Shown: in pieces, positions 1-64,000 of the stretch
Position numbering within the stretch: the stretch's first letter is position 1
Layout of the letters: the number at the start of each line of letters is the position of its first letter
DNA from: Streptomyces sp. TG1A-60
Lineage (GTDB): Bacteria > Actinomycetota > Actinomycetes > Streptomycetales > Streptomycetaceae
Assembly (NCBI RefSeq): GCF_037201975.1
Contig: NZ_CP147520.1
Span: forward strand, 1,550,001-1,614,000
Length of the DNA stretch: 64,000 bases
Direction of reading: 5' to 3'
Program-made: the position numbers and the translations under genes
Notes under the pieces: model-generated
What the model saw: only the letters and a program-made list of their open reading frames with translations
Database searches by the model: none
Told to the model about the DNA's origin: nothing

Positions 1-708
1 GCCCATCTGGTACAGGGTCTGCTGGAGCGAAAGCGAGTACGTCTCCGCGAAGGCCTGGAGCAGGTGCTTCTTGACCTGCTCGTAGGACGTCTCCCAGTCG
101 GGCGCCTCCCGCTCGTCGTCGGTCCAGTTGAAGCGCCAGCGGCCGGCGACCTCGGTGGCGAGGACGCGGTCGTGCGCCTCGGGGAGGGTCGTGTACTTGT
201 CCTTGACGTAGCCCCAGAACTCGGAGTCGGTCGAGTTCATGACGGTGAGGTCCTTGAGGCCGGAGACGACCTCCCACGCGGAGCCGTCGTACGTGATCTG
301 GGCCAGGCGGGTCTCCTGGCCCCTGCGGACGAAGGAGTGCGCACCCTCGCCGGCGTGCTCGATGCGCTCCCAGGTGTACTCCTCGATCCGGATACGCGCC
401 CGGTGGATCGCCGGTTGGGAGGTCACGAAGTGGCGGGCGAGGTGGATACCGAACTGTTCGGCGGACTCGATGCCGTGCTCCTTGGCGAAGGCGTACACCG
501 TGTTCTTGGTGGTGTCCGTCGGCAGGACGTTCGCGTTCGAGCCGGAGAGGTGGACCTCGTCCATGTCGCCGCTCAGCGACACCGACACGTTGAGGTCCTT
601 GACGTGGTGGGTCGCGCCGTCCCGTGTGATCCTGACGACCCTGTTCTCGGCCTTGCCGTACTGGTTCTGCCCCAACACCGGGCGGCCGGGGCGGGCGTTG
701 TCGGTCAT
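1..708 (-). CDS. pucL: Uricase (urate oxidase), 3' end outside window
   Basis: Urate oxidase converts urate to 5-hydroxyisourate with O2 and no cofactor. The visible 236 residues begin MTDNARPGRPVLGQNQYGKA. They include K19 (in YGKAENRV) and T64-D65 (in NVLPTDTTKNT), which align with the Lys/Thr charge relay of the family, and the first tunnelling-fold half. The C-terminal part lies beyond base 1, so completeness cannot be judged. The start ATG is four bases after the uraH stop, so the gene is the last visible member of the uraD-uraH-uricase operon. Family assignment is firm; the symbol follows Bacillus usage. Confidence 0.95.
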   Translation of the reverse strand, partial: MTDNARPGRPVLGQNQYGKAENRVVRITRDGATHHVKDLNVSVSLSGDMDEVHLSGSNANVLPTDTTKNTVYAFAKEHGIESAEQFGIHLARHFVTSQPAIHRARIRIEEYTWERIEHAGEGAHSFVRRGQETRLAQITYDGSAWEVVSGLKDLTVMNSTDSEFWGYVKDKYTTLPEAHDRVLATEVAGRWRFNWTDDEREAPDWETSYEQVKKHLLQAFAETYSLSLQQTLYQMG

Positions 709-712
709 GTAG

Positions 713-1114
713 CTAGCTCCCTCGGTATACGGAGTAGCCGAACGGGTTGAGCAGCAGCGGCACGTGGTAGTGCTCGCCGGGCGTCACCGCGAAGGTGATG
801 ACGACCTCGGGGAAGAACACGGCACCGCTGTCCCGGTTCGCGGGGGCGTCCTGCTGCGCATCGGCTTGCTTGTTCGTGGATTCCTCGAGGTACGGCTCGA
901 CCTCGAAGTCGAGTCGTACCTGGGTCGTCCCCTCCGGCAGGGCCGGCAGGTCCTTGCACCGGCCGTCGGCGTCGGTCGCGGAGCCGCCGAGGTCCTGCCA
1001 GTCGGCCGCGCGCCCGCCGCGGGCGGCGAGCCGGACGGCGACGCCCGCGGCGGGGCGGCCGACGCTGGTGTCCAGGATGTGCGTGGACACCGAGGCGGTG
1101 GTGCTGGTGCTCAT
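713..1114 (-). CDS. uraH: 5-hydroxyisourate hydrolase (transthyretin-like)
   Basis: Hydrolyses 5-hydroxyisourate, the uricase product, to OHCU. The 133-residue protein has the N-terminal signature STHILDTSVGRPA (catalytic-type His12), the late HYHVPLLLNPFGYSVY segment, and the diagnostic C-terminal YRGS. An acidic and Gln-rich stretch around residues 75-95 (EESTNKQADAQQDAP) is longer than in enterobacterial homologues. It sits between uraD (27-base gap) and uricase (4-base gap), the order expected for urate breakdown. Confidence 0.95.
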   Translation of the reverse strand: MSTSTTASVSTHILDTSVGRPAAGVAVRLAARGGRAADWQDLGGSATDADGRCKDLPALPEGTTQVRLDFEVEPYLEESTNKQADAQQDAPANRDSGAVFFPEVVITFAVTPGEHYHVPLLLNPFGYSVYRGS

Positions 1115-1140
1115 ACGGCCGTCAGCTCTCTTCGGTCTGC

Positions 1141-1650
1141 TCAGTCGTCTCCGACGAGTCGGGTGAGGCGGATGCGGTTGATCTTGCCCAGTTCGGTGCG
1201 GACGATCTCGCGTTCCCGCTCCGGCGCGTTGCCGAGCCGCTCCTTGACCGCGTCGCGCATCTGCTCGCCGGTACGGCCGGTGGCGCAGATCAGGAAGACA
1301 TGGCCGAACTTCTCCTGGTAGGCGAGGTTCAGTTCGAGCATCTGTGCCTTGAGCTCGTCGGGGGCGCCGGCCATGCCGCGCTGCTCGCGGGCCGAGGCCG
1401 GGTCGCCCGGCTTGGGGCGGCCGATCGGCGGGTGTCCGGCCATCGCCTCAGCCAGGTCCTCGGCGGTCAGCTGCGCCATGGCGGCGTCACTGGCGGCGTA
1501 GAGGTCCTCGACGATGGCGTACGGACGGCCGGCGAGCACCCTGCGCCCCCACTCCGCCGAGGCGCACGCCTCGTGGAGCGCCGCGGTGGCCTCGTACTCC
1601 TCCAGGGCGTTGAACCGGGCGAGGCCCGGGGTCGAAGAACGCGAAGTCAC
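1141..1650 (-). CDS. uraD: OHCU decarboxylase
   Basis: 2-oxo-4-hydroxy-4-carboxy-5-ureidoimidazoline decarboxylase gives S-allantoin, the third step of urate catabolism. The protein is all-helical, about 169 residues, with the MAGHPPIGRP motif carrying the catalytic His, RGMAGAP, and the conserved LNLAYQEKFGHVFLICATGRT segment. The GTG at 1650 (VTSRSSTPGL) is preferred over an ATG 69 bases upstream, because GGAGG lies just before it and the upstream codons read as Arg/Ser-rich noise overlapping the promoter palindrome. First gene of the uraD-uraH-uricase run. Confidence 0.93.
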   Translation of the reverse strand: MTSRSSTPGLARFNALEEYEATAALHEACASAEWGRRVLAGRPYAIVEDLYAASDAAMAQLTAEDLAEAMAGHPPIGRPKPGDPASAREQRGMAGAPDELKAQMLELNLAYQEKFGHVFLICATGRTGEQMRDAVKERLGNAPEREREIVRTELGKINRIRLTRLVGDD

Positions 1651-1715
1651 GGGAGCCTCCGTGGCCGTGGTGCTGGACTGGCTACGGCAAGCTAACGCCC
1701 TGCGACGACATCGCG

Positions 1716-1730
1716 TCAACAGTTTGTTGA
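1716..1730. promoter_or_regulatory. Palindromic operator TCAACA-N3-TGTTGA before uraD
   Basis: A perfect 6-base inverted repeat with a 3-base centre lies 66 bases upstream of the uraD GTG. On the minus strand a TTGACG hexamer overlaps it (a -35 candidate), with TTAGCT about 18 bases further on. A repressor bound here would cover the -35. The regulator is not identified; the neighbouring HTH gene is one candidate. Confidence 0.5.
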
Positions 1731-1746
1731 AAAATCTCGGGTGCCT

Positions 1747-2115
1747 TCAGGCTTCCTTCTCGCGGTTGAGGTAGTTGTAGACGGTGAAGCGGCTGACGCC
1801 GAGCGCGCTCGCGACGGTCTCCACGCCGTGGCGCACGGAGAAGGCGCCGCGTGCCTCCAGTAACCGTACGACCTCCTGCTTGGCCTTGCGATCGAGGTCG
1901 GCGAGCGGCTTGCCCCGCTGGCGCTCCATCGCTGCCAGGATGTGGTCCAGCGACTCGGCGAGCTGCGGCAGCCGTACGGCGACGACGTCGGCGCCCGCCC
2001 AGGCGAGCACGACGTCGTCGGGACCGGCCTCGTCCGGCGGCAGCATGACCCCGCCCATCGCGTCGACCAGCGGCTTGACGGCCGCGACGAAGGGCTCGTC
2101 GCCGGTGGCGGTCAC
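1747..2115 (-). CDS. Helix-turn-helix protein of the purine-catabolism cluster
   Basis: A 122-residue protein starting at GTG (VTATGDEPFVAAVKPLVDA). The C-terminal third contains a Fis/resolvase-like HTH (VETVASALGVSRFTVYNYLNRE, ending at the C-terminus). The N-terminal 70 residues are a small alpha/beta domain I do not recognise. The start overlaps the stop of the upstream small gene by four bases, so the two are translationally coupled. The position just ahead of uraD suggests a role in sensing or controlling urate catabolism; this is inference. Confidence 0.75.
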   Translation of the reverse strand: MTATGDEPFVAAVKPLVDAMGGVMLPPDEAGPDDVVLAWAGADVVAVRLPQLAESLDHILAAMERQRGKPLADLDRKAKQEVVRLLEARGAFSVRHGVETVASALGVSRFTVYNYLNREKEA

Positions 2116-2369
2116 GCTCCGCCCTCCCCGATCACATTGACCTGGAGCGAGACCCGGGTGGCGCCGGACTCCAGGGCCTTGCGCAGCAGGGTGTCCACGG
2201 CGGTGAGCACGACGTCGGCCCCGCCCTCCGCCGTGTTGCCGAACGGTCCCACGTCCACCGCGTCCAGCTCGGCCGCCTCGACGACCTCGCGGGCCACGAG
2301 CGCGTGCGCGGGGGCCTCGTCGAGGTCGAAGGGCTCGGTCGTGAACTCCACTCTCAATCGCATCGCCAC
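2112..2369 (-). CDS. Small conserved protein, MTH1187/thiamine-binding-like
   Basis: An 85-residue protein with GTG start at 2369 (ATG two codons on is an alternative). Features are RLRVEFTTEPFDLDE, VGPFGNTAEGG and a terminal RVSLQVNVIGE strand. The GPxGNTxEGG turn and the final beta strand recall the MTH1187/thiamine-binding ferredoxin-like family, but I would not assign a ligand. Its stop overlaps the start of the HTH gene, so they form a two-gene unit. Confidence 0.65.
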   Translation of the reverse strand: MAMRLRVEFTTEPFDLDEAPAHALVAREVVEAAELDAVDVGPFGNTAEGGADVVLTAVDTLLRKALESGATRVSLQVNVIGEGGA

Positions 2370-2511
2370 GAGGCGACCCTAACCGACCGAAACATCCCTC
2401 CGCCCCGCACGGGGCCAGGCCGCCCGCGCGGCGCCATGGCCCCATGGCCGGTCGTCGTACCGGGCTCCGGTCGGTCGAGGCGGGGTCTGCGGTGACCGCC
2501 CAGGGACCGCC

Positions 2512-3879
2512 TCAGGCGGTCACCGGCTGCAGTTTGGCGCGGAAGTGCCGCAGAATCGGGGACTGCTCCACGATGCGGTACCCGCGGACGGATTCCGCGT
2601 CTTTGGCGATCCGTTCCAGGGACCTCGCGACGTGGTCGTAGTGGCTGCGGGTGTAGACACGGCGTGGGAGCGCCAGTCTGACCAGTTCGTACGGCGCGCT
2701 CTTGACGGGGTTGCCGTCCTCGTCCTCCTCGCCGAGATAGAGGGAACCGAGTTCGGCCGAGCGGATGCCGCCTTCGAGGTAGAGGCGGCAGGCGAGGGCG
2801 TGGCCCGGGTAGTGGTGGGGCGGTATGTGGGGAAGCAGCCGTCCGGCGTTGAGGTACAGGGCGTGCAGCCCCGGGGGTTCGAGGATGTCGACGCCCGCCG
2901 CGCGGACACGGTCGGCGAGATGGGAGGCGACGTCGGCCCGCTCCGCGAGGTACGCGGGCTCGGTCACCTCGACCAGGCCGGTGGCGATCATGTCGAGGTC
3001 GCGTCCCGCGAGACCGCCGTAGGTCGCGAAGCCCTCGGTGGCGATGAGGAGCCGTTCGCACTTTTCGGCGAGTTCGTGGTCGTTGAGCCCGATGAAGCCG
3101 CCGATGTGGACGATGCCGTCCTTCTTGGCGCTCATGACGCAGCCGTCGGCCAAGCGGAACGCTTCTTCGGCGACCTGGCGGGGGGTGTGACCCTGGTAGG
3201 CCGCTTCGTGGCGGGTCACCAGCCAGGCGTTCTCGGCGAATCTGGCGGCGTCCAGGATCATGGGGACACCGTGCCGACGGCAGATCTCGGCGGTCTGCCG
3301 CAGGTTCTCCATGGAGACCGGCTGGCCGCCACCGCCGTTGTTGGTGATCGTCATGATCACCACGCGGACACGGGGGCCCTCCGGTCCCTCGAGCGTGCGC
3401 CGGAGCGCGTCCAGGTCGATGTTCCCCTTGAAGGGCAGTTCGCTGTCCAGGTCCCGGGCCTCGTCGCAGGGTATGTCATGCGCCTGACACCCGGAAAGCT
3501 CCACGTTGGCCCGGGTGGTGTCGAAGTGGGTGTTGGACAGGACGACGCCGCCGGGCTCGAGGAGCGTCGAGAACAGGATGCGTTCTGCCGCACGTCCCTG
3601 GTGCGCCGGCAGGATGTGCTGGTAGCCGGTCAGTTCCGTCACCGTCTCGTGGAAGCGGTAGAAGGAACGCGAACCCGCGTAGGACTCGTCGCCTTCCATC
3701 CCCGCGGCGAGCTGTGCGGCCGAGATCGCGCCGGTGCCCGAGTCGCTGAGCAGATCGATGGTCACCTCCTCGGCGCGCAGGTCGAAGAGGTTGTAGTGCA
3801 CCCGTTTCAGCGCCGCTTCGCGCTGTTCCCGAGTGGTGAGCGCGATGGGCTCGACAACCTTGATGCGGTAGGGCTCCAC
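2512..3879 (-). CDS. tnaA: Tryptophanase (PLP beta-eliminating lyase)
   Basis: Cleaves L-tryptophan to indole, pyruvate and ammonia. The 455 residues run from GTG 3879 (VEPYRIKVVEPIALTTREQR), with AGGAG upstream. The PLP lysine lies in VMSAKKDGIVHIGGF, and TITNNGGGGQPVSMENLR matches the cofactor-contact loop. The C-terminus ILRHFRAKL carries the RHF expected for tryptophanase rather than the RFF of tyrosine phenol-lyase. It lies 80 bases downstream of the indole prenyltransferase gene and is probably cotranscribed with it, so indole or prenylindole release is the likely role. Tryptophanases are rare in Streptomyces outside prenylindole loci. Confidence 0.92.
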   Translation of the reverse strand: MEPYRIKVVEPIALTTREQREAALKRVHYNLFDLRAEEVTIDLLSDSGTGAISAAQLAAGMEGDESYAGSRSFYRFHETVTELTGYQHILPAHQGRAAERILFSTLLEPGGVVLSNTHFDTTRANVELSGCQAHDIPCDEARDLDSELPFKGNIDLDALRRTLEGPEGPRVRVVIMTITNNGGGGQPVSMENLRQTAEICRRHGVPMILDAARFAENAWLVTRHEAAYQGHTPRQVAEEAFRLADGCVMSAKKDGIVHIGGFIGLNDHELAEKCERLLIATEGFATYGGLAGRDLDMIATGLVEVTEPAYLAERADVASHLADRVRAAGVDILEPPGLHALYLNAGRLLPHIPPHHYPGHALACRLYLEGGIRSAELGSLYLGEEDEDGNPVKSAPYELVRLALPRRVYTRSHYDHVARSLERIAKDAESVRGYRIVEQSPILRHFRAKLQPVTA

Positions 3880-3959
3880 TCTGATCCCTGCTCCTGACGT
3901 TCCGTGGGCTTGCTTCGTGTTCCGCGTGCTTGTTTCGTGTCCGGCGTGCCGGCGACCGG

Positions 3960-5123
3960 CTAACGCCGTCCGGCGGCGGGCACCCCCCGAGACGACAGTG
4001 GCGCGGTCGGCGGCCGGACCTCGTAGGCTTCCGACGAAATGTACGCGGTCACCCGCGGCGGCCGGCCCTGCTCGTGGGCCAGTGCCACGTACGCGATGAG
4101 CCCTGCACCGTCCTGCGGCTGCCGCGAGGTGACGGCAGCCAGCGACCGGTCGAGCAGGGCGGCGGTGTCCACACCGTGGCGGTCGAGGACGGCCCTCGCC
4201 CGCCCGAGCGCCTCTGAGTCGTCCCGGGCGTAGTCCCTGACCGGTACATGCAGGGTGAAGCCGGTGGGTCCGCCCGTCGTCCGTCTGAAGGAGTGGCAGG
4301 AGAGGACGGGCCGCCGGTCGAACCGTTCCTTTGACCGGGCACCCGGGTGCCCCGTCCCGTCGTCGAATCCGCCCACCGTGCGGAGGAACTCCTGCAACGT
4401 CTCGCTGTCGGGGCCGGATTCCATCCGGCACAGACCGCCGGCGGCTGTTGCCGGCAGCCCGTGATGAGTGGCGTAGATCTTCACTCGGGGCTCCGCCCAG
4501 TCGCCCAGGTCGAGCGCGAAGAACGGATAGCCGTCGGCCGGCGGCAACGCGTCGAAGGCGTGCCGGTGGCCCAGCCGGTCCAGTGCCTCCCGTACCGTCT
4601 CGGCGGCCCGCGTCGCGCCGGCCGCCGCCGGGTTCAGGTACACCTTGGCCCTGGGGACACCGCCGGGGAACAGCTCCAGCGCGATCCACAGCGCCAGCGG
4701 ACCCTGAGGGTCGGGAGGCAGGAACAGGTCCTCCAGCACGTCCAGTTGATCGGTGGCGAAGCCCCAGCGCCGCGCCATCGACCGGATGACGCGCAGCCCG
4801 GTGCGCCCGTTCTCCCCCAGGCCGCCGGCACCGCATCCCGGTTCCAGCAGTACACGCACCGTCGGCGGCGTGTCCGGTGTGAAGGAGAGCGAGAACTCCA
4901 CCGGTGTGGAGTCGTCGGACAGGAAACTCCGGGAGGGGGGCGGCAGGTCCAGGGGCCGTTCGGCCGCCGCTCCCAGCGCGTCGGTCAGTACGTGCGCGTA
5001 TGTCTCGGCGTCGGACCGTCCGAGTCCCGACACCTGGCACAGCCGCAGCAACTGGCCCGTCACGAGCCCGCCGAGCGTCCGTTCCTGCCGGGTCCTGCCG
5101 GCGCCGGACCCGATGGCGCTCAC
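3960..5123 (-). CDS. Indole/tryptophan prenyltransferase (DMATS family, ABBA fold)
   Basis: A 387-residue aromatic prenyltransferase with GTG start and AGGAG before it. Landmarks of the bacterial DMATS group include LGGLVTGQLLRLCQVSGL, VEFSLSFTPDTPPTVRVLLEPGC, AKVYLNP (a diphosphate-binding KxYxN-type strand), RVKIYATHHG, and the late VTAYISSEAYEVRPP. Related Streptomyces enzymes prenylate the indole ring of tryptophan with DMAPP. With tryptophanase downstream and a P450 upstream, the likely product is a prenylated indole, possibly oxidised. The regiochemistry cannot be read from the sequence. Confidence 0.88.
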   Translation of the reverse strand: MSAIGSGAGRTRQERTLGGLVTGQLLRLCQVSGLGRSDAETYAHVLTDALGAAAERPLDLPPPSRSFLSDDSTPVEFSLSFTPDTPPTVRVLLEPGCGAGGLGENGRTGLRVIRSMARRWGFATDQLDVLEDLFLPPDPQGPLALWIALELFPGGVPRAKVYLNPAAAGATRAAETVREALDRLGHRHAFDALPPADGYPFFALDLGDWAEPRVKIYATHHGLPATAAGGLCRMESGPDSETLQEFLRTVGGFDDGTGHPGARSKERFDRRPVLSCHSFRRTTGGPTGFTLHVPVRDYARDDSEALGRARAVLDRHGVDTAALLDRSLAAVTSRQPQDGAGLIAYVALAHEQGRPPRVTAYISSEAYEVRPPTAPLSSRGVPAAGRR

Positions 5124-5213
5124 CGATGCTCCTGCCGCCGGTCGGAGTGCGGAGGCAGGGCTCCGGGCGGGGATACCACCCCGTGGGTGGCGAGGGCGCG
5201 GGAGGATACAGAA

Positions 5214-5241
5214 AGATACCCGCCTACCCGGGCGGGTATCT
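5214..5241. repeat. Perfect 11-base inverted repeat between P450 and prenyltransferase genes
   Basis: AGATACCCGCC and GGCGGGTATCT flank a 6-base loop, about 90 bases upstream of the prenyltransferase start. No T-run follows on either strand, so an operator or attenuator fits at least as well as a terminator of the conservon operon. The remaining 350-base gap (5124-5472) has no gene. Confidence 0.6.
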
Positions 5242-5472
5242 CGTCTCGCTGCGGCCGGTGGCGGGGCACGCGTCTCGCGGCCTCCGCGTGGTGTAACGGG
5301 GTGCGTCGTCGGGAGCGGTGGGAAACGTCAGGATGTAGAGCAGAACCTGCGTCGGTTGATATGTGGTACACGACACTTCCCTTTGTTCATTGGTCACCAC
5401 GAATGCCGCCGCGTTACTACCCCTTTGGTTGAACACTCATGCAGTACCTCCTGTCACAGGCTGTTGTGTACG

Positions 5473-6813
5473 TCACCCCTTCAACCAGGACAGGAAGGAG
5501 CCCCACACACCTCGCTCCGGCTTGCGGCCCGCCGTGGCGTTCTCGCCGCGTGCGGACGTCTCCGTCGCGTGCGGCGGGTTCGGCCGCTGCACGACCTGAG
5601 GGGTGAAGCGGCAGGGAAGCGCGGCCAGCGCGCGGTGGAACGGGCCCGGACGCCAGGTCAGGCTGTCCTCTGGCACCGCGAGTTCGATGTCGTGCAGCCG
5701 ATTGAGCAGGTTCTCGACGGCCACCATGGTGACGAGGCGCGCGAGTTCCTTGGAGGGGCAGGCATGCGGGCCGGCACTCCATGACAAGTGGGACCGCCTG
5801 CCGCCGGTCTGGCGGGCGGCGGTGAGCGCCGGGTCGGTGTTGGCGGCCGTCATGCTGACGAGGACGAGATCGCCCGCCCTCAGCTTCGTCCCGCCGAACT
5901 CCATGTCGGCCGCGGGATAGTGCGGCGCGTAGTTCGCCATGGGCGGGTTCTCCCACAGCGTGTCGTCGATGGCCTCGTCGATCAGGCCACCGTCGGCGTA
6001 CCGGTCGTGGAGAAGCAACCGGTGCAACGTGTTGCCGATGAGGTTGCGCAGCGGTTCGGCCCCCGCCCCCAGGAGCAGGATCAGTTGGTGGACCAGTTCC
6101 TCGTCGGTCAGCCCCGCCTCGTGCCTCATCAGGTACGAGGCGACGTCGTCGGCCGGCCTGGCCCGCTTGAGCGCCACCAGTTCGAACACGGCCTGCCCCA
6201 GCACTTCATTCGCCTTCTCGGCGTTGACGCCTTCGAAGACTCCCGAGATGCCGAAGACGACCCGGTCGCCGACGTCCGCCGGGCAGCCGAAGAGCTCGTT
6301 GAACACCAGCAGCGGCAGTTGCTTGACGTACTCGTACATCAGGTCGACCGAACCGCGGGAGGCAACCTGGGCTATGAGGTAGTCCGAGGCCCGCCTGGTC
6401 ATGTCACTCAGTCGACGGGAGTCCACCTTGGCGAGGCTGTCGGTGACCGCCTGGCGCAGTCGCGCGTGCTCGGCACCGTCGGTGAACATGCAGTTGGGCC
6501 GGTACCCCAGCATCGGCACGACCGGGTTGTCCGGGCCGACCCTGCCTTCGGCGACATCCCGCCAACGGCGTGCGTCCTTGCGGAAGTTGCCGGGATCCTG
6601 GAGCAGTCTCAGCGCCGTCGCGTGGTCCGTGACGAGGGTCGCGTCCACACCGGGCGCGATCTCGACCGGCGCGGTCGGCCCGTAGAGCCGCATGTGCGCG
6701 TAGTACGCCTGCGCGTGGGCCGCGAACTCCGGCCCGTACAACGGAACACGCTGTCCGCTGTCGTGGGCCGGACAGCCGGGTGGGGGTGCGGGAAGGGCGG
6801 AATCAGGGGTCAT
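5473..6813 (-). CDS. Cytochrome P450 of the conservon (CvnE type)
   Basis: A 446-residue P450. The I-helix reads LLGAGAEPLRNLIGNTL: AGAEP replaces the usual AG(D/E)T, so the proton-relay Thr is missing. The heme loop is WSAGPHACPSKELA, with Trp for the first Phe of FxxGxxxC but the Cys ligand retained. The N-terminus is cytosolic, with no membrane anchor. A Lys/Arg-rich tail of about 40 residues follows the last strand. It begins 14 bases after cvnD. Some S. coelicolor conservons end in such a P450. It could accept a prenylindole or act in signalling; unresolved. Confidence 0.9.
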   Translation of the reverse strand: MTPDSALPAPPPGCPAHDSGQRVPLYGPEFAAHAQAYYAHMRLYGPTAPVEIAPGVDATLVTDHATALRLLQDPGNFRKDARRWRDVAEGRVGPDNPVVPMLGYRPNCMFTDGAEHARLRQAVTDSLAKVDSRRLSDMTRRASDYLIAQVASRGSVDLMYEYVKQLPLLVFNELFGCPADVGDRVVFGISGVFEGVNAEKANEVLGQAVFELVALKRARPADDVASYLMRHEAGLTDEELVHQLILLLGAGAEPLRNLIGNTLHRLLLHDRYADGGLIDEAIDDTLWENPPMANYAPHYPAADMEFGGTKLRAGDLVLVSMTAANTDPALTAARQTGGRRSHLSWSAGPHACPSKELARLVTMVAVENLLNRLHDIELAVPEDSLTWRPGPFHRALAALPCRFTPQVVQRPNPPHATETSARGENATAGRKPERGVWGSFLSWLKG

Positions 6814-6826
6814 ATCAGCTCTGCTC

Positions 6827-7420
6827 CTAACGGGCGCGGTCCATCAAGTAGCGGACGAGCGTGATCAGGGCTTCGGCGGACGACCGCTCATCCCGCGCGT
6901 CGCAGGTGACGACAGGGGTGTCGTCGAGCAGATCCAGCGCTTCGCGCAGCGCCCTTGCGTCACGTATCGACGTACCGTCGAAATGGTTGACCGCGATCGC
7001 GTAGTCGAGTCCGTAATGCTCGATCAGGTCGATCACGGCGAACGAGTCGGCCAGCCTCTCGGGGTCGACCAGCACCAGCGCTCCGAGGGCGCCGCGGGCC
7101 ATGTCCTCCCACATCTGCACGAAGCGCTGCTGGCCGGGTGTACCGAAGAGATACAGCACGACGCGGTCGCTGACGGTGAGACGGCCGAAGTCCATGGCGA
7201 CCGTTGTGGTGGTCTTGTTCTGGACGCCCTTCAGGTCGTCGATCGCCTCGCCCGCCTGGGTCATCGTCTCCTCGGTGGTGAGCGGCGAGATCTCGGAGAT
7301 CGACCCGATGAACGTGGTCTTGCCCACCGCGAAGTGCCCGACGACCAGGATCTTCACGGCGGTCTGCGTCTCGCCGCCCGGGACGTAGGCGCGCTCATCC
7401 AAACTTGGACTGGAGACCAT
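6827..7420 (-). CDS. cvnD: Conservon GTPase CvnD
   Basis: A 197-residue small GTPase-like protein. The P-loop GHFAVGKTT spans residues 28-36, the G3 region is FGTPGQQRF, and the G4 position reads AVNHFDG, so NKxD has become NHFD as in other CvnD proteins. It is the GTPase arm of the heterotrimeric-G-like complex built with CvnA-B-C at the membrane. The start lies inside the end of cvnC (26-base overlap), so the two are tightly coupled. Confidence 0.94.
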   Translation of the reverse strand: MVSSPSLDERAYVPGGETQTAVKILVVGHFAVGKTTFIGSISEISPLTTEETMTQAGEAIDDLKGVQNKTTTTVAMDFGRLTVSDRVVLYLFGTPGQQRFVQMWEDMARGALGALVLVDPERLADSFAVIDLIEHYGLDYAIAVNHFDGTSIRDARALREALDLLDDTPVVTCDARDERSSAEALITLVRYLMDRAR

Positions 7421-7772
7421 GGAGCACCTCCTCGAGAATCTTCAGGTTGGCGACGGGAGCGCGCGTGACCGGCGGGCGGGTGACGAGATAGCCCGCCTCG
7501 GAGAGGGCGGCCAGCAGGATCTTGACCACCCCCACCGGCAAGTGGGTGTGCCCCGCGATCTCGGCGACGGAGAGATAGCCGCCGACACACATCCGCAGGA
7601 GGTTCTGTTCCTCGGGCGAGAGACGGGCAGGCCGCTGCTGCTGCTCGGCCACCGCCGTGACCAGCGTGATCAGGGAGAGCTGGTTCTCGCCGGGGAGACT
7701 GCGGCCACCGGTGATGACGTATGGCCGCACTAACTCGGCGGCCTCGGGCTCCTGCTTGTCGGAATCGGTCAT
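7395..7772 (-). CDS. cvnC: Conservon protein CvnC (DUF742)
   Basis: A 125-residue DUF742 protein. Hallmarks are LVRPYVITGGRSLP near the N-terminus and a winged-helix-like C-terminal half (EEQNLLRMC, LSVAEIAGHTHLPVGVVKILLAAL). It overlaps cvnB by four bases (ATGA) and cvnD by 26. The function inside the conservon complex is not established in detail for the family. Confidence 0.93.
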   Translation of the reverse strand: MTDSDKQEPEAAELVRPYVITGGRSLPGENQLSLITLVTAVAEQQQRPARLSPEEQNLLRMCVGGYLSVAEIAGHTHLPVGVVKILLAALSEAGYLVTRPPVTRAPVANLKILEEVLHGLQSKFG

Positions 7773-8170
7773 GGCCGTACCACGCTGCTCTCCCGGGGAG
7801 GGGCCGTCATGACCTTCCCCAACTGGCCGACAAGCTGCTGCATCCGGAAGGTGATGTCCGCCATGTCGACGTCGGAGGAGGCCGACACGGCGAGGTAGGC
7901 GCCGTCACCGGCAGAGATCAGGAAGATCCAGCCGCCGTCGAACTCGACCAGTGTCTGCTGCCAACGCAGATCCGACCGGGAGCAGAAGAACGCCAGCGAT
8001 CGGCTGAGCGACTGCATGCCGCTCATCGCGGCGGCGGCCTTGTCCGCGTCGTCCTTGTCCACGTCCTTCGAACGGGCTCTCAGCAGGCCGTCGGAGGAGA
8101 CCAGAACCGCGTGGAGAGCTCCGGGGATCTCCAAGGCGCTGTCAAGCATCCATGAAAGATCGTTGTTCAT
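7769..8170 (-). CDS. cvnB: Conservon protein CvnB (roadblock/LC7 domain)
   Basis: A 133-residue roadblock/LC7 protein (SWMLDSALEIPGALHAVLVSSDGLLRA, then IFLISAGDGAYLAVSAS). Roadblock proteins act with small GTPases as regulators or GAP partners, which fits its place between the CvnA kinase-like protein and the CvnD GTPase. It shares one base with the cvnA stop (TGATG). Confidence 0.94.
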   Translation of the reverse strand: MNNDLSWMLDSALEIPGALHAVLVSSDGLLRARSKDVDKDDADKAAAAMSGMQSLSRSLAFFCSRSDLRWQQTLVEFDGGWIFLISAGDGAYLAVSASSDVDMADITFRMQQLVGQLGKVMTAPPRESSVVRP

Positions 8171-9372
8171 CAGACCTCGTGCCCTTCGCTGCTTGCGTCA
8201 AGGGTGCTGCTCGGCCGCTCCGCCGCCTCGGGATGTGTGGCGCGGCCCGCGTCCGTTCCCTGCTTGAAGGCGGCCATGATCGCTGCCGTGTCCTCACTGC
8301 GACGCTTCGGGGCCGGCGAGGCGGACGGGCCCGTCGAGACCAGGGCCATCGGCCGCTTGCGCCGCCGCTTGGGCAGACCGTCCTCGGTCGTGGCCATGGG
8401 CAGCGAGGGCTCGGGATCGGTCTCGTACGAGGGGGCACCCGCCTCGACGGTCGACGACACCTCCCTCGGCGTCACCGAGTCCACCGACGCCGTGGGCTGC
8501 TTCGGCTCCGGCATGCTGGTGAGCAACTCGTCGGGCAGCAGCACGACCGCCCGCACACCTCCGTAGGGGGAGGTGGAGTCCACCGACACGGTGAAGCCGA
8601 ACCGCTCGCAGAGCACACCGATCACCGCGAAGCCGAACTGCGGAGGGTTACCCAGCCCCGATACGCCCGTGGCCCGCTCGCTCGTCAGGAGTTTCTCGGC
8701 TCTGGCCTTCTCCTCCTCGTTCATACCGACACCGGCGTCGTCGACGATGATGCAGACGCCCTTGGGCACGGAACGGACGTTGATCTCGACCACGGTGTCC
8801 GGGCTGGAGTAACTGGTCGCGTTGTCGAGCAACTCCGCGAGCGCCAGCGCCACCGGTTCGACGACCCGGCTGGTGATGCCGAAGTCGACCTTCGACAGGA
8901 TCTGCGCCCGCTGGAAGTGCCGGATCCTTCCCTGGGCACTGCGCACCACGTCGTACACCGAGGCCACGTCACGGTGCCGGCCGAGCCAGCCCTCGCACAG
9001 CACGGCGATGGACTGTGCACGCCGGCCGAACTGCGCGTTCATGTGGTCGATCTCCAGGAGGTCCTGGAGCATGACGGAGTCACCGTACTTCCGCTGCAGC
9101 CCGGAAATGACGCGCTGCTGCTCGGCGGCCAGACCCTGCAATGTCCGCATGGCGGACTTCAGGGCCGTCCTCGTTTCTCCCTCGGCTTCCTGCTGGGCCG
9201 CACGGACGGATTCCGAGTATTGGCTCTCCAACTCGCCGTAGTGGTTCCTGAGCTCCGCGATCTCCTGTCGTAACTTCCGCGCCGCACGTCGCTGACGAAC
9301 AATCAGGACGGCGGCGACAAGGGCTACGGCAAGGAGTGCCCAGAGCGCCGGATTTTGCATGTATTGCGTCAT
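8170..9372 (-). CDS. cvnA: Conservon sensor-kinase-like protein CvnA
   Basis: A 400-residue membrane-anchored ATPase. A single TM helix spans residues 9-25 (ALWALLAVALVAAVLIV), followed by a coiled-coil region. The HATPase domain has N-box LAELLDNATSYSSP and G1 box DDAGVGMNEEE. No phosphoacceptor His box is evident, as is usual for CvnA. The C-terminal 120 residues are low-complexity with a basic patch (KRRRKRP). First gene of the five-gene conservon. Confidence 0.93.
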   Translation of the reverse strand: MTQYMQNPALWALLAVALVAAVLIVRQRRAARKLRQEIAELRNHYGELESQYSESVRAAQQEAEGETRTALKSAMRTLQGLAAEQQRVISGLQRKYGDSVMLQDLLEIDHMNAQFGRRAQSIAVLCEGWLGRHRDVASVYDVVRSAQGRIRHFQRAQILSKVDFGITSRVVEPVALALAELLDNATSYSSPDTVVEINVRSVPKGVCIIVDDAGVGMNEEEKARAEKLLTSERATGVSGLGNPPQFGFAVIGVLCERFGFTVSVDSTSPYGGVRAVVLLPDELLTSMPEPKQPTASVDSVTPREVSSTVEAGAPSYETDPEPSLPMATTEDGLPKRRRKRPMALVSTGPSASPAPKRRSEDTAAIMAAFKQGTDAGRATHPEAAERPSSTLDASSEGHEV

Positions 9373-10343
9373 GAGACCCTCTTCAGGCGGCCGAAAGCCA
9401 GCTACTGAATTCCCGTCAATTCACACAGACCGAAGGCCAGCCACTCGGGAGTTGCCATCCAGGCCTCCACCAGTGGCGAAAGATGCTCCTTTTGCACCCA
9501 TCCGCCCGTTCGGCAAGTGCCGTGATCGTATCATCACTCCGACTGATGACGGCCCGTCAACGTACGCAACACCGACGTGAGTTGACCCGCCCCGGAACGT
9601 CCCGCACGCGGGTGTACGGATGATAGACGGGTGCATTGCGTCACCCACCCCGAACCCTGCACGTCGCCGCAGTCGAGCACCGGCGGCCGAGTCCGCCGTT
9701 CGGACCGGGCCGGGCAAGCGGACGCTCGGCTCGTGGGGCCGCGAGGGTGTGGAATACGGGAGCGCCCACGGCCGGGGCGAGTCGGACGGGCGGCTTCGTC
9801 GACGGGGACGGCAGGACCGAGGCACCATCCACGCGTCACCATCCGTGGTTCCGCCCGCCGTTGGTGGTTCGGCCTGTCGCGCGGTGAGCCCCTCGGAAGC
9901 CATGATGGGCCGTAAGCGGAATTTCAGGGGGAGATCGCTGTGGGTGGGAACGACGGCCCTGACACCGGACCCGGGTCAGGGCACTCGTTTGACTCGCCAC
10001 GCCGTCGGCCAAGCCATCCCGACGTCGGCGCCGCTCCCCCGGACCCACGGGAAGCGCAGGCGGCGTGTTCGGGGAAACGGCGGTGTCGGCTGTACGCGGC
10101 CGTGTGCGGCCGGGGCACGCGTCCTCCGGCGGTCACCCCGGGTACGGGCGGCGAAGGCGGTTCGCCGGCATGCCGCCGACCGGGGCACGGCGTCACCGTG
10201 CGGAACGTGGAGGCCGGGCCGTGCGCCGGAGTTCGGCCGTCGACCCCGCACGACTCGCTCAGCTGATTTCGCCCCGAGGCCAAGACGACGAACCCGAGGC
10301 GGGTGTGCCTACGACCCGCCGCGCCACTACCACGGAGAGTGTC
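9373..10343. other. 970-base intergenic region without a convincing gene
   Basis: Open frames here are Arg/Pro/Gly-rich and lack domain signatures, ribosome sites and homology I can recognise. The region should hold the divergent promoters of the conservon (minus) and the flavoprotein (plus). I see no clear -35/-10 pair. Confidence 0.5.
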
Positions 10344-11840
10344 ATGTCACCCGAAGAGCATGGTCCCCTCAACAGACGTCAGTTCCTGTCCCGGTTCGGA
10401 GCCGGGACCGTAGCACTCGTGGCGGGCTTCGACCTGGTCGCCCGGCAGTGGGTGACCGAGGCCGCAGCCGCGGAAGGTGCCTCGTTCGCCACAGCGCCGT
10501 CTCTCGACGGCACCCTCACGTTCGACGCGGAGTCCATAGCGGCGAACTCGCACGACCAGGGCAACATCGTGTTCCGGAGACCGTGCGCGGTGCTCCGGCC
10601 GGGGTCGGTCCAGGACATCCGGAAGATGGTGGGCTTCTGCGCCCACCACGACATCAAGGTCGCACCGGCCGGTACGCACCACGCGATGTTCGGTCAACCG
10701 CTCGTGAGCGGTGGCCTGATCATCGAGATGCAGTCACTGAACACGATCCACTCGATCGGCACGGACGGCGCCGACGTCGATGCCGGCGTGCTGTGGAAGG
10801 ACCTGATCGAGGCCACGTACGAGCAGGGTCTCACGCCGTCGTCGATCACCAGCTACACCAAGACGACGGTCGGCGGGACGCTGTCCATGGGCGGCATCGG
10901 GATGATGTCGGCCTACCGGGTCGGCGCGCAGGTCGATCACGCCCGGAAGCTCCAGGTGGTCACGGGCGAGGGGCTGGTGAAGCAGTGCTCCGACACGCAG
11001 AACAGCGACCTGTTCGAGGCGGCACTCGCCGGACTCGGCCAGTGCGGCGTGATCACGCGAGCCACCGTCGATCTGGTACCGGCCAAGCAGCTGGCCCGGA
11101 CGTTCCGGATCGGGTACTCGGACATTCCGACCTTCTTCCAGGACGTCCGCGTCCTCGCGAACCGCGGCGAGTTCGACTCGCTCGGCAGCATTCCCCAGCC
11201 GGGTACGGCACAGCCCCTGACGCTGTGGGCCACCGTCTTCCACAACCCGGGCGAGGTACCCGACACGTCCCACCTCCTCCGTGGGCTCAGCTCGGCCGCG
11301 GACACGGCGCCCTTCGAGGACTCCCCCTATCTCGACTACATCTCCTTGGTCACCACGATGTACGACGCGTTCGCGGCGAACCTGGACTGGGACGCGAAGG
11401 TCAAGCCCTGGTCGGACCTGTTCCTGCCGGACGGCGCCGTCGAGAAGTACGTCGAGTCGGTGTTCACGTCGTTGACCTCCGAGGACCTTGGCCCGACCGG
11501 TTTCGGGCTGGTCTTCCCGATGCTGCGTTCGAGCTACGGCCGACCGCTGCTGCGGCTCCCCAGCGAGGCGAGCGGCCCCTGGGTGTGGCTGGTCAGCGTG
11601 CTGACCGATTCAGCGGAGTCCGGCCCCGATCCTGAGTTCGCGTCCCGGATGACGGACCGCAACTACCGCTTCTACCAGGAGGCGGCGGCCGTCGGCGGCG
11701 TGCGCTACCCGCACGGCGCCTGCCCGTTCACGGAGGCCGACTGGCAAGCGCACTACGGCTCGATGTGGTCGCAGTTCACCGCGTGGAAGCATCGCTACGA
11801 CCCGAGCGGCATCCTGACACCCGGTCCGGGCATCTTCTGA
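10344..11840 (+). CDS. Exported FAD-binding oxidoreductase, cytokinin-dehydrogenase-like
   Basis: A 498-residue VAO-type flavoprotein. A twin-arginine signal (NRRQFLSRFGAG, then an Ala-rich stretch to AEGA) indicates export. The FAD domain contains PAGTHHAMFGQPLVSGG, with a His in the position used for covalent flavin attachment, then VGGTLSMGGIGMMS and LAGLGQCGVITRATVDLVP. The C-terminus YDPSGILTPGPGIF closely resembles cytokinin dehydrogenases (YDPxxILSPGQxIF). The start ATG has GGAGAG nearby. The substrate is unproven; plant cytokinins or another amine are possible. Confidence 0.85.
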   Translation: MSPEEHGPLNRRQFLSRFGAGTVALVAGFDLVARQWVTEAAAAEGASFATAPSLDGTLTFDAESIAANSHDQGNIVFRRPCAVLRPGSVQDIRKMVGFCAHHDIKVAPAGTHHAMFGQPLVSGGLIIEMQSLNTIHSIGTDGADVDAGVLWKDLIEATYEQGLTPSSITSYTKTTVGGTLSMGGIGMMSAYRVGAQVDHARKLQVVTGEGLVKQCSDTQNSDLFEAALAGLGQCGVITRATVDLVPAKQLARTFRIGYSDIPTFFQDVRVLANRGEFDSLGSIPQPGTAQPLTLWATVFHNPGEVPDTSHLLRGLSSAADTAPFEDSPYLDYISLVTTMYDAFAANLDWDAKVKPWSDLFLPDGAVEKYVESVFTSLTSEDLGPTGFGLVFPMLRSSYGRPLLRLPSEASGPWVWLVSVLTDSAESGPDPEFASRMTDRNYRFYQEAAAVGGVRYPHGACPFTEADWQAHYGSMWSQFTAWKHRYDPSGILTPGPGIF

Positions 11841-12023
11841 CCCGTCGGGTTCAGGGCCCCGGCGAGAAGCCGGATCGCAGAACCGCTCGCGCTTGATCGC
11901 CGGCGCCGGTGTCGCCGCGGCCCTCCTCCGCCCGTGTCCGCTCCGGCCGACATCCGCCTCTCGCGGTGACGCGTTGATCCCGCGCGTCACCGCGAGCAGC
12001 GCCACAGGAGTAGCAGAAAATGT

Positions 12024-12052
12024 GTTCCGCAATGCGGAAGTCATTGCGGAAC
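12024..12052. promoter_or_regulatory. Orphan operator: TTCCGCAATGCGGAA plus third half-site
   Basis: GTTCCGCAAT and ATTGCGGAAC form a perfect 10-base inverted repeat spaced by 9 bases. The left arm also belongs to a tighter palindrome, TTCCGCA-A-TGCGGAA (12025-12039). The arrangement resembles IclR-family operators. No intact gene starts nearby, so it may have served a deleted allantoin/glyoxylate gene. Confidence 0.5.
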
Positions 12053-12097
12053 GGCGGCACCAGAGGCCCTATGGGATTCCCGGAGCAGCGCCGTCCT

Positions 12098-12119
12098 GCC
12101 TACGCAAGTGTGCGTAGGC
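12098..12119. repeat. 9-base hairpin GCCTACGCA-AGTG-TGCGTAGGC
   Basis: Perfect arms with a 4-base loop, no T-run. It may be a terminator or an operator; its partner gene is unknown. Confidence 0.45.
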
Positions 12120-12282
12120 CGTTTACGGAAACCTCAAATCAACCTCTGAACCCCTGCGCACGGGCTTCAACTGCCCCTGGGTGAGGGAACATTCTCATCA
12201 CACGAGGCCCGTCGGCACGGGGGCGGCGGGCCTCGACGGGGGAGCACACGGGGGAACGGGGGAGGACGGGGGAACCGGGGGA

Positions 12283-12403
12283 CCCCACGCCGCGGCAGTG
12301 CGACGAGGCGGCCCGCAGGGGAAGTCGCGCCGCCGCGGCGTGGGGTGTTCCGGCCCTCGGCGCGGAACGGGGCGGGCCGGCCCACCCTCCGGACGGGCCG
12401 GCC
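12283..12403 (-). terminator. Two inverted repeats downstream of the gcl remnant
   Basis: CCCCACGCCGCGGC (12283-12296) pairs perfectly with GCCGCGGCGTGGGG (12332-12345) across a 35-base loop. A second, 9-base GGCCGGCCC/GGGCCGGCC pair lies at 12375-12403. Both are just past the stop of the broken gcl, so they probably are its former terminators. Confidence 0.5.
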
Positions 12404-12437
12404 GCTGACGTCCGCGCGCTCTCGGTCGTCCGTGGCC

Positions 12438-12920
12438 TCAGACCTTCAACGGCCTGATCGACGTGGGCGCGTGGGCGGGCTCCGTCTTGAGGTCCTCGAA
12501 CTCCACCGCGTTGCCGATGTCGTTCGTCGTGGACATCGAGATGTCGGTGACGCGCTCCAGGATCGCCTCGACGACGACCTGCACCCGGTAGTCCGCCGTG
12601 AGCTTCTTCGCCTGCGCGAAGGCGGCGCCCGGCTCGTTCGGGTCGGTCGCCTCGCAGCTCAGGCCCTCCGAAACCTTGACGTGGTCGACGCCGTAGACGC
12701 CCGGCTCGGGCGAGTTGACGTTCTCGGACTCCAGGCTGACCTGGAAGCCGATGCCGAAGGCGCGCTGGGCCTGGCGGATCAGGCCCAGGTAGGAGTTGTT
12801 GACCAGGACGTGGACGTACGGGATGCGGCGCCGGCGCTCTGGGAGAGGCCGACGGTGGAGACGTACGGGTCTCGGGGCCGAAGGTCATGTTCATCTCCTC
12901 GTAGACGCGCTGCGGCTTGG
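12438..12920 (-). pseudogene. gcl: Glyoxylate carboligase remnant (5' missing, frameshift, internal deletion)
   Basis: Read on the minus strand, [18 protein letters not shown] is followed, one frame away, by YVSTVGLSQ. After a jump of about 60 missing codons it continues [53 protein letters not shown], ending KV-stop. These blocks are collinear with the C-terminal third of Gcl, which condenses two glyoxylates to tartronate semialdehyde downstream of allantoin. The TPP-binding GDFDFQF segment falls in the deletion, and everything before KPQ is gone. It cannot be functional. Confidence 0.88.
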
Positions 12921-13053
12921 GCCCGGGGCCTGGATCGTCAACGGCGTGGACAGCGGATCGGCCTGGCCGGTCGAGGAGTTTCCCTGCCGGAACGGCCTTG
13001 TCTGCACGACGATGAGGGGGCGTCTGCGATGTGGCCGGAGGTGGGGGTGGAGC

Positions 13054-13749
13054 ATGAGCGAGAGCATGCCGGTGCGGTGCCCGGACTGCGGGCGGGAGCA
13101 TCAGTACGCGGCCCCGGCCTACCCGTGCGCCTGCGGCACTCCCGTCGCCCCGCCGCTGAACCGCCGGGCCGCCCCCGCCACCCTCACCCACCACACCTGG
13201 GACGAGGACTGGGTCACGGTCCGCTGCGGGAGCTGCGGACGGCGGGACCAGTGGCCCCACCCCGAACTGGGGTGCGCCTGCGGAACCGTGCTCCGCGTCC
13301 CCGTCGCGGGCGCCCTGCGGCCACTGGGGGATCCGAACGGAGCCGACCCGGCCGCCCGTCCCCGTACAGCCTTCCAACCCGTCACCATCCGTGCCGCCCG
13401 CGACGCGGTCACCGCCGTCGCCCTCTATCTGCGCTGGCTGGGCTACCGGGACATCCGCCGCGCCGACCAGCGGCAGCCCTCCGGGGTCGGCCTGGCCGCG
13501 CGGGGCGTCCTGGCCCAGGTGGACCCCTCGGTCCGCCCGGCCTCGCCGCGCGACGTCGAGTGTCTGTGGCTGACCGCCATGACGGAGTCCACCGACTGCG
13601 TCTACTTCTCCCTCGCCGGGTACGCGCCCGACGCCCGCGACCGCGCCGACGGCCTGGGCGTCTGCCTGTTCGTCCTGGACCTCACGGGCACCCCGCAGCC
13701 GGTGAACGGCGCGGCGACGCAGCTGGTCGCCACCGGCGCGGGGACCTGA
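13054..13749 (+). CDS. Conserved protein with two zinc-ribbon-like motifs
   Basis: A 231-residue protein, ATG at 13054 after GGAGG. The first 100 residues carry paired cysteine motifs (CPDCGREH, CACGTPVAPP, CGSCGRRDQW, CACGTVLRVP), enough for two metal-binding ribbons. The rest is alpha/beta (AVTAVALYLRWLGYRDIRR, LGVCLFVLDLTGTPQPVNG) and resembles a restriction-endonuclease-like or viral-type fold only loosely. Such proteins are common and uncharacterised in Streptomyces. Its 3' end touches the acyl-CoA synthetase remnant. Confidence 0.8.
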   Translation: MSESMPVRCPDCGREHQYAAPAYPCACGTPVAPPLNRRAAPATLTHHTWDEDWVTVRCGSCGRRDQWPHPELGCACGTVLRVPVAGALRPLGDPNGADPAARPRTAFQPVTIRAARDAVTAVALYLRWLGYRDIRRADQRQPSGVGLAARGVLAQVDPSVRPASPRDVECLWLTAMTESTDCVYFSLAGYAPDARDRADGLGVCLFVLDLTGTPQPVNGAATQLVATGAGT

Positions 13750-13864
13750 GGGCCTGGGCCCCGGCGAGGGGCTGCCCCACGGCGGCGTACCGCTCCCGCA
13801 GCTCGGTCTTGCGCACCTTCCCCGACACCGTCATCGGGAAGGAGTCCAGGATCCGCAGGACCCG
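13745..13864 (-). pseudogene. C-terminal remnant of an acyl-CoA synthetase
   Basis: The minus strand reads RVLRILDSFPMTVSGKVRKT, then ELRERYAAVG. The PMTVSGKVRK block is the catalytic-lysine motif at the extreme C-terminus of ANL-family acyl-CoA ligases. Only about 40 codons survive, abutting the 3' end of an intact relative at 13874. The two tails differ in sequence, so this is a separate lost gene rather than a duplication of the neighbour. Confidence 0.75.
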
Positions 13865-13873
13865 CGTGTGCCG

Positions 13874-15553
13874 TCACCGGAAGTCCTCCTCGCGGTACTC
13901 CGCGTCCGAGCCCCGGGCCGTGGACTCGCGCAGCTCGATGCGGCGGATCTTGCCCGACACGGTCTTCGGCAGGTCGGCGAACTCCAGGCGGCGGACCCGC
14001 TTGTAGGGCGCGAGGACGGTCCGGGAGTGCTCGAAGAGCACCTTGGCGGTGTCCGGGCCCGGCTCCCAGCCGGCGGCCGGCACGATGTACGCCTTCGGCA
14101 CCGCGAGCCGCGTTTCGTCCGGCGCGGGCACCACGGCCGCCTCGGCGACCGCCTCGTGCTCCAGCAGGGCGCTCTCCAGCTCGAACGGGCTGATCTTGTA
14201 GTCGCTCGCCTTGAAGACGTCGTCGGCGCGGCCCACGTAGGTGATGTAGCCGTCCGCGTCCCGTGCACCGATGTCCCCGGTGCGGTAGTAGCCGCCGGCC
14301 ATGACCTCTGCCGTTCGGTCGGGGTCGCCGTGGTAACCGGTCATGAGGCCGACGGGCCGGTTGGAGAGGTCGAGGGCGATCTCTCCCTCGTCGGCGTCGG
14401 GGGCGCCCGAGACGGGGTCGAGGAGGACGACCTTGAAGCCGGGGCCCGGCCTGCCCATCGAGCCGGTCTTCAGGCGCTGGCCGGGGCTGTTGGAGACCTG
14501 GACGGCGGTCTCGGTCTGGCCGAAGCCGTCGCGGATGGTGACGCCCCAGGCGCGGCGCACCTGCTCGATGACCTCGGGGTTGAGGGGCTCCCCGGCCGCG
14601 ACGGTCTCGCGGGGCGGGGTGCGCAGCCGGGAGAGGTCCGACTGGATGAGCATGCGCCACACGGTGGGCGGGGCGCAGAAGGTGGTGACGCCCGCGCGCT
14701 CCATCGCGGCGAGCAGCCGGCTCGCGTCGAAGCGGGTGTAGTTGTGGATGAACACGGTCGCCTCCGCGTTCCACGGGGCGAAGAGGTTGGACCAGGCGTG
14801 CTTGGCCCAGCCGGGCGAGGAGATGTTGAGGTGGACGTCGCCGGGTTTCAGGCCGATCCAGTACATGGTCGCCAAGTGGCCCACGGGGTAGGACACATGG
14901 GTGTGCTCGACCAGTTTGGGCCGGGCGGTGGTACCCGAGGTGAAGTACAGCATCAGCGGGTCGGTGGCGTTGGTGGCGCCGTTCGGCTCGAAGCGGGCGG
15001 GCGCCGCGTAGGCGTCCTCGTACGGCCGCCAGCCGTCCACCGTGCCGCCGACCGTGGTACGGGTGTAACGGCCGGGTACGTCCTGGAACTTGGGGGCGTC
15101 CTCGGCCCGGACGATCACGTGCCTGACCCGGCCGCGCTCCACCCGGTCGCGCAGGTCGGCGGAGCCGAGCAGCGGGGTGGCGGGGATGAGGACGGCGCGC
15201 AGTTTCATGGCGGCGAGGGCGGTCTCCCACAGCTCCGCCTGGTTGCCGAGCATCACGAGGACGCGGTCGTCGGCGCGGACGCCGCGGTCCCGCAGCCAGT
15301 TCGCGGCCCGGGAGGAGCGCTCGGACAGCTCGGCGAAGGAGAGCCGGGTCTCGGTGCCGTCCTCTTCCACGATGTGCAGGGCGGTGCGGTCGTTCCCGCG
15401 TGCGATCACATCGAACCAGTCGAACGCCCAGTTGAAGTACTCCGGGCGCGGCCAGGTGAAGCCCTTGCAGGCCGTGGCGTAGTCCTCGCGGTGGGCCAGC
15501 AGGAAGTCCCGGGCAGCCCGGAACTCGTCCGTGGCGCTCGTCCTCGCCGACAT
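13874..15553 (-). CDS. AMP-dependent acyl-CoA synthetase (acetyl/medium-chain type)
   Basis: A 559-residue ANL enzyme forming acyl-CoA via acyl-adenylate. Motifs in order: P-loop LYFTSGTTARPKLVEHTH, DGFGQTET, GGYYRTGDIG, GRADDVFKASDYKISP, and the catalytic lysine in LPKTVSGKIRR. N-terminal YFNWAFDWFDV is typical of the medium-chain (ACSM) and AcsA-like group. The ATG has AGGAGG upstream. It is divergent from the GAF-LuxR regulator, whose promoter region it shares. Confidence 0.88.
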   Translation of the reverse strand: MSARTSATDEFRAARDFLLAHREDYATACKGFTWPRPEYFNWAFDWFDVIARGNDRTALHIVEEDGTETRLSFAELSERSSRAANWLRDRGVRADDRVLVMLGNQAELWETALAAMKLRAVLIPATPLLGSADLRDRVERGRVRHVIVRAEDAPKFQDVPGRYTRTTVGGTVDGWRPYEDAYAAPARFEPNGATNATDPLMLYFTSGTTARPKLVEHTHVSYPVGHLATMYWIGLKPGDVHLNISSPGWAKHAWSNLFAPWNAEATVFIHNYTRFDASRLLAAMERAGVTTFCAPPTVWRMLIQSDLSRLRTPPRETVAAGEPLNPEVIEQVRRAWGVTIRDGFGQTETAVQVSNSPGQRLKTGSMGRPGPGFKVVLLDPVSGAPDADEGEIALDLSNRPVGLMTGYHGDPDRTAEVMAGGYYRTGDIGARDADGYITYVGRADDVFKASDYKISPFELESALLEHEAVAEAAVVPAPDETRLAVPKAYIVPAAGWEPGPDTAKVLFEHSRTVLAPYKRVRRLEFADLPKTVSGKIRRIELRESTARGSDAEYREEDFR

Positions 15554-15587
15554 GTGTCCTCCTCATTGCCGGACGGTCGCCTGACAT

Positions 15588-15630
15588 CGTGTAATGCGTG
15601 ATACACGTCTCACTACCCCCGAACGGGGGT
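15588..15630. promoter_or_regulatory. Two inverted repeats in the acs/regulator divergent promoter
   Basis: CGTGTA-N8-TACACG (15588-15607) and ACCCCCG-AA-CGGGGGT (15615-15630) lie between the synthetase start (15553) and the regulator GTG (15657). Both are plausible binding sites for the GAF-LuxR protein. The first overlaps an ATG that would otherwise be an upstream start for the regulator. Confidence 0.5.
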
Positions 15631-15656
15631 GTGCGCCGCGCGGAAGGGGCGAGTTC

Positions 15657-16553
15657 GTGGCACTGGATCCCTCGGATTCCGTCGGGACGGCCTGGTCCGG
15701 CCGGGCGGACATGCGCGGCACGCTGAACCGGCTCCGGCGGGCCACCGGGCTGCCGCTCGCCTTCGCCGGGCTGGTCGAGCCCGGCCCCGGGCAACTGCGC
15801 ATCAGCGAACTCCAGGGCAACCGGACCACCGCACTCAGCGGCCTGGCGGTGCGCCCGGGGAACGGTCTCGGCGGCAAGACGGTGGCGCTGGCCCGTCCGT
15901 GCCAAGTGACCGACTACTCCGTCTCCCGCCAGATCAGCCACGAGTACGACGCCGCGGTCGATGCCGAGGGCATCCGCTCCGTCCTGGCCGTCCCCGTCGT
16001 CGTACGGCGGCAGGTCCGCGGGGTGCTCTACGGCGCCCTGCGCGCGGCCCGGCCGCTGGGTGACCGCGTCGTGGAGGCGGCGCTGGAGGCGGCACGGGAC
16101 ATGGAGCAGGCACTGGTGGTGCGGGACGAGGCACACAGTCTGCTGGCCGCGATCCGGGCCACCGTCGGGCACGAGGTCTCGCCGGGGGCGTGGGAGGAGG
16201 TCCGGGAGGCGCACGGGGCACTGCGCGCGCTCGCCCCGCGTATCGACGATCCGGTGCTGCGGGCGGAGCTGCTCCAGGTGTGCGGACGGCTGGCGGGGGC
16301 CACGGCCTCCGGCGCGGGCACCGGGCCGGCCACACCCGCCACGGACGGCGGCGGGGCGGTCGCCCTCACCCCGCGCGAGGTGGATGTGCTGGCCTGCGTC
16401 GCGGTGGGCGCGACCAACGCGGGCACCGCCGAGCGGCTGGGGCTCCGCCCGGAGACCGTCAAGGCGTATCTGCGATCAGCCATGCGGAAGCTGGGGGCTC
16501 ACACACGTCTGGAGGCGGTGGTGGCGGCCCGCCGGGCGGGGCTGCTCCCGTAG
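15657..16553 (+). CDS. LuxR-family regulator with GAF domain
   Basis: About 298 residues from GTG 15657 (VALDPSDSV), chosen over ATG 15594 because AAGGGG precedes it and the earlier codons overlap the operator-like repeats. A GAF domain occupies roughly residues 20-160 (LPLAFAGLVEPGPGQLRI, IRSVLAVPVVVRRQVRGVLYGA). The C-terminal LuxR HTH reads LTPREVDVLACVAVGATNAGTAERLGLRPETVKAYLRSAMRKLGAHTR. It is divergent from the acyl-CoA synthetase and probably controls it. Confidence 0.88.
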   Translation: MALDPSDSVGTAWSGRADMRGTLNRLRRATGLPLAFAGLVEPGPGQLRISELQGNRTTALSGLAVRPGNGLGGKTVALARPCQVTDYSVSRQISHEYDAAVDAEGIRSVLAVPVVVRRQVRGVLYGALRAARPLGDRVVEAALEAARDMEQALVVRDEAHSLLAAIRATVGHEVSPGAWEEVREAHGALRALAPRIDDPVLRAELLQVCGRLAGATASGAGTGPATPATDGGGAVALTPREVDVLACVAVGATNAGTAERLGLRPETVKAYLRSAMRKLGAHTRLEAVVAARRAGLLP

Positions 16554-16738
16554 GGCCGACGGTTCCCGGCCACTACCCCACCGGCGGGGTCGCCCGCTCG
16601 CTCTTCGGGTGACAGGCGTGCGCAATTCCTGATGACGTACCCTCCCTGTTATTTCCCTCACCAGGGCTAAGTTCCGAAATTCAAGGACCGGACGCCTAAT
16701 ATTGGCCCGGACACGACACTCGAGGGGAGCGGTGGCCC

Positions 16739-19596
16739 GTGCGACGGGACTTCAAGGAGCCTGGGAGACCCCGCCCCGACCTGGTCATAGGCAGGGAGGA
16801 GCTGTTCGTGGGCGCGCGTGAGCAGCTCGCGCGCGGCGGCAGCGTGCTCGTGCACGGCTCGGCGGGCATCGGAAAATCCACCGTCCTGCGTGCTCTGGCC
16901 GCGGAGAACGAGGCGTCGGCACGGACGGTGCTGCGCTGCTCGGCCACCGAGTCCGAGTCGCATCTGCCGTTCCTCGCGCTGACCGACCTGCTCGGTCTCG
17001 TCCTGGACGAGGTGTCCGACCGGCTGCCCGCCCCGCAGCGCACCGCGCTGGAATCGGCTCTCACCGGCCGTGGCGAGTCCACGCTCCAGCGGGACGGGCT
17101 GGCCCTGCGCCTCGCGGTCCTGTCGACCTTGCGGGCCCTGGCCGCCAAGGGTCCCGTCCTGATCGTCGCGGACGACCTCCAGTGGCTGGATCCGGCCAGT
17201 GTCGAGCTGCTCGGGTTCGCCGCGCGCCGGCTCGGCGAGATGCCGGTGCGCATGCTGTGTGCCGTGCGTACCTCCACGGACCCCCATGGCCACGAGCAGG
17301 ACAGGTATCTACGCGCGTCCCCTCCCGACACTCTCGCCCTGCGGGTCAACCCGCTGTCCAGAGCGCACGTCGCCGAGCTGCTCGAGAACCGCGGCTACAC
17401 CGGTCTGCCCCGTTCGACCGTGCGGGACATCCACCACACCAGCGGCGGCAACCCGCTGTTCGCCCTGGAGCTGGGCCGCGCCCTGGCCGACAGCCCGACC
17501 CCGCCGCGCCCGGGGGAGCCGCTGCCGGTGCCGACCTCGCTGCGGACCCTGGTGCTGAACCGGCTGGACATGCTGTCGGCCGAGGCCCGGCACACCCTGC
17601 TGGTCGCCAGCGGGGGTGCCCGGCCCACGGTGGCCCTGCTGCACGCCGCCGGGCGGGAGAACGCCGAGGCGGAGACCGCGCGCGCCGTCGAGCTGGGGCT
17701 GCTCGCGCCGGAGTGTGAGGGGCCGGGTGTGCGGTTCGCGCACCCCCTGGTGTCGGCCGCCCTGTACGCCGAGGCCACCGCCCAGGAGCGGCGGGCCGCC
17801 CACGCCGCGCTGTCCACCGCCGCCGTCGACCCCATCGAGCGGGCCCGTCATCTGGCGCTCGCCACCCACGGCACCGATCCGCAGGTCGCCGGTCAGCTGG
17901 GCGAGGCCGCGGCCGTGGCCCGGGACCGGGGCGCGCCCTCGGTCGCCGCCGAGCTGGGGCTGCTCTCTGCCCGGCACACCCCGGGGGACGCGACGCCCGG
18001 CCCGGACGAGCGGCGGCTGCAGGCCGCCGAGGACGCGCTGACGGCCGGGGAGAACGACCTCGCCCGTGACATCGCCCGGGACGTGCTGAGCCGGGCCACC
18101 GAGCCCGCCGAGCGGGTGCGGGCATGGATGGTGGTGATCGACGCGGCCGGGCAGTCCCTCGCGGAGGTCGACGCCGTCTACCCGCAGGTACTCGCCGACG
18201 CGGGCGACGACCCGCGGCTGCTCGGCCTGGTCCGCTACCAGCTCGCCTGGCGGGCGCTGGTCCTGGAGGGCGACTTCGCGGAGGGCCGGGAGGAGGCCGC
18301 GCGGGCGGCGGAGCTGGCCGGGCGGGCCGAGGACCGGCGCACCGAGCTGCTGTCCCTCGCCTTCCAGGCACAGGCCGAGATCCTGATGGGGCACCCGGAC
18401 GCGCCCATGACGATCAAGCGGGCGCTGAGGGAGCCGCAGGACCCGCAGCTCGCGTGCCACCACAACGGGGCGGGAGCGACCCGCTTCCGCTGGCTGATGA
18501 TGAGCGACCAGCTCGGCGAGGCGCGCGCGACGATCACCTCGCTGCTGCGTGAGGTGCGGCGGCGCGGCATGGTCGAGAGCGAGGTGCACTATGTGCGTTT
18601 CCTCGCCGAGACCGAGCTGCGTTCCGGACACTGCGGCCGGGCCCTCGACCTGGCCCGGGAGGGCTATGTCCTGGCCCGGGACTCCGGTATCGGCGAGGGT
18701 GCCTCCGCCATGCTCACCTCGTTCGCGGAGGCCGCCGGCGGTGACGTGGAGCGGGCCCAGGCCCTCGCCCGGGAGGCCGCCGAGCACGCCGAGCAGGACG
18801 GCGACCTGATGTATCTCTCCCGCGCCCTGGGCGCCCTCGGGCACGCCCGGCTGGTGGCGGGGGACGCGCCGGGGGCGGTCCGATCCCTGCGCCGTGTACG
18901 GGAGTTGGAAGACGGACTGGGGGTCACCGACCCCGCGCGGGGCCGCTGGCACGGCGATCTCGCCGAAGCCCTGGTACGGGTCGGCGAGTTGGCCGAGGCG
19001 CAGGACGTCATCAACGTCACCCGGCAGCAGGCGCTGCGGCTCGGCCGGGAGAGCGTGCTCGCCGTCCTCGACCGGGCGGAGGCGCTGGTGCGCGCGGCCC
19101 GGGGTGAACAGGACGCCGCAGTAAGGCAGTTGACCTCGGCGCAGGACCGGCTGGCCAAGCTCGGCTACGGGCTTGAGGAGGCGCGGGCCGCGTACGCCCA
19201 GGCGGGGCTGCGCACCCTCCCCCAGGCTCTGGGCCCCGCCCGGCCAGGGGGACGCCCGCGCCCGGGCCCGCCGCGTACGACGAGGCGACGCGGCTGTTCC
19301 GGCGCTGCCGTGCGCTGCCCTGGCTGCGTCAGGTGGAGCAGGCCTCCGTGGCCCCGGCGCCCCCGCAGCAGCCACCGATCGCGCCGCCGGCGCTGGACGC
19401 CCTCGCCGTGCTCGCGACGACGGAACGCCAGGTGGCCGAGCTGGTCATGGAGGGGGCGACCAACCGGGAGATCGCCGGTCGGCTGTACATCAGCGTGAAG
19501 ACGGTCGAGGCGACGCTCACGCGGGTCTACCGGAAGCTGGGCATCCGGTCGCGTGTGGACATCGTGCGTCTGGCGGCGGGACACCGTACGAACTGA
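16739..19596 (+). CDS. Large LuxR regulator with AAA/STAND ATPase, frameshifted
   Basis: A LAL-type regulator. Walker A GSAGIGKST and Walker B VLIVADDLQWLD lie in the first 150 residues, followed by a long TPR-like helical region. The reading frame leaves the protein near 19200-19260. The expected C-terminus (AYDEATRLFRRCRALPWLRQVEQ and the HTH block TTERQVAELVMEGATNREIAGRLYISVKTVEATLTRVYRKLGIRSR, to stop 19594-19596) is one frame over. Without the HTH the protein could not bind DNA. A GC hairpin (19214-19257) sits exactly at the shift. It is either a decayed gene or an assembly error. Confidence 0.82.
19214..19257. repeat. Small GC hairpin inside the LuxR/ATPase gene
   Basis: TCCCCCAGGC (19218-19227) pairs with GCCAGGGGGA (19243-19252), 9 of 10 matching, inside a CCTCCCCCAG...AGGGGGACGCCC context. 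Similar small palindromes occur between Streptomyces genes. Here it lies in a coding linker at the point where the frame changes. Confidence 0.5.
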
Positions 19597-19896
19597 CCTC
19601 CCCGGGACCGGCTGACGAGCCCCTCCCGGGACCGGTGCGCGCAGCGACCTTGCGGCTCCAGCCTAGGCTCAAACCCCGGCCCGGGTCATCGAGGGTTTTC
19701 CCTCCCCGACTCGGCTAGGGGGATCCCCCCTTGGGAGCGGATTACCACCGCTCATAGTTTTACGCCGTGCCGCACGCCAGGGCACACGGACCGGCTCACC
19801 GCCCCGCTCGGCTCCCCCGGGCGGGGCGGTCCGCACGGTCCGTGCACCACCCCCCACCCGCGCGTCCCCCACCGGCAACCCCCCATGAGGAGAACC

Positions 19897-20694
19897 ATGT
19901 TCGGGTTCAACCGCGCCAAGAAGTCGATGGTCGCCGCCGCGGCCACCGCTGCCGCCGCCGCAGCCGCGCTGCTCACCGCTCCAGCCGCCGTCGCCGCTCC
20001 CCAGCCCATCGTCGGTGGTACGACCACCACCGCGAGCGCGTACCCGTACGTCATGCAGATCACCAACGCCTCGCAGACCCAGTTCTGCGGCGGCACCCTC
20101 GTATCACCCACCAAGGTGATCACCGCCGCCCACTGCGTGGACGGCAGAACGACCTCCAACACCCGTGTCGTCGGTGGCCGCACCTACCGCAACGGCACGA
20201 ACGGCACCGTCAGCACGCTCAGCAAGATCTGGATCCACCCGAGCTACAACGACTCCACCCTGAACAACGACGTGGCGGTGCTGACGCTGGCGGTCGCGCA
20301 GCCGTACACCACGACGTCGTACGTCACCTCCTCACAGACCGGCGTCTACGCGGCCGGCACCACCGCCCGCATCATCGGCTGGGGCACCACGTCCTCGGGT
20401 GGCGCCTCCTCCAACCAGCTGCGCACCGCGACCGTGCCGATGGTGGCCGACTCGGTCTGCGGCAGCTCCCGCTCCTACGGCTCCGCGTTCATCGCGAGCA
20501 CCATGGTGTGCGCCGGTTACTCCTCCGGCGGCGTCGACACCTGCCAGGGCGACAGCGGCGGTCCCCTGATGATCGGGGGACGCCTGGCAGGCATAGTTTC
20601 CTGGGGTTACGGCTGCGCCGACGCGCAGTACCCCGGTATCTACACCCGGCTGACCACCTTCTCCAACACGGTGGCCGCGCAGATCGCCTCGTAG
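19897..20694 (+). CDS. Secreted trypsin-like serine protease
   Basis: A chymotrypsin-fold (S1) protease of 265 residues. A Sec signal (MFGFNRAKKSMVAAAATAA... ending AVAAP) is followed directly by mature IVGG, with only a two-residue propeptide. Catalytic triad: His in ITAAHCVDG, Asp in NNDVAVLTL, Ser in CQGDSGGPL; six Cys are placed as in S. griseus trypsin. The substrate-pocket Asp (VDTCQGDSGG) predicts Lys/Arg specificity. ATG 19897 is preferred over 19885, because the earlier ATG overlaps the AGGAG ribosome site. Confidence 0.95.
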   Translation: MFGFNRAKKSMVAAAATAAAAAAALLTAPAAVAAPQPIVGGTTTTASAYPYVMQITNASQTQFCGGTLVSPTKVITAAHCVDGRTTSNTRVVGGRTYRNGTNGTVSTLSKIWIHPSYNDSTLNNDVAVLTLAVAQPYTTTSYVTSSQTGVYAAGTTARIIGWGTTSSGGASSNQLRTATVPMVADSVCGSSRSYGSAFIASTMVCAGYSSGGVDTCQGDSGGPLMIGGRLAGIVSWGYGCADAQYPGIYTRLTTFSNTVAAQIAS

Positions 20695-20747
20695 CCGAGG
20701 CGCGGCGCGTGCCGACAGACTCCTGAGGTACGCCCTCAGGAACTACC

Positions 20748-20791
20748 AGGGGGCGCTGCGAACCTGCCACGAGCGGTTCGCAGCGCCCCCT
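20748..20791 (+). terminator. Strong terminator hairpin after the trypsin gene
   Basis: Seventeen-base perfect arms (AGGGGGCGCTGCGAACC / GGTTCGCAGCGCCCCCT) with a 10-base loop, starting 54 bases after the stop. No long U-tract, as is usual in high-GC actinobacteria. The next 287 bases to 21078 hold no gene I can support. Confidence 0.85.
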
Positions 20792-21078
20792 CACGATGTC
20801 GGGTGCGTCGGTCTCGCGCTGTTCGGTCAGGCACGCCTCCGCGCAGGCGGCGCACCGTTGCGGCGTGCGGCATCGGTCGCAGACCGGTGAGGGATCAGCC
20901 GCGAAGTCGAGTTGAGGGTTCTGTTCGGTCTCCGCCAGGGTGGCCGGGATGAAGGCGTGTCGAGTGCCGGGTTCTCCTCGACACCCCCATCGACTCGGAT
21001 CGCAGCAGAGTTCCGGGCCGCCCGGCTATCGGCGGTGCCCCGCTCTGGTCGCTTGAGCTGGGCTCCCGGCCGGTGGGC

Positions 21079-22386
21079 TCAGACGCGTTGGCGCGTGAAG
21101 CGCTGGTTGGCGTTGCCGGTGTAGGTCCATTGGGAAAAGCGGGCTCCGTCAGAGGTGGAGTACTCCCAGACGTCCATGGCCAGGCCGCTGGCCCGGTTGA
21201 CCAGGCTGACCGTGCCGTCGCCGTGGTCGACGACCCTCCACTGCTGGCCGACGGCGCCCGTGTCGGACTGCTGGGTGATGTCGGCGCCGCCTTCGTTGCC
21301 GGCGGTCTGGAGCACCAGGCCCGAGTGGCGGGCTCTGATGCGGACGTGGCCGTCCCCGGAGTCCAGGAACTCGAACTGCTGGTTGGTTCCGCTGCCGGCC
21401 CTGTACTGGATGAGTCTCGTCCCGGCCGCCGTGGATGCCTCACTGATGTCGGCCGCCTTGCCGCTGTGCTGGGCGACCAGGCGGTAGTGGGCCGGGCCGC
21501 CAGGGGTGTCGCCCAGCTGGGCTTCCCACCTGGTGTTGGACCCGGACGCGTCGGCGGGGAGGCGGTCGCGTGCGGCGGTGTCGCCGTACATGGTCCAGCG
21601 GGCCCAGTCGACGACGGTCCTCGGGAAGCGCTGGTCGCTCCAGAAGCTGGTGTGGCTGCCGCCGACGAAGGTGAGGAACGCCTTGGGCCAGGTCATCTCC
21701 GAGTACGCCTGCCGGGCCGAGGAGTACGACGTGGTCGAGTCCCGGTCGCCGTGCACGAACAGGACCTTGGCCGAGACGGAGCTGGACGGGTTGCCCATGT
21801 CCACGCAGGACTGGGGGTTGGCGGAGATGATCCGGCTGTCGGGCCAGGAGGTCAGCAGACCGTGGGTGACCATGCCGCCCAGGGAGTGGCCCGAGACGCC
21901 GACCCCGATGCCGGTGTTGACGTGCCCGGCCAGCGGTCCGCTCGCGTTGAGCGCGAGGGTGTTGGTGAGGATCTGCGAGACGTCCTTGGAGGTGTTGCCG
22001 TTGTTGACGTCGCTGAAGTTGTGGTTGAAGTGCGGGGCGGGGACGACGAAGCCCGCCGAGGCCAGGGCCCGGATGATGAACAGGGAGTTCTGCGGGCTGC
22101 TCCCGTAGCCGTGGGTCATGTTGTAGACGGGGAAGACGCCGTTGGCGACGGGGGCGTCGGTCACCGGGTTGCCGCCGGGGGTGCCGGTTGCGGGGTAGTA
22201 GACGTAGGTGGTGCACGGGCGGCTGCCGCGGGTCCAGTTGTACCGGCGCACGCCGACCGCGAACGGCGTGGTCGGCGCCGTGTCCAGCGGCCCGACGGCG
22301 GCCGGTGCCTGTCCCGCGCCGACCAGAGACAGGCCCACGCCCGTCGCTCCGGCCGCGCTCAGGCTGAGGAATGTCCGTCGTCGCAT
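21079..22386 (-). CDS. Exported alpha/beta hydrolase with C-terminal ricin-type lectin module
   Basis: A 435-residue protein. Tat-like signal MRRRTFLSLSAAGATGVG, then a hydrolase domain to about residue 290 with nucleophile elbow SGHSLGG, Asp in HGDRDSTT, and late His in GGSHTSF, the pattern of PAF-acetylhydrolase, chlorophyllase and polyester-hydrolase relatives. Residues 305-435 form a beta-trefoil (CBM13) with repeats HSGKAADISEAST and QQWRVVDHGDGTVSL. The start ATG 22386 has AGGAG. The substrate is probably a plant-wall or surface ester (inference). Confidence 0.85.
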   Translation of the reverse strand: MRRRTFLSLSAAGATGVGLSLVGAGQAPAAVGPLDTAPTTPFAVGVRRYNWTRGSRPCTTYVYYPATGTPGGNPVTDAPVANGVFPVYNMTHGYGSSPQNSLFIIRALASAGFVVPAPHFNHNFSDVNNGNTSKDVSQILTNTLALNASGPLAGHVNTGIGVGVSGHSLGGMVTHGLLTSWPDSRIISANPQSCVDMGNPSSSVSAKVLFVHGDRDSTTSYSSARQAYSEMTWPKAFLTFVGGSHTSFWSDQRFPRTVVDWARWTMYGDTAARDRLPADASGSNTRWEAQLGDTPGGPAHYRLVAQHSGKAADISEASTAAGTRLIQYRAGSGTNQQFEFLDSGDGHVRIRARHSGLVLQTAGNEGGADITQQSDTGAVGQQWRVVDHGDGTVSLVNRASGLAMDVWEYSTSDGARFSQWTYTGNANQRFTRQRV

Positions 22387-22690
22387 CACATGACTCCTGG
22401 TGTGAGATGAGCGGGTGGTTGGTCGGCTGATGTGGGGGCCGGCGTCCAGGTCTTCGGCGCCCTGGACTGACGGAAGCCGTGTCGGCTCCACATGCGGCGC
22501 ATCGGAACGGTGAGGACTCCCTTGCCTTTGACGCAGGTGTTCGGTGGGAGACGATGTGGGTGTTGTCCTCACCCTGTTCACCTTCACGTTTCGCCTTGGC
22601 CCCCTGCACATGGGGACCGCGAGGCCGACCGGGGGTTGTCCCGGCCGGCCTGGCGGTGTTGTTCCTTCCCCGCGTGCCGACGGGGTGCCG
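22387..22690. other. 304-base spacer, no gene
   Basis: Between two same-strand exported enzymes. It should contain the promoter of the hydrolase. I see no palindrome matching the CebR-type box found upstream of the lyase. Confidence 0.4.
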
Positions 22691-25006
22691 TCAGCGCACG
22701 TAGATGTCGGGCTGCGGCGGGCGGGTCATGCCGGCGCCGAGGAAGTAGCCGGGGTGGGGCGGCTGGTTGTAGGCGGTGTTCTGCCAGGCCAGGGCGGTGC
22801 GGTACTGGGCGTCGTGGGCCAGGGTGTGCAGTTTGGTGGTCGTGGGGGTGGACGTGGCGTAGATGCGCAGGGCGTTGTTGCCGGAGTGGCGCCAGATGAC
22901 TTCCTCGCGCCAGTCGCCGAAGAGGTCGCCCGAGAGCACCGGGGTGGACTTGGTGCCGTTGCTGGAGGCCACGCCGCTGCCGGTGAGCAGCCGGGTGTCG
23001 CCGCCGGTGCCGTACTTGTCGATCTGGGTGCCGTTCAGCAGTTCGCGCACCGGGTCGGCGTCCCACCAGGCGAGGAAGTTCGCCGAGGACGGGTTGCGGC
23101 CGACGTTGCCGCCGGAGGAGTTGCGCAGGTTGCTCATGTTCGGTCCGGAGCCCCAGAACTCGGCGCCCGCGTTGCCGGCGTGGATGTCACCGGCGACGCC
23201 GCGGCCCGGTCCCTCGGAGCCACTGGTGGGGGTGCGGTGGATGACCTGTCCGGTTCGGGCGTCGTGCAGGTCGGAGCCGGGCTGGTTGCTCGCCTCGTGG
23301 ATGGAGAAGACCTCCAGGCCGGCGCGGCCCGGCACGAAGTCGCCGACGTGCAGGGCGTCGCCGTGGCCGAAGCCAGTGGCATACATCAGGCGGCCGTTGT
23401 CGTCGATGGTCGCGGAGCCGTAGACGATTTCCTGGCGGCCGTCGGCGTCGACGTCGGCGACGGACAGCTGGTGGTTGCCCTGGCCGTACGCGGCGCCGTT
23501 GCCCGAGGCGTTGGAGTCGAACGTCCAGCGCTTGACGAGCTGCCCGTTGCGGAAGTCCCAGGCGGCGATGACCGCGCGGGTGTAGTAGCCGCGGGCCATG
23601 ATCAGGGACGGGCGCCGGCCGTCGAGGTACGCGGTGCCGGCCAGGAAGCGGTCCGCGCGGTTGCCGTAGTTGTCGCCCCAGGAGGAGACGTTGCCGCGCG
23701 GCGGGTCGTAGGTGACGGTGGACATCGCGGCGCCGGTCAGACCGTTGAACATGGTCAGGTACTCGGGCCCGGCCAGGATGTAGCCGCTGGAGTTGCGGTG
23801 GTCGGCGCCTGCGTTGCCGATGACCGTGCCCTGGCCGTCGCGCGTGGCGTCCGCCGTCTTCAGGGCAACCTCGGCCCGGCCGTCGCCGTCGTAGTCGTAC
23901 ACCTGGAACTGGGTGTAGTGCGCCCCGGCCCGGATGTTGCGGCCGAGATCGATGCGCCACAGCCGCTGGCCGCCCAGCCGGTAGGCGTCGATGTAGACGT
24001 TGCCGGTCACGCCGGACTGCGAGTTGTCCTTCGCGTTGCTCGGGTCCCACTTGACGATCAGCTCGTACTGCCCGTCGCCGTCCACGTCACCCGGGCTCGC
24101 CTCCACCGGTGTGTAACCCGAACCGGGCGAGGACAGCGGCACGTCGAGGTGGTTGCCGCCGGTGAAACGCAGCGAGGACTCCGAAGCCGGCTGCTCCGTG
24201 CCGTTCACCACCGCGCGCACGGTGTACGAGGCATCCGAAGGGGCGCCGCCGTCCAGGTAGTTGGTGGAGTCGGTGACCGGCGAGCCGTTCACCTTCGTGC
24301 CGTTGCGGTACACGTTGAACGCCGTGTCGTAGCTCTCGGTGCCCAACAGCCGCCAGGACACCAGATTGTTCGAGCCCGAACGCACCGAGACCAGGCCCCG
24401 GTTCAGGTCCTCCATCTGCAGGGCCTCACCGGCCGGCGGATCGGGATCCGGGGCGGTGCCGCCGACCTTGACCAGCCGCCACTGCTGGTTGAAGCCGTCG
24501 ACGTCGTCGTACTGCGAGATCCGGGCACCGTCGTCCGCCGACTGCTCCCAGACGTCCAGAGCCTTGCCGCTGTTGCGGTTGATCAGCTGCACATACTGGC
24601 TGTCGATGTCGACCACGCCGAACTGCTGGTTGACGGCGTTGTTGTCCGTCCACTGCAGCACGTTCGCGCCGTTGGCCGTGGACCGCCCCTCGACGTCGAG
24701 CACCTTCCCGCTGTGCCGGGCCTTGATCCGGTAGTACCCGCTGCCCGAATCGACGAACTGGAACTGCTGGCTGGCGGCGGTTCCAGGGGTCCGCTGGACG
24801 ACCCCGGCGCCGTCGGCGGTGGAGCCTTCCGAGATGTCGACGGCCTTGCCGCTGTGGCGTGAGACCAGTTGGTAGTAGGCGGACGTGTCGATCACGGCCG
24901 CGCTCGCGCTGGACGCGGGCAGGGCGACCGGTGAGACGGCGGCCAGCAACACCGCCAGCAAAAACGTGACCGGCCCGCGGGTTCTTCGCAGACTGTGGAC
25001 GGACAT
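22691..25006 (-). CDS. Rhamnogalacturonan lyase (PL11) with N-terminal ricin-type lectin
   Basis: A 771-residue secreted enzyme that cleaves the rhamnogalacturonan-I backbone by beta-elimination. A signal peptide (RGPVTFLLAVLLAAVSPVALPASSASA) is followed by a CBM13 beta-trefoil (HSGKAVDISEGSTADG, HSGKVLDVEGRSTANG, NSGKALDVWEQSADDG; QQF/QQW repeats), then an eight-bladed propeller with calcium-binding GDVDGDGQYELIVKWDPSN, DYDGDGRAEVALKTAD and DVDADGRQEIVYGSATID. ATG 25006 has AAGGAG and beats an ATG 48 bases upstream. A CebR-type box lies at its promoter. Confidence 0.93.
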   Translation of the reverse strand: MSVHSLRRTRGPVTFLLAVLLAAVSPVALPASSASAAVIDTSAYYQLVSRHSGKAVDISEGSTADGAGVVQRTPGTAASQQFQFVDSGSGYYRIKARHSGKVLDVEGRSTANGANVLQWTDNNAVNQQFGVVDIDSQYVQLINRNSGKALDVWEQSADDGARISQYDDVDGFNQQWRLVKVGGTAPDPDPPAGEALQMEDLNRGLVSVRSGSNNLVSWRLLGTESYDTAFNVYRNGTKVNGSPVTDSTNYLDGGAPSDASYTVRAVVNGTEQPASESSLRFTGGNHLDVPLSSPGSGYTPVEASPGDVDGDGQYELIVKWDPSNAKDNSQSGVTGNVYIDAYRLGGQRLWRIDLGRNIRAGAHYTQFQVYDYDGDGRAEVALKTADATRDGQGTVIGNAGADHRNSSGYILAGPEYLTMFNGLTGAAMSTVTYDPPRGNVSSWGDNYGNRADRFLAGTAYLDGRRPSLIMARGYYTRAVIAAWDFRNGQLVKRWTFDSNASGNGAAYGQGNHQLSVADVDADGRQEIVYGSATIDDNGRLMYATGFGHGDALHVGDFVPGRAGLEVFSIHEASNQPGSDLHDARTGQVIHRTPTSGSEGPGRGVAGDIHAGNAGAEFWGSGPNMSNLRNSSGGNVGRNPSSANFLAWWDADPVRELLNGTQIDKYGTGGDTRLLTGSGVASSNGTKSTPVLSGDLFGDWREEVIWRHSGNNALRIYATSTPTTTKLHTLAHDAQYRTALAWQNTAYNQPPHPGYFLGAGMTRPPQPDIYVR

Positions 25007-25110
25007 GTGCGGCTCCTTGAGGTGGGGGGCAAGAGCTTGCGTGGTCCGCGACACCGTGGATGAAACGATTCACCCACGTCGTTCTTGAGGCAGGGGTCTC
25101 GCTTCGGCGA

Positions 25111-25157
25111 GTGGGAGCGCTCCCACCGAGGCTAGAAGGGGCCTCCCGGAGCGGCAA
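25111..25157 (-). promoter_or_regulatory. Promoter with CebR/LacI-type operator for the rhamnogalacturonan lyase
   Basis: On the minus strand, TTGCCG (25157-25152), 17 bases, TAGCCT (25134-25129) make a good sigma-HrdB-type promoter. Immediately after lies the perfect palindrome GTGGGAGCGCTCCCAC (25126-25111), whose core TGGGAGCGCTCCCA is the CebR box that represses cellulase genes in Streptomyces. Placed at +1, it would block initiation until a glucan-derived inducer appears. A related LacI regulator could also use it. Confidence 0.8.
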
Positions 25158-25573
25158 GACCTATGCACGGACTGAATGTGACAATCTGTTTGATCAAGTG
25201 GGTTCCCCGACGCAGGGTCACGGTTGCCCGTCCCCGCATGCGACCGATTCACGCCAGCGCGTCGACTGATCCCAACCTGGGAGCAGAGGGCGGTCGTTGC
25301 CTGATCAGCGCTGGTTCCCGCCCTGCGGCGAGACCCGGGTACCTGGCGGGCTGATGCCTTGCCGTATGCCGGGCGCCTTAGTACCGTCCTCAATTGTCAA
25401 CAGAACCGGAAGAACCTCAACGACCTCTCCGGCGTCGCGACGACGAGCCGCACGCGTCGCGACAGAACCCGTCACGCCCGAACCGGACGACGTGCCGGTC
25501 TCGTAACCCGCCGAATCCACCCCCGTGACGGCGTGCTTCCGGAGTCCCGCACAGGGGTCGCATTTGTTGGGCA

Positions 25574-25711
25574 GTCAACCCAAACGGCACCATCACCAGC
25601 ACCCGGTCCGGCCTGTGCCTGGACGCGTATGACGCCGGAACCGCGAACGGCACCCAACTGGTCCTGTGGACCTGCAACGGCGGGTCCGACCAGCGGTGGA
25701 CTCACGGCTGA
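25574..25711 (+). pseudogene. Orphan C-terminal ricin-type lectin fragment
   Basis: One frame reads TITSTRSGLCLDAYDAGTAN, then TQLVLWTCNGGSDQRWTHG-stop, a clear CBM13 subdomain with the QRW signature and two Cys. There is no start, signal or catalytic domain upstream in frame. It is the tail of a lost carbohydrate-active enzyme next to two genes with similar modules. Confidence 0.78.
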
Positions 25712-25873
25712 AACGGGCGGGCCCGAGGCCCGAAGTCGGCTCAAGCAGGAGCGCCGGGCGGCGCACCCGGCACCCCGGCCGGCGCCTGGGTCTGCTCCGG
25801 GCCCGATGCGGGGCACACCGGACCGGGCCCGTTGGAGCTGCTCCTGTCCGGGGGCAGAGATGAGGAGTAGGCA

Positions 25874-28248
25874 GTGATGCGAAAACACCCTGTTCGCACG
25901 GCACTCAGCATCACGACCGCGGTCGTTTTGGCTTGCGGCGCAGCCGCATTCGGGCCGGTTGCCCCGGCCTCCGCACACTTCGGCGAGGCCGAGATCTCGC
26001 CGATCGAGAGCGACATCAGCGCGAAATCCTGGGCGAGCGTCGCCGTCAGCAGCGGGGCGTCCACCGCTGACCTGGCGATCGACCAGGACGACCAGACCGC
26101 GTGGATGGCGGATGGCACGTCCGCGAACCAGTGGCTGACTCTCGATCTGGGCGGCGCCTACGACAACGTCAGGAAGGTCGGGGTCGTCTTCCCGGGCACC
26201 GGGGCCGCCTACCGGTACGTGGTCGAGGCGTCCGCGGACGGCGACAGTTGGAACGTCATCGCCGACCACTCGGCCAACCACCGGCCCGCTCGCGGATCGG
26301 TGGACCTCTTCACCCGGCCGGGGACGAGATTCGTGCGGGTGACGTTCACGGGAGCCTCGCCCGGCGCGACCATGGGAATCAGTGAGCTCAGCGTCCACAA
26401 CTATCTGCGCGACGACCTGATCCTCGGCGCCGATGCCTCCTGGGTGGACAACGACGTCGCCGAAGGACGCAAGTACTGGGTGAGTCCGACCGAGGAGGAC
26501 CAAGGCGCGGGTCCCCACCTGCTCGACGTGCTCCAGGACCGTGGCGTCGAGTACGTCCGGCTGCGGGTCTTCAACGAGCCTCGCAGCGAGTCCTCAGGCG
26601 ACGTACCGGCCGTCCCGTACCAAGGCCCCAAGCGGTCACTCGAGGTCTCCAAGTGGATCAAGTCCGAACGGGACATGGGCCTGGGGATCGACTTCCACTA
26701 CGCGGACTCGTGGGCCGACCCGTCCAAGCAGCCGAAGCCGCGGGCATGGGCCCAACTGGAGTTCGACGACCTGACCCAGGCGGTGTACGAGTACACCTAC
26801 GACTACGTCGGGCAGCTGATCGAGCAGGGCACGACGCCGGACAAGGTCGCGATCGGCAACGAGATCGTCAACGGCTTCATGTACGGCAGTGAGGCGGCGT
26901 TGATCGGCACCACCGATCCGGCGTACTTCCGGAACCAGCCGGAGATCTACCAGGCGCAGCCCGGCGGTGGCCTGCTCTGGAACTACTGGGGCTCCGACGA
27001 CCCGGAGGAGCAGCGGCTCTACGAGGAGGCGTGGGACCGGTTCACGACGCTGTCCGCGGCAGGGATCCGCGCGGTCCGCGACGCGTCGGCCCACCAGGGC
27101 GAGGACATCGACGTCGAGACGCACATCATCATCGGCAATGGTCGGGGCGCCAAGACGCTCGAGTTCTGGGATCAGTACCTGACCCGGGTGAACGCCAAAG
27201 GCGCCGACCCGGACGTTCTCGCCCATTCGTACTACCCGCAGTACCACGGGTCGCCGGACCACTACGAGCTCAACATCAACGCGGTGGCGGCGGCGCACCC
27301 GGGGTACAAGATCGATATCGCCGAGACCTCGTACCCGGCGTCGGGTGGCGGCGGGGCCCCGATGCCCAACTCGACATATCCGCGGACCGTTCAGGGTCAG
27401 GCGGACGCCCTCCAGCGCGTGTTCCAGATCGCCAACGACATCCCGGACAACCAGGGCTTGGGCGTGCTGGCGTGGGAGCCGGCGAGATGGCAGTCCTTGT
27501 TCACCGCCGTACCGGGCATGACGGGCACCTGGGAGCCGAACGCGTCGATCGACATCTTCACCAAGAGTCGCGCGTCCCACGTAGTGGAGGACACCGTGTA
27601 CGCGTCCGCACTGGTCAGCGACGAGGTGGTGCTACCGGATTCGGCGCGGGTGCTGACCATGGCCGATGGTTCGACCGCACCGGTCCCGGTGGAATGGGAC
27701 CCGGTACCGGACGGCGCCACCGACACGGCCGGCCGGCTCACGGTCCACGGCTCGACCGAGTACGGTCCGGTGACGGCGATGCTCGACGTGGTCGAAGCGT
27801 ATGCCGGCCTCGACTGCGACCGGGTGATCACCGGTCGGCATGCCGGGCCGTTGACGGTGACCGAGGGCGTGACCTGCCTGGACGGAGCGACGGTGTCGGG
27901 CCCGGTGTCGGTGCGTGCCGGTGCCTCGCTCCAGGTGGACGGTGCGGTGATCGCCGGCCCGGTGCGGGCCGACGGCGCGGCGGGGGTGGTGATCTGCGAC
28001 AGCCGGATCTCCGGCCCGGTGACGTTGTCCGGGACCTCGTCGGTGACGATCGGCAACCCGGTGCTGGGATGTGCTCCGAATACGATCACCGGCCCGGTGA
28101 CGGTGACGCGGACGCATGGGTGGAACGTGATCGCCGGGAACACGATCAACGGCCCGCTGATGTGCGGGGAAACGCTCAGCCACCGGTGAACAACGGATCG
28201 ACCAACACGGTGAGTGGTCCGAAGTCGGCGCAATGCCGCGACCTGTAG
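25874..28248 (+). CDS. Endo-beta-1,4-galactanase (GH53) with N-terminal CBM32-like domain, frameshift near 3' end
   Basis: A secreted galactanase for RG-I side chains. Signal peptide (ITTAVVLACGAAAFG...ASA), then an F5/8-type C domain at residues about 45-170, then GH53. The acid/base Glu is in AIGNEIVNG and the nucleophile Glu in IDIAETSYP. After residue about 560 come a Big_4-like strand domain and a series of SGPV-containing repeats. The frame stops at 28189. One frame over, NAQPPVNNGSTNTVSGPKSA-QCRDL to 28248 gives the normal tail, so a base is missing in the G-run near 28160. AGGAG precedes GTG 25874/ATG 25877. Confidence 0.88.
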
Positions 28249-28862
28249 CGATCCGGCGTCCGGCTGTTTCGAGGCACCGCCGGGCCGGGAGGCCCGGCAG
28301 GCAGCGCGCTCACGGGGCCCGACACCGCCTGAAGGTGGGGGAGGACTTGGGACGGTGCCCAGGCTGAGGCGGGGAAGTCTCATCACGGCCGGAAGAGGGT
28401 CGAGTTGCCCCTTCATCGCGGGACCGCCGAAGTTGGTGTAGTGGCGGCCCGGATCGCTGCCCAGACGTGCGCCGGTAAGACGGTCGGCCGTGTCCGCGTC
28501 GCCGATAACCCGCCTACCGCGGAGCAGCTGTGCGGAGCCGGTGGAATGCCGGAGCCTTGGGTAGTCGGTTGATCATGTGTCCCGAGGACCGGGTCGTGAG
28601 CGCCGCCCGACCGAGGCATACGGGCCGGACCGCGTGATGGGGGCTCCGGCTCCCCTTGGAACGTGCGCGGGGTCCTGGGCAAGCACACGCCCACCCAGCG
28701 GGGCCCGGCCCCTGTCAGAGTGCCGGCCCCCGCGCCTCCCCTGACGTCCGCGTGAGCGAATCGGCGCGACCTCGGTGACCGATGTGGGGTCCGGTGGCTT
28801 ACGGGTACTCGGGAGGCTGAGCGGCGGTGGAAGAACCGTCCATTCCATGAAGGGAAGGTTCC
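28249..28862. other. 614-base region without a recognisable gene
   Basis: Contains a GC hairpin around 28275-28310 that could terminate the galactanase transcript, and presumably the CBS gene promoter. I find no domain-bearing frame on either strand. Confidence 0.45.
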
Positions 28863-29285
28863 ATGACTCAGCGTGTCAGCGACGTCATGACGAGTGCCCC
28901 GGTGACCGTCGAACCGCAGACCTCGGTGACGGCCGTGGCCCGGATGATGCGGGACGAGGGCATCGGCGCTGTTCTGGTCACCGAGGGCGAGCGGCTGCGC
29001 GGCCTCGTCAGTGACCGCGACCTGGTGGTTCGCGCGGTGGCCGAGGGCGGCGACCCGAACCGTACGACCGTGGCGAACGCGTGCAGCGACGATCTGGTCA
29101 CGGTGACGCCGGAGGACGACGTGGGCCGCGCTGTGGAAGTGATGCGTGAGCATGCCGTGCGCCGTGTGCCGGTCGTCGACGAAGGGCAGCACGCGGTGGG
29201 CATCGTCTCCATCGGTGACCTGGCCATCGAGCGCGACCCCGAGTCGGCTCTCGGCGACATCAGCGCGGCGAGGCCCAACACGTAG
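28863..29285 (+). CDS. CBS-domain pair protein
   Basis: A 140-residue stand-alone Bateman module: CBS1 (VSDVMTSAPVTVEPQTSVTAVARMMRDEGIGAVLVTEGERLRGLVSDRDL) and CBS2 (DLVTVTPEDDVGRAVEVMREHAVRRVPVVDEGQHAVGIVSIGDLA). Such proteins bind adenine nucleotides and often accompany stress or dormancy genes. ATG with AAGGGAAGG. It heads a run of small stress-type genes. Confidence 0.92.
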   Translation: MTQRVSDVMTSAPVTVEPQTSVTAVARMMRDEGIGAVLVTEGERLRGLVSDRDLVVRAVAEGGDPNRTTVANACSDDLVTVTPEDDVGRAVEVMREHAVRRVPVVDEGQHAVGIVSIGDLAIERDPESALGDISAARPNT

Positions 29286-29428
29286 CGCGGCCTCGTCCTT
29301 TTGTGACCGTGGCGAGAGAGCCGGGGGCCGACTGGTTTCGGACCGCTCTCGGCCACCACGACGCCGTCGGGCGGGGGGCCGCGTGCCCACCCGCCCCGCG
29401 GCACGTCTGAAACACCTGTCGACCCCAA

Positions 29429-29455
29429 GGACGACCAGGACGACCAGGACGACCA
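29429..29455. repeat. Three tandem 9-base repeats GGACGACCA
   Basis: Perfect triplication in the gap between the CBS and DUF6480 genes. Too short and without spacers for a CRISPR. It is probably a slippage product. Confidence 0.7.
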
Positions 29456-29494
29456 GCCAACCATAGGCGGCTGGGTAAGAGAGGAACGTGCGCC

Positions 29495-29746
29495 ATGACC
29501 ACTCCTGACCCCGAGCCGACTCCTCCTGACCCCGAGCCGAGGGGAACGCCGGGACTCGAACCAGGCGGCGGTGGGGTGTCACCGGGTGAGACTCCACCCG
29601 CCGAAGGGGGCACTCACGGAATCTCCCATCCGGAGCCGCCCGAACTGCGCAAGGGATGGGGACCGCTGCCGCTCGCTCTGATCATCGTGGTGGTGGCCCT
29701 GGTAGCGGTCGGGCTGATCGGCATGGCGGTGGCCCTGAACATGTGA
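29495..29746 (+). CDS. Small membrane protein, DUF6480-like
   Basis: An 83-residue protein. The Pro/Glu/Gly-rich N-terminal half (TPDPEPTPPDPEPRGTPGLE, GETPP) precedes one C-terminal TM helix (LPLALIIVVVALVAVGLIGMAVAL). This layout matches DUF6480 proteins, which are frequent beside CBS and stress genes in Streptomyces. Function unknown. Confidence 0.82.
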   Translation: MTTPDPEPTPPDPEPRGTPGLEPGGGGVSPGETPPAEGGTHGISHPEPPELRKGWGPLPLALIIVVVALVAVGLIGMAVALNM

Positions 29747-29748
29747 CG

Positions 29749-29832
29749 CATGCCGGCTTCGGCCAGCCGGACAGCCGTGGCGCGGCCGATCCCGGAGCCT
29801 GAGCCGGTGATCAGGCCCACGGGGAACGGCAT
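29749..29832 (-). pseudogene. N-terminal fragment of a short-chain dehydrogenase
   Basis: MPFPVGLITGSGSGIGRATA then VRLAEAGMR is the first beta-alpha unit of an SDR, with TGxxxGIG. The match ends where the convergent DUF6480 gene ends, and the following codons are noise. Only about 28 codons survive. Confidence 0.72.
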
Positions 29833-30003
29833 GGGGGCCTCGGGCGGCGTGCGTCGGTTCCCTCGCGCCTCCAAGGAGGTGGGGCGAGTCGACCGGGTGT
29901 GCAGTCACCGAGGGACGCCGACCGTGCGGCGGGTCGTCCGGCGCCCCGGGCCCTGCCACGGTGGCCCGGGGCGCCCGCTCCGAAGCCGTACAGCGCCTCG
30001 GTC

Positions 30004-30477
30004 TCAGGCCGAACCGGGGTCTTCGGGCCGGACACGTCCTCGCCAGGCGCCCGTCTCTCCGCCGCGCTGCTCCATGTAGTCCTTGAAGCGGTGCAGGTCT
30101 CCCTTGACGCGGCGGTCGATCATGCCGAGCATGTCCGCCCCCTTCTCCGCCATGCCGGAGGGCTCGACCTCCATCGTGAGCTCCACCCGGGTGTGGGTGT
30201 CGTCCAGCCGTTCGAACCTCACCGATCCCCGCTGCCGGGGCTCGCCGCCGATGACCCGCCAGGTGATCCGGTCGTCCGGCAGCTGGTCGACGATCTCGGT
30301 GTCGAACTCGCGCCGCACTCCGCCGATCTTGGTGGTCCAGTGGTTGTGCCGGTCGTCGAGCTGCCGAACCTCCTCGACGCCCTCCATGAAGTTCGGGAAG
30401 TCCTCGAACTGGGTCCACTGGTTGTAGGCGGTGTGCACGGGCACCTCGACGTCCACCGCTTCCTTCACCGTACTCAT
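30004..30477 (-). CDS. SRPBCC (polyketide cyclase/START-like) protein
   Basis: A 157-residue helix-grip protein: VDVEVPVHTAYNQWTQFEDFPNFMEGVEEVRQL at the N-terminus, ITWRVIGGEPRQRGSVRFERLDD and TRVELTMEVEP strands, and a long C-terminal helix (KGDLHRFKDYME). No enzymatic residues are evident. These stand-alone proteins probably bind a hydrophobic ligand and often sit near CBS/DUF genes in Streptomyces. Confidence 0.88.
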   Translation of the reverse strand: MSTVKEAVDVEVPVHTAYNQWTQFEDFPNFMEGVEEVRQLDDRHNHWTTKIGGVRREFDTEIVDQLPDDRITWRVIGGEPRQRGSVRFERLDDTHTRVELTMEVEPSGMAEKGADMLGMIDRRVKGDLHRFKDYMEQRGGETGAWRGRVRPEDPGSA

Positions 30478-30683
30478 CGGTTCCTCCTCGCTGACGGTCG
30501 TTGCGCACGACGCCGGGTACCCGGATACGGAGGCGTGAAAAACCTGCGTGCCGGGGTGCGTCCCGCGTGCGGGGCGGACGGCCGCAGCTTGTCGCCGGAC
30601 CCGTCGACGTGGGCTTCAGGTGTGAACCGTGTGGGTGAGACACCCGCACGACCGGTGAGCGGGCCCGTGTGAGGGGTACCGCC

Positions 30684-31085
30684 GTGAGCATGCCCCTGTC
30701 GATGGAACTGCTGCCCGAGTCCACCCTGCGTGATGTGATCGGCCTGCTCGTCAGAGTCATCGAATCCGCCGGCGCATTGATCATCTTCATCGGGGCCGTC
30801 TGGGCATTCGTCCAGTTCCTTCTCGCCGGGATGCGAGGCGGCCGACGGGTGTCCGGCTTCAACCGCATCCGTCTCAGCCTCGGACGCTTCCTCGTCCTCG
30901 GGCTCGAGTTCCAGCTCGCCGGTGACGTACTGCGCACGGCCGTGGCGCCGAGCTACACGGAGATCGGGCAGCTGGCGGCCATCGCCGCGATCCGTACCGC
31001 ACTCAACTACTTCCTGGGCCGGGAGATCGCGCAGGAACGCGCCGAACTCGACGGGAAGGAGAAGGAGAAGGCCGCCACCTCATGA
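30684..31085 (+). CDS. DUF1622 membrane protein
   Basis: About 133 residues from GTG 30684 (VSMPLSMELLPE), with GAGGGG before it; a GTG at 30669 is the alternative. TM helices around AGALIIFIGAVWAFVQFLLAG and FLVLGLEFQLAGDVLRTAV; IRTALNYFLGREIAQE is the family signature. Function unknown. The stop overlaps the next start (ATGA). Confidence 0.85.
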   Translation: MSMPLSMELLPESTLRDVIGLLVRVIESAGALIIFIGAVWAFVQFLLAGMRGGRRVSGFNRIRLSLGRFLVLGLEFQLAGDVLRTAVAPSYTEIGQLAAIAAIRTALNYFLGREIAQERAELDGKEKEKAATS

Positions 31086-31342
31086 CCACCTGGCTGCAGA
31101 CGGCGGCCGTGTTGACAACGGCGGCAGGCCTGATCGGCGCGGGCGCGGCCTACATGTCCACCAGGCAGGTACGCGTATCACTGGGCGTACTGCTCGACTT
31201 CCTCACCGCTGCCGGACTGATCAGGCTCGCGGACGAACCGTCGTGGGGCAGCATCGCCGCGGCTACGGCCGTGATCGCCATCCGCAGACTGCTCGCGACA
31301 CGCCTCGGGCGGCACCCGCTGGACAGACCCCGGCCGAGGTAG
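31082..31342 (+). CDS. Small membrane protein coupled to DUF1622
   Basis: An 86-residue protein with hydrophobic segments (LTTAAGLIGAGAAYM; VSLGVLLDFLTAAGLIRLA; IAAATAVIAIRRLLA) and a basic tail. It overlaps the DUF1622 gene by four bases, so a two-component membrane unit is likely. I do not recognise a named family. Confidence 0.75.
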   Translation: MTTWLQTAAVLTTAAGLIGAGAAYMSTRQVRVSLGVLLDFLTAAGLIRLADEPSWGSIAAATAVIAIRRLLATRLGRHPLDRPRPR

Positions 31343-31383
31343 CGGGCAAGGCCACGACATGACCACGAGAAAGGCGGCACACC

Positions 31384-32436
31384 ATGCGCGCACTGACCGT
31401 GCACCCCGGCCGGCAGAACTCACTCGAACCGCGACAACTGCCCGACCCGTCCCCGGCCGACGGCGAGCTGCTGGTGCGCGGCTTGACGGTGGGTGTCTGC
31501 GGAACGGATCGCGAGATCACCGGCGGCACGTACGGGTGGGCGCCGCCCGGCCGCGACCGGCTCGTCCTCGGGCACGAATCACTGGGCCGGGTCGAGCAGG
31601 CTCCGCCGGGCAGCGGGTTCTCGGCCGGTGACCTGGTGGCCGGAGTGGTGCGCCGCCCCGACCCCGTGCCGTGCGGTGCCTGCGCCCGGGGAGAGTTCGA
31701 CATGTGCCGCAACGGCCGCTACACCGAGCGCGGTATCAAGGAGATCGACGGCTACGGCGCCCAGCTGTGGTGCGTGGAGCCCGGCTACGCCGTGAGGTTG
31801 CAGCCGCACCTGGAGGATGTCGGCGTGCTCATGGAGCCGGCCTCGGTCGTGGCCAAGGCATGGGAGCAGGTGGAGCGCGTGGGCGGGCGCTCCTGGTTCG
31901 AGCCTCGGCGTGTTCTGGTCACCGGTGCCGGGCCGATCGGCCTGCTGGCCGCCCTTCTCGGCACGCAGCAAGGCCTGGAGGTGCACGTTCTTGACCGCGT
32001 GAGCAGCGGCCCCAAACCCTCGCTGGTACGGGATCTCGGCGCGACCTACCACACTGATGACGTAGAGCGGGTGATCGACAAAGTGTGCCCGGACGTCATC
32101 ATCGAAGCCACCGGAGCCAGCGCCCTGGTCTTCGCCTCGCTGACGGGCACCGCGTCGTACGGCGTGGTCTGCCTGACGGGTGTCTCGCCCGCCGGCCGCA
32201 GGATCACCGTGGACGCCGGCAGCATCAACCGGGAGATCGTGCTCCAGAACGACGCCGTGGTCGGCTCCGTCAACGCCAACCTCACACACTTCCGGCAAGC
32301 CGCCGCCGCTCTGGCGAAGGCGGACAGGAGGTGGCTGGAGCGTCTGATCACCAGGCGCGTCCCGCTCGAACACGCCGCCCGGGCATTCGAGACTCAGCCG
32401 GACGACGTCAAGGTGGTCATCGACCTGCAGGACTGA
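31384..32436 (+). CDS. Zn-dependent glucose 1-dehydrogenase-like MDR enzyme
   Basis: A 350-residue medium-chain dehydrogenase. Zn site region GVCGTDREITGG, LGHESLGRVE, and the structural-zinc-type loop with CGACARGEFDMC. The Rossmann motif GAGPIGLLAALLG is followed by HVLDRV; the Asp after the second strand favours NAD. The layout with MEPASVVAKAWEQ and SVNANLTHF matches the archaeal/actinobacterial glucose 1-dehydrogenase subgroup. Translation begins 41 bases after the previous gene. Confidence 0.83.
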   Translation: MRALTVHPGRQNSLEPRQLPDPSPADGELLVRGLTVGVCGTDREITGGTYGWAPPGRDRLVLGHESLGRVEQAPPGSGFSAGDLVAGVVRRPDPVPCGACARGEFDMCRNGRYTERGIKEIDGYGAQLWCVEPGYAVRLQPHLEDVGVLMEPASVVAKAWEQVERVGGRSWFEPRRVLVTGAGPIGLLAALLGTQQGLEVHVLDRVSSGPKPSLVRDLGATYHTDDVERVIDKVCPDVIIEATGASALVFASLTGTASYGVVCLTGVSPAGRRITVDAGSINREIVLQNDAVVGSVNANLTHFRQAAAALAKADRRWLERLITRRVPLEHAARAFETQPDDVKVVIDLQD

Positions 32437-32497
32437 TCTTCACCGCGCCGTGCTCCTCCTTGTGGGAAGCGCTCTCGCGCGGGGTACCGGTCGGTTC

Positions 32498-33055
32498 ATG
32501 TTCTTCGACTCCTGGAACGACCTCGTCCGCGTACTCGTCATGGCCGTGCTGGCCTACCTGATCCTCATCGCCGCCGTACGCGCGTCGGGCAAGCGGGCAC
32601 TGTCGAAGATGAACGCCTTCGACCTGGTGGTCACCGTCGCGCTGGGCTCGACCCTGGCCACTGTCCTGCTCAACCGGCAGGTAGCCCTCGGGGAAGGGGC
32701 TCTCGCGTTCGGATCGCTGGTGGCCCTGCAGTTCGTCACCGCATGGGCATCGGTCCGCTGTCGTAGCGTGCGACGGCTGGTGAAAGCCGAACCGACTCTG
32801 CTGCTGCACGACGGCCGCATGTTCCATGACGTGATGCGCCGCGAGCGGGTCACGCCGGACGAAGTGCGCCAGGCGATCCGCGCCCAAGGGACGGGGGCAC
32901 TCGAACTGGTACACACAGTCGTGCTGGAGACGGACGGCAGCTTCAGTGTGATCTCCCGCTCGCACTACGGATCAGGAAGCGCCCTGGAAGACATGGCGCA
33001 CCGGCGTTCCCCGCACGACGACGATGCCGACCAGCCCCGAGACCACCGGGCGTGA
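32498..33055 (+). CDS. DUF421 (YetF-like) membrane protein
   Basis: About 185 residues from ATG 32498 (MFFDSWNDLVRVL). Three N-terminal TM helices, then the soluble DUF421 domain with RASGKRALSKMNAFDLVVTVALGSTLATVLL and EPTLLLHDGRMFHDVMRRERVTPDEVRQAIRAQG. A GTG at 32450 would add a poor Leu/Gly-rich leader. YetF-family proteins are linked to membrane or spore stress; the role here is unknown. Confidence 0.88.
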   Translation: MFFDSWNDLVRVLVMAVLAYLILIAAVRASGKRALSKMNAFDLVVTVALGSTLATVLLNRQVALGEGALAFGSLVALQFVTAWASVRCRSVRRLVKAEPTLLLHDGRMFHDVMRRERVTPDEVRQAIRAQGTGALELVHTVVLETDGSFSVISRSHYGSGSALEDMAHRRSPHDDDADQPRDHRA

Positions 33056-33339
33056 GGACGTGGCGGGCAGGACCGTGGGAGGAGGGAGCGAGCGTCCGGC
33101 TGTCTGCCTGGAAGTGGCTCGGCAGCGCGCCCGACCGGTGGAACCTGCCCGGCCTTCCGAGAACCCGCTCGGTCGGATGCGGGTGGGCGGAGCTGGACCT
33201 ACCTGTGATCGGGACGTTCGTAGGCGACCGGCGGGGGCTTGCCGCGACCGCTTCACGGCGAGTATCTCGGCGCCGGCCCGTTCGGCGGCCCCGGCCAGGC
33301 CGTGGACGAACTTGTACGAGGTCGACGAGTTCGCGGGCG

Positions 33340-33618
33340 GGCGCCCTGGAGGGCTACGGCGAGGAGACCATCACCGACGCGGTGGAGCTGCGCGCGGAGC
33401 TTCAGCGCGTCAGGGAGCGCGGATACGCCGTCAACCACAACCAGTACCGCCCGGGGATCTGCGCCATCGCGGCACCCGTCCTGGACGGTGACGGCGTGCC
33501 ACTGGCGTCCGTGGCCGTCTCCCTGCCCGACTCCCGCTTCGCCCCCGACCGGCTCGCCGAGCTGGGACGCCTGGTGACCGACACCGCGGCGGAGATCACC
33601 GCCCGCCATCTGGGCTGA
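33340..33618 (+). pseudogene. C-terminal remnant of an IclR-family regulator
   Basis: In frame: GYGEETITDAVELRAELQRV, then RGYAVNHNQYRPGICAIAAPVLDGDG and PDRLAELGRLVTDTAAEITARHLG-stop. This is the distal half of an IclR effector domain. No HTH or domain start exists upstream; the preceding codons are Arg-rich. The gene has lost its 5' two-thirds. Confidence 0.82.
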
Positions 33619-33779
33619 GGGCGGTCTCACGCCGGAGGACGGCCCTGTGTCCTCTTGGGGTCTGCGGCGCTGTGCGCCCCACGACGCCCCGTGCCGAGCC
33701 GGACGGACGGTCCGGCACGGGCACGGGGGCGTTCCGCGCGGTGCGCGACGGGGCGGATGTCAGGGCAGGACGGCCACCG

Positions 33780-35218
33780 TCATCGCACGGGCACCGCGAG
33801 GTACTGGTACTCCAGGAACTCGTCTATCCCCACCCGGCCGCCCTCACGGCCGAGCCCGGACTGCTTGACGCCGCCGAAGGGCGCGGCCGGGTTGGAGACG
33901 AGGCCGGTGTTGAGGCCGACCATGCCCACGTCGAGGCGTTCGCTGACGCGCAGGGCTCGGTCGAGGCCTTCGGTGAACACGTAGCCGACCAGCCCCCAGG
34001 GGGTGTCGTTGGCGCGGCGGACGACCTCGTCCTCGTCGTCGAAGGTGAGGATCGCCGCCACGGGGCCGAAGATCTCCGTGTCCATCAGGCGGCTGCCCGG
34101 GTCCACGTCCGCGAGCACGGTCGGCGGGTAGAAGCAGCCCGGCCCTTCGGGCGTACGGCCGCCGACGAGCACCCGCGCCCCGCGCTCCACCGCGTCGGCC
34201 ACCAGGTCCTCGACCTTGGCGCGTCCGGCGCCGTCGATCAGCGGGCCGACATCGACGCCGCCCCGGGTGCCGGGACCCACGACCAGTGCGCCCATGCGCT
34301 CCGCGAGCCGCCGCCCGAACTCCTCCGCCACCGACCGGTGGACGAAGAAGCGGTTCGCGGCCGTGCACGCCTCGCCCATGTTGCGCATCTTGGCGAGCAT
34401 CGCGCCGTCCACGGCCACATCCAGGTCGGCGTCCTCGAAGACGATGAAGGGCGCGTTGCCGCCCAGCTCCATCGAGGTGCGTACGACGGTGTCGGCGCAC
34501 TGGGCGAGCAGCACCCGTCCGACCTGCGTGGAGCCGGTGAAGGACAGCTTGCGAATCCGCCCGCCGCGCAGGAGCGGTTCGCACACCTCCCCGCACGGGA
34601 GGTGGTGACGACGTTGAGCACGCCGTCGGGCAGCCCGGCCTCCTTGAGGATCGCGGCGAGGGCCAGGCTGGAGAGCGGGGTCTGCGGGGCCGGCTTGAGG
34701 ATCATCGTGCAGCCGGCGGCGACCGCCGGGCCGATCTTGCGGGTGCCCATGGCGAGGGGGAAGTTCCACGGGGTGATCAGCAGGCAGGGGCCGACCGGGC
34801 GGCGGGTGAGCAGCATGCGGTTACGGCCGTCGGGCAGGATCCCGGCGCCGCCGTCGATGCGGACGGCCTCCTCGGAGAACCAGCGGAAGAACTCCGCCGC
34901 GTACGCCACCTCTCCCCTGGCCTCGGCCAGGGGCTTGCCCATCTCGGAGGTCATCAGGTGGGCGAGCTCGTCGGTGCGCTCCAGGATGATCTCGTAGGCG
35001 CGCCGCAGGATCTCGCTGCGCGCCCGGGGTGCCGCGCGGGCCCACGACTCCTGCGCGGCGACGGCCGCCTCCTCCGCGAGCCGGGCGTCCTTCGGGCCGG
35101 CGTCGGCGACGTGGCAGAGGATCTCGCCGGTCGCGGGGTCGTCGACGGGCAGGGTGGCGCCGTCCGCGGCGTCCACCCAGGCACCGCCGATGAACAGCTG
35201 GGTCGGTGTGTCGGTCAT
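33780..35218 (-). CDS. gabD: Succinate-semialdehyde dehydrogenase, frameshifted
   Basis: An ALDH of about 479 residues oxidising succinic semialdehyde to succinate. The first part (TPWNFPLAMGTRKIGPAVAAGC, LNVVTTS) and the second (VCEPLLRGGRIRKLSFTGSTQVGR, MELGGNAPFIVFEDADLD, catalytic Cys in MGEACTAANRFFVH) lie in different frames. The shift is at the GCGGGGAGG run near 34597, where one base is missing. All catalytic residues are otherwise intact. It overlaps the dehydrogenase upstream by four bases; third gene of the gabT operon. Confidence 0.88.
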
Positions 35219-38118
35219 GGGGTCTCTCCTGGTCGGTCGGCGGCGGGGTCGAGCAGTTCCGCGAGGTGCAGGGCGCGGATGCCCCGCTCTCCGGCGAGAT
35301 GGTCGATCTGGGTGGCGCAGCTGAAGCCGTCGGCCACGACGACACCCGGTGCGTCCTCGTCGAGGCCGTCGAGACGGGGCTTCAGCGCCAGGTCGGCGAC
35401 GGCCATCGAGGTGGCGTAGTGCTGCTCCTCGAAGCCGAAGTTTCCGGCGAGTCCGCAGCAGCCCTCGGCCTCGTCGACCTTCCGCACGCCGAGGCGGCGC
35501 AGCAGGTCGCGGGGGCGGCGGCCGGCGAAGGTGGCGTACTCGTGGCAGTGGGTCTGCAGGACGACGTCGTCCGGCATTTCCGGGGGCGTCCAGTCCGGCG
35601 CGGCGAGGTCGGTGAGGGCGCCGGTGAGGGTGTGGACGCGGGCCGCGACGCGCCGGGCCGCGTCGGTGTCGAGGAGTTCGGGCACGTCACGTCTGAGCGC
35701 CGCGGCGCAACTGGGCTCGGCGACGACGATGGGCCGGTCGTCGCCGTCGTCCAGGCGGGCGACCGTACGGGCCATGACACGGCGGGCGACGGACAGTTGG
35801 CCGGTGCTGACCCAGGTCAGGCCGCAGCACAGGTCGTCCTCGGCCGTGCAGGGGAGGCCGGCGTCGGCGAGCACACGGCTCACGGCTCCGGCGACCTCGG
35901 GGCGGAAGGCGCGCGTGAAGCTGTCGACGAAGAGCAGCGCCTTGGGCGGCTCGGCCGTCCGCGCCGCGCGCAGGACCCCGCGCAGGGCGCGCCGGGAGGT
36001 GAAGGCGGGGATCCGGCGCCGCGTGGTCACACCGCCGAGGCGGGCGAGCAGTCTGCCGACCGGGCCGCGCAGCAGGGCGTTCACCGGCCGGGCCGCGTAG
36101 CCGGCGAGGGCGGAGGTCAGGGGCAGCCAGCCCAGCGAGTAGTGGGAGCGCGGCCTGAGCCGGCCCTTGTAGTGCTGGTGCAGGAACTCCGCCTTGTAGG
36201 TGGCCATGTCGACGCCGACCGGGCAGTCGCTGGAGCACGCCTTGCAGGACAGGCACAGGTCGAGGGCGTCCTTGACCTCGGCCGAGCGCCAGCCGTCCTG
36301 GACGGTCCCGCCCCGCACCATCTCCTGGAGCAGCCGGGCCCGGCCGCGCGTGGAGTCGTTCTCCTCGCCCGTGGCCCGGTAGCTGGGGCACATCACGCCG
36401 CCCGCGTCGCTGCGGCAGCGGCCGACGCCGACGCAGCGGCGCACGGCACCCGCGAAGCCGTCCTCGTCGTGCGGGAAGGAGAAGAGCGACTCGACGGGCA
36501 GCACGGCGGAGGGCGTGTGCAGCGCGAGATCGGCGTCCAGGGGCGCCGGGGCCACGATGACGCCCGGGTTCAGCAGCCCGTCGGGGTCGAAGACCTCCTT
36601 GAAGGCGGCGAACGCCTGGATCATCCGGTGGCTGTACATGGCCTCCAGCAGCTCACCGCGCGCCCGTCCGTCGCCGTGCTCGCCCGACAGTGTGCCGCCG
36701 TGCTCGACGACCAGGGCCGCCGCCTCGGTGAGGAAGCGGCGGGCCGCGGCCCGGCCGGGGTCCGTGGCGAGGTCGAAGTCGATGCGGACATGGACGCAGC
36801 CGGCGCCGAAGTGCCCGTAGAGCACACCGGTCAGGCCGTGTGTGGCCAGCAGCGTACGGAAGTCCCGCAGATAGCCGGGAAGGTCCTCGGGCGCGACCGC
36901 CGCGTCCTCCCAGCCGGGCCAGGACTCCCCGCCGTCGACGAGGCGGGCGGCGAGCCCGGCCCCGTCCTCGCGGACCCGCCACAGCGAGCGCCGCTCGGCC
37001 GTGCTCTCCACGACCCGCCCGCCGGTCGTCCGGCCCCGGGCCTTGAGCACGTCCAGCAGTTCGGCGGCGCGGGTGTTCACCGTGGCCTGGTCGTCGCCGT
37101 CGAGTTCCACGTACAGCCAGGCCCGCCCGTCGGGCAGCCCGGTGACGGAGTCGGGGCCGCGGCGTGCGCGCATGGTGGCGACGATCGCCTCGTCCATGCC
37201 CTCCACGGCGGTGGGGTTCCAGCGCAGGATCTCCGGGATGTCCTCGGCGGCGTCCACGACGTCGTCGTAGCCGAGGGTGAGCAGCGTCGCGGCCTGTGCG
37301 GTCGCCACCAGGCGGACCGTCGCGGCGGTGACGACCGCACAGGAGCCCTCGGTGCCGACCAGGGCACGGGCCACGTCGAACCCGTGCTCGGGCAGCAGGT
37401 GGTGCAGCTGGTAGCCGGAGACCTGGCGCGGGATACGGCCCAGTTCGGTGCGGATCGGCGCCAGGTTGGCGTCGATGAGCCGCCGTACGTCCGCTTCGAG
37501 CCGGGCGACGCGCCGCACGGCGTCCGGGTCGTCCGGGTCGGCGGCGCGCAGTCCGGTGCGGTCGGCGACGGCACGTACGCCGTCTGCCGTCACGATCTCC
37601 AGGGACTCGATGTGGCCGCCGGTACGGCCGTGCCGCACCGACCGGTTGCCGCAGGCGTCGTTGCCGATCATCCCGCCGAGGGTGCACCGGCTGTGCGAGG
37701 ACGGATCGGGGCCGAAGTCCAGCCCGTACGGCGCGGTGGCGCCGCGCAGCGCGTCGAGGACCACCCCGGCCTCGACGCGCGCGGTGCGGGCCCGCGGGTC
37801 GATGTCGAGGATCCGGTTCATGTGGCGGGAGAAGTCCAGGACGGCGCCCGGCCCGACCGCGTTGCCCGCCATGCTGGTGCCGCCGCCGCGCGCGGTGACC
37901 GCAACGCCCGTCGCGCGGCAGGCCCGCACCACCGCGACCACGTCGTCGGCGGTACGCGGGAACACCACGGCGAGCGGCGGCACCCGGTAGTTGGAGGCGT
38001 CGTAGGCGTAGAGGCCGGTGGCGCCGGGGCCGGTCTCCACACGCAGTCCGGGAGCGGTCTCGGCGAGTCTCGCGACCAGCGGCTCCACGGTCGTGGCGGG
38101 CGCGGCGGTCTCCGTCAT
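35215..38118 (-). CDS. FAD-linked dehydrogenase fused to 4Fe-4S/CCG module
   Basis: A 967-residue fusion. An FAD_binding_4 domain (LAVVFPRTADDVVAVVRACR, GGGTSMAGNAVG, GGMIGNDACGN) and an FAD-oxidase C-terminal domain (HFGAGCVHVRIDF, GTLSGEHGDGR) precede ferredoxin clusters (CLSCKACSSDCPVGVD) and two cysteine-rich CCG domains (CCGLTW; CCGLAGNFGFEEQHY). The family oxidises D-2-hydroxyacids and feeds electrons to the quinone pool. It overlaps both gabT and gabD by four bases. Its substrate here could be 2-hydroxyglutarate, lactate or 4-hydroxybutyrate; not decidable. Confidence 0.9.
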   Translation of the reverse strand: MTETAAPATTVEPLVARLAETAPGLRVETGPGATGLYAYDASNYRVPPLAVVFPRTADDVVAVVRACRATGVAVTARGGGTSMAGNAVGPGAVLDFSRHMNRILDIDPRARTARVEAGVVLDALRGATAPYGLDFGPDPSSHSRCTLGGMIGNDACGNRSVRHGRTGGHIESLEIVTADGVRAVADRTGLRAADPDDPDAVRRVARLEADVRRLIDANLAPIRTELGRIPRQVSGYQLHHLLPEHGFDVARALVGTEGSCAVVTAATVRLVATAQAATLLTLGYDDVVDAAEDIPEILRWNPTAVEGMDEAIVATMRARRGPDSVTGLPDGRAWLYVELDGDDQATVNTRAAELLDVLKARGRTTGGRVVESTAERRSLWRVREDGAGLAARLVDGGESWPGWEDAAVAPEDLPGYLRDFRTLLATHGLTGVLYGHFGAGCVHVRIDFDLATDPGRAAARRFLTEAAALVVEHGGTLSGEHGDGRARGELLEAMYSHRMIQAFAAFKEVFDPDGLLNPGVIVAPAPLDADLALHTPSAVLPVESLFSFPHDEDGFAGAVRRCVGVGRCRSDAGGVMCPSYRATGEENDSTRGRARLLQEMVRGGTVQDGWRSAEVKDALDLCLSCKACSSDCPVGVDMATYKAEFLHQHYKGRLRPRSHYSLGWLPLTSALAGYAARPVNALLRGPVGRLLARLGGVTTRRRIPAFTSRRALRGVLRAARTAEPPKALLFVDSFTRAFRPEVAGAVSRVLADAGLPCTAEDDLCCGLTWVSTGQLSVARRVMARTVARLDDGDDRPIVVAEPSCAAALRRDVPELLDTDAARRVAARVHTLTGALTDLAAPDWTPPEMPDDVVLQTHCHEYATFAGRRPRDLLRRLGVRKVDEAEGCCGLAGNFGFEEQHYATSMAVADLALKPRLDGLDEDAPGVVVADGFSCATQIDHLAGERGIRALHLAELLDPAADRPGETP

Positions 38119-39383
38119 CGGTCCGACGCCCCTGAGGTGCCAGCCTCCACCGCGGTCGCCCACGCCTGAAGGCCCTCGTCGACCGCCGTCTCGTCGATCA
38201 CCAGCGCCGGGATCATGCGCACGACCTGGTTCCAGGCGCCGCACAGCAGCAGGAGCAGTCCCTGGTCGACGGCGGCGCGCTGCACGCGGGCGGCGGTCTC
38301 GGGGTCCGGGCCGCCGTCCTCGGTGACGAACTCGGTGGCCAGCATCAGCCCCAGGCCCCGTACGTCCCCGATGCCCGGCGTCCGGTCGGCCACCGCCTCC
38401 AGGCCCTGGCGCAGCCGCGCGCCCATGGCCTCGGCGTTCTCGACGAGCTTCTCGTCGCGTACGACGTCGAGGGTGGCGCAGGCCGCGGCGCAGGCGACGG
38501 CGTTGGCGCCGTACGTGCCGCCCTGGGAGCCCGGCCACGCCTTGCTCATCAGCTCCTCGGGGGCGGCGATGCCCGACAGCGGGAAGCCACTGGCCAGGCC
38601 CTTGGCGGTGACGAGGATGTCCGGGGTGACACCGAAGTGGTCGTGGCCCCAGAAGCGGCCGGTGCGGCCCACGCCGGTCTGCACCTCGTCCAGGATCAGC
38701 AGGAATCCGTGGCGGTCCGCACGCTCCCGCAGGCCCTCCAGGAAGGCGCGGGTGGCGGGCACGTATCCGCCCTCGCCGAGGACCGGCTCGACGATCACCG
38801 CGGCCGTGTCGGCGGGCGAGGAGATCGTCTGGAGGGTGTAGTCCAGCTCCCTCAGGGCGAAGCTGGTGGCCGCCTCCTCGTCCCAGCCGTAGCGGTAGGC
38901 CGTCGGGAAGGGCGTGACGACCACGCCGCTCATCAGGGGCGAGAACCCGGACCGGAAGCGGGTGCCGGAGGTCGTCATGGAGGCGGCGGCGACGGTACGG
39001 CCGTGGAAGCCGCCGTGGCAGACCAGGACGTTCGGGCGGCCGGTGGCCTGCCGGGCCAGCCGCAGCGCGGCCTCCACCGCCTCGCTGCCGGAGTTGGTGA
39101 AGAACAGACTGTCGAGCCCGGCCGGCAGCACCTCACCGAGCTTCTCCACGAGCCGCCGCAGCGGCTGGTGCATGACGGTCGTGTACTGGCCGTGGACGAG
39201 CGTGGCCACCTGCTCCTGCGCCGCCGCCACCACCTGGGGATGGCAGTGTCCGGTGCTGGTGACGCCGATGCCGGCGGTGAAGTCGAGGTAACGGCGACCG
39301 TCCTCGCCGTAGAGGTGGACGCCCTCGCCCCGGGCCGCCACCACGGGGGTGGCCTGGCGAAGGTGCGGCGACAGTGCGGTCAT
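38115..39383 (-). CDS. gabT: 4-aminobutyrate aminotransferase-type class III PLP enzyme
   Basis: About 422 residues from ATG 39383 (MTALSPHLRQ), with GGGAGA upstream; ATG 39440 is possible. PLP-site motifs: NSGSEAVEAALRLARQATGR, CHGGFHGRTVAAASMT, LILDEVQTGVGRTGRFW, and the Schiff-base Lys in VTAKGLASGFPLSG. Arg-rich substrate elements fit GABA or a related omega-amino acid. First gene of an overlapping trio ending in gabD, and divergent from the PucR regulator. Confidence 0.87.
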   Translation of the reverse strand: MTALSPHLRQATPVVAARGEGVHLYGEDGRRYLDFTAGIGVTSTGHCHPQVVAAAQEQVATLVHGQYTTVMHQPLRRLVEKLGEVLPAGLDSLFFTNSGSEAVEAALRLARQATGRPNVLVCHGGFHGRTVAAASMTTSGTRFRSGFSPLMSGVVVTPFPTAYRYGWDEEAATSFALRELDYTLQTISSPADTAAVIVEPVLGEGGYVPATRAFLEGLRERADRHGFLLILDEVQTGVGRTGRFWGHDHFGVTPDILVTAKGLASGFPLSGIAAPEELMSKAWPGSQGGTYGANAVACAAACATLDVVRDEKLVENAEAMGARLRQGLEAVADRTPGIGDVRGLGLMLATEFVTEDGGPDPETAARVQRAAVDQGLLLLLCGAWNQVVRMIPALVIDETAVDEGLQAWATAVEAGTSGASDR

Positions 39384-39625
39384 GGTCGTCTCCCGGCCGT
39401 GTGTCGTGGTCTGCGTGACCTGGGTGGTCTGCTCCGGCATCCCGAGCATCCAGGCCGCCCGGGAACGCGACAACACGTGATGTGTCCGGCGGGGGCCCGG
39501 TGTTCGGACGTTGTGTCAACCTCGGGCGGCAGGACGGCGCGCGCTGCCCCGTACGCCCCGGTCGAAACATCTCTTGCGCAGGTCAGCGCGGCTTGTCAGA
39601 GTGACCGGGCAGGTAGGGAGTCACC

Positions 39626-41296
39626 GTGACCGAGAACCATCAGGCGCCACCGCCGCCACCGCCGGACTCCGGCGACCGGGGCGGCGCCGCGCCCGGCCGT
39701 CCCCCGACCGTCGCCGACGTTCTGGCGCTCCCCGTCCTGACCGCCGGGCAGCCGCAGGTCGTCACCGGCGTGAGCGGGCTCGACCAGCCCGTGCGCTGGG
39801 TCCACATCACCGAGCTGACCGACCCCGCCTCCTTCCTCAAGGGCGGCGAACTGGTCCTGACCACCGGCATGCCCCTGCCCGAGGAGCCGGCCGGCGTACG
39901 CCGCTACGTCGACGAGTTGGCCGACATCGGTGCCGCGGCCCTGGTCATCGAACTGGTCCGCCGCTACCACCGGCCGCCCGACGCCCTGGTCCACGCCTGC
40001 CGGGCCCGTGGGCTCCCCCTCGTCACCCTGGCCAAGGACGTCAACTTCCTGGAGGTCACCCAGGTCGTCCACGCCCTCATCCTGGGCAACCAGGCGGAGG
40101 TGATGCGCCGGACCCAGCGCGTCCACGAGGCGTTCACCGCCCTGACGCTGCGCGGCGCCGGACCGGAGGACGTCGTACGGGCCGCCGCGGAGATGAGCGG
40201 TCACACGGTCGTCCTGGAGAACCTGGTCCACCAGGCGCTGGTCTGCGAGCCCTCCGGGCACACGGTCGAGGTGGCGCTCACCGGCTGGGAACAGCGCTCC
40301 CGGGCGACACCGCCGGCCGACCGCACGGCCGTCTCCGGCCCCGAGAGCTGGCTGGTGGCGCCCGTGGAGTACCAGGGCGAACGGTGGGGCCGCGCCGTCA
40401 TGCTGCCCGCTCCGCCCGGCCCGGGCGTCACTCGGTCCTTCGGCCCCGAGGACGTCACGGTCCTGGAGAGAACGGCGATGGCCCTCACCATCGCCCGCCT
40501 CATCCACCCCACGCCCTGGGAACGCGTCGCACACCGCAACGTCCTGCGCGACCTCGTGGAACAGCGCCACCTCTCCCCCGCCGACGCCGAGGCCCGGGTG
40601 GCCGCACTGGGCCTGCCCACGCGGGACTCCCGTTTCGTCGCGGTGCTGACGGACGTCCCGCGCGAGGACGACACGACGAAGGCGGAAGCCCTCCTGTCCG
40701 ACGACCTCAGAACGAAGGGAGTCCAGGCCCTCACCGGCCTGCTCGGCCCGGCCCGCCTCGGCATCCTGCTGTCCCTGCGCCCCGACCAGCCGTGGCGGCC
40801 CGTCGTCGAGCAGCTGGGCCGCACCGCGCTGGGAGTCACGCCGGGTGCCGCGGTGAGCGTCGGCGGCGCGACGACGGATCTCCCGGAGGTCGCCCGCTCC
40901 TTCCGCGAGGCGATCCGCGTCGCCGAGGCGACCGAACCCGGCCGGCCGCTGCCCGCCGGACGCTCCTACCACGAACGGTCCGACATCGGCCTGCGCAGCC
41001 TCCTCTTCGCCCTCCGCGCGGACACCCGGATCCAGGACTACGCAGAACGCCGGCTCGGCCGGCTCGTCGACCACGACACCGCGCACGGCACCGACCTGCT
41101 GACCACCCTGCGCCACTACCTGGACGCGGCCGGCAACAAGACGGTCGCGGCCCGCCACGGCGGCCTCTCCCGGGAGACCGTCTACCAACGCCTGCGCACC
41201 ATCGAACGCCTCCTCGACTGCGACCTCGAATCCGGAGGGCAGCGCACCGAACTCCACGTGGCCCTCACGGCACTTGACGTCCTGCGGGCCCGCTGA
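39626..41296 (+). CDS. PucR-family transcriptional activator
   Basis: A 556-residue regulator. N-terminal PucR domain (TVADVLALPVLTAGQPQVVTGVSGLDQPVRWVHITEL), a GGDEF-like CdaR middle, and the C-terminal HTH_30 (LLTTLRHYLDAAGNKTVAARHGGLSRETVYQRLRTIERLL). GTG start after AGGGAG. Divergent from gabT across 242 bases, so it probably activates the GABA operon in response to the substrate, as GabR/PucR-type regulators do. Confidence 0.9.
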   Translation: MTENHQAPPPPPPDSGDRGGAAPGRPPTVADVLALPVLTAGQPQVVTGVSGLDQPVRWVHITELTDPASFLKGGELVLTTGMPLPEEPAGVRRYVDELADIGAAALVIELVRRYHRPPDALVHACRARGLPLVTLAKDVNFLEVTQVVHALILGNQAEVMRRTQRVHEAFTALTLRGAGPEDVVRAAAEMSGHTVVLENLVHQALVCEPSGHTVEVALTGWEQRSRATPPADRTAVSGPESWLVAPVEYQGERWGRAVMLPAPPGPGVTRSFGPEDVTVLERTAMALTIARLIHPTPWERVAHRNVLRDLVEQRHLSPADAEARVAALGLPTRDSRFVAVLTDVPREDDTTKAEALLSDDLRTKGVQALTGLLGPARLGILLSLRPDQPWRPVVEQLGRTALGVTPGAAVSVGGATTDLPEVARSFREAIRVAEATEPGRPLPAGRSYHERSDIGLRSLLFALRADTRIQDYAERRLGRLVDHDTAHGTDLLTTLRHYLDAAGNKTVAARHGGLSRETVYQRLRTIERLLDCDLESGGQRTELHVALTALDVLRAR

Positions 41297-41481
41297 ACCG
41301 CCGTGACGAGCCGCCCCCGCATGCGAGCGGCGCCCGGGGCCCGACGTGGACAGCACTTCCACCCGCCCCGGCCTTCTCGCCGGGCAGACCGCCGCCCCGC
41401 CCGCGTCCCGCACCGCGCTCCTGGACACCGCCGACGGTACGGCTGTCGAGTCGAAGGGCCGCCGAGTCCGCCGTGCGGAGA

Positions 41482-42297
41482 TCAGCTCCGGGCCGGGGTG
41501 AGGAGGACGAAGTCGGCGTTCGACGGGTCGAGGCAGACCGCCAGGCGGCCGACGCCCTCCGCGTCCTCCGGTCCCATCTGCACACTGCCGCCGTTCTCGG
41601 TGACCCGGGCGACCGCGGCGTCGCAGTCGTCGACGGCGAAGACAGGGTGCCAGTACGGCCGCCCGTTCGCCAGGGCGAGGGCCTGCGCGCCGAGCTCCAT
41701 GAGGCCGCCCTGCATGCGCTCCTCGGGAAGCCCGGTGGGTGTGATGAGGCTGTACGTACCTCCGCCGCCCGGCATCGGCATGTCGCCGAACTCCCAGCCG
41801 AAGATCCCGCCGTAGAACTCCTTGGCCGCCGCCGCGTCCGTCGTGTACAGCTCGGTCCAGGACAGCGAACCCGGCTCGTCCGCCAGCTCGAAGCCCGTGT
41901 TCTTCCCCGGCTGCCACACGGCGAACTGGCCCCCGAGCGGGTCGCTGTACTGCGCCATCCGGCCCCAGTCGCCGAGGTCCCTCGGTGCCACCCGCACCGT
42001 GCCACCCGCCCGCTCCACGGCCTGGGTCGTGGCGTCCGCGTCGGTGACGGTGTAGTAGATCATCCAGGCGGAACGGGCGCCCTCCTCGGTGAGCCGGCCG
42101 AGCCCTCCGACGACCTTGCCGTCCTTCCGGAAGGCTCCGCCTTCGCCTTCCGTCTCCTCCCCCTCGCCCGCGCCGTCGCTCATGGACTCGTACTCCCAGC
42201 CGAGCACCGCGCCGTAGAAGGCCGCCGCGGCCGGGACGTCGGGCGCACCGAGATCGAGCCAGCAGGGCGAGCCGGGAGTCAGGTCAGTGGTGATCAC
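41482..42297 (-). CDS. VOC-superfamily protein with two glyoxalase-like repeats
   Basis: A 271-residue duplicated VOC fold: repeat 1 CWLDLGAPDVPAAAAFYGAVLGWEY to FAVWQPGK, repeat 2 SWTELYTTDAAAAKEFYGGIFGWEF to VLLTPARS. These hydroxylase-like VOC proteins are abundant in Streptomyces, and metal ligands are only partly conserved. An acidic insert (GAGEGEETEGEGG) interrupts repeat 1. No operon partner. Function unknown. Confidence 0.88.
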   Translation of the reverse strand: MITTDLTPGSPCWLDLGAPDVPAAAAFYGAVLGWEYESMSDGAGEGEETEGEGGAFRKDGKVVGGLGRLTEEGARSAWMIYYTVTDADATTQAVERAGGTVRVAPRDLGDWGRMAQYSDPLGGQFAVWQPGKNTGFELADEPGSLSWTELYTTDAAAAKEFYGGIFGWEFGDMPMPGGGGTYSLITPTGLPEERMQGGLMELGAQALALANGRPYWHPVFAVDDCDAAVARVTENGGSVQMGPEDAEGVGRLAVCLDPSNADFVLLTPARS

Positions 42298-42879
42298 GAG
42301 GATTCCCCCTTCGCGTTCGCAGGTCCTGTGATGTCAGCCTGACACCCGACACTGACACCCGCCCGTCGGCGCCCACGCGTTCGGCGAGGCGGGCGGGGAA
42401 CGTCTCGGGGTCCTCGACGTGGGTGACGATGTGGAACCGGTCGCACCGCCATGCGAAGCCGAGCCCGGGCCGGCTCGCCGTGGGCTTGCCCCGTGAAGGA
42501 CTACGGCATCCCGGGCATCCCGGACAGAGCCGCCCCGGACGGCATCGTCCCGGACGGCAGTTCGAACTCCGCCGCCTCGAACGGCTTGCCCACCCACGCC
42601 GAGCGGCGGGCCCGGGGGCAGAGGTCGAGAATGTCGACGGTGGCGCAGGCATCGCTCGACCTCGGCGATCAGCTCGTCCACTCTCGCTGAGGGCGCACGC
42701 GCGACACGGGCGACACGGGCGCGGGGCACGGGGCCGTCAGCCGTGGGGTCCACCGTCACGACGCTGCGCCGAACCACCGCTCACGCCCCCTCGTGGGCCG
42801 GTCCGCCTGCCCGGCTCCTGCCGAGGGCCGGTTAAGGTGACCAGGCGAATCGAACGTACGCAGGGCTGGCGGAGGACAC
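42298..42879. other. Unassigned 580-base region, possibly decayed coding DNA
   Basis: On the minus strand, peptide-like stretches occur in different frames (VDELIAEVERCLRH; ATVDILDLCPRARRSAWVGK; RFHIVTHVEDPETFPARLAERV) without an intact start or continuous frame. They may be the ruins of one gene, but I recognise no family. The kinase promoter should also be here. Confidence 0.35.
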
Positions 42880-44541
42880 GTGGTGTCGGACGTAGGACGG
42901 CTCATCGCCGGGCGCTACCGGCTCACGGAGCAGATAGGCCGCGGCGGCATGGGCACGGTGTGGCGGGCCGGGGACGAGGTCCTCGACCGCCAGGTCGCGG
43001 TGAAGCGGCTGCATGTGCAGCCGCATCTGTCGCCCGACGACCTGGTCACCCTGTACGAGCGCACCCGCCGCGAGGCCCGCAGCGCGGCCCGGATCGCGCA
43101 CCCCAACGTGATCGTCGTCCATGACGTCGTCGACGACCATCTGGGCGACGCCGAAGGCGGCACGGGTGACGGCCGGCCCTGCATCGTCATGGAGTACGTC
43201 CCGGCGCCCACGCTCGCCGATCTCCTCACCGACGGCCGGACCCTCCCGCCCGAGGAGGCGGCTCGGGTCGGTCTGGGCATGGTGGCCGCGCTGCGCGCCG
43301 CACACGCCGCCGGCGTACTGCACCGCGACGTCAAGCCCGGCAACGTCCTGCTCGGCGCCGAGGGCCGCGTCGTGCTCACCGACTTCGGTATCGCGATGAC
43401 CGCCGACGCCTCGACCCTGACCAGAACCGGCGAGATGGTCGGCTCCATCCACTACATGGCCCCGGAGCGGATCCGCGGCCAGAAGCCGGGCCCGCCCTCG
43501 GACCTGTGGGCCCTGGGCGCGACCCTCTACCAGGCGGTGGAGGGCCGCCCGCCCTTCCGCCGCCTCACGGCGATGGAGGCCGCGTACGCCATCGCCGTCG
43601 ACCCCCTGGAGCCCATGAAGCAGGGCGGCGCCCTGGAACCGCTCGTCGAGGCGCTCCTCGCCAAGGACCCCGCCGACCGTCCCACGACCGCGCAGACGGA
43701 ACGGGCGCTGCGCGCCGTGGTGTCCGGAGCGGCCACGATCGCCCTGCCGGTGCCGGGACCCGGGCACTCCTTCGGCGAGGATCCGTCCCCCGGGGGCTCG
43801 CCGGCCGACCGGGGAACCGGTCCGGCCGCGGATCGGCGGTCGCAGCGCGACGGTGGCCGAGCCGGGGCGGGCCGGGGTGGCTCACCGGCCGACGCGGGCC
43901 CGGGGGCGGACCGTTCCACGCGTCCGGGCCGGGGCAGGCGCCGGGCCCTCCTCCAGGTCGCCGTCGCCGTGACCGTGGCCGCCGCGATCGTCGGGGCGGC
44001 GCTCTACACGGGGTCGGACCCCGACGGGGAGTCCGCATCGCCGAGCGGCGGAAACTCGGCCGGGCCCGCCCCGTCCCCCTCCCCCTCCCCCGTCCCCGTC
44101 GGCTTCCACCTGGTCACGGACCAGAGCCTCGGGGTCTCCTTCCCCGTCCCGGACGGCTGGAAGGCGGGCAGGCGGACGGCCGAGCAGGTCACCTACACGG
44201 ACCAGGCCGGCCTGGTCGAGCTCACGATCGGCGTCGTGGACCCGGCCGGTTCGCACCCCATGGCCCACTTCGAGGACATCGAGGCGAACACCAAGGTCAA
44301 CTACCCGACGTCGTACCGAAGACTGCGCATGCAGCGGACCACCTTCCGTGGGCAGCCGGCGGCCGTCTGGGAGTTCACCTTCCACGGGCGGGCCCGAGCC
44401 TTCCGCGCCATCGACCTCGGATACGGCCGCGAAGGCGAACGGGAGTACGACATCTATCTGTCGGCCCCGGACACCGAATGGGACACTCACCGGCCGGTCT
44501 TCGACAAGGTCAGGGACGGCTTCGCCGCGGGCGTCTCCTGA
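42880..44541 (+). CDS. Membrane Ser/Thr protein kinase (Hanks type)
   Basis: A 553-residue kinase. Kinase domain residues about 10-270: GRGGMGTVW loop, VAVKRL lysine, HRDVKPGNVLL catalytic loop, TDFGIAMT, MAPERIRG. A Gly/Ser/Pro-rich juxtamembrane region follows, then one TM helix (LLQVAVAVTVAAAIVGAALY). The extracellular domain of about 150 residues (FHLVTDQSLGVSFPVPDGWK...) has no PASTA repeats. GTG start after GGAGGA. Its last 55 bases overlap the convergent glycosyltransferase gene. Confidence 0.93.
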   Translation: MVSDVGRLIAGRYRLTEQIGRGGMGTVWRAGDEVLDRQVAVKRLHVQPHLSPDDLVTLYERTRREARSAARIAHPNVIVVHDVVDDHLGDAEGGTGDGRPCIVMEYVPAPTLADLLTDGRTLPPEEAARVGLGMVAALRAAHAAGVLHRDVKPGNVLLGAEGRVVLTDFGIAMTADASTLTRTGEMVGSIHYMAPERIRGQKPGPPSDLWALGATLYQAVEGRPPFRRLTAMEAAYAIAVDPLEPMKQGGALEPLVEALLAKDPADRPTTAQTERALRAVVSGAATIALPVPGPGHSFGEDPSPGGSPADRGTGPAADRRSQRDGGRAGAGRGGSPADAGPGADRSTRPGRGRRRALLQVAVAVTVAAAIVGAALYTGSDPDGESASPSGGNSAGPAPSPSPSPVPVGFHLVTDQSLGVSFPVPDGWKAGRRTAEQVTYTDQAGLVELTIGVVDPAGSHPMAHFEDIEANTKVNYPTSYRRLRMQRTTFRGQPAAVWEFTFHGRARAFRAIDLGYGREGEREYDIYLSAPDTEWDTHRPVFDKVRDGFAAGVS

Positions 44542-46058
44542 GACCCGTCCCCCTTCTCCTCGACGACGCCGTCACCCCGCTGCCCGTCGGCGCCGACCGT
44601 GGGCGCCACATGGAGTCGGAACCCCGGGGCCTGACGGGTCGGCCACCCCAGGGCGAAATCGGGAGGCCTGCCGCCCGGTGCGACGAGCGCGGCCACGGGG
44701 ATGCGCTCGGCGGTGCGCAGGATGCCCTCCCGGGTGGCGTTAGCGTTGTTGCCGTGGGTGTGGGCGGAGGCGCAGCCGGCGTAGTACGCGATGGGGATGG
44801 AGAAGTCACCGGTCAGCAGGCAGGGCGGCCGTACGCCGAGGCGCCGTAGTTCGGCGGCGGTGCGGTCCCAGTTGCGATGGGACGCGGTGCTGCGCTCGAC
44901 GGTGCGCGTCAGCACCACGAACTGCACCGCCAGATGCCCGACGAGCCCCAGCACCACGACCGCCCCGACGACGGGCCGCCACGCCCCGCCCGGCCCCGTG
45001 ACGAGGTCGAGCAGCGCGTCGGCGACGGGAAGCGCGAGCAGGGCGTACGCGGGCAGCATGAAACGGGGCGCGGCGTATCCGATCAGGAACAGGTACGGGA
45101 CGGCGGCCGTGGTGGCGCAGACCAGCAGCACCGATGTGGCTGTCGCCCTCCCGGCCCGGAGCGCGACGGCCAGCGCGAGCGCGGCCAGCACCGGCAGCAC
45201 GAACCACCACGCGATGACCGCCGGGTTCGGCAGATCGCCGGTGCACGGACGGCACAGCGTGCGCCCCACCAGACTGCGCAACTGATCGTCGACCGCGATG
45301 TTCCAGCCCAGCCCGCCCTGAATCCGGGACGCGTCCGCCAGCCGCTGTGCCAGCCCGCCGTACTGGGCGTACGCCTCGACGACCCACGCCCCCGCCCCGG
45401 TGCCCAGCCCGGCCGCCATCGCCACGAGCAGCCGGGGCCGGCGCCACCGTCGTGCGCCGACCAGGAGCGCGAACAGCGGAAGGGTCACCCACACCGCGTC
45501 CGTGGGCCGCATCCAGGCCATCAGCGCGGTGCCGGCGCCCGCCCCCCACAACGCCGCCCGGTCCGAGGGATCGTTCCGCACCCGGAGAAAGCACCCCGCG
45601 CAGCCGAGCGCGCCGAACGCGACCCAGTGGTTGGGCATGGCCTGCGGCCCGTAGAAGAGGGTCATCCACAAGGACGCGAACAGCGCGCCCCCGAGCGCCA
45701 GCACCCGTACCGGGAACAGTCCCCGCCAGACGCGCAGCGCGAGGTAGAGCCCCAGACCGGACAGCACCGCCAGATAGACCCGCAGCAGGACGGTGGACGA
45801 GGACCACGCCGCGATCGGCGCGACCAGCAGCGGCACCCCGCGGGCGCGTGGCGCGCTGAAGAACGCCGCCGGCGCCTGCGGGCTGACCTGGCTGACGTAC
45901 ACCGTCTCGTCCCAGCCGAGCCCCATCCCCGGTGGTACGAGCAGGAGTTGGGCCAGGGTGAAAGCGCCCGCCACGGCGGCGACGGGCGCGAGGAACGGCG
46001 CGGCCCGCACGGCCACGGGCGTGACGACCGGCGCGGCGTCCGAAGAGCTGATCCGCAT
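44487..46058 (-). CDS. Multi-pass membrane glycosyltransferase (GT39/ArnT-like)
   Basis: About 523 residues with some ten TM helices. The first extracellular loop GLGWDETVYVSQVSP carries the acidic DE pair expected of polyprenyl-phosphate-dependent GT-C enzymes. A C-terminal periplasmic part begins after TRTVERSTASHRNWDRTAAELRRLG. ATG 46058 has a GGGGATGG ribosome site. It transfers a sugar from a lipid carrier, acceptor unknown. AT-rich TATAAAAGG upstream (46099-46107) may be its promoter. Confidence 0.85.
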   Translation of the reverse strand: MRISSSDAAPVVTPVAVRAAPFLAPVAAVAGAFTLAQLLLVPPGMGLGWDETVYVSQVSPQAPAAFFSAPRARGVPLLVAPIAAWSSSTVLLRVYLAVLSGLGLYLALRVWRGLFPVRVLALGGALFASLWMTLFYGPQAMPNHWVAFGALGCAGCFLRVRNDPSDRAALWGAGAGTALMAWMRPTDAVWVTLPLFALLVGARRWRRPRLLVAMAAGLGTGAGAWVVEAYAQYGGLAQRLADASRIQGGLGWNIAVDDQLRSLVGRTLCRPCTGDLPNPAVIAWWFVLPVLAALALAVALRAGRATATSVLLVCATTAAVPYLFLIGYAAPRFMLPAYALLALPVADALLDLVTGPGGAWRPVVGAVVVLGLVGHLAVQFVVLTRTVERSTASHRNWDRTAAELRRLGVRPPCLLTGDFSIPIAYYAGCASAHTHGNNANATREGILRTAERIPVAALVAPGGRPPDFALGWPTRQAPGFRLHVAPTVGADGQRGDGVVEEKGDGSQETPAAKPSLTLSKTGR

Positions 46059-46632
46059 GACCCATCCCCTGAACTCGGGCAAAAAGCCTGTAAAGCTATA
46101 AAAGGATGAGATATTCGCTATCGATCGCCGATACGGCGCACCGGCCCACGAGCCCCCCTCACCCGCCCGGCCCAGCACCGCGGTGAACGGCTACCACCGG
46201 CCCACGCGCGGTTCCCTCACCCGGTTCGGGGTACCCGTCCCGCATCCGGAGCGGGTCGTGCACGCGGTGCCGGACCACAGCCGCGAAGATCGGCCGACAG
46301 CCAGGGAGCGCCCGGGCCATCGGCCACGCCGTGTACACCGCCTCGAACCGGCGGACGGAACGTGGGGCGCGCCACTTCCGGAACGTCAGCGTCCGTCCTG
46401 GTCCGTACGGGTGGTCGCGCCCTCACCCACGTGCCGGGCACCGCCCGGATCCGGAGACCGCCCCACATGCGCGGTGACGCCGTTTGTCCCACGGCTCACT
46501 CGTCCACCAGGATTCCCTCCTCGTCCGGCGACCCGTGGCGCGGTGGACTACCTTGGGGCGTGAACAGCCGAGCGGCCCACGTCTACCCAATTCTTGCCAC
46601 ATGAAGCCAGAACGGCTGAGCAGCTACTAGGA
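46059..46632. other. Intergenic region, no gene
   Basis: Divergent promoters for the glycosyltransferase and the alpha/beta hydrolase should lie here. Open frames are Arg/Pro-rich and unsupported. Confidence 0.45.
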
Positions 46633-46668
46633 GCGGGACCTCCCATGCGCAATGCTGGGAGGTCCCGC
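46633..46668 (+). promoter_or_regulatory. Perfect 13-base hairpin in the leader of the hydrolase gene
   Basis: GCGGGACCTCCCA and TGGGAGGTCCCGC enclose a 10-base loop, ending 39 bases before the GTG start. It may be an attenuator or a terminator of an upstream leader transcript. The stem contains GGGAGG, which could mimic a ribosome site. Confidence 0.6.
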
Positions 46669-46707
46669 GCTTCCAGTCCACAGCCGCTGGCAACGGGAGG
46701 GCATCGG

Positions 46708-47646
46708 GTGGTCAAGACAGTGAAGACACCGTCCGGGCGGACGATCGCCTACGAGACATGGGGCGATCCCGACCCGGAAGCACATCCGGTGTTTCTGCTG
46801 CACGGAACTCCCGGAAGCCGACTCGGCCCGCGACTGCGCACCTTCGATCTGCACAAGCTCGGCGTGCGCCTCATCGCCTACGACAGGCCGGGGTACGGCG
46901 GCTCCGACCGCCAGGAGAAACGCACGGTCGTCGACGCGGCCGAGGACGTCGACGCCATCGCCCAGGACCTGGACCTCAAGCAGTACTCCGTGGTGGGCAG
47001 ATCGGGCGGCGCGCCCCACGCGCTGGCCTGCGCGGCCAAGAACATCGGCAGCCAGGTGGTGAGTGTCGCCGCGCTGGTCTCCCTCGCCCCGCCGGACGCC
47101 GACGACGACGGACTGGACTGGCTCAAGGGGATGTCGCAATCCAACGCGTCGACCTACGACCTGCTCGACCGCCACGCCCCCGACGTGACCGAACTGGGTG
47201 CGCTGCTGGCACGCAACGCCGAGACGATCCGTCGCGATCCCACCGTGTTCCTCGCGTCCCTGCGGCAGGAGATGCCGAACGTGGACCGGGTGATCGTCGA
47301 GGACGCCGGAATCCGCCAGCACCTCCTCGTCAACTACCTCTCCGCGGTGGGCCGGACGCAGGAGGGCGAGGGCTCGGCGGTCGATCCGCGCGCGCCCATG
47401 GGCTGGGTGGACGACCTGGTCGCGTTCCGCACGCACTGGGGGTTCGACCTCAAGGAGATCGACGGTTCGGTGCCGGTGATGCTCTGGCACGGCGAGCGCG
47501 ACGTCTTCGCCCCGGTCGCCCATTTCCACTGGCTGGCCAGGAAGATCCCCTCGGCCAAGGCCGTACTGCAGCCGTCCGCGGCCCACTTCGCGGCGCTGCC
47601 CGCCCTGCCCCAGGTGCTCGCCTGGGCTCGCGACAAGGCCGGCTGA
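46708..47646 (+). CDS. Alpha/beta hydrolase
   Basis: A 312-residue cytosolic hydrolase from GTG 46708 (VVKTVKTPSGRTIAYETWGD), with GGGAGG before it. HGTPGSR oxyanion loop, nucleophile elbow VVGRSGGAPHA (Ser), Asp in HGERDVFAP, His in PSAAHFAAL. Typical of small esterases and haloalkane-dehalogenase-like proteins. The gene is convergent with fxsT, from which a terminator separates it. Confidence 0.88.
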   Translation: MVKTVKTPSGRTIAYETWGDPDPEAHPVFLLHGTPGSRLGPRLRTFDLHKLGVRLIAYDRPGYGGSDRQEKRTVVDAAEDVDAIAQDLDLKQYSVVGRSGGAPHALACAAKNIGSQVVSVAALVSLAPPDADDDGLDWLKGMSQSNASTYDLLDRHAPDVTELGALLARNAETIRRDPTVFLASLRQEMPNVDRVIVEDAGIRQHLLVNYLSAVGRTQEGEGSAVDPRAPMGWVDDLVAFRTHWGFDLKEIDGSVPVMLWHGERDVFAPVAHFHWLARKIPSAKAVLQPSAAHFAALPALPQVLAWARDKAG

Positions 47647-47664
47647 CCACCAGCGCCCCCGCGC

Positions 47665-47699
47665 GTGCGGCCGTTGCCGGATCACGGCACCGGCCGCAC
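47665..47699. terminator. Bidirectional terminator between hydrolase and fxsT
   Basis: GTGCGGCCGTTGCCG and CGGCACCGGCCGCAC pair at 14 of 15 positions around a 5-base loop, between two convergent stops (47646, 47729). Confidence 0.8.
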
Positions 47700-47728
47700 C
47701 GCCGCAGCGGACTGCCGCGACGCACCGG

Positions 47729-50700
47729 CTAGATCGGGTGCGGTTCCAGGTCGAGACAGCTGAGGTTCCACTCCTGGAGGGCCAGCACACGGGGGTGCTC
47801 CCTGCCGATGCGCTTGCTGAGCGCGGCCAGCGTGTCGTTGTGCCTCTTGCGGGCCTCGTCGGCTCGGCCCAGTCGGCTCAGGACGACCGCGTGGTTGCCC
47901 ACACAGGTCAGCGCCGACGGGTGAGTGGGCTCAAGAACCTCCTTGAGCAGTTCGAAGGCCTCGAAGCTGGTCGTACGGGCTGCTTCCCACTCGCCGAGCG
48001 CCGCCTCCGCGACGGCGAGGTTCGCACGGCAGATGAGTACATAGGGATGGTGCTCGCCGTTGAGGACGCGGAACCTCTCCTGCGACTCCCGCAGTGACTC
48101 CCGTGCCTCGGCGGCCACTTCGGGACGGATGGACTCGAGGTCGCCGAGCAGCAGGACCGCGTGGTTGACCGCGCAGGCCACGGTCTGGGAGTGGCCTTCC
48201 CCCAGGCTGTCCCTGAGGTCGCCCCGGACCCTGCGGATCAGGGTCAGGGCCTCGTCGACACGGCCCTGTGCGGCCATGTCTCCGGCAAGGCTCATCTCCA
48301 GCAGCAGCCGCTCCGAGGCCGATCCCTTCTCCCCCTCGGGCGTGCTTCTCAGCACATGGCGCACCAGTTCCTCGGCCTCCGCCGCCCGGCCCGCCCGGCG
48401 CAGCGAACCGGCCAGGCCCTTGGCCGTGTTGAGCACGGTCGGCGAACCCTGGGTGAGGCGAGGATTGCGCAGACAGCGCTCGTAGGCGCGCTTCAGCAGC
48501 GTGACGGACTCCTCGTAGTCACCGCAGTCACGCAGGTCACGGCCCAGGTTCACGGCCGACTCGATCGTCAGAGGGTGATCGTGGAGCTGGATCGCCTCCC
48601 GCAGCTCCAGCGTCCTGCGGTCGAGATCGCGGGCTCTGTGGTAGTCACCGGAGAGCCTCAGGGCGACGGCGAGGTTGTTGGCCGCGCTGAGGGTGCGTGC
48701 GTGGTCCTCGCCGTAGATCTGCTCGTACCTCTGGTACGTCTCCTCGTCGTAGCGCAGAGCCTCCGTCAGCCGGCCCAGACCTCTCAGGTCGGCCGCGATG
48801 CTGCTGGTGGTCATGAGGATGTGCTGGTCGTCCACGTCGTCGAGTACGGCGAGCTGGCGCTCCAGGACTTCCTGGTCCAGGGAGAGGGACTCCTCGTATC
48901 TGCCCTGGGCGCGCAGGATGTTGGCGATCTGGAAGCGCATGTGCAGCGTCCAGCGTTCGTCCGGGGAGCCGTCCGCGGACCAGGCGGCCACCCGTCGGGA
49001 GCTGTAGTCCATGGCCTGGGCCAACTCGCCCCGGCGGCGCAGTTGGCGCACCCGGTCGACGAAGAGTTCCTTGATGCCCTCGTCGGGAGCGGTCTCGGCC
49101 CACGGTGTGCCGAGATGTGGCCAGATGATGCGGTACTTCTCCCAGGTGTTGGGGTTCTCGGGGTCGTCCCCGCTCGGCCTGGCCGCGATCAGCGAGCGGT
49201 AGACGACCTCTTGCGCCGCCTCGCGCTCCGCCTCGGTCATCTCCTCCCGCATGGCGATCTGCATCATGCGGTGCACGGTCACGCTCCGCGCCTTGCGGTC
49301 CACCGTGACCAGGGAGAACTTGCTCAGCTCCTTGTACGCGCGGGAGACGATGCGCACCCCGCCCAGCGCCCGGGAGACCTCGAAGCCCTCCAGCAGGTCC
49401 ATGGAGATCGGCTCGGGGCTGTAGTACGAGCAGATCTGCAGCAGCCTCACCGCTGCCGGGAAGTTCTCCTTCAGCTGCCCGAGGGCGAACTCCCAGGTGT
49501 TGGTGCTGGACTTGACGACCTCCCCGACCGTGTCCGCGGCCGGGGCCCCGGTGGCCTGGGGCTGGAGCTGCTTGATGTAGCTGCGGACGTCGACCCTGGT
49601 CTGCTCGATGTAGGCCGCGGCCCGTTCGATGGCGATCGGCAGGTCGCCCAGGGCGTCCGCGATCTGGTCGGCCTCCGTCCAACCGCAGTCGGGCAGACGG
49701 CTGTGCAGGTGGGTGATGCTCTCGTTCCGCTCGAACACGGGGACGTCGACGATGTCCACGAAGCGGCCCCAGCCCTCGGAACGCTGGCTGGTGATCAGGA
49801 TGTGTCCGGTCCGACCGTCCATCATGAACTCGGGGAGGTAGTCCGCCTCCGTGACGTTGTCCAGGATCAGCAGCCAACTACCGTAGGGATCACCCTGGTT
49901 GAGGGTCTCGTACACCGTCTTGGCCGTGTCGGTCGGATTCGTCCGCTCCGGCAGACCGAGCCTCTCGGCCATGCCCGCGTACTGCTCGACGGCCAGGATC
50001 TGCTGTTCGGCCTGGATGTGCCAGACGACGTCGTAGTCGCTCTTGTAGCGGTACGCGAACTCCTGGGCCAGCAGCGTCTTGCCCACCCCGCCCATGCCCT
50101 TGAGCACGAGGGCACGGGTGTCCTCCTTCCACAGCTTCTCCCGGATGCCTTCCAGGAGTTCTGTACGGCCGGTGAAGGACGAGGTGCGCAGCGGGACCGA
50201 GAAGACCGGCGGCTCGGCCCCCGGATAGCGCGGCACCCTCCGCTCGCCGCCCGTGAAGTGGCTGTGGGCCAGGGACTCCGCCGTCCTGCCGAAGCTGCTC
50301 AGCAGCGCCTCACGGCCCACCTCGCCGGTGTAGCAGCGGGTCATGTCGGCGAGCTGTTCGGTGAAGGGCGCGTCCAGCGACAGCTTCCGGTCTACCTGCA
50401 TCGAGACCAGCTGATGGGCCCGCCGGTCGCCCTCCGCGTAGACCGCCTCCCAGGTCGTGCGGAAGCGGGACGACCTGAGGTAGGCCTTGGAGAAGACGAC
50501 CAGGGTGTGCGATGCCGACTCGACGCCGCGTTCGATCTCCTCCCTCAGCAGGGTTCCCTCGGTCGTGCCCTCCTGCGCGAGGTGCACCTTGAAACCGGAC
50601 TGCTCCAGGACCGCGCCCGCCCAGTTGGCCCAGCTCCGGTCCTGCGGGACGAAACTGACGTACACGTCGGAGATGCGCGGCGGGCGGTGGCGGGTGTACC

Positions 50701-51721
50701 GGTCCAGGGTGTCGCGACGCAGCGACTCGTCCATACGGGGCATGGACTCGACCTGGCCGTCCGTGATGACCGTGGTGAGTCTTTCGTAGGCGGCGAGCAG
50801 GCTCTTGGGGTCACCGGGCTGCTCGCGGAACGGGGCGAGCGTCTCCTCGTAGGAGTAGATGGGCCGGTAGGGGATCTCCACGCTGCCCCAGTAGTCCTCC
50901 GGGTCCCGGTCGGTGATGTGCTTGCGCACGATCCGGTCGAAGCGGTACTGGATCTGCCCCCGGGCGGCGTCCAGCCGGTCCGCCTCGGCGTTCTCCACCC
51001 TCATGGGGACGGGCAGGATCCGGATGTCCCGGTTGCCGTACATCCCGTCGATGCGTTCGGCGACGCCGGCCGCGCCCTCGATGCTCTGGCTGCTCGGGGT
51101 GAAGCAGGTGACCAGCGTGTGCGGCAGATTGACGGTGCAGATGTCGGAGATGTCGTTGAGGCCGGTACGGCTGTCGATGAGGACGTAGTCGAAGTTCTCG
51201 ACGAACTCGCGCTTGAGCCCTTCCAGGAACCGGGTGGCCAGGGGGCCGTCCATGAAGGGCTTCCAGTCGAACTGCGAGAAGGCCGAGAGATAGCCCTTGT
51301 TCTTCGTGCCGGCCGGGAGGTAGTAGAGCTGGCCGCCCGCGGGGAAGTCCCAGTCGACCTGGATGAGGCAGCTGTTGAGGGAGATCCCGTCGGCAGCCCA
51401 GGAGTCGACCCCGGAAGCCGGTGCCTCGGAACCCGGTTCGATCTGACGCCCCTGCTCCATGAAGTTCGAGGTCTGGAGCATCAACTGCGTGGAACGGCTT
51501 ACCAGTTCGAGGACGCCCGGGGTGGTGCGCAGCTGACCGTCGCTCAGGAAGGGGTGCAGGAAGCGGTCCAGGCCCGGCGCGTCGAGATCCCAGTCGACCA
51601 CCAGGACGCTCTTGCCCGAGGAGGCCAGGATCCAGGCCGTGTTGGCGAGCGCCATCGTCCGCCCCGTACCGCCCTTGTACGAGTAGAACGTGATGATCCT
51701 GCCAGCATCCTCGCCGGTCAT
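47729..51721 (-). CDS. fxsT: FxsT: ParA-like / TIR / STAND-NTPase / TPR protein of the FXSXX-COOH system
   Basis: A 1330-residue multidomain protein. Residues 16-22 KGGTGRT are a deviant Walker A of a MinD/ParA-type ATPase (VLVVDWDLDAPGLDRFL follows). A TIR-like domain covers about 350-480 (ISDVYVSFVPQDRSWANWAGAVLEQSGF, SSRFRTTWEAVYAEG). An NB-ARC P-loop (LKGMGGVGKTLLAQEF) is near residue 545, with LLILDNV as Walker B. From about 900 to the end are TPR repeats with LGEGHSQT/YGEDHARTL spacing. This is the signalling arm of FXS loci. Its ATG overlaps the fxsC stop (ATGA). The role of the system is unknown. Confidence 0.92.
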   Translation of the reverse strand: MTGEDAGRIITFYSYKGGTGRTMALANTAWILASSGKSVLVVDWDLDAPGLDRFLHPFLSDGQLRTTPGVLELVSRSTQLMLQTSNFMEQGRQIEPGSEAPASGVDSWAADGISLNSCLIQVDWDFPAGGQLYYLPAGTKNKGYLSAFSQFDWKPFMDGPLATRFLEGLKREFVENFDYVLIDSRTGLNDISDICTVNLPHTLVTCFTPSSQSIEGAAGVAERIDGMYGNRDIRILPVPMRVENAEADRLDAARGQIQYRFDRIVRKHITDRDPEDYWGSVEIPYRPIYSYEETLAPFREQPGDPKSLLAAYERLTTVITDGQVESMPRMDESLRRDTLDRYTRHRPPRISDVYVSFVPQDRSWANWAGAVLEQSGFKVHLAQEGTTEGTLLREEIERGVESASHTLVVFSKAYLRSSRFRTTWEAVYAEGDRRAHQLVSMQVDRKLSLDAPFTEQLADMTRCYTGEVGREALLSSFGRTAESLAHSHFTGGERRVPRYPGAEPPVFSVPLRTSSFTGRTELLEGIREKLWKEDTRALVLKGMGGVGKTLLAQEFAYRYKSDYDVVWHIQAEQQILAVEQYAGMAERLGLPERTNPTDTAKTVYETLNQGDPYGSWLLILDNVTEADYLPEFMMDGRTGHILITSQRSEGWGRFVDIVDVPVFERNESITHLHSRLPDCGWTEADQIADALGDLPIAIERAAAYIEQTRVDVRSYIKQLQPQATGAPAADTVGEVVKSSTNTWEFALGQLKENFPAAVRLLQICSYYSPEPISMDLLEGFEVSRALGGVRIVSRAYKELSKFSLVTVDRKARSVTVHRMMQIAMREEMTEAEREAAQEVVYRSLIAARPSGDDPENPNTWEKYRIIWPHLGTPWAETAPDEGIKELFVDRVRQLRRRGELAQAMDYSSRRVAAWSADGSPDERWTLHMRFQIANILRAQGRYEESLSLDQEVLERQLAVLDDVDDQHILMTTSSIAADLRGLGRLTEALRYDEETYQRYEQIYGEDHARTLSAANNLAVALRLSGDYHRARDLDRRTLELREAIQLHDHPLTIESAVNLGRDLRDCGDYEESVTLLKRAYERCLRNPRLTQGSPTVLNTAKGLAGSLRRAGRAAEAEELVRHVLRSTPEGEKGSASERLLLEMSLAGDMAAQGRVDEALTLIRRVRGDLRDSLGEGHSQTVACAVNHAVLLLGDLESIRPEVAAEARESLRESQERFRVLNGEHHPYVLICRANLAVAEAALGEWEAARTTSFEAFELLKEVLEPTHPSALTCVGNHAVVLSRLGRADEARKRHNDTLAALSKRIGREHPRVLALQEWNLSCLDLEPHPI

Positions 51722-53057
51722 GGCCTGCCCTCCACGCGACGTCCGTCGCTCGATGCCCCGTCGTCCCGTCCGGCGACGGGCCGCCCGGGCAGGTCCGCAC
51801 CGGATTCCGGAACATCCCGGGCGCCTGTCCCGCTCCGGGACAATTGCGAATGAATGTACCGCAGATAGCGAATCTTGGTTGCCTCGGCCAGCTCACCGAA
51901 CCAGCGGGTGAAGACATCCGCCCCGGCGAGACCACGGACCGCTTCCTGTTCCCCGGCCCGGCCCTCGCTGAGGAAGCGCGGAAAGTTCGCCGCCAGCAGC
52001 CCACGCAGCCGATCGGACTGCTCCTTGGTCTGCAGATCGTCGCCCGCCAGGGTACTCAGCACCGCCGTCCACGGACGCCGGGCCCTGTCGAACTCCCGTG
52101 CCTGGCTTGCCATTCGGGGATTCTCCAGCGCCCAGGGGTCCACCACCAGGATCCAGGGGGCCGTCGGGATCTCCGTGCTCCTCAGCTCCGCCTGCGTCTT
52201 GTGAAAGGGCAGCACGGTGGGCTCGAAGCCGAGATTGCGGGCCAGGGCCTCCATCTGTTCGACCAGGGGACCCACTGCCTGCCCGTAGGGCCGCCAGTCG
52301 TCGACACGTGGTCCGTAGCGTGTGTTGTCCCGGCCTACCGGTAACTGTTCCTCGGTCGGGGCGAGCACCGTGATGTGCAGCGGGGAGGCGAAGGGAGGGT
52401 CGGCGAAGGCGTCGTCCAGCCCGGCCAGCGTCACCGGCTCGGGCACCCTCCCCCGCCGGCGGGCGTCCGCGGCTGCCCGGGCACCGTGGCCGCCTGGTCG
52501 ACGATGCGCTGGGCGAGCCAGTCGGTCACCTGGGCGACCTGGGAGGCGACCTGGGCCGCCGCGTGCTCGTCCTCCGGGTCCGGCCGTTCGGTCAGGTCGA
52601 GCAGCTGGTCCAGCAGCCGGTGCAGCCCCACGGAGGCGTAGTTCTCGGCTGCCTCGCCCATCCCTTCCGGCACCTCGGGGTACTGCTCCTTTACCCTCTT
52701 GGGCAGCGACGTGGGCGAGTACGGGGTCCACAGCACCGGGACGATGCTCGGCCTTGCGCCCTGAGCGGCCCCCTGGGTGACGGCGGTCCACTGGCGCCCG
52801 CACTGCGGGTTGCTGAAGTACCTTTTCGAGTACAGCGGAACGAAGACCTGGCAGTCCAGAAGCGCCTTGATCGACCTTTCCCCGGGGGCACCGGGCCGCT
52901 CGACGTAACCCGCCTCCTCCCGTGACACTCGCGCGTGCCGCGCCACTTTCGCGCACAGTTCGTCGAAGAACTGGAAAACCAGACGATTGGGGTCCTGCGA
53001 AATGTCCCGGTGTCGGGGAGCAGGGACCCGCGCATAGCTCATGAAGAACATCGGCAT
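51718..53057 (-). CDS. fxsC: FxsC: TIR-like protein of the FXSXX-COOH system, frameshifted
   Basis: The N-terminal TIR-like domain (MPMFFMSYARVPAPRHRDIS, KALLDCQVFVPLYSKRYFSN) ends around residue 195. The frame then closes in a Gly/Pro tail near 52431. One frame over, RVPEPVTLAGLDDAFADPPF then HITVLAPTEEQLPVGR continues the conserved FxsC C-terminal domain to 51718. The shift lies near 52480-52490 (TGCCCGGGCAG). The usual CGREW of TIR helix reads CGRQW, so the Glu of NADase TIRs is Gln. If the shift is real, only a TIR fragment is made. Confidence 0.85.
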
Positions 53058-53061
53058 CCCG

Positions 53062-53718
53062 CTATTCCCCCTCGAAGACGTTCCGGAGGTCTTTGAACAG
53101 CTCCACGTCGCACGGTTCAAGCCTGGTCTGCTGAGCCACGTTGACGATCATCTGGGCGAGTTCCCACACGATGCTGCGGTACTTGGCGTGGCGGCCCGCC
53201 TGCTTCAGTCCGTAGAGACCGGACTGCAGGTAGTCCTTACCCAGATCGGGGTGGGCGTACTGCACCTTCGCCGCCACGGGCGGCAGTGTCAGATGCTGTG
53301 TCCCCACCCAGAGGACGGGGATGATCGCGTTACCCGTGTACGGCCGGGTACGGAGCTGTTCCTCCTGACGCCGCGCGAAGGCGTCCCATTCCCTTCCGCA
53401 CCATTCCCGCCTGAAGTACCGGCTGTTGTAGATAGGTACGAAGACCCGGCAGGTGGCCAGGGCCTGTTTGAGTCTGTTCTCCCAGTCGGCGCCGACCCCC
53501 ATGCGCTGGTCGAGGAATCCGGGCGATTCCTCTCCGTCGTGGTCGGTCAGCTGCATGATGGCGCTGCATAACTGGCCGTGGAACTGCTCCAGCGCCACAT
53601 CCGACTGGTCTTTCCTCGGCCGTTCCCCCGTCATAGGGGTCCGGGCATAGCTCATGAAGAACACATACGGATCGGAGGAAACCGTCGACCGGGTCGCCTC
53701 AGAAGCCGGATGAATCAT
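53062..53718 (-). CDS. Second TIR-like protein of the FXS locus
   Basis: A 218-residue TIR-like protein resembling the FxsC N-terminal domain: PYVFFMSYARTP, RLKQALATCRVFVPIYNSRYFRREWCGREWDAF, IPVLWVG. It keeps the REWCGRE glutamate lost in FxsC. It lacks the FxsC C-terminal domain and instead ends in a short helical tail (LFKDLRNVFEGE). Four bases separate its stop from the fxsC start. A duplicated TIR partner may indicate a two-subunit effector. Confidence 0.87.
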   Translation of the reverse strand: MIHPASEATRSTVSSDPYVFFMSYARTPMTGERPRKDQSDVALEQFHGQLCSAIMQLTDHDGEESPGFLDQRMGVGADWENRLKQALATCRVFVPIYNSRYFRREWCGREWDAFARRQEEQLRTRPYTGNAIIPVLWVGTQHLTLPPVAAKVQYAHPDLGKDYLQSGLYGLKQAGRHAKYRSIVWELAQMIVNVAQQTRLEPCDVELFKDLRNVFEGE

Positions 53719-53887
53719 GGACTCGCCTTTCCCCTCCCCCGTCGCCCACCTCGGGTCTCCCAGCCCCGAGCATCACAGCCGGATCTCGTCCGGGATCCAT
53801 TGGAACGCGAAAACCACCGCGGGTGCCAGGGGTCGGCCGGAGCAAGTTGTACCGGACACCGGTGCGCTGAACGTGAGTTGTCCGCCA

Positions 53888-56257
53888 TCACACCGCGACG
53901 GGACCGGTTTCGGCCACTCCGCCCAGGGCTTCGACCTCGCCCCGGAGGCCTCGGACGAAGCGGTGGCCCAGGGCGGTCAGGGAGCCGGTTCCGGCCACGG
54001 TGTCGAGGGCGTCCAGCACCGCCGTACGCCATTTGTCCGCCTCGACGCGGGAGCGTTCGTGCAGGGCGGCGCCGACGGCCGTACCGCGGCGGGCCCTGAT
54101 CCGCCAGACGTCGGCGACCGCGAGATGGGCGTACGCGCCCTGGACGATGGCGTCGAGCGGCCTGGGGTCGGGTCGCCACAGCACCTGGTGGCGGCCTTCG
54201 TCGAGGCCGTCGAGCAGGTCGAACATGTCGAGCATCGCGCCCAGTTTGACGTGCTGGTACTCGTGGATGAGCAGCAGGGCCAGGTCCTCGGCCGTGCGGG
54301 GCAGCGCGATGCCGACCGCCCCGAAGGCGTGCCGGGAGGTGGCGCTGACGTCGTGGCCGGAGCGTGCGGGCGCGAGCGGGGTCACCGTGGTGAGCCCGGC
54401 GGCGATGCCCTGCGCGTAGTCCGGGTACTCGGTCCGGATCAGCCGCCATGCCTCCTTGAACATCGCCTCCCAGCGTCGGAATCCGGCCTCGGAGAGCCGG
54501 GAAAGCGGACGGTACCGGTAGCAGTCACGGGAGGGGTCCACGTCGTCCAGGGCGACCGCCGGGCCGTCCGCGGACAGGTGCCGCAGCGGCTGCCAGACCA
54601 TGCCGGCGGGCGGGCGGTCCCGGCCCAGGGTCCGTCCTTCGACGGTGATCGCGGCGTCGGTGGCCGTCACGGTGACGGTGCCCGGCCGCCGGTCGCGGCT
54701 GCCGGCGCGCACCAGCAGCCGTCCGATGCCGGGCAGATGGATGGCCGAGCCGTCGGGGCCGTGCCGCAGCGGGACGGGCAGGGTCAGCTGTCCGCCGGTG
54801 CGGGCGACGGCCGACAGGGCGGCCTCGGCCGGGTGGCCCTCGGCCCGCCGTACCGACTGCCCGCAGGCGAGCGCCCACACGCGTAGATAGGGGTCGGCCA
54901 GCAGCGTGTCCAGGGCGACGGCGGGCAGCGCGAGGACCGCTTCCCAGCCGGGCGCCGAGTCCGCCGAGCCGTGAGGGCCGGGGGTCTCCGCGCGGCGGGC
55001 GGCGGCCAGCAACGCCCGTCGCTGGCTGTTCTGGGCCGCGGCGAGCGACCGGACGGCCGCCGTGCTGCCGTGTCCGGTGGCCAGTTCGTCGAAGTGGAGC
55101 CAGGACAGGCCGTGCCAGCCGTGGCGGACGTCGGCGTCGTCGCGCTCGGTGGTCTGGACGTGTTGGATGATCTTCAGCAGGTCGGCGCAGTAGACGGAGG
55201 GGTTGTCGAAGCCGTTGGACGTGCGGTGACGGTGTCCGTAGAGGCCGCCGCCGCAGACCGATACGACCGGGCAGGCGCGGCACTGCGCGCTCAGGCCGTC
55301 CAGTCCGGCGCGGCGGGCCTGGATGCCCCGGTGCGCGGCGGCCTCCTCCAGACGGTGGGTGGCGATGTGCATGCCGGTCCCCGGGGCGCCCGGATAGGCC
55401 GTCTTCAGCCAGTCCGCCTGTTCGACGGCGCCGTCGGTCTCCACCACCAGCAGGTCCGAACTGCCCAGTCCCAGCGCCTCGGTGAGGCTGCCGCGGCCAC
55501 GGGACAACCGGCTGATCGACTCGAACATGCGGATCCGCGTCGGCATGCCGTCGGCGGTCCACTGCTTGTGCACGGCGATCAGCCAGTCGGCGTAGTCGGA
55601 GCCGCTCTCGCCGCCGGGGCGGGGCGGCGGGTACTCCCAGGTGGCGTGCGGCAGCAGGAAGTCGATGGCGGGCGGGCGCAGTCGGGCGAGCGCCCGGTAC
55701 ACCTCCACCGGGTCGTTCTCGACGTCGATCGTGCAGAGCAGTCCGCCGAACGCGCTCCGGTGGGCGGGGGCACCCAGTCGGCGCACCGCGCGAACCACGT
55801 CCCGGTAGGAGCCCGAGCCGTCCCGCCTGATCCGGTGGCGGTCGTTGGACGCCTCGTCGCCGTCGAGCGAGATGCTGGTGACGATGGACTCCTCGACGAG
55901 CATCGCGCAGAACGCGTCGTCCAGCCGGAGACCGTTGGTCTGCATCCGCAGGTCGAGTTCGGCCACGCCGTCCAGGGCGGAGCGCAGCGCGCGGGCGAAG
56001 CCGCGCAACTGTTCCCGTCCGGCGAGCAGGGGCTCGCCGCCGTGCAGCACGACATGGACGCGGGCGAGCCGGTGCGCGGTGGCGTGTTCGGCGATCCGGG
56101 CCGCCGTACGACGAAACGTCCGCTCGGACATCGTCACCGGACGTCCGCGCCAGCTCTGGTCGGCGTGCTGGTAGACGTAGCAGTGGTCACAGGCCAGATC
56201 GCAACGGCTGTGCACCTTGATCACGAACTGGCGGAAGGGCCGCGCCGCCGCGGTCAC
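53888..56257 (-). CDS. fxsB: FxsB: radical SAM/SPASM peptide cyclase fused to an HExxH domain
   Basis: A 789-residue fusion. The radical SAM cluster is C19-D-L-A-C23-D-H-C26 (CxxxCxxC), followed by HGGEPLL and a SPASM region with CRACPVVSVCGGGLYGHR and a later Cys in SVYCADLL. FxsB-type enzymes join an aromatic residue to another side chain, making cyclophanes. The C-terminal half (about 430-789) carries HEYQH at 665-669 and matches the HExxH modification domain of some RiPP loci, members of which are thought to be oxygenases. GTG start with GGGGGA. It lies 34 bases after fxsA. Confidence 0.93.
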   Translation of the reverse strand: MTAAARPFRQFVIKVHSRCDLACDHCYVYQHADQSWRGRPVTMSERTFRRTAARIAEHATAHRLARVHVVLHGGEPLLAGREQLRGFARALRSALDGVAELDLRMQTNGLRLDDAFCAMLVEESIVTSISLDGDEASNDRHRIRRDGSGSYRDVVRAVRRLGAPAHRSAFGGLLCTIDVENDPVEVYRALARLRPPAIDFLLPHATWEYPPPRPGGESGSDYADWLIAVHKQWTADGMPTRIRMFESISRLSRGRGSLTEALGLGSSDLLVVETDGAVEQADWLKTAYPGAPGTGMHIATHRLEEAAAHRGIQARRAGLDGLSAQCRACPVVSVCGGGLYGHRHRTSNGFDNPSVYCADLLKIIQHVQTTERDDADVRHGWHGLSWLHFDELATGHGSTAAVRSLAAAQNSQRRALLAAARRAETPGPHGSADSAPGWEAVLALPAVALDTLLADPYLRVWALACGQSVRRAEGHPAEAALSAVARTGGQLTLPVPLRHGPDGSAIHLPGIGRLLVRAGSRDRRPGTVTVTATDAAITVEGRTLGRDRPPAGMVWQPLRHLSADGPAVALDDVDPSRDCYRYRPLSRLSEAGFRRWEAMFKEAWRLIRTEYPDYAQGIAAGLTTVTPLAPARSGHDVSATSRHAFGAVGIALPRTAEDLALLLIHEYQHVKLGAMLDMFDLLDGLDEGRHQVLWRPDPRPLDAIVQGAYAHLAVADVWRIRARRGTAVGAALHERSRVEADKWRTAVLDALDTVAGTGSLTALGHRFVRGLRGEVEALGGVAETGPVAV

Positions 56258-56290
56258 CGGGACGATCCCCCGTCGTTGCGGTCGGCCCGG

Positions 56291-56446
56291 TCAGAGCGAC
56301 GACTGGAAGGCGGCCACCGGCTCTCCGCCACCCGCGAGCATCCTTGCCAGAGCCGACTCCTGCGCGGACTCCGGTACCTCGTCCAGCGAGGTGTCGTGCA
56401 AGTCCCTGACGACGCTCGTGGCGAAGGGCTGCTCGTACCTGTCCAT
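56291..56446 (-). CDS. fxsA: FxsA: FXSXX-COOH precursor peptide
   Basis: A 51-residue peptide, [20 protein letters not shown] at the start and [13 protein letters not shown] at the end. The C-terminal F-Q-S-S-L is the defining FxSxx-COOH signature. Acidic/hydrophobic leader-like residues 1-36 precede a Gly-rich hinge (LAGGGEP). A strong site (GAGGAGACGCCT-ATG) supports this start. F47 and S49 are the natural substrates for the FxsB cyclophane reaction (inference from the family). Because the upstream ABC ATPase frame is shifted, its open frame runs without a stop into fxsA. Confidence 0.93.
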
Positions 56447-56621
56447 AGGCGTCTCCTCGGGCGTACGGCTCCGGGCGGCACACCTCATGGTGACGGCCCG
56501 GTAACCGAACGGCAAGGCGATCGCCAGCCAAGTACGTGAATCAAACAGACATCGCCGGACGCCCCTGGCCTCGCCGGGAGGCAGGTGCCGGGTGGCTGCC
56601 CGCGAGGAGCAACCGCCGGCA

Positions 56622-57565
56622 TCACGCGGTCTGCTCCTTCGAGGCCGCCGTGGGGGCGGTGAGGTCCTCCTCCCGGGGAGTTCCTCGACGTCGACGCCGC
56701 GCACCTGGGCCAGTTCGTGCTTGAGGGCGGCGAGTTCGGTGCCGCCGGCCATGTGGTGGGTGAGCTCTTCGAGACTGACGTCGCTGCGGGCGGCGGACAG
56801 TTCGAGGGTGCCCAGGCGCAGGACGCTGAAGTGGTCGCCGACCATGTAGGCGTGGTGGGGGTTGTGGGTGATGAAGATTACGCCGAGACCTCGGTCGCGG
56901 GCCGCGGCGATGTACTTCAGCACCACGCCGGACTGTTTGACGCCGAGGGCGGCGGTGGGCTCGTCGAGGATGAGGACGCGGGCGCCGAAGTAGACGGCGC
57001 GGGCGATGGCGACGCACTGGCGCTGGCCGCCGGAGAGGGTGCCGATGGGCTGGTCGAGGTCGTCCAGGACGATGCCCATGTTCCGCAGTTCCTCGTCCGC
57101 GGTCTTCTTCATCCTGTCGATGTCGAGGCGGCGGACGGGCCAGGGGCCTTTGGTGAACTCGGAGCCGAGGAAGAAGTTGCGCCACACCGGCATGAGCGGC
57201 ACGGTGGCGAGGTCCTGGTAGACGGTGGCGATGCCGGCGTCCAGGGCTTCGCGGGGGGTGGTGAAGCGCACCGGCCGGCCGTCGACGAGGACCTCGCCCT
57301 CGGTGTGCTGGTGCAGGCCGGAGACGATCTTGATGAGGGTGGACTTGCCGGCGCCGTTGTCACCGAGGACGCAGGTGACCTTGCCGGGGTGGACGGCGAG
57401 GTTCACGCCGTGCAGGGCGCGGACGTTGCCGTACGACTTGCCCGTGCCGCGCAGCTCGACGACCGGCTCGTCCTGGCCGGGGGCCGCGTCCTGGCCGGGG
57501 GCCGCGTCCCGGCCGGTGTCCCGCGCGGGGGCGTTGTCGGCGGCGGATCCGTTGGTGGTTGTCAT
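56622..57565 (-). CDS. Sugar ABC transporter ATP-binding protein, frameshift near C-terminus
   Basis: A single-domain sugar ABC ATPase of the ribose/xylose/inositol class: [12 protein letters not shown] (Walker A), TLSGGQRQ (signature), [12 protein letters not shown] (Walker B), switch His in FITHNP. After VDVEELP the frame is lost in the CTCCCCGGGAGG run near 56675. One frame over, [21 protein letters not shown] (56622) is a natural tail. It lies nine bases downstream of the permease stop. A Gln/Asp-rich N-terminal linker repeats DAAPGQ. Confidence 0.88.
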
Positions 57566-57573
57566 GGGGTGGT

Positions 57574-58650
57574 TCACCTCCGGGTCGCCTGGCTGCGGAC
57601 CCACAGATTGACGAGGGCGGCGATCAGGAGCATCACGCCGAGGAATGCCTTGAACCAGTCGGGGTTCCAGTTGGCGTAGACGATGCCCTGGTTGACCATG
57701 CCGAAGATGAAGGCGCCGATGACCGGGCCGACGGCCGAGCCGTAGCCGCCGGTCAGCAGACAGCCGCCGATCACCGCCGCGATGATGTACAGGAACTCGT
57801 TGCCCACGCCCTGGTTGGACTGCACCGTGTTGAACGAGAAGAGCAGGTGCATGCCCACGAACCAGGCGCCGAAGCCGACGCCCATGAACAGGGCGATCTT
57901 CGTGAAGTCGACGGGGACACCGACCGCGCGGGCGGAGTCCTTGCTCCCGCCGACGGCGAAGATCCAGTTGCCGAACTTGGTGCGCAGCAGCAGCCACGTC
58001 GCGATCGCGGCGAACACCAGCCAGTAGAAGATCGTGATCCTGAAGTCGATGCCGCCGATGCCGATCTCCGAGGCGAAGACGCTCTTCGCCTGGTCGAAAC
58101 CGTCCATGTCGGCGATCGAGTCACTGGCGACGTTGTTGGTGAAGAACTTGGTGACGGCCAGGTTGGAGCCCTGGAGGATCAGGAACGACCCCAGCGTGAC
58201 CAGGAAGCTGGGCAGGCCGGTCCTGATGAGCAGCCAGCCGTTGAAGGCGCCCACCGCGAGAGACACGATCAGGGCGACGCCGACGCCCGTCCACACGTTC
58301 AGCGTGAGCTGGAAGCTGAGGATGGCGGCGGTGAGGGCGGAGGTCGTGACCGCGACACCGGCGGACAGGTCGAACTCCCCGCCGATCATCAGCAGCGCCA
58401 CCGGCAGGGCCATGATGCCCATGACGGAGGCCTGGTAGAGCACGGTGGCCAGGGAGCCGGCCTCGCGGAAGGAGGGGGCGACCGCGAAGAAGAAGGCGTA
58501 CACACCGATCGCGGCGATGAGCGCGCCGACCTCGGGACGGGCCAGCAGGCGCCGGCCCAGGGAACGTTCCACGGTACGGCCGTCCTTCCGGGCCGCCGGC
58601 GGAGCCGGCGGCGAGGGGGAGCTCGCCGCCGGTGCCGTTGCTTGGGTCAT
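57574..58650 (-). CDS. Sugar ABC transporter permease (ribose/xylose/inositol class)
   Basis: A 358-residue permease with 8-10 TM helices and the family hallmark [22 protein letters not shown] in the third segment. The long periplasmic loop between [15 protein letters not shown] and [14 protein letters not shown], and [25 protein letters not shown], are typical of RbsC/XylH-like proteins. Its stop is nine bases before the ATPase start. With iolD nearby, myo-inositol is the best guess at the substrate. Confidence 0.9.
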
Positions 58651-58656
58651 CTCAGA

Positions 58657-59676
58657 TCACCGGGTGCCCTTCGCGGCGAACTCGGCGATCGTGTCGACGT
58701 TGTCCTTGTCGACGAAGGCCGGGCCGGTCAGGACCGGCTCCTCACCGCCGCCCATGTAGTTGCCGTTGTTCTTGTAGAGCCACAGGGAGTCCACGGCCAG
58801 GTAGCCCTGGAGGTAGGGCTGCTGGTCGACGGCGAACTCGATGTCACCCGCCTTGATCGCGTCCGTCAGCTGATTGTTCAGGTCGAAGGTCGCGACCTCG
58901 GCCTCGCTGCTCGCGTCGTCCACGGACTGCACGGCGGTCATGGCGATCGGAGCGCCGAGGGTGACGACCTCGTCGATCGAGCCGTCCTGCCTGAGCTTGG
59001 CCGTGATGGTGGACTTCACCGAGGGCATGTCCGTGCCGTTGACGTAGAGGTTCTCGGTCTCACCCTCGAACGTCTTCTTCACGCCGGCGCAGCGCGCCTC
59101 CAGGGAGACGTTGCCCTGCTCGTGGATGACGCAGAGCGCGTGCTTGACACCGGTCTCGTTGAGCTTCTTGCCGAAGGCCTCGCCGGAGACGGTCTCGTCC
59201 TGGCCGAAGAAGGAGAGCAGCCCCTGCTCCTGCCACACGTCCATACCGGAGTTCAGGCCCACGACCGGGATACCGGCCTTCTCCGCCTTGGCCAGGACGT
59301 CCTTCATCGCGTCGGGCTTGGCGAGGGTGACGGCGATGCCGTCGACCTTCTGGTCGATCGCGTTCTGGACGAGGCTGGCCTGGTTGGCCGCGTCCGGGTC
59401 GTTCGAGTAGACGAGCTCGACGTTGTCCTTGGCGGCGGCCGACTGCGCGCCCTTGCGGACGATGTCCCAGAAGGTGTCGCCCTGGCCGGCGTGGGTCACC
59501 ATCGCGACCGTCATCCGGGGGGTGTCGGCCTTGCCCGCGGAGGCGCTCGCCCCGCCCTCCTCGGCCTCCTTGCCGCCGGAACCACTGGAACAGCCGGCTA
59601 TCAGCAGCGCGGATGCCGCCGCCATGGCGAAGTAGGGGGCCACTCCGCGTGAGCGGGGGTGAAATGTGCGGTCCAT
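58657..59676 (-). CDS. Sugar-binding lipoprotein of the ABC transporter
   Basis: A 339-residue periplasmic-binding-protein family 4 lipoprotein. Lipobox LLIAGCSSGSGG, then MTVAMVTHAGQGDTFWDIVRKGAQSAA, LAKPDAMKDVLAKAEKAGIPVVGLNSGMD, and ending EFAAKGTR. It should deliver a pentose, inositol or similar sugar to the permease six bases downstream. First gene of the transporter operon, starting 508 bases from iolD on the opposite strand. Confidence 0.92.
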   Translation of the reverse strand: MDRTFHPRSRGVAPYFAMAAASALLIAGCSSGSGGKEAEEGGASASAGKADTPRMTVAMVTHAGQGDTFWDIVRKGAQSAAAKDNVELVYSNDPDAANQASLVQNAIDQKVDGIAVTLAKPDAMKDVLAKAEKAGIPVVGLNSGMDVWQEQGLLSFFGQDETVSGEAFGKKLNETGVKHALCVIHEQGNVSLEARCAGVKKTFEGETENLYVNGTDMPSVKSTITAKLRQDGSIDEVVTLGAPIAMTAVQSVDDASSEAEVATFDLNNQLTDAIKAGDIEFAVDQQPYLQGYLAVDSLWLYKNNGNYMGGGEEPVLTGPAFVDKDNVDTIAEFAAKGTR

Positions 59677-59834
59677 CTTTCCTGCACCTCACTGTGCGAC
59701 AGGGGGAAAGGGAACGGGACAGCGTCGGGCGGAGTGCCCGCGCGGGCCCGGACGTTCGAAGTCCGGATCATTGTGCCGGTCGGCCGGCCGCGCTGTTTCG
59801 TTGGGACGGGATACAAACCCCTGTCACACCCGAC

Positions 59835-59898
59835 TGTCAATACTTTGTCAGGACATCATTTCACGCACAGGTCCGAATGTCCGTACAAAGTCTTGACA
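59835..59898. promoter_or_regulatory. Paired 22-base inverted repeats between transporter and iolD
   Basis: The left half TGTCAAtACTTTGT..GGACAT (59835-59856) and the right half ATGTCC..ACAAAGTcTTGACA (59877-59898) are inverted copies, 19 of 22 identical, spaced by 20 bases. Each outer end contains TTGACA facing outward, with candidate -10 elements 17-18 bases beyond (TTTGTA leftward, TACACC rightward). This looks like a divergent promoter with two mirror operator/-35 units. The rest of 59677-60184 has no gene. Confidence 0.65.
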
Positions 59899-60184
59899 GT
59901 GGACCGCTCCGGGTCCTACACCTGGGACACATGGGATACACCGGGACCCGTGGGCGCGCATCTCCACGCGCACGGGTCTGCGTCGGCCCCCGTATCCCCC
60001 ACCCGAGGAGCGACGCGCGTGCCCGAGTCCGCCGAATCCCTCGGTCCGGTCGCCACGGGCCGTTTCGGAATCGATCTCCATCCGTTGCAGACCGGCGTCC
60101 CGCTCGCACGCGTCGAGGCCTGAGCACCGAGACCCGCCGGTCACCGGCGCCCGCAAAAATCCCTTCGCCCCCTGTGAGGTCCCG

Positions 60185-62077
60185 ATGTCCCAGCCCACCC
60201 GGATGTCCCAGTCCACCCGCCGTCTGACCGTCGCCCAGGCGCTGGTGCGGTTCCTGTCCGCGCAGTACACCGAGCGCGACGGCGTGCGCCACCGGCTGAT
60301 CGCCGGGACCTGGGGCATCTTCGGCCACGGCAACGTCGCGGGGCTCGGCCAGGCCCTCCTGGAGGCGGGTGAGGAGTCGATGCCGTTCCACCAGGGCCGC
60401 AACGAGCAGTCCATGGTGCACGCCGCCGTCGGCCACGCCCGCCAGCTGAACCGCCTCTCCGCCCAGGCGGTCACCACCTCCATCGGCCCCGGCGCCACCA
60501 ACCTGGTCACCGGCGCCGCGCTGGCCACGATCAACCGGCTGCCCGTGCTCCTCCTGCCCGGCGACTACTTCGCGACCCGCACCGCCGACCCGCTGCTCCA
60601 GCAGTTGGAGCACCCCACCGAGGCCGACGTCTCGGTCAACGACACCCTGCGCCCGGTCTCCCGCTCCTTCGACCGGATCACCCGCCCCGAGGCCCTGATC
60701 CCGGCCGCCCTCAACGCCATGCGCGTCCTCGCCGACCCGGCCGACACCGGCGCCGTCACCCTCGCCCTCCCCCAGGACGTGCAGGCGGAGGCGTACGACT
60801 GGCCGGAGGAGTTCTTCGCCGAGCGCGTGTGGCGCGTACGGCGTCCCGTGCCCGACCCGGTCGAGCTGGCGGACGCCGTACGGGCGATCCGCGCCGCCCG
60901 GCGTCCGCTCCTCGTCGCGGGCGGCGGGGTCCACCACAGCGAGGCGGAGGAGGCGCTCAAGGCTCTGGCGGACGCCACCGGCATCCCGGTCGCCTCCACC
61001 CAGGCGGGCAAGGGGTCCCTGCGGTACGACCACCCGGCCGACCTCGGCGGCATCGGCCACACCGGCACCGCGGTCTGCGACGACCTCGCCCGCACCGCCG
61101 ACCTGATCGTCGGCGTCGGCACCCGCCACACCGACTTCACCACTGCCTCCCACACCCTCTTCCAGGCCCCGGACGTCCGTTTCGTCAACCTCAACATCGC
61201 CGCCTTCGACGCCCACAAGCTGGCGGCCCGGACGGTGGTCTGTGACGCGCGCGCCGGTCTCGCGGCGCTCACCGAGGCGCTGGACGGACACCGGGTGAGC
61301 GAGGCGTACGAGGCCGAGTACCGAGCCGGCAAGGAGCGCTGGGAGCAGGTCGTCGAGGCCGCGTACACCGCAGCCGACGAGCACGCCGTGCCGACCCAGA
61401 GCCAGGTGATCGGCGCCCTGGACGCGGTCGTCGGCGACGAGGACGTGGTCATCAACGCCGCCGGTTCGCTCCCCGGCGACCTGCACAAGCTGTGGCGGGC
61501 CCGCAGTCCCCGCCAGTACCACCTCGAATACGGCTACTCCTGCATGGGCTACGAGATTCCGGCCGCGATCGGTGTGCAGCAGGCGGCGCCCGGTACGGCC
61601 GTCTGGTCGCTGGTCGGGGACGGCACGTATCTGATGATGCCGACGGAGATCGTGACGGCCGTCCAGGAGGGCCTGCCCGTCAATCTGGTCCTCGTCCAGA
61701 ACCACGGCTACGCCTCCATCGGCGGCCTCTCGGAGTCGGTGGGCGGCGAGCGCTTCGGCACCGCCTACCGCTACCGTGCCGCCGACGGCACCTTCTCCGG
61801 CCCCCCGCTCCCGGTGGACCTGGCCGCCAACGCGGCCAGCCTCGGTATGGACGTCCTCCGCGCCAAGACGGTACGGGAACTGCGCGAGGCCCTGGCCACG
61901 GCCCGCGCCTCGGACCGCCCGACCTGCGTGTACGTCGAGACCGACCCGGCGCCCACCGCTCCCCCGGCGCATGCCTGGTGGGACGTCCCGGTCGCGGAGA
62001 CCGCCTCCCGTCCGGCGGCCGTCGAGGCACGCGTGAGGTACGACCGCGAGGTGGCCGGCCGGCGCCGTCATCTGTGA
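60185..62077 (+). CDS. iolD: 3D-(3,5/4)-trihydroxycyclohexane-1,2-dione hydrolase
   Basis: A 630-residue TPP enzyme that opens the ring in myo-inositol catabolism. TPP-binding half VVWSLVGDGTYLMMPTEIVTAVQEGLPVNLVLVQNHGYASIGGLS; N-terminal half with GTWGIFGHGNVAGLGQALLEA, HQGRNEQSMVHAA; ring-hydrolase landmark GYSCMGYEIPAAIGVQQAAP. ATG 60185 has GAGGTC. It is divergent from the ABC transporter and faces the GntR regulator, with a Gfo/Idh dehydrogenase beyond. These four elements suggest inositol uptake plus breakdown. Confidence 0.93.
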   Translation: MSQPTRMSQSTRRLTVAQALVRFLSAQYTERDGVRHRLIAGTWGIFGHGNVAGLGQALLEAGEESMPFHQGRNEQSMVHAAVGHARQLNRLSAQAVTTSIGPGATNLVTGAALATINRLPVLLLPGDYFATRTADPLLQQLEHPTEADVSVNDTLRPVSRSFDRITRPEALIPAALNAMRVLADPADTGAVTLALPQDVQAEAYDWPEEFFAERVWRVRRPVPDPVELADAVRAIRAARRPLLVAGGGVHHSEAEEALKALADATGIPVASTQAGKGSLRYDHPADLGGIGHTGTAVCDDLARTADLIVGVGTRHTDFTTASHTLFQAPDVRFVNLNIAAFDAHKLAARTVVCDARAGLAALTEALDGHRVSEAYEAEYRAGKERWEQVVEAAYTAADEHAVPTQSQVIGALDAVVGDEDVVINAAGSLPGDLHKLWRARSPRQYHLEYGYSCMGYEIPAAIGVQQAAPGTAVWSLVGDGTYLMMPTEIVTAVQEGLPVNLVLVQNHGYASIGGLSESVGGERFGTAYRYRAADGTFSGPPLPVDLAANAASLGMDVLRAKTVRELREALATARASDRPTCVYVETDPAPTAPPAHAWWDVPVAETASRPAAVEARVRYDREVAGRRRHL

Positions 62078-62119
62078 CGGACGCCCCGAGGACATGGGTT
62101 GATCATGTAAGGACAACGC

Positions 62120-62141
62120 GATGACAGGGCTTCCTGTCATC
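62120..62141. promoter_or_regulatory. Palindrome GATGACAGG-GCTT-CCTGTCATC before the GntR gene
   Basis: Nine-base perfect arms around 4 bases, ending 20 bases before ATG 62161. It is well placed for autoregulation by the GntR/HutC-type protein. The ATGACAGG half resembles no other site in the window. Confidence 0.6.
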
Positions 62142-62160
62142 CGGACGGACGGATACCCTC

Positions 62161-62931
62161 ATGGGCGTGAGCAGCGCGACTACGGGGAGTACAGGGAGTC
62201 TCGGCCTCAGTGTCGACCGGAGCAGCCCGGTGCCGCTGTACTACCAGCTGGCCCGGCAGCTGGAGTCGGCGATCGAGCACGGTGCGCTCGGCCCCGGCAG
62301 CCTGCTGGGCAACGAGATCGAGCTCGCGGGCCGGCTGGGTCTGTCCCGGCCGACCGTACGGCAGGCCATCCAGTCGCTCGTCGACAAGGGCCTGCTCGTA
62401 CGCCGCCGGGGCGTCGGCACGCAGGTGGTGCACAGCCAGGTCAGACGTCCGCTGGAGCTGAGCAGCCTGTACGACGACCTGGAGGCGGCCGGTCAGCAGC
62501 CCACGACCCAGGTGCTGATGAGCGAGATCCGGCATGCCTCCGCCGAGGTCGCGGCAGCCCTGGGCATCGCCGAGGGCGCCGAGGTGCACCTCTTCGAGCG
62601 GCTGCGCCTCACCCACGGCCAGCCGGTGGCGTTCCTGTCCAACCACGTGCCGGCCGGGCTGCTCGACCTCGGCACGGACCGCCTGGAGTCCACGGGCCTG
62701 TACCGGATGATGCGCAACGCCGGCATCACCCTGCACAGCGCCCACCAGAGCGTCGGCGCCCGCATCGCCACCCCCGAGGAGGCCCGGCGTCTCGGCGAAC
62801 CGGAGGGCGCCGCACTCCTCACCATGCGGCGCACGGCGTACGACGACACCGGGCGCGCGGTGGAGTACGGCACCCATGTCTACCGGGCCTCGCGCTACTC
62901 CTTCGACTTCCAGCTGCTCGTGCGCAACTGA
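62161..62931 (+). CDS. GntR/HutC-family regulator
   Basis: A 256-residue regulator. Winged HTH (PLYYQLARQLESAIEHGALGPGS, LAGRLGLSRPTVRQAIQSLVDKGLLVRRRGVGT) and a UTRA effector domain (VHLFERLRLTHGQPVAFLSNHVPAG, RASRYSFDFQLLVRN). It follows iolD by 83 bases, including the operator, and is the likely controller of the inositol genes, with a sugar phosphate or inositol-derived inducer. Confidence 0.92.
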   Translation: MGVSSATTGSTGSLGLSVDRSSPVPLYYQLARQLESAIEHGALGPGSLLGNEIELAGRLGLSRPTVRQAIQSLVDKGLLVRRRGVGTQVVHSQVRRPLELSSLYDDLEAAGQQPTTQVLMSEIRHASAEVAAALGIAEGAEVHLFERLRLTHGQPVAFLSNHVPAGLLDLGTDRLESTGLYRMMRNAGITLHSAHQSVGARIATPEEARRLGEPEGAALLTMRRTAYDDTGRAVEYGTHVYRASRYSFDFQLLVRN

Positions 62932-62966
62932 CCGCGAGGGTGCCCCCGGGCAGGGTGTTCGACGGT

Positions 62967-64000
62967 TCAGAGGGTCACCCACGCCCCGGACTCGGCGGAG
63001 CGGCCCATGGCGTCCAGCGCGGTGGCGCTGTGCACGGCGTCGTCCAGGGTGGTGCCGTGCGGGGTGCCCTCGGCGACGGAGCGCAGGAAGTGGTACGCCT
63101 CGACGACCTTGAGGTCGTCGAAGCCCATGGCGTTGGCTGAGCCCGGCTGGAAGGCGGCGTACGCGCCGTGGCCGGGGCCGACGAAGAGGGTGCTGACGGA
63201 CTGGTCCTGGTACATGTCACCCCTGCTCACGCCCAGTTCACCCATCCGGCGAAAATCCCAGAGGACCGCGCCCCTGGTGCCGTGGATCTCGAAGCCGTAG
63301 TTGTTCTGCTCGCCGACGGAGACCCGGCAGGCCTCCAGGACGCCGCGGGCGCCGGAGGCGAAGCGGAGCAGGCAGTTGACGTAGTCCTCGTTCTCGACGG
63401 GGCCGAGTTCGCCGCCCGCGGCGCGGGCGTGGCCGGCGGTGGCGCCGGTGGGCCGTGCCCGCTCGGGGACGAAGACGGCGGTGTCCGCGGTCAGCGACGC
63501 GATGTCGCCCAGCAGGAAACGGGCGAGGTCCACCCCGTGCGAGGCGAGGTCGCCGAGGACTCCGCTGCCGCCGCGCTCCCGCTCGTACCGCCAGGTCAGG
63601 GCCCCCTCGGGATGGGCGGCGTAGTCGCTGAAGAGGCGGACGCGGACATGGGTGACCGTGCCGATCTCACCGGCGGCGATCAGCTCGCGGGCGGCGGCTA
63701 CGGCGGGCGCGTTGCGGTAGTTGAAGCCGACGGCGCCCTGGACACCGGCCTTGGCGACCGCGTCGGCGACGGCTCGGGCGTCGGCGGCGGTGAGCCCGAC
63801 CGGCTTCTCGATCCAGATGTGCTTGCCCGCCTCCGCCATGGCGACGCCGATCTCCCGGTGCAGAAAGTTCGGCGCGGTGATGCTCACGGCCTGGACCCGG
63901 GGGTCGGCGGCCGCCTCACGCCAGTCCCGGGCGGTCCCGGCGAAACCGAACCGCTCGGCCGCCTCCTCGGCGCGTCCGGGCACCTCCTCGACGACGGTGA
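62967..64000 (-). CDS. Gfo/Idh/MocA oxidoreductase (inositol 2-dehydrogenase-like), 5' end outside window
   Basis: More than 338 residues, continuing open past base 64000, so the Rossmann start is missing. Visible: VQAVSITAPNFLHREIGVAMAEAGKHIWIEKPVGLT (the EKP lysine), GFNYRNAPAV, ERERGGSGVLGDLASHGVDLARFLLGD (catalytic Asp/His pair), ending SGAWVTL. It belongs to the inositol/sugar 2-dehydrogenase group. It is convergent with the GntR gene, 35 bases away. A role in oxidising inositol fits the neighbourhood. Confidence 0.9.
   Translation of the reverse strand, partial: TVVEEVPGRAEEAAERFGFAGTARDWREAAADPRVQAVSITAPNFLHREIGVAMAEAGKHIWIEKPVGLTAADARAVADAVAKAGVQGAVGFNYRNAPAVAAARELIAAGEIGTVTHVRVRLFSDYAAHPEGALTWRYERERGGSGVLGDLASHGVDLARFLLGDIASLTADTAVFVPERARPTGATAGHARAAGGELGPVENEDYVNCLLRFASGARGVLEACRVSVGEQNNYGFEIHGTRGAVLWDFRRMGELGVSRGDMYQDQSVSTLFVGPGHGAYAAFQPGSANAMGFDDLKVVEAYHFLRSVAEGTPHGTTLDDAVHSATALDAMGRSAESGAWVTL

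Follow-up and report, generated by a model that had tools for sequence, protein, structure and literature searches.

The FxSxx-COOH (FXS) system is already published, both as a set of curated NCBIfam profiles (TIGR04268, TIGR04269, TIGR04276, NF040586, and NF040588) that describe its precursor, maturase, FxsC halves, and TPR protein, and as an idea about conflict and signalling (PMC7159879). In their section on stand-alone peptide-processing systems of Actinobacteria, Kaur et al. 2020 (PMC7159879) bring together a radical SAM/SPASM enzyme, the FxSxx peptide, and an AP-ATPase that carries TPRs together with an inactive MinD/ParA-like domain, and propose for the peptide a role as toxin or as signal amplifying conflict systems; that section makes no mention of a second TIR gene or of the Glu states of the TIRs. 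It reads the HExxH domain as a peptidase, whereas a relative was later shown, in the relevant part of PMC12636437, to perform aKG-dependent hydroxylation. FXS biology is named in no other title or abstract of the open-licence literature among the matches listed, and PMC12734244 has FxSxx-COOH solely in a fungal table, where it labels a gene.

Composition of the locus in Streptomyces sp. TG1A-60

We analysed a window of 64,000 nucleotides from Streptomyces sp. TG1A-60, in which positions 47729-56446 of the minus strand hold an FXS cassette. The cassette is real: FxsA, FxsB, a stand-alone TIR, FxsC, and FxsT occur together on one strand, and the precursor, the maturase, the FxsC halves, and the TPR protein all score above the cut-offs of the NCBIfam models. 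An earlier note on this DNA had described such a same-strand block of already known families, with a FQSSL-ending precursor, a radical SAM/SPASM-HExxH enzyme, a separate TIR gene, and a modular FxsT, and all of this is borne out. The locus differs from the NCBIfam description in its extra FxsC-type TIR, in the frame break of FxsC, and in a Gln replacing Glu in the FxsC TIR.

The RiPP precursor FxsA (56291..56446, 51 aa, C-terminus AAFQSSL) scores 43.6 bits with TIGR04268, for a cut-off of 28, and its gene directly precedes fxsB. It shows the strongest constraint in the cassette (dN/dS 0-0.19 against nine nearer relatives), and among 131 loci with a clear FxsB the exact F-x-S-x-x end is present in 117, is one residue longer in 4, and was not found in 10. 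FxsB (53888..56257) matches TIGR04269 with 578 bits (cut-off 370) and TIGR04267 with 160 bits, which identifies it as a radical SAM/SPASM maturase with an aKG-HExxH hydroxylase-type domain; its HExxH motif, HEYQH at residue 665, is intact. Both of its segments match solved relatives, residues 10-369 aligning with the radical SAM domain of ChlB (9gm3) and residues 386-777 with 22nu, and in this it resembles the ChlB-type fused radical SAM and aKG-HExxH enzymes. The precursor core differs between the two types, and hydroxylation of FxsA by FxsB is putative. HExxH-bearing FxsB proteins were found in 34 of 37 two-TIR loci and in 23 of the remaining 101 loci that have an FxsB, an association that is biased because the loci L010-L056 were retrieved with the window's own HExxH-bearing FxsB.

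FxsT (47729..51721) scores 828 bits with NF040586, for a cut-off of 300, and combines a ParA-like domain with a KGGTGR motif (also matched by a KGGVGR-type AAA model), a TIR without Glu, an NB-ARC domain with an intact Walker A, and TPRs, the last three modules being recovered by Pfam as TIR_2, NB-ARC, and TPR. The Walker A of the NB-ARC was found in all 44 FxsT rows of our motif table. The assignment of the FxsT TIR rests on TIR_2 and the motif context because its comparison with the stand-alone TIR scored low (profile-comparison probability of only 0.6%).

FxsC had been taken for one intact gene, which does not hold here. Its TIR half (52431..53057, NF040588 180.9 bits) stops at a frame break and its C-terminal half (51718..52434) lies in another frame, the open frame that contains it scoring 229 bits with TIGR04276; both domains are thus present in different frames, and the break may be a sequencing error. 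Among nine relatives compared, eight have a single-frame FxsC, the exception (L021) showing a break further on. The C-terminal domain was also considered as a hidden second TIR and this was dropped (profile-comparison probability 0.1-0.2%). The description of the system as complete was therefore too strong: all five components are recognisable, but FxsC is frame-broken and the AAC(3)-type gene (PF02522) of many loci is absent here. Of 149 loci, 63 have this gene between FxsB and the first TIR and 68 have it somewhere in the stretch; we dropped it as a core part, as it is missing from the near relatives of the window.

Duplication of the FxsC TIR and the catalytic-type glutamate

The separate TIR gene (53062..53718) proves to be a paralogue of the FxsC N-terminus (NF040588 216.5 bits). 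At the catalytic-type position, the three TIRs of the locus carry Glu110 in the stand-alone protein, Gln89 in FxsC, and Thr423 in FxsT, where the alignment is weak. The region of Glu110 aligns with the flax L6 TIR, the aligned residue of which we take to be the catalytic Glu. Passages of PMC7282519 and PMC10022894 report that every prokaryotic TIR examined needs this Glu and that E85Q inactivates ThsB. The expectation of an NAD-type effector activity in every TIR is thus not supported, the Glu being found in the stand-alone TIR only.

A comparison of FXS loci with and without a second TIR gene, which the earlier note had suggested, places this observation in a broader frame. The stand-alone TIR has the Glu in all 37 two-TIR loci (a set without L098, where a frame break had been counted as a second TIR). 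In one-TIR loci the FxsC TIR has it in 104 of 106 cases, or 102 of 104 once L130 and L133, which repeat L047 and L049, are left aside; 11 of the 106 have no FxsB in the stretch. Five loci are without FxsC (L019, L022, L025, L048, and L051), and the Asp calls for L032 and L037 derive from a gapped alignment. Within the two-TIR Streptomycetaceae the FxsC TIR has Gln or His in 18 of 18 loci and Glu in none. Five further loci of this family, drawn from eight stretches chosen among the best of the matches listed (L162, L163, and L166 being excluded as apparent repeats of L017, L054, and L024), show the same arrangement, with Gln or His in FxsC and Glu in the stand-alone TIR in 5/5. The Micromonosporaceae two-TIR loci retain Glu in both TIRs (19/19), so that a non-catalytic FxsC is no general rule. 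On a tree of 87 rows, combining the 37 rows with two TIRs and every second row with one TIR, the change in Streptomycetaceae is a single event, and the 18 loci and the five further ones are therefore not independent. The Glu-less FxsC TIR is constrained (dN/dS 0.14-0.26 against eight nearer relatives). What is new here is that the extra TIR is a duplicate of the FxsC type and that in Streptomycetaceae only the duplicate has the catalytic-type Glu.

The arrangement recalls the plant paired TIR-NLRs such as RPS4/RRS1, in which, according to part of PMC7282519, a Glu-bearing TIR works with a partner TIR that has no Glu. This likeness is an analogy only: the FXS TIRs belong to distinct genes that adjoin a RiPP, and they are known here from their sequences.

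A proposed peptide-coupled alarm and its alternatives

The maturation pair stands beside a STAND NTPase and TIR proteins, in a block (47729-56446) that contains no exporter, protease, or immunity gene, and in both respects the earlier note was right. We favour reading this as an intracellular STAND/TIR alarm to which a modified peptide is coupled, with one TIR as executor and the other TIRs as its non-catalytic partners, a reading we consider plausible while stopping short of calling it probable. FxsB would install a cyclophane on the F-x-S tail of FxsA, probably together with a beta-hydroxyl, as the characterised relatives suggest, and the mature peptide would remain in the cell, where the TPR region of FxsT could read it, most likely via the free FxSxx C-terminus. 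A change in the peptide, or a foreign trigger, would lead the STAND NTPase of FxsT to oligomerise and bring TIR domains together. The catalytic executor would be the stand-alone TIR, through NAD+ cleavage or a cADPR-type signal, and the FxsC TIR (Gln) and the FxsT TIR (no Glu) would have a non-catalytic part in seeding or regulating the assembly. We infer all of these biochemical steps. Several observations count against the reading: the broken frame of FxsC in this genome, the low-scoring alignment of the FxsT TIR, the Glu retained in both TIRs of the Micromonosporaceae loci, the single origin of the Streptomycetaceae change, and the lack of a PADLOC match for the TIR and for FxsC. The TIR/STAND part does occur without adjoining peptide genes, as in L164, where TIR, FxsC, and FxsT have no adjoining FxsB. 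FxsC also forms the C-terminus of a SAV_2336/TPR protein that a plasmid encodes within a caspase-VMAP/AAA cassette; neither FxsA nor FxsB figures among the annotated genes displayed there. This occurrence fits an intracellular effector role. A further reading, possible but rather doubtful, takes the two-TIR FXS loci as paired-TIR receptors: in Streptomycetaceae, catalysis would have moved to the stand-alone copy after duplication, leaving FxsC (Gln/His) and FxsT (no Glu) as non-catalytic sensor or seeding TIRs, and the cyclophane RiPP with its free C-terminus, read by the FxsT TPRs, would be the internal ligand holding or releasing the alarm. If one TIR is indeed the sole catalytic part, the coupling of peptide to TIR becomes directly testable through that single gene; the system could then be a bacterial counterpart to plant executor/sensor TIR pairs, in which a ribosomal peptide serves as internal immune or developmental ligand.

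FxsA could instead be a secreted signal or antibiotic, with FxsT, FxsC, and the TIR forming its sensing and regulatory module and with export and leader removal provided by genes elsewhere. FxsB-type enzymes do take part in cyclophane RiPP pathways, and some HExxH enzymes cleave peptide backbones (as described in part of PMC12636437), but the block itself, to which the search was confined, has no exporter or protease and the FxsA-like tails vary little. Moreover, the adjoining ABC genes point to an importer by their ABC ATPase, BPD_transp_2, and Peripla_BP_4 domains (Pfam) and were not found in the flanks of L017, L018, L024, and L054, all of which makes secretion unlikely in our view. We give a similarly low probability to a developmental or metabolic regulator, in which STAND and TIR would signal via the peptide in normal growth rather than in defence, the TIR being a scaffold and not an NADase. 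Nine related loci share a single chromosomal position, which would be unusual for a mobile defence island, and every part of the cassette is under purifying selection (dN/dS against nearer relatives); yet its presence is patchy, 93 of the 246 Streptomyces genomes having an FxsC C-terminal match above the cut-off, and the conservation of the Glu in all 37 stand-alone TIRs speaks against a mere scaffold.

Least probable, and in our opinion very unlikely, is that the system is dead or decaying in this strain. The reading frame is broken in both of its FXS loci, affecting FxsC here and FxsT at the second one, but each break lies in a homopolymer-rich stretch, a kind of sequence prone to sequencing errors. 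The one in FxsC falls in the variable linker between the TIR and C-terminal halves, where the GTG of the C-terminal half overlaps the stop codon of the TIR half (GTGA) and is preceded, 11 bases ahead, by a GGAGGG stretch, so that the halves could still be produced as two proteins, and constraint persists on both of them.

Carriage by mobile elements was considered and set aside: none of the 15 phage records that match FxsB spans 80% of the protein; of the 108 plasmid records that match it, none reaches 80% coverage in one place; and the five plasmid records matching the TIR are all below 60% identity. PADLOC returned no match for the TIR or for either piece of FxsC, and its matches to FxsT and FxsB were only partial, FxsT matching PDC-M28B over residues 9-57 (74 bits) along with weaker TIR models and FxsB matching pVip (29.7 bits). 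The scanned neighbours, a part of the window's genes, include a kinase, an alpha/beta hydrolase, ABC importer parts, a TPP enzyme, a GntR protein, and a GFO/IDH oxidoreductase.

The cassette in the window

All parts of the five-gene, same-strand FXS system claimed in the earlier note lie on the minus strand with matches above the NCBIfam cut-offs, but the system is not complete as described, because FxsC is split into two halves in different frames. The order runs from the precursor FxsA (56291-56446; TIGR04268) through the maturase FxsB (53888-56257; TIGR04269 and TIGR04267), a stand-alone TIR protein (53062-53718; NF040588), the FxsC TIR half (52431-53057; NF040588) and the FxsC C-terminal half (51718-52434; TIGR04276) to FxsT (47729-51721; NF040586 and a KGGVGR-type AAA domain). 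There are thus two TIR genes, as the note had it. Its reading of FxsB as a radical SAM/SPASM-HExxH maturase is borne out by the two family matches and by solved structures, with residues 10-369 matching the ChlB radical SAM domain and residues 386-777 matching 22nu. The ParA-like, TIR, NB-ARC and TPR modules it assigned to FxsT were also recovered (TIR_2, NB-ARC and TPR from Pfam), and kinesin light chain is the top solved-structure match for the TPRs. The families are indeed known: the FXS system and a conflict hypothesis for it are already in print (PMC7159879).

The FxsC halves meet at a GTGA stop/start overlap within a G-rich variable linker. FxsC is in a single frame in eight of nine compared relatives and is broken further on in the other (L021); six upstream neighbours of the window locus each align to relatives in a single stretch. 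A second locus of this kind is found in the same genome (one contig of 7.83 Mb) at about 5.75-5.76 Mb (L008; G000:C1:5750978-5759670). It has one TIR gene and an AAC(3)-like gene; no HExxH is present at the aligned position of its FxsB, and the frame of its FxsT breaks at a homopolymer. Both this break and that of FxsC in the window may be sequencing errors or real. The second locus is surrounded, within roughly 60 kb (G000:C1:5708977-5766757), by several more FxSxx_TPR model matches, as if STAND/TPR genes clustered there.

The catalytic-type glutamate in one- and two-TIR loci

FxsC C-terminal matches over the family cut-off occur in 93/246 Streptomyces genomes and in 26/296 genomes of the class draw (Streptomyces included). 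Our set of 149 loci comprises those of the window and of the second site in the same genome, together with 47 from genome contigs and 100 around FxsC C-terminal matches. The comparison of loci with and without a second TIR gene, proposed in the earlier note, sets 37 with a separate TIR gene before FxsC against 106 with one TIR gene; five have none, and L098, where a frame break mimics two TIRs, was classed apart.

The stand-alone TIR aligns with the W-C-x-x-E motif of the flax L6 TIR (phmmer E 0.013; profile E 3e-6). This Glu is required for NADase function in all prokaryotic TIRs examined (PMC7282519), and E85Q inactivates ThsB (PMC10022894). The stand-alone TIR has it in 37/37 two-TIR loci, and the FxsC TIR in 104/106 one-TIR loci, the exceptions being two divergent loci from Actinoplanes whose alignment is gapped. 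In the 18 Streptomycetaceae two-TIR loci, the FxsC residue is Gln (16) or His (2); in the 19 from Micromonosporaceae it is always Glu, with neighbouring residues changed. Later retrieval added five two-TIR loci (L160, L161, L164, L165 and L167), in all of which the stand-alone TIR carries Glu; the FxsC residue is Gln in four of them and His in one. For the FxsT TIR, 1/44 rows shows Glu in the matching column, within a poorly aligned stretch. Our search of open-licence literature, judged for most papers by title or abstract, returned nothing on the second TIR gene or the Glu states.

The 18 Streptomycetaceae loci form one fully supported group in the FxsT tree (FastTree; long branches flagged), and the loss of Glu from FxsC is therefore a single event on this tree, followed by Gln/His change. 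In the TIR tree, stand-alone and FxsC TIRs group apart within each family, which is in keeping with an old duplication, the deep fork uniting the groups having a support of 80. By a simple counting method applied to the window and ten relatives, dN/dS was 0.14-0.49 for the FxsC TIR, 0.09-0.33 for the FxsC C-terminal half, 0.20-0.49 for the stand-alone TIR, 0.23-0.45 for FxsB, 0.16-0.35 for FxsT and 0.14-0.18 for an adjoining ABC permease; FxsA gave 0-0.19 against nine relatives and 0.40 against L017. These values argue that the Glu-less FxsC TIR has been retained, rather than drifting freely.

A proposed mechanism and the surroundings of FXS genes

We take the cassette to be an intracellular STAND/TIR alarm coupled to a predicted cyclophane peptide; it may be gated by the peptide and may serve in defence, two possibilities raised in the earlier note. 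FxsA would be matured by FxsB, by analogy with characterised FxsB relatives (PMC12636437); the stand-alone TIR, a putative NADase, would be the executor, and the TIRs of FxsC and FxsT its presumably non-catalytic partners. Our guess is that the FxsT TPRs read the peptide C-terminus, because the distance from the motif to that end is fixed. Among the 131 loci with a clear FxsB, 117 have an FxsA ending exactly in F-x-S-x-x and four a tail one residue longer; no FxsA-type frame was found in ten.

In 63/149 loci (e.g., L024:12125-12982), FxsB and the first TIR are separated by a gene for an AAC(3)-type acyltransferase (PF02522), possibly a further peptide-modifying enzyme. Five more loci have this gene elsewhere in the stretch; it is absent from the near relatives of the window (L010-L018, L020, L021, L041, L088 and L090). 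The ABC genes beside the window locus recur in 9 of the 14 two-TIR loci checked; window-type flanks had no match in L017, L018, L024 and L054, and L041 covers only the opposite side.

FXS parts also occur in other settings. In a Streptomyces plasmid (NZ_CP109474.1; L157:3554-11218), FxsC makes up the C-terminal portion of a SAV_2336/TPR protein adjoining a caspase-VMAP protein, an AAA ATPase and an integrase, and neither FxsA nor FxsB was seen among the annotated genes displayed. L164 has a TIR-FxsC-FxsT set with no FxsB adjoining. An alphaproteobacterial plasmid (Rhizobium beringeri, NZ_CP140877.1; L159:7959-9240) encodes an FxsC-like protein whose TIR motif has Glu, and in a Nocardia plasmid (NZ_CP108384.1; L158:8914-12655) the FxsB and HExxH domains lie in distinct genes, and a GNAT acetyltransferase comes next.
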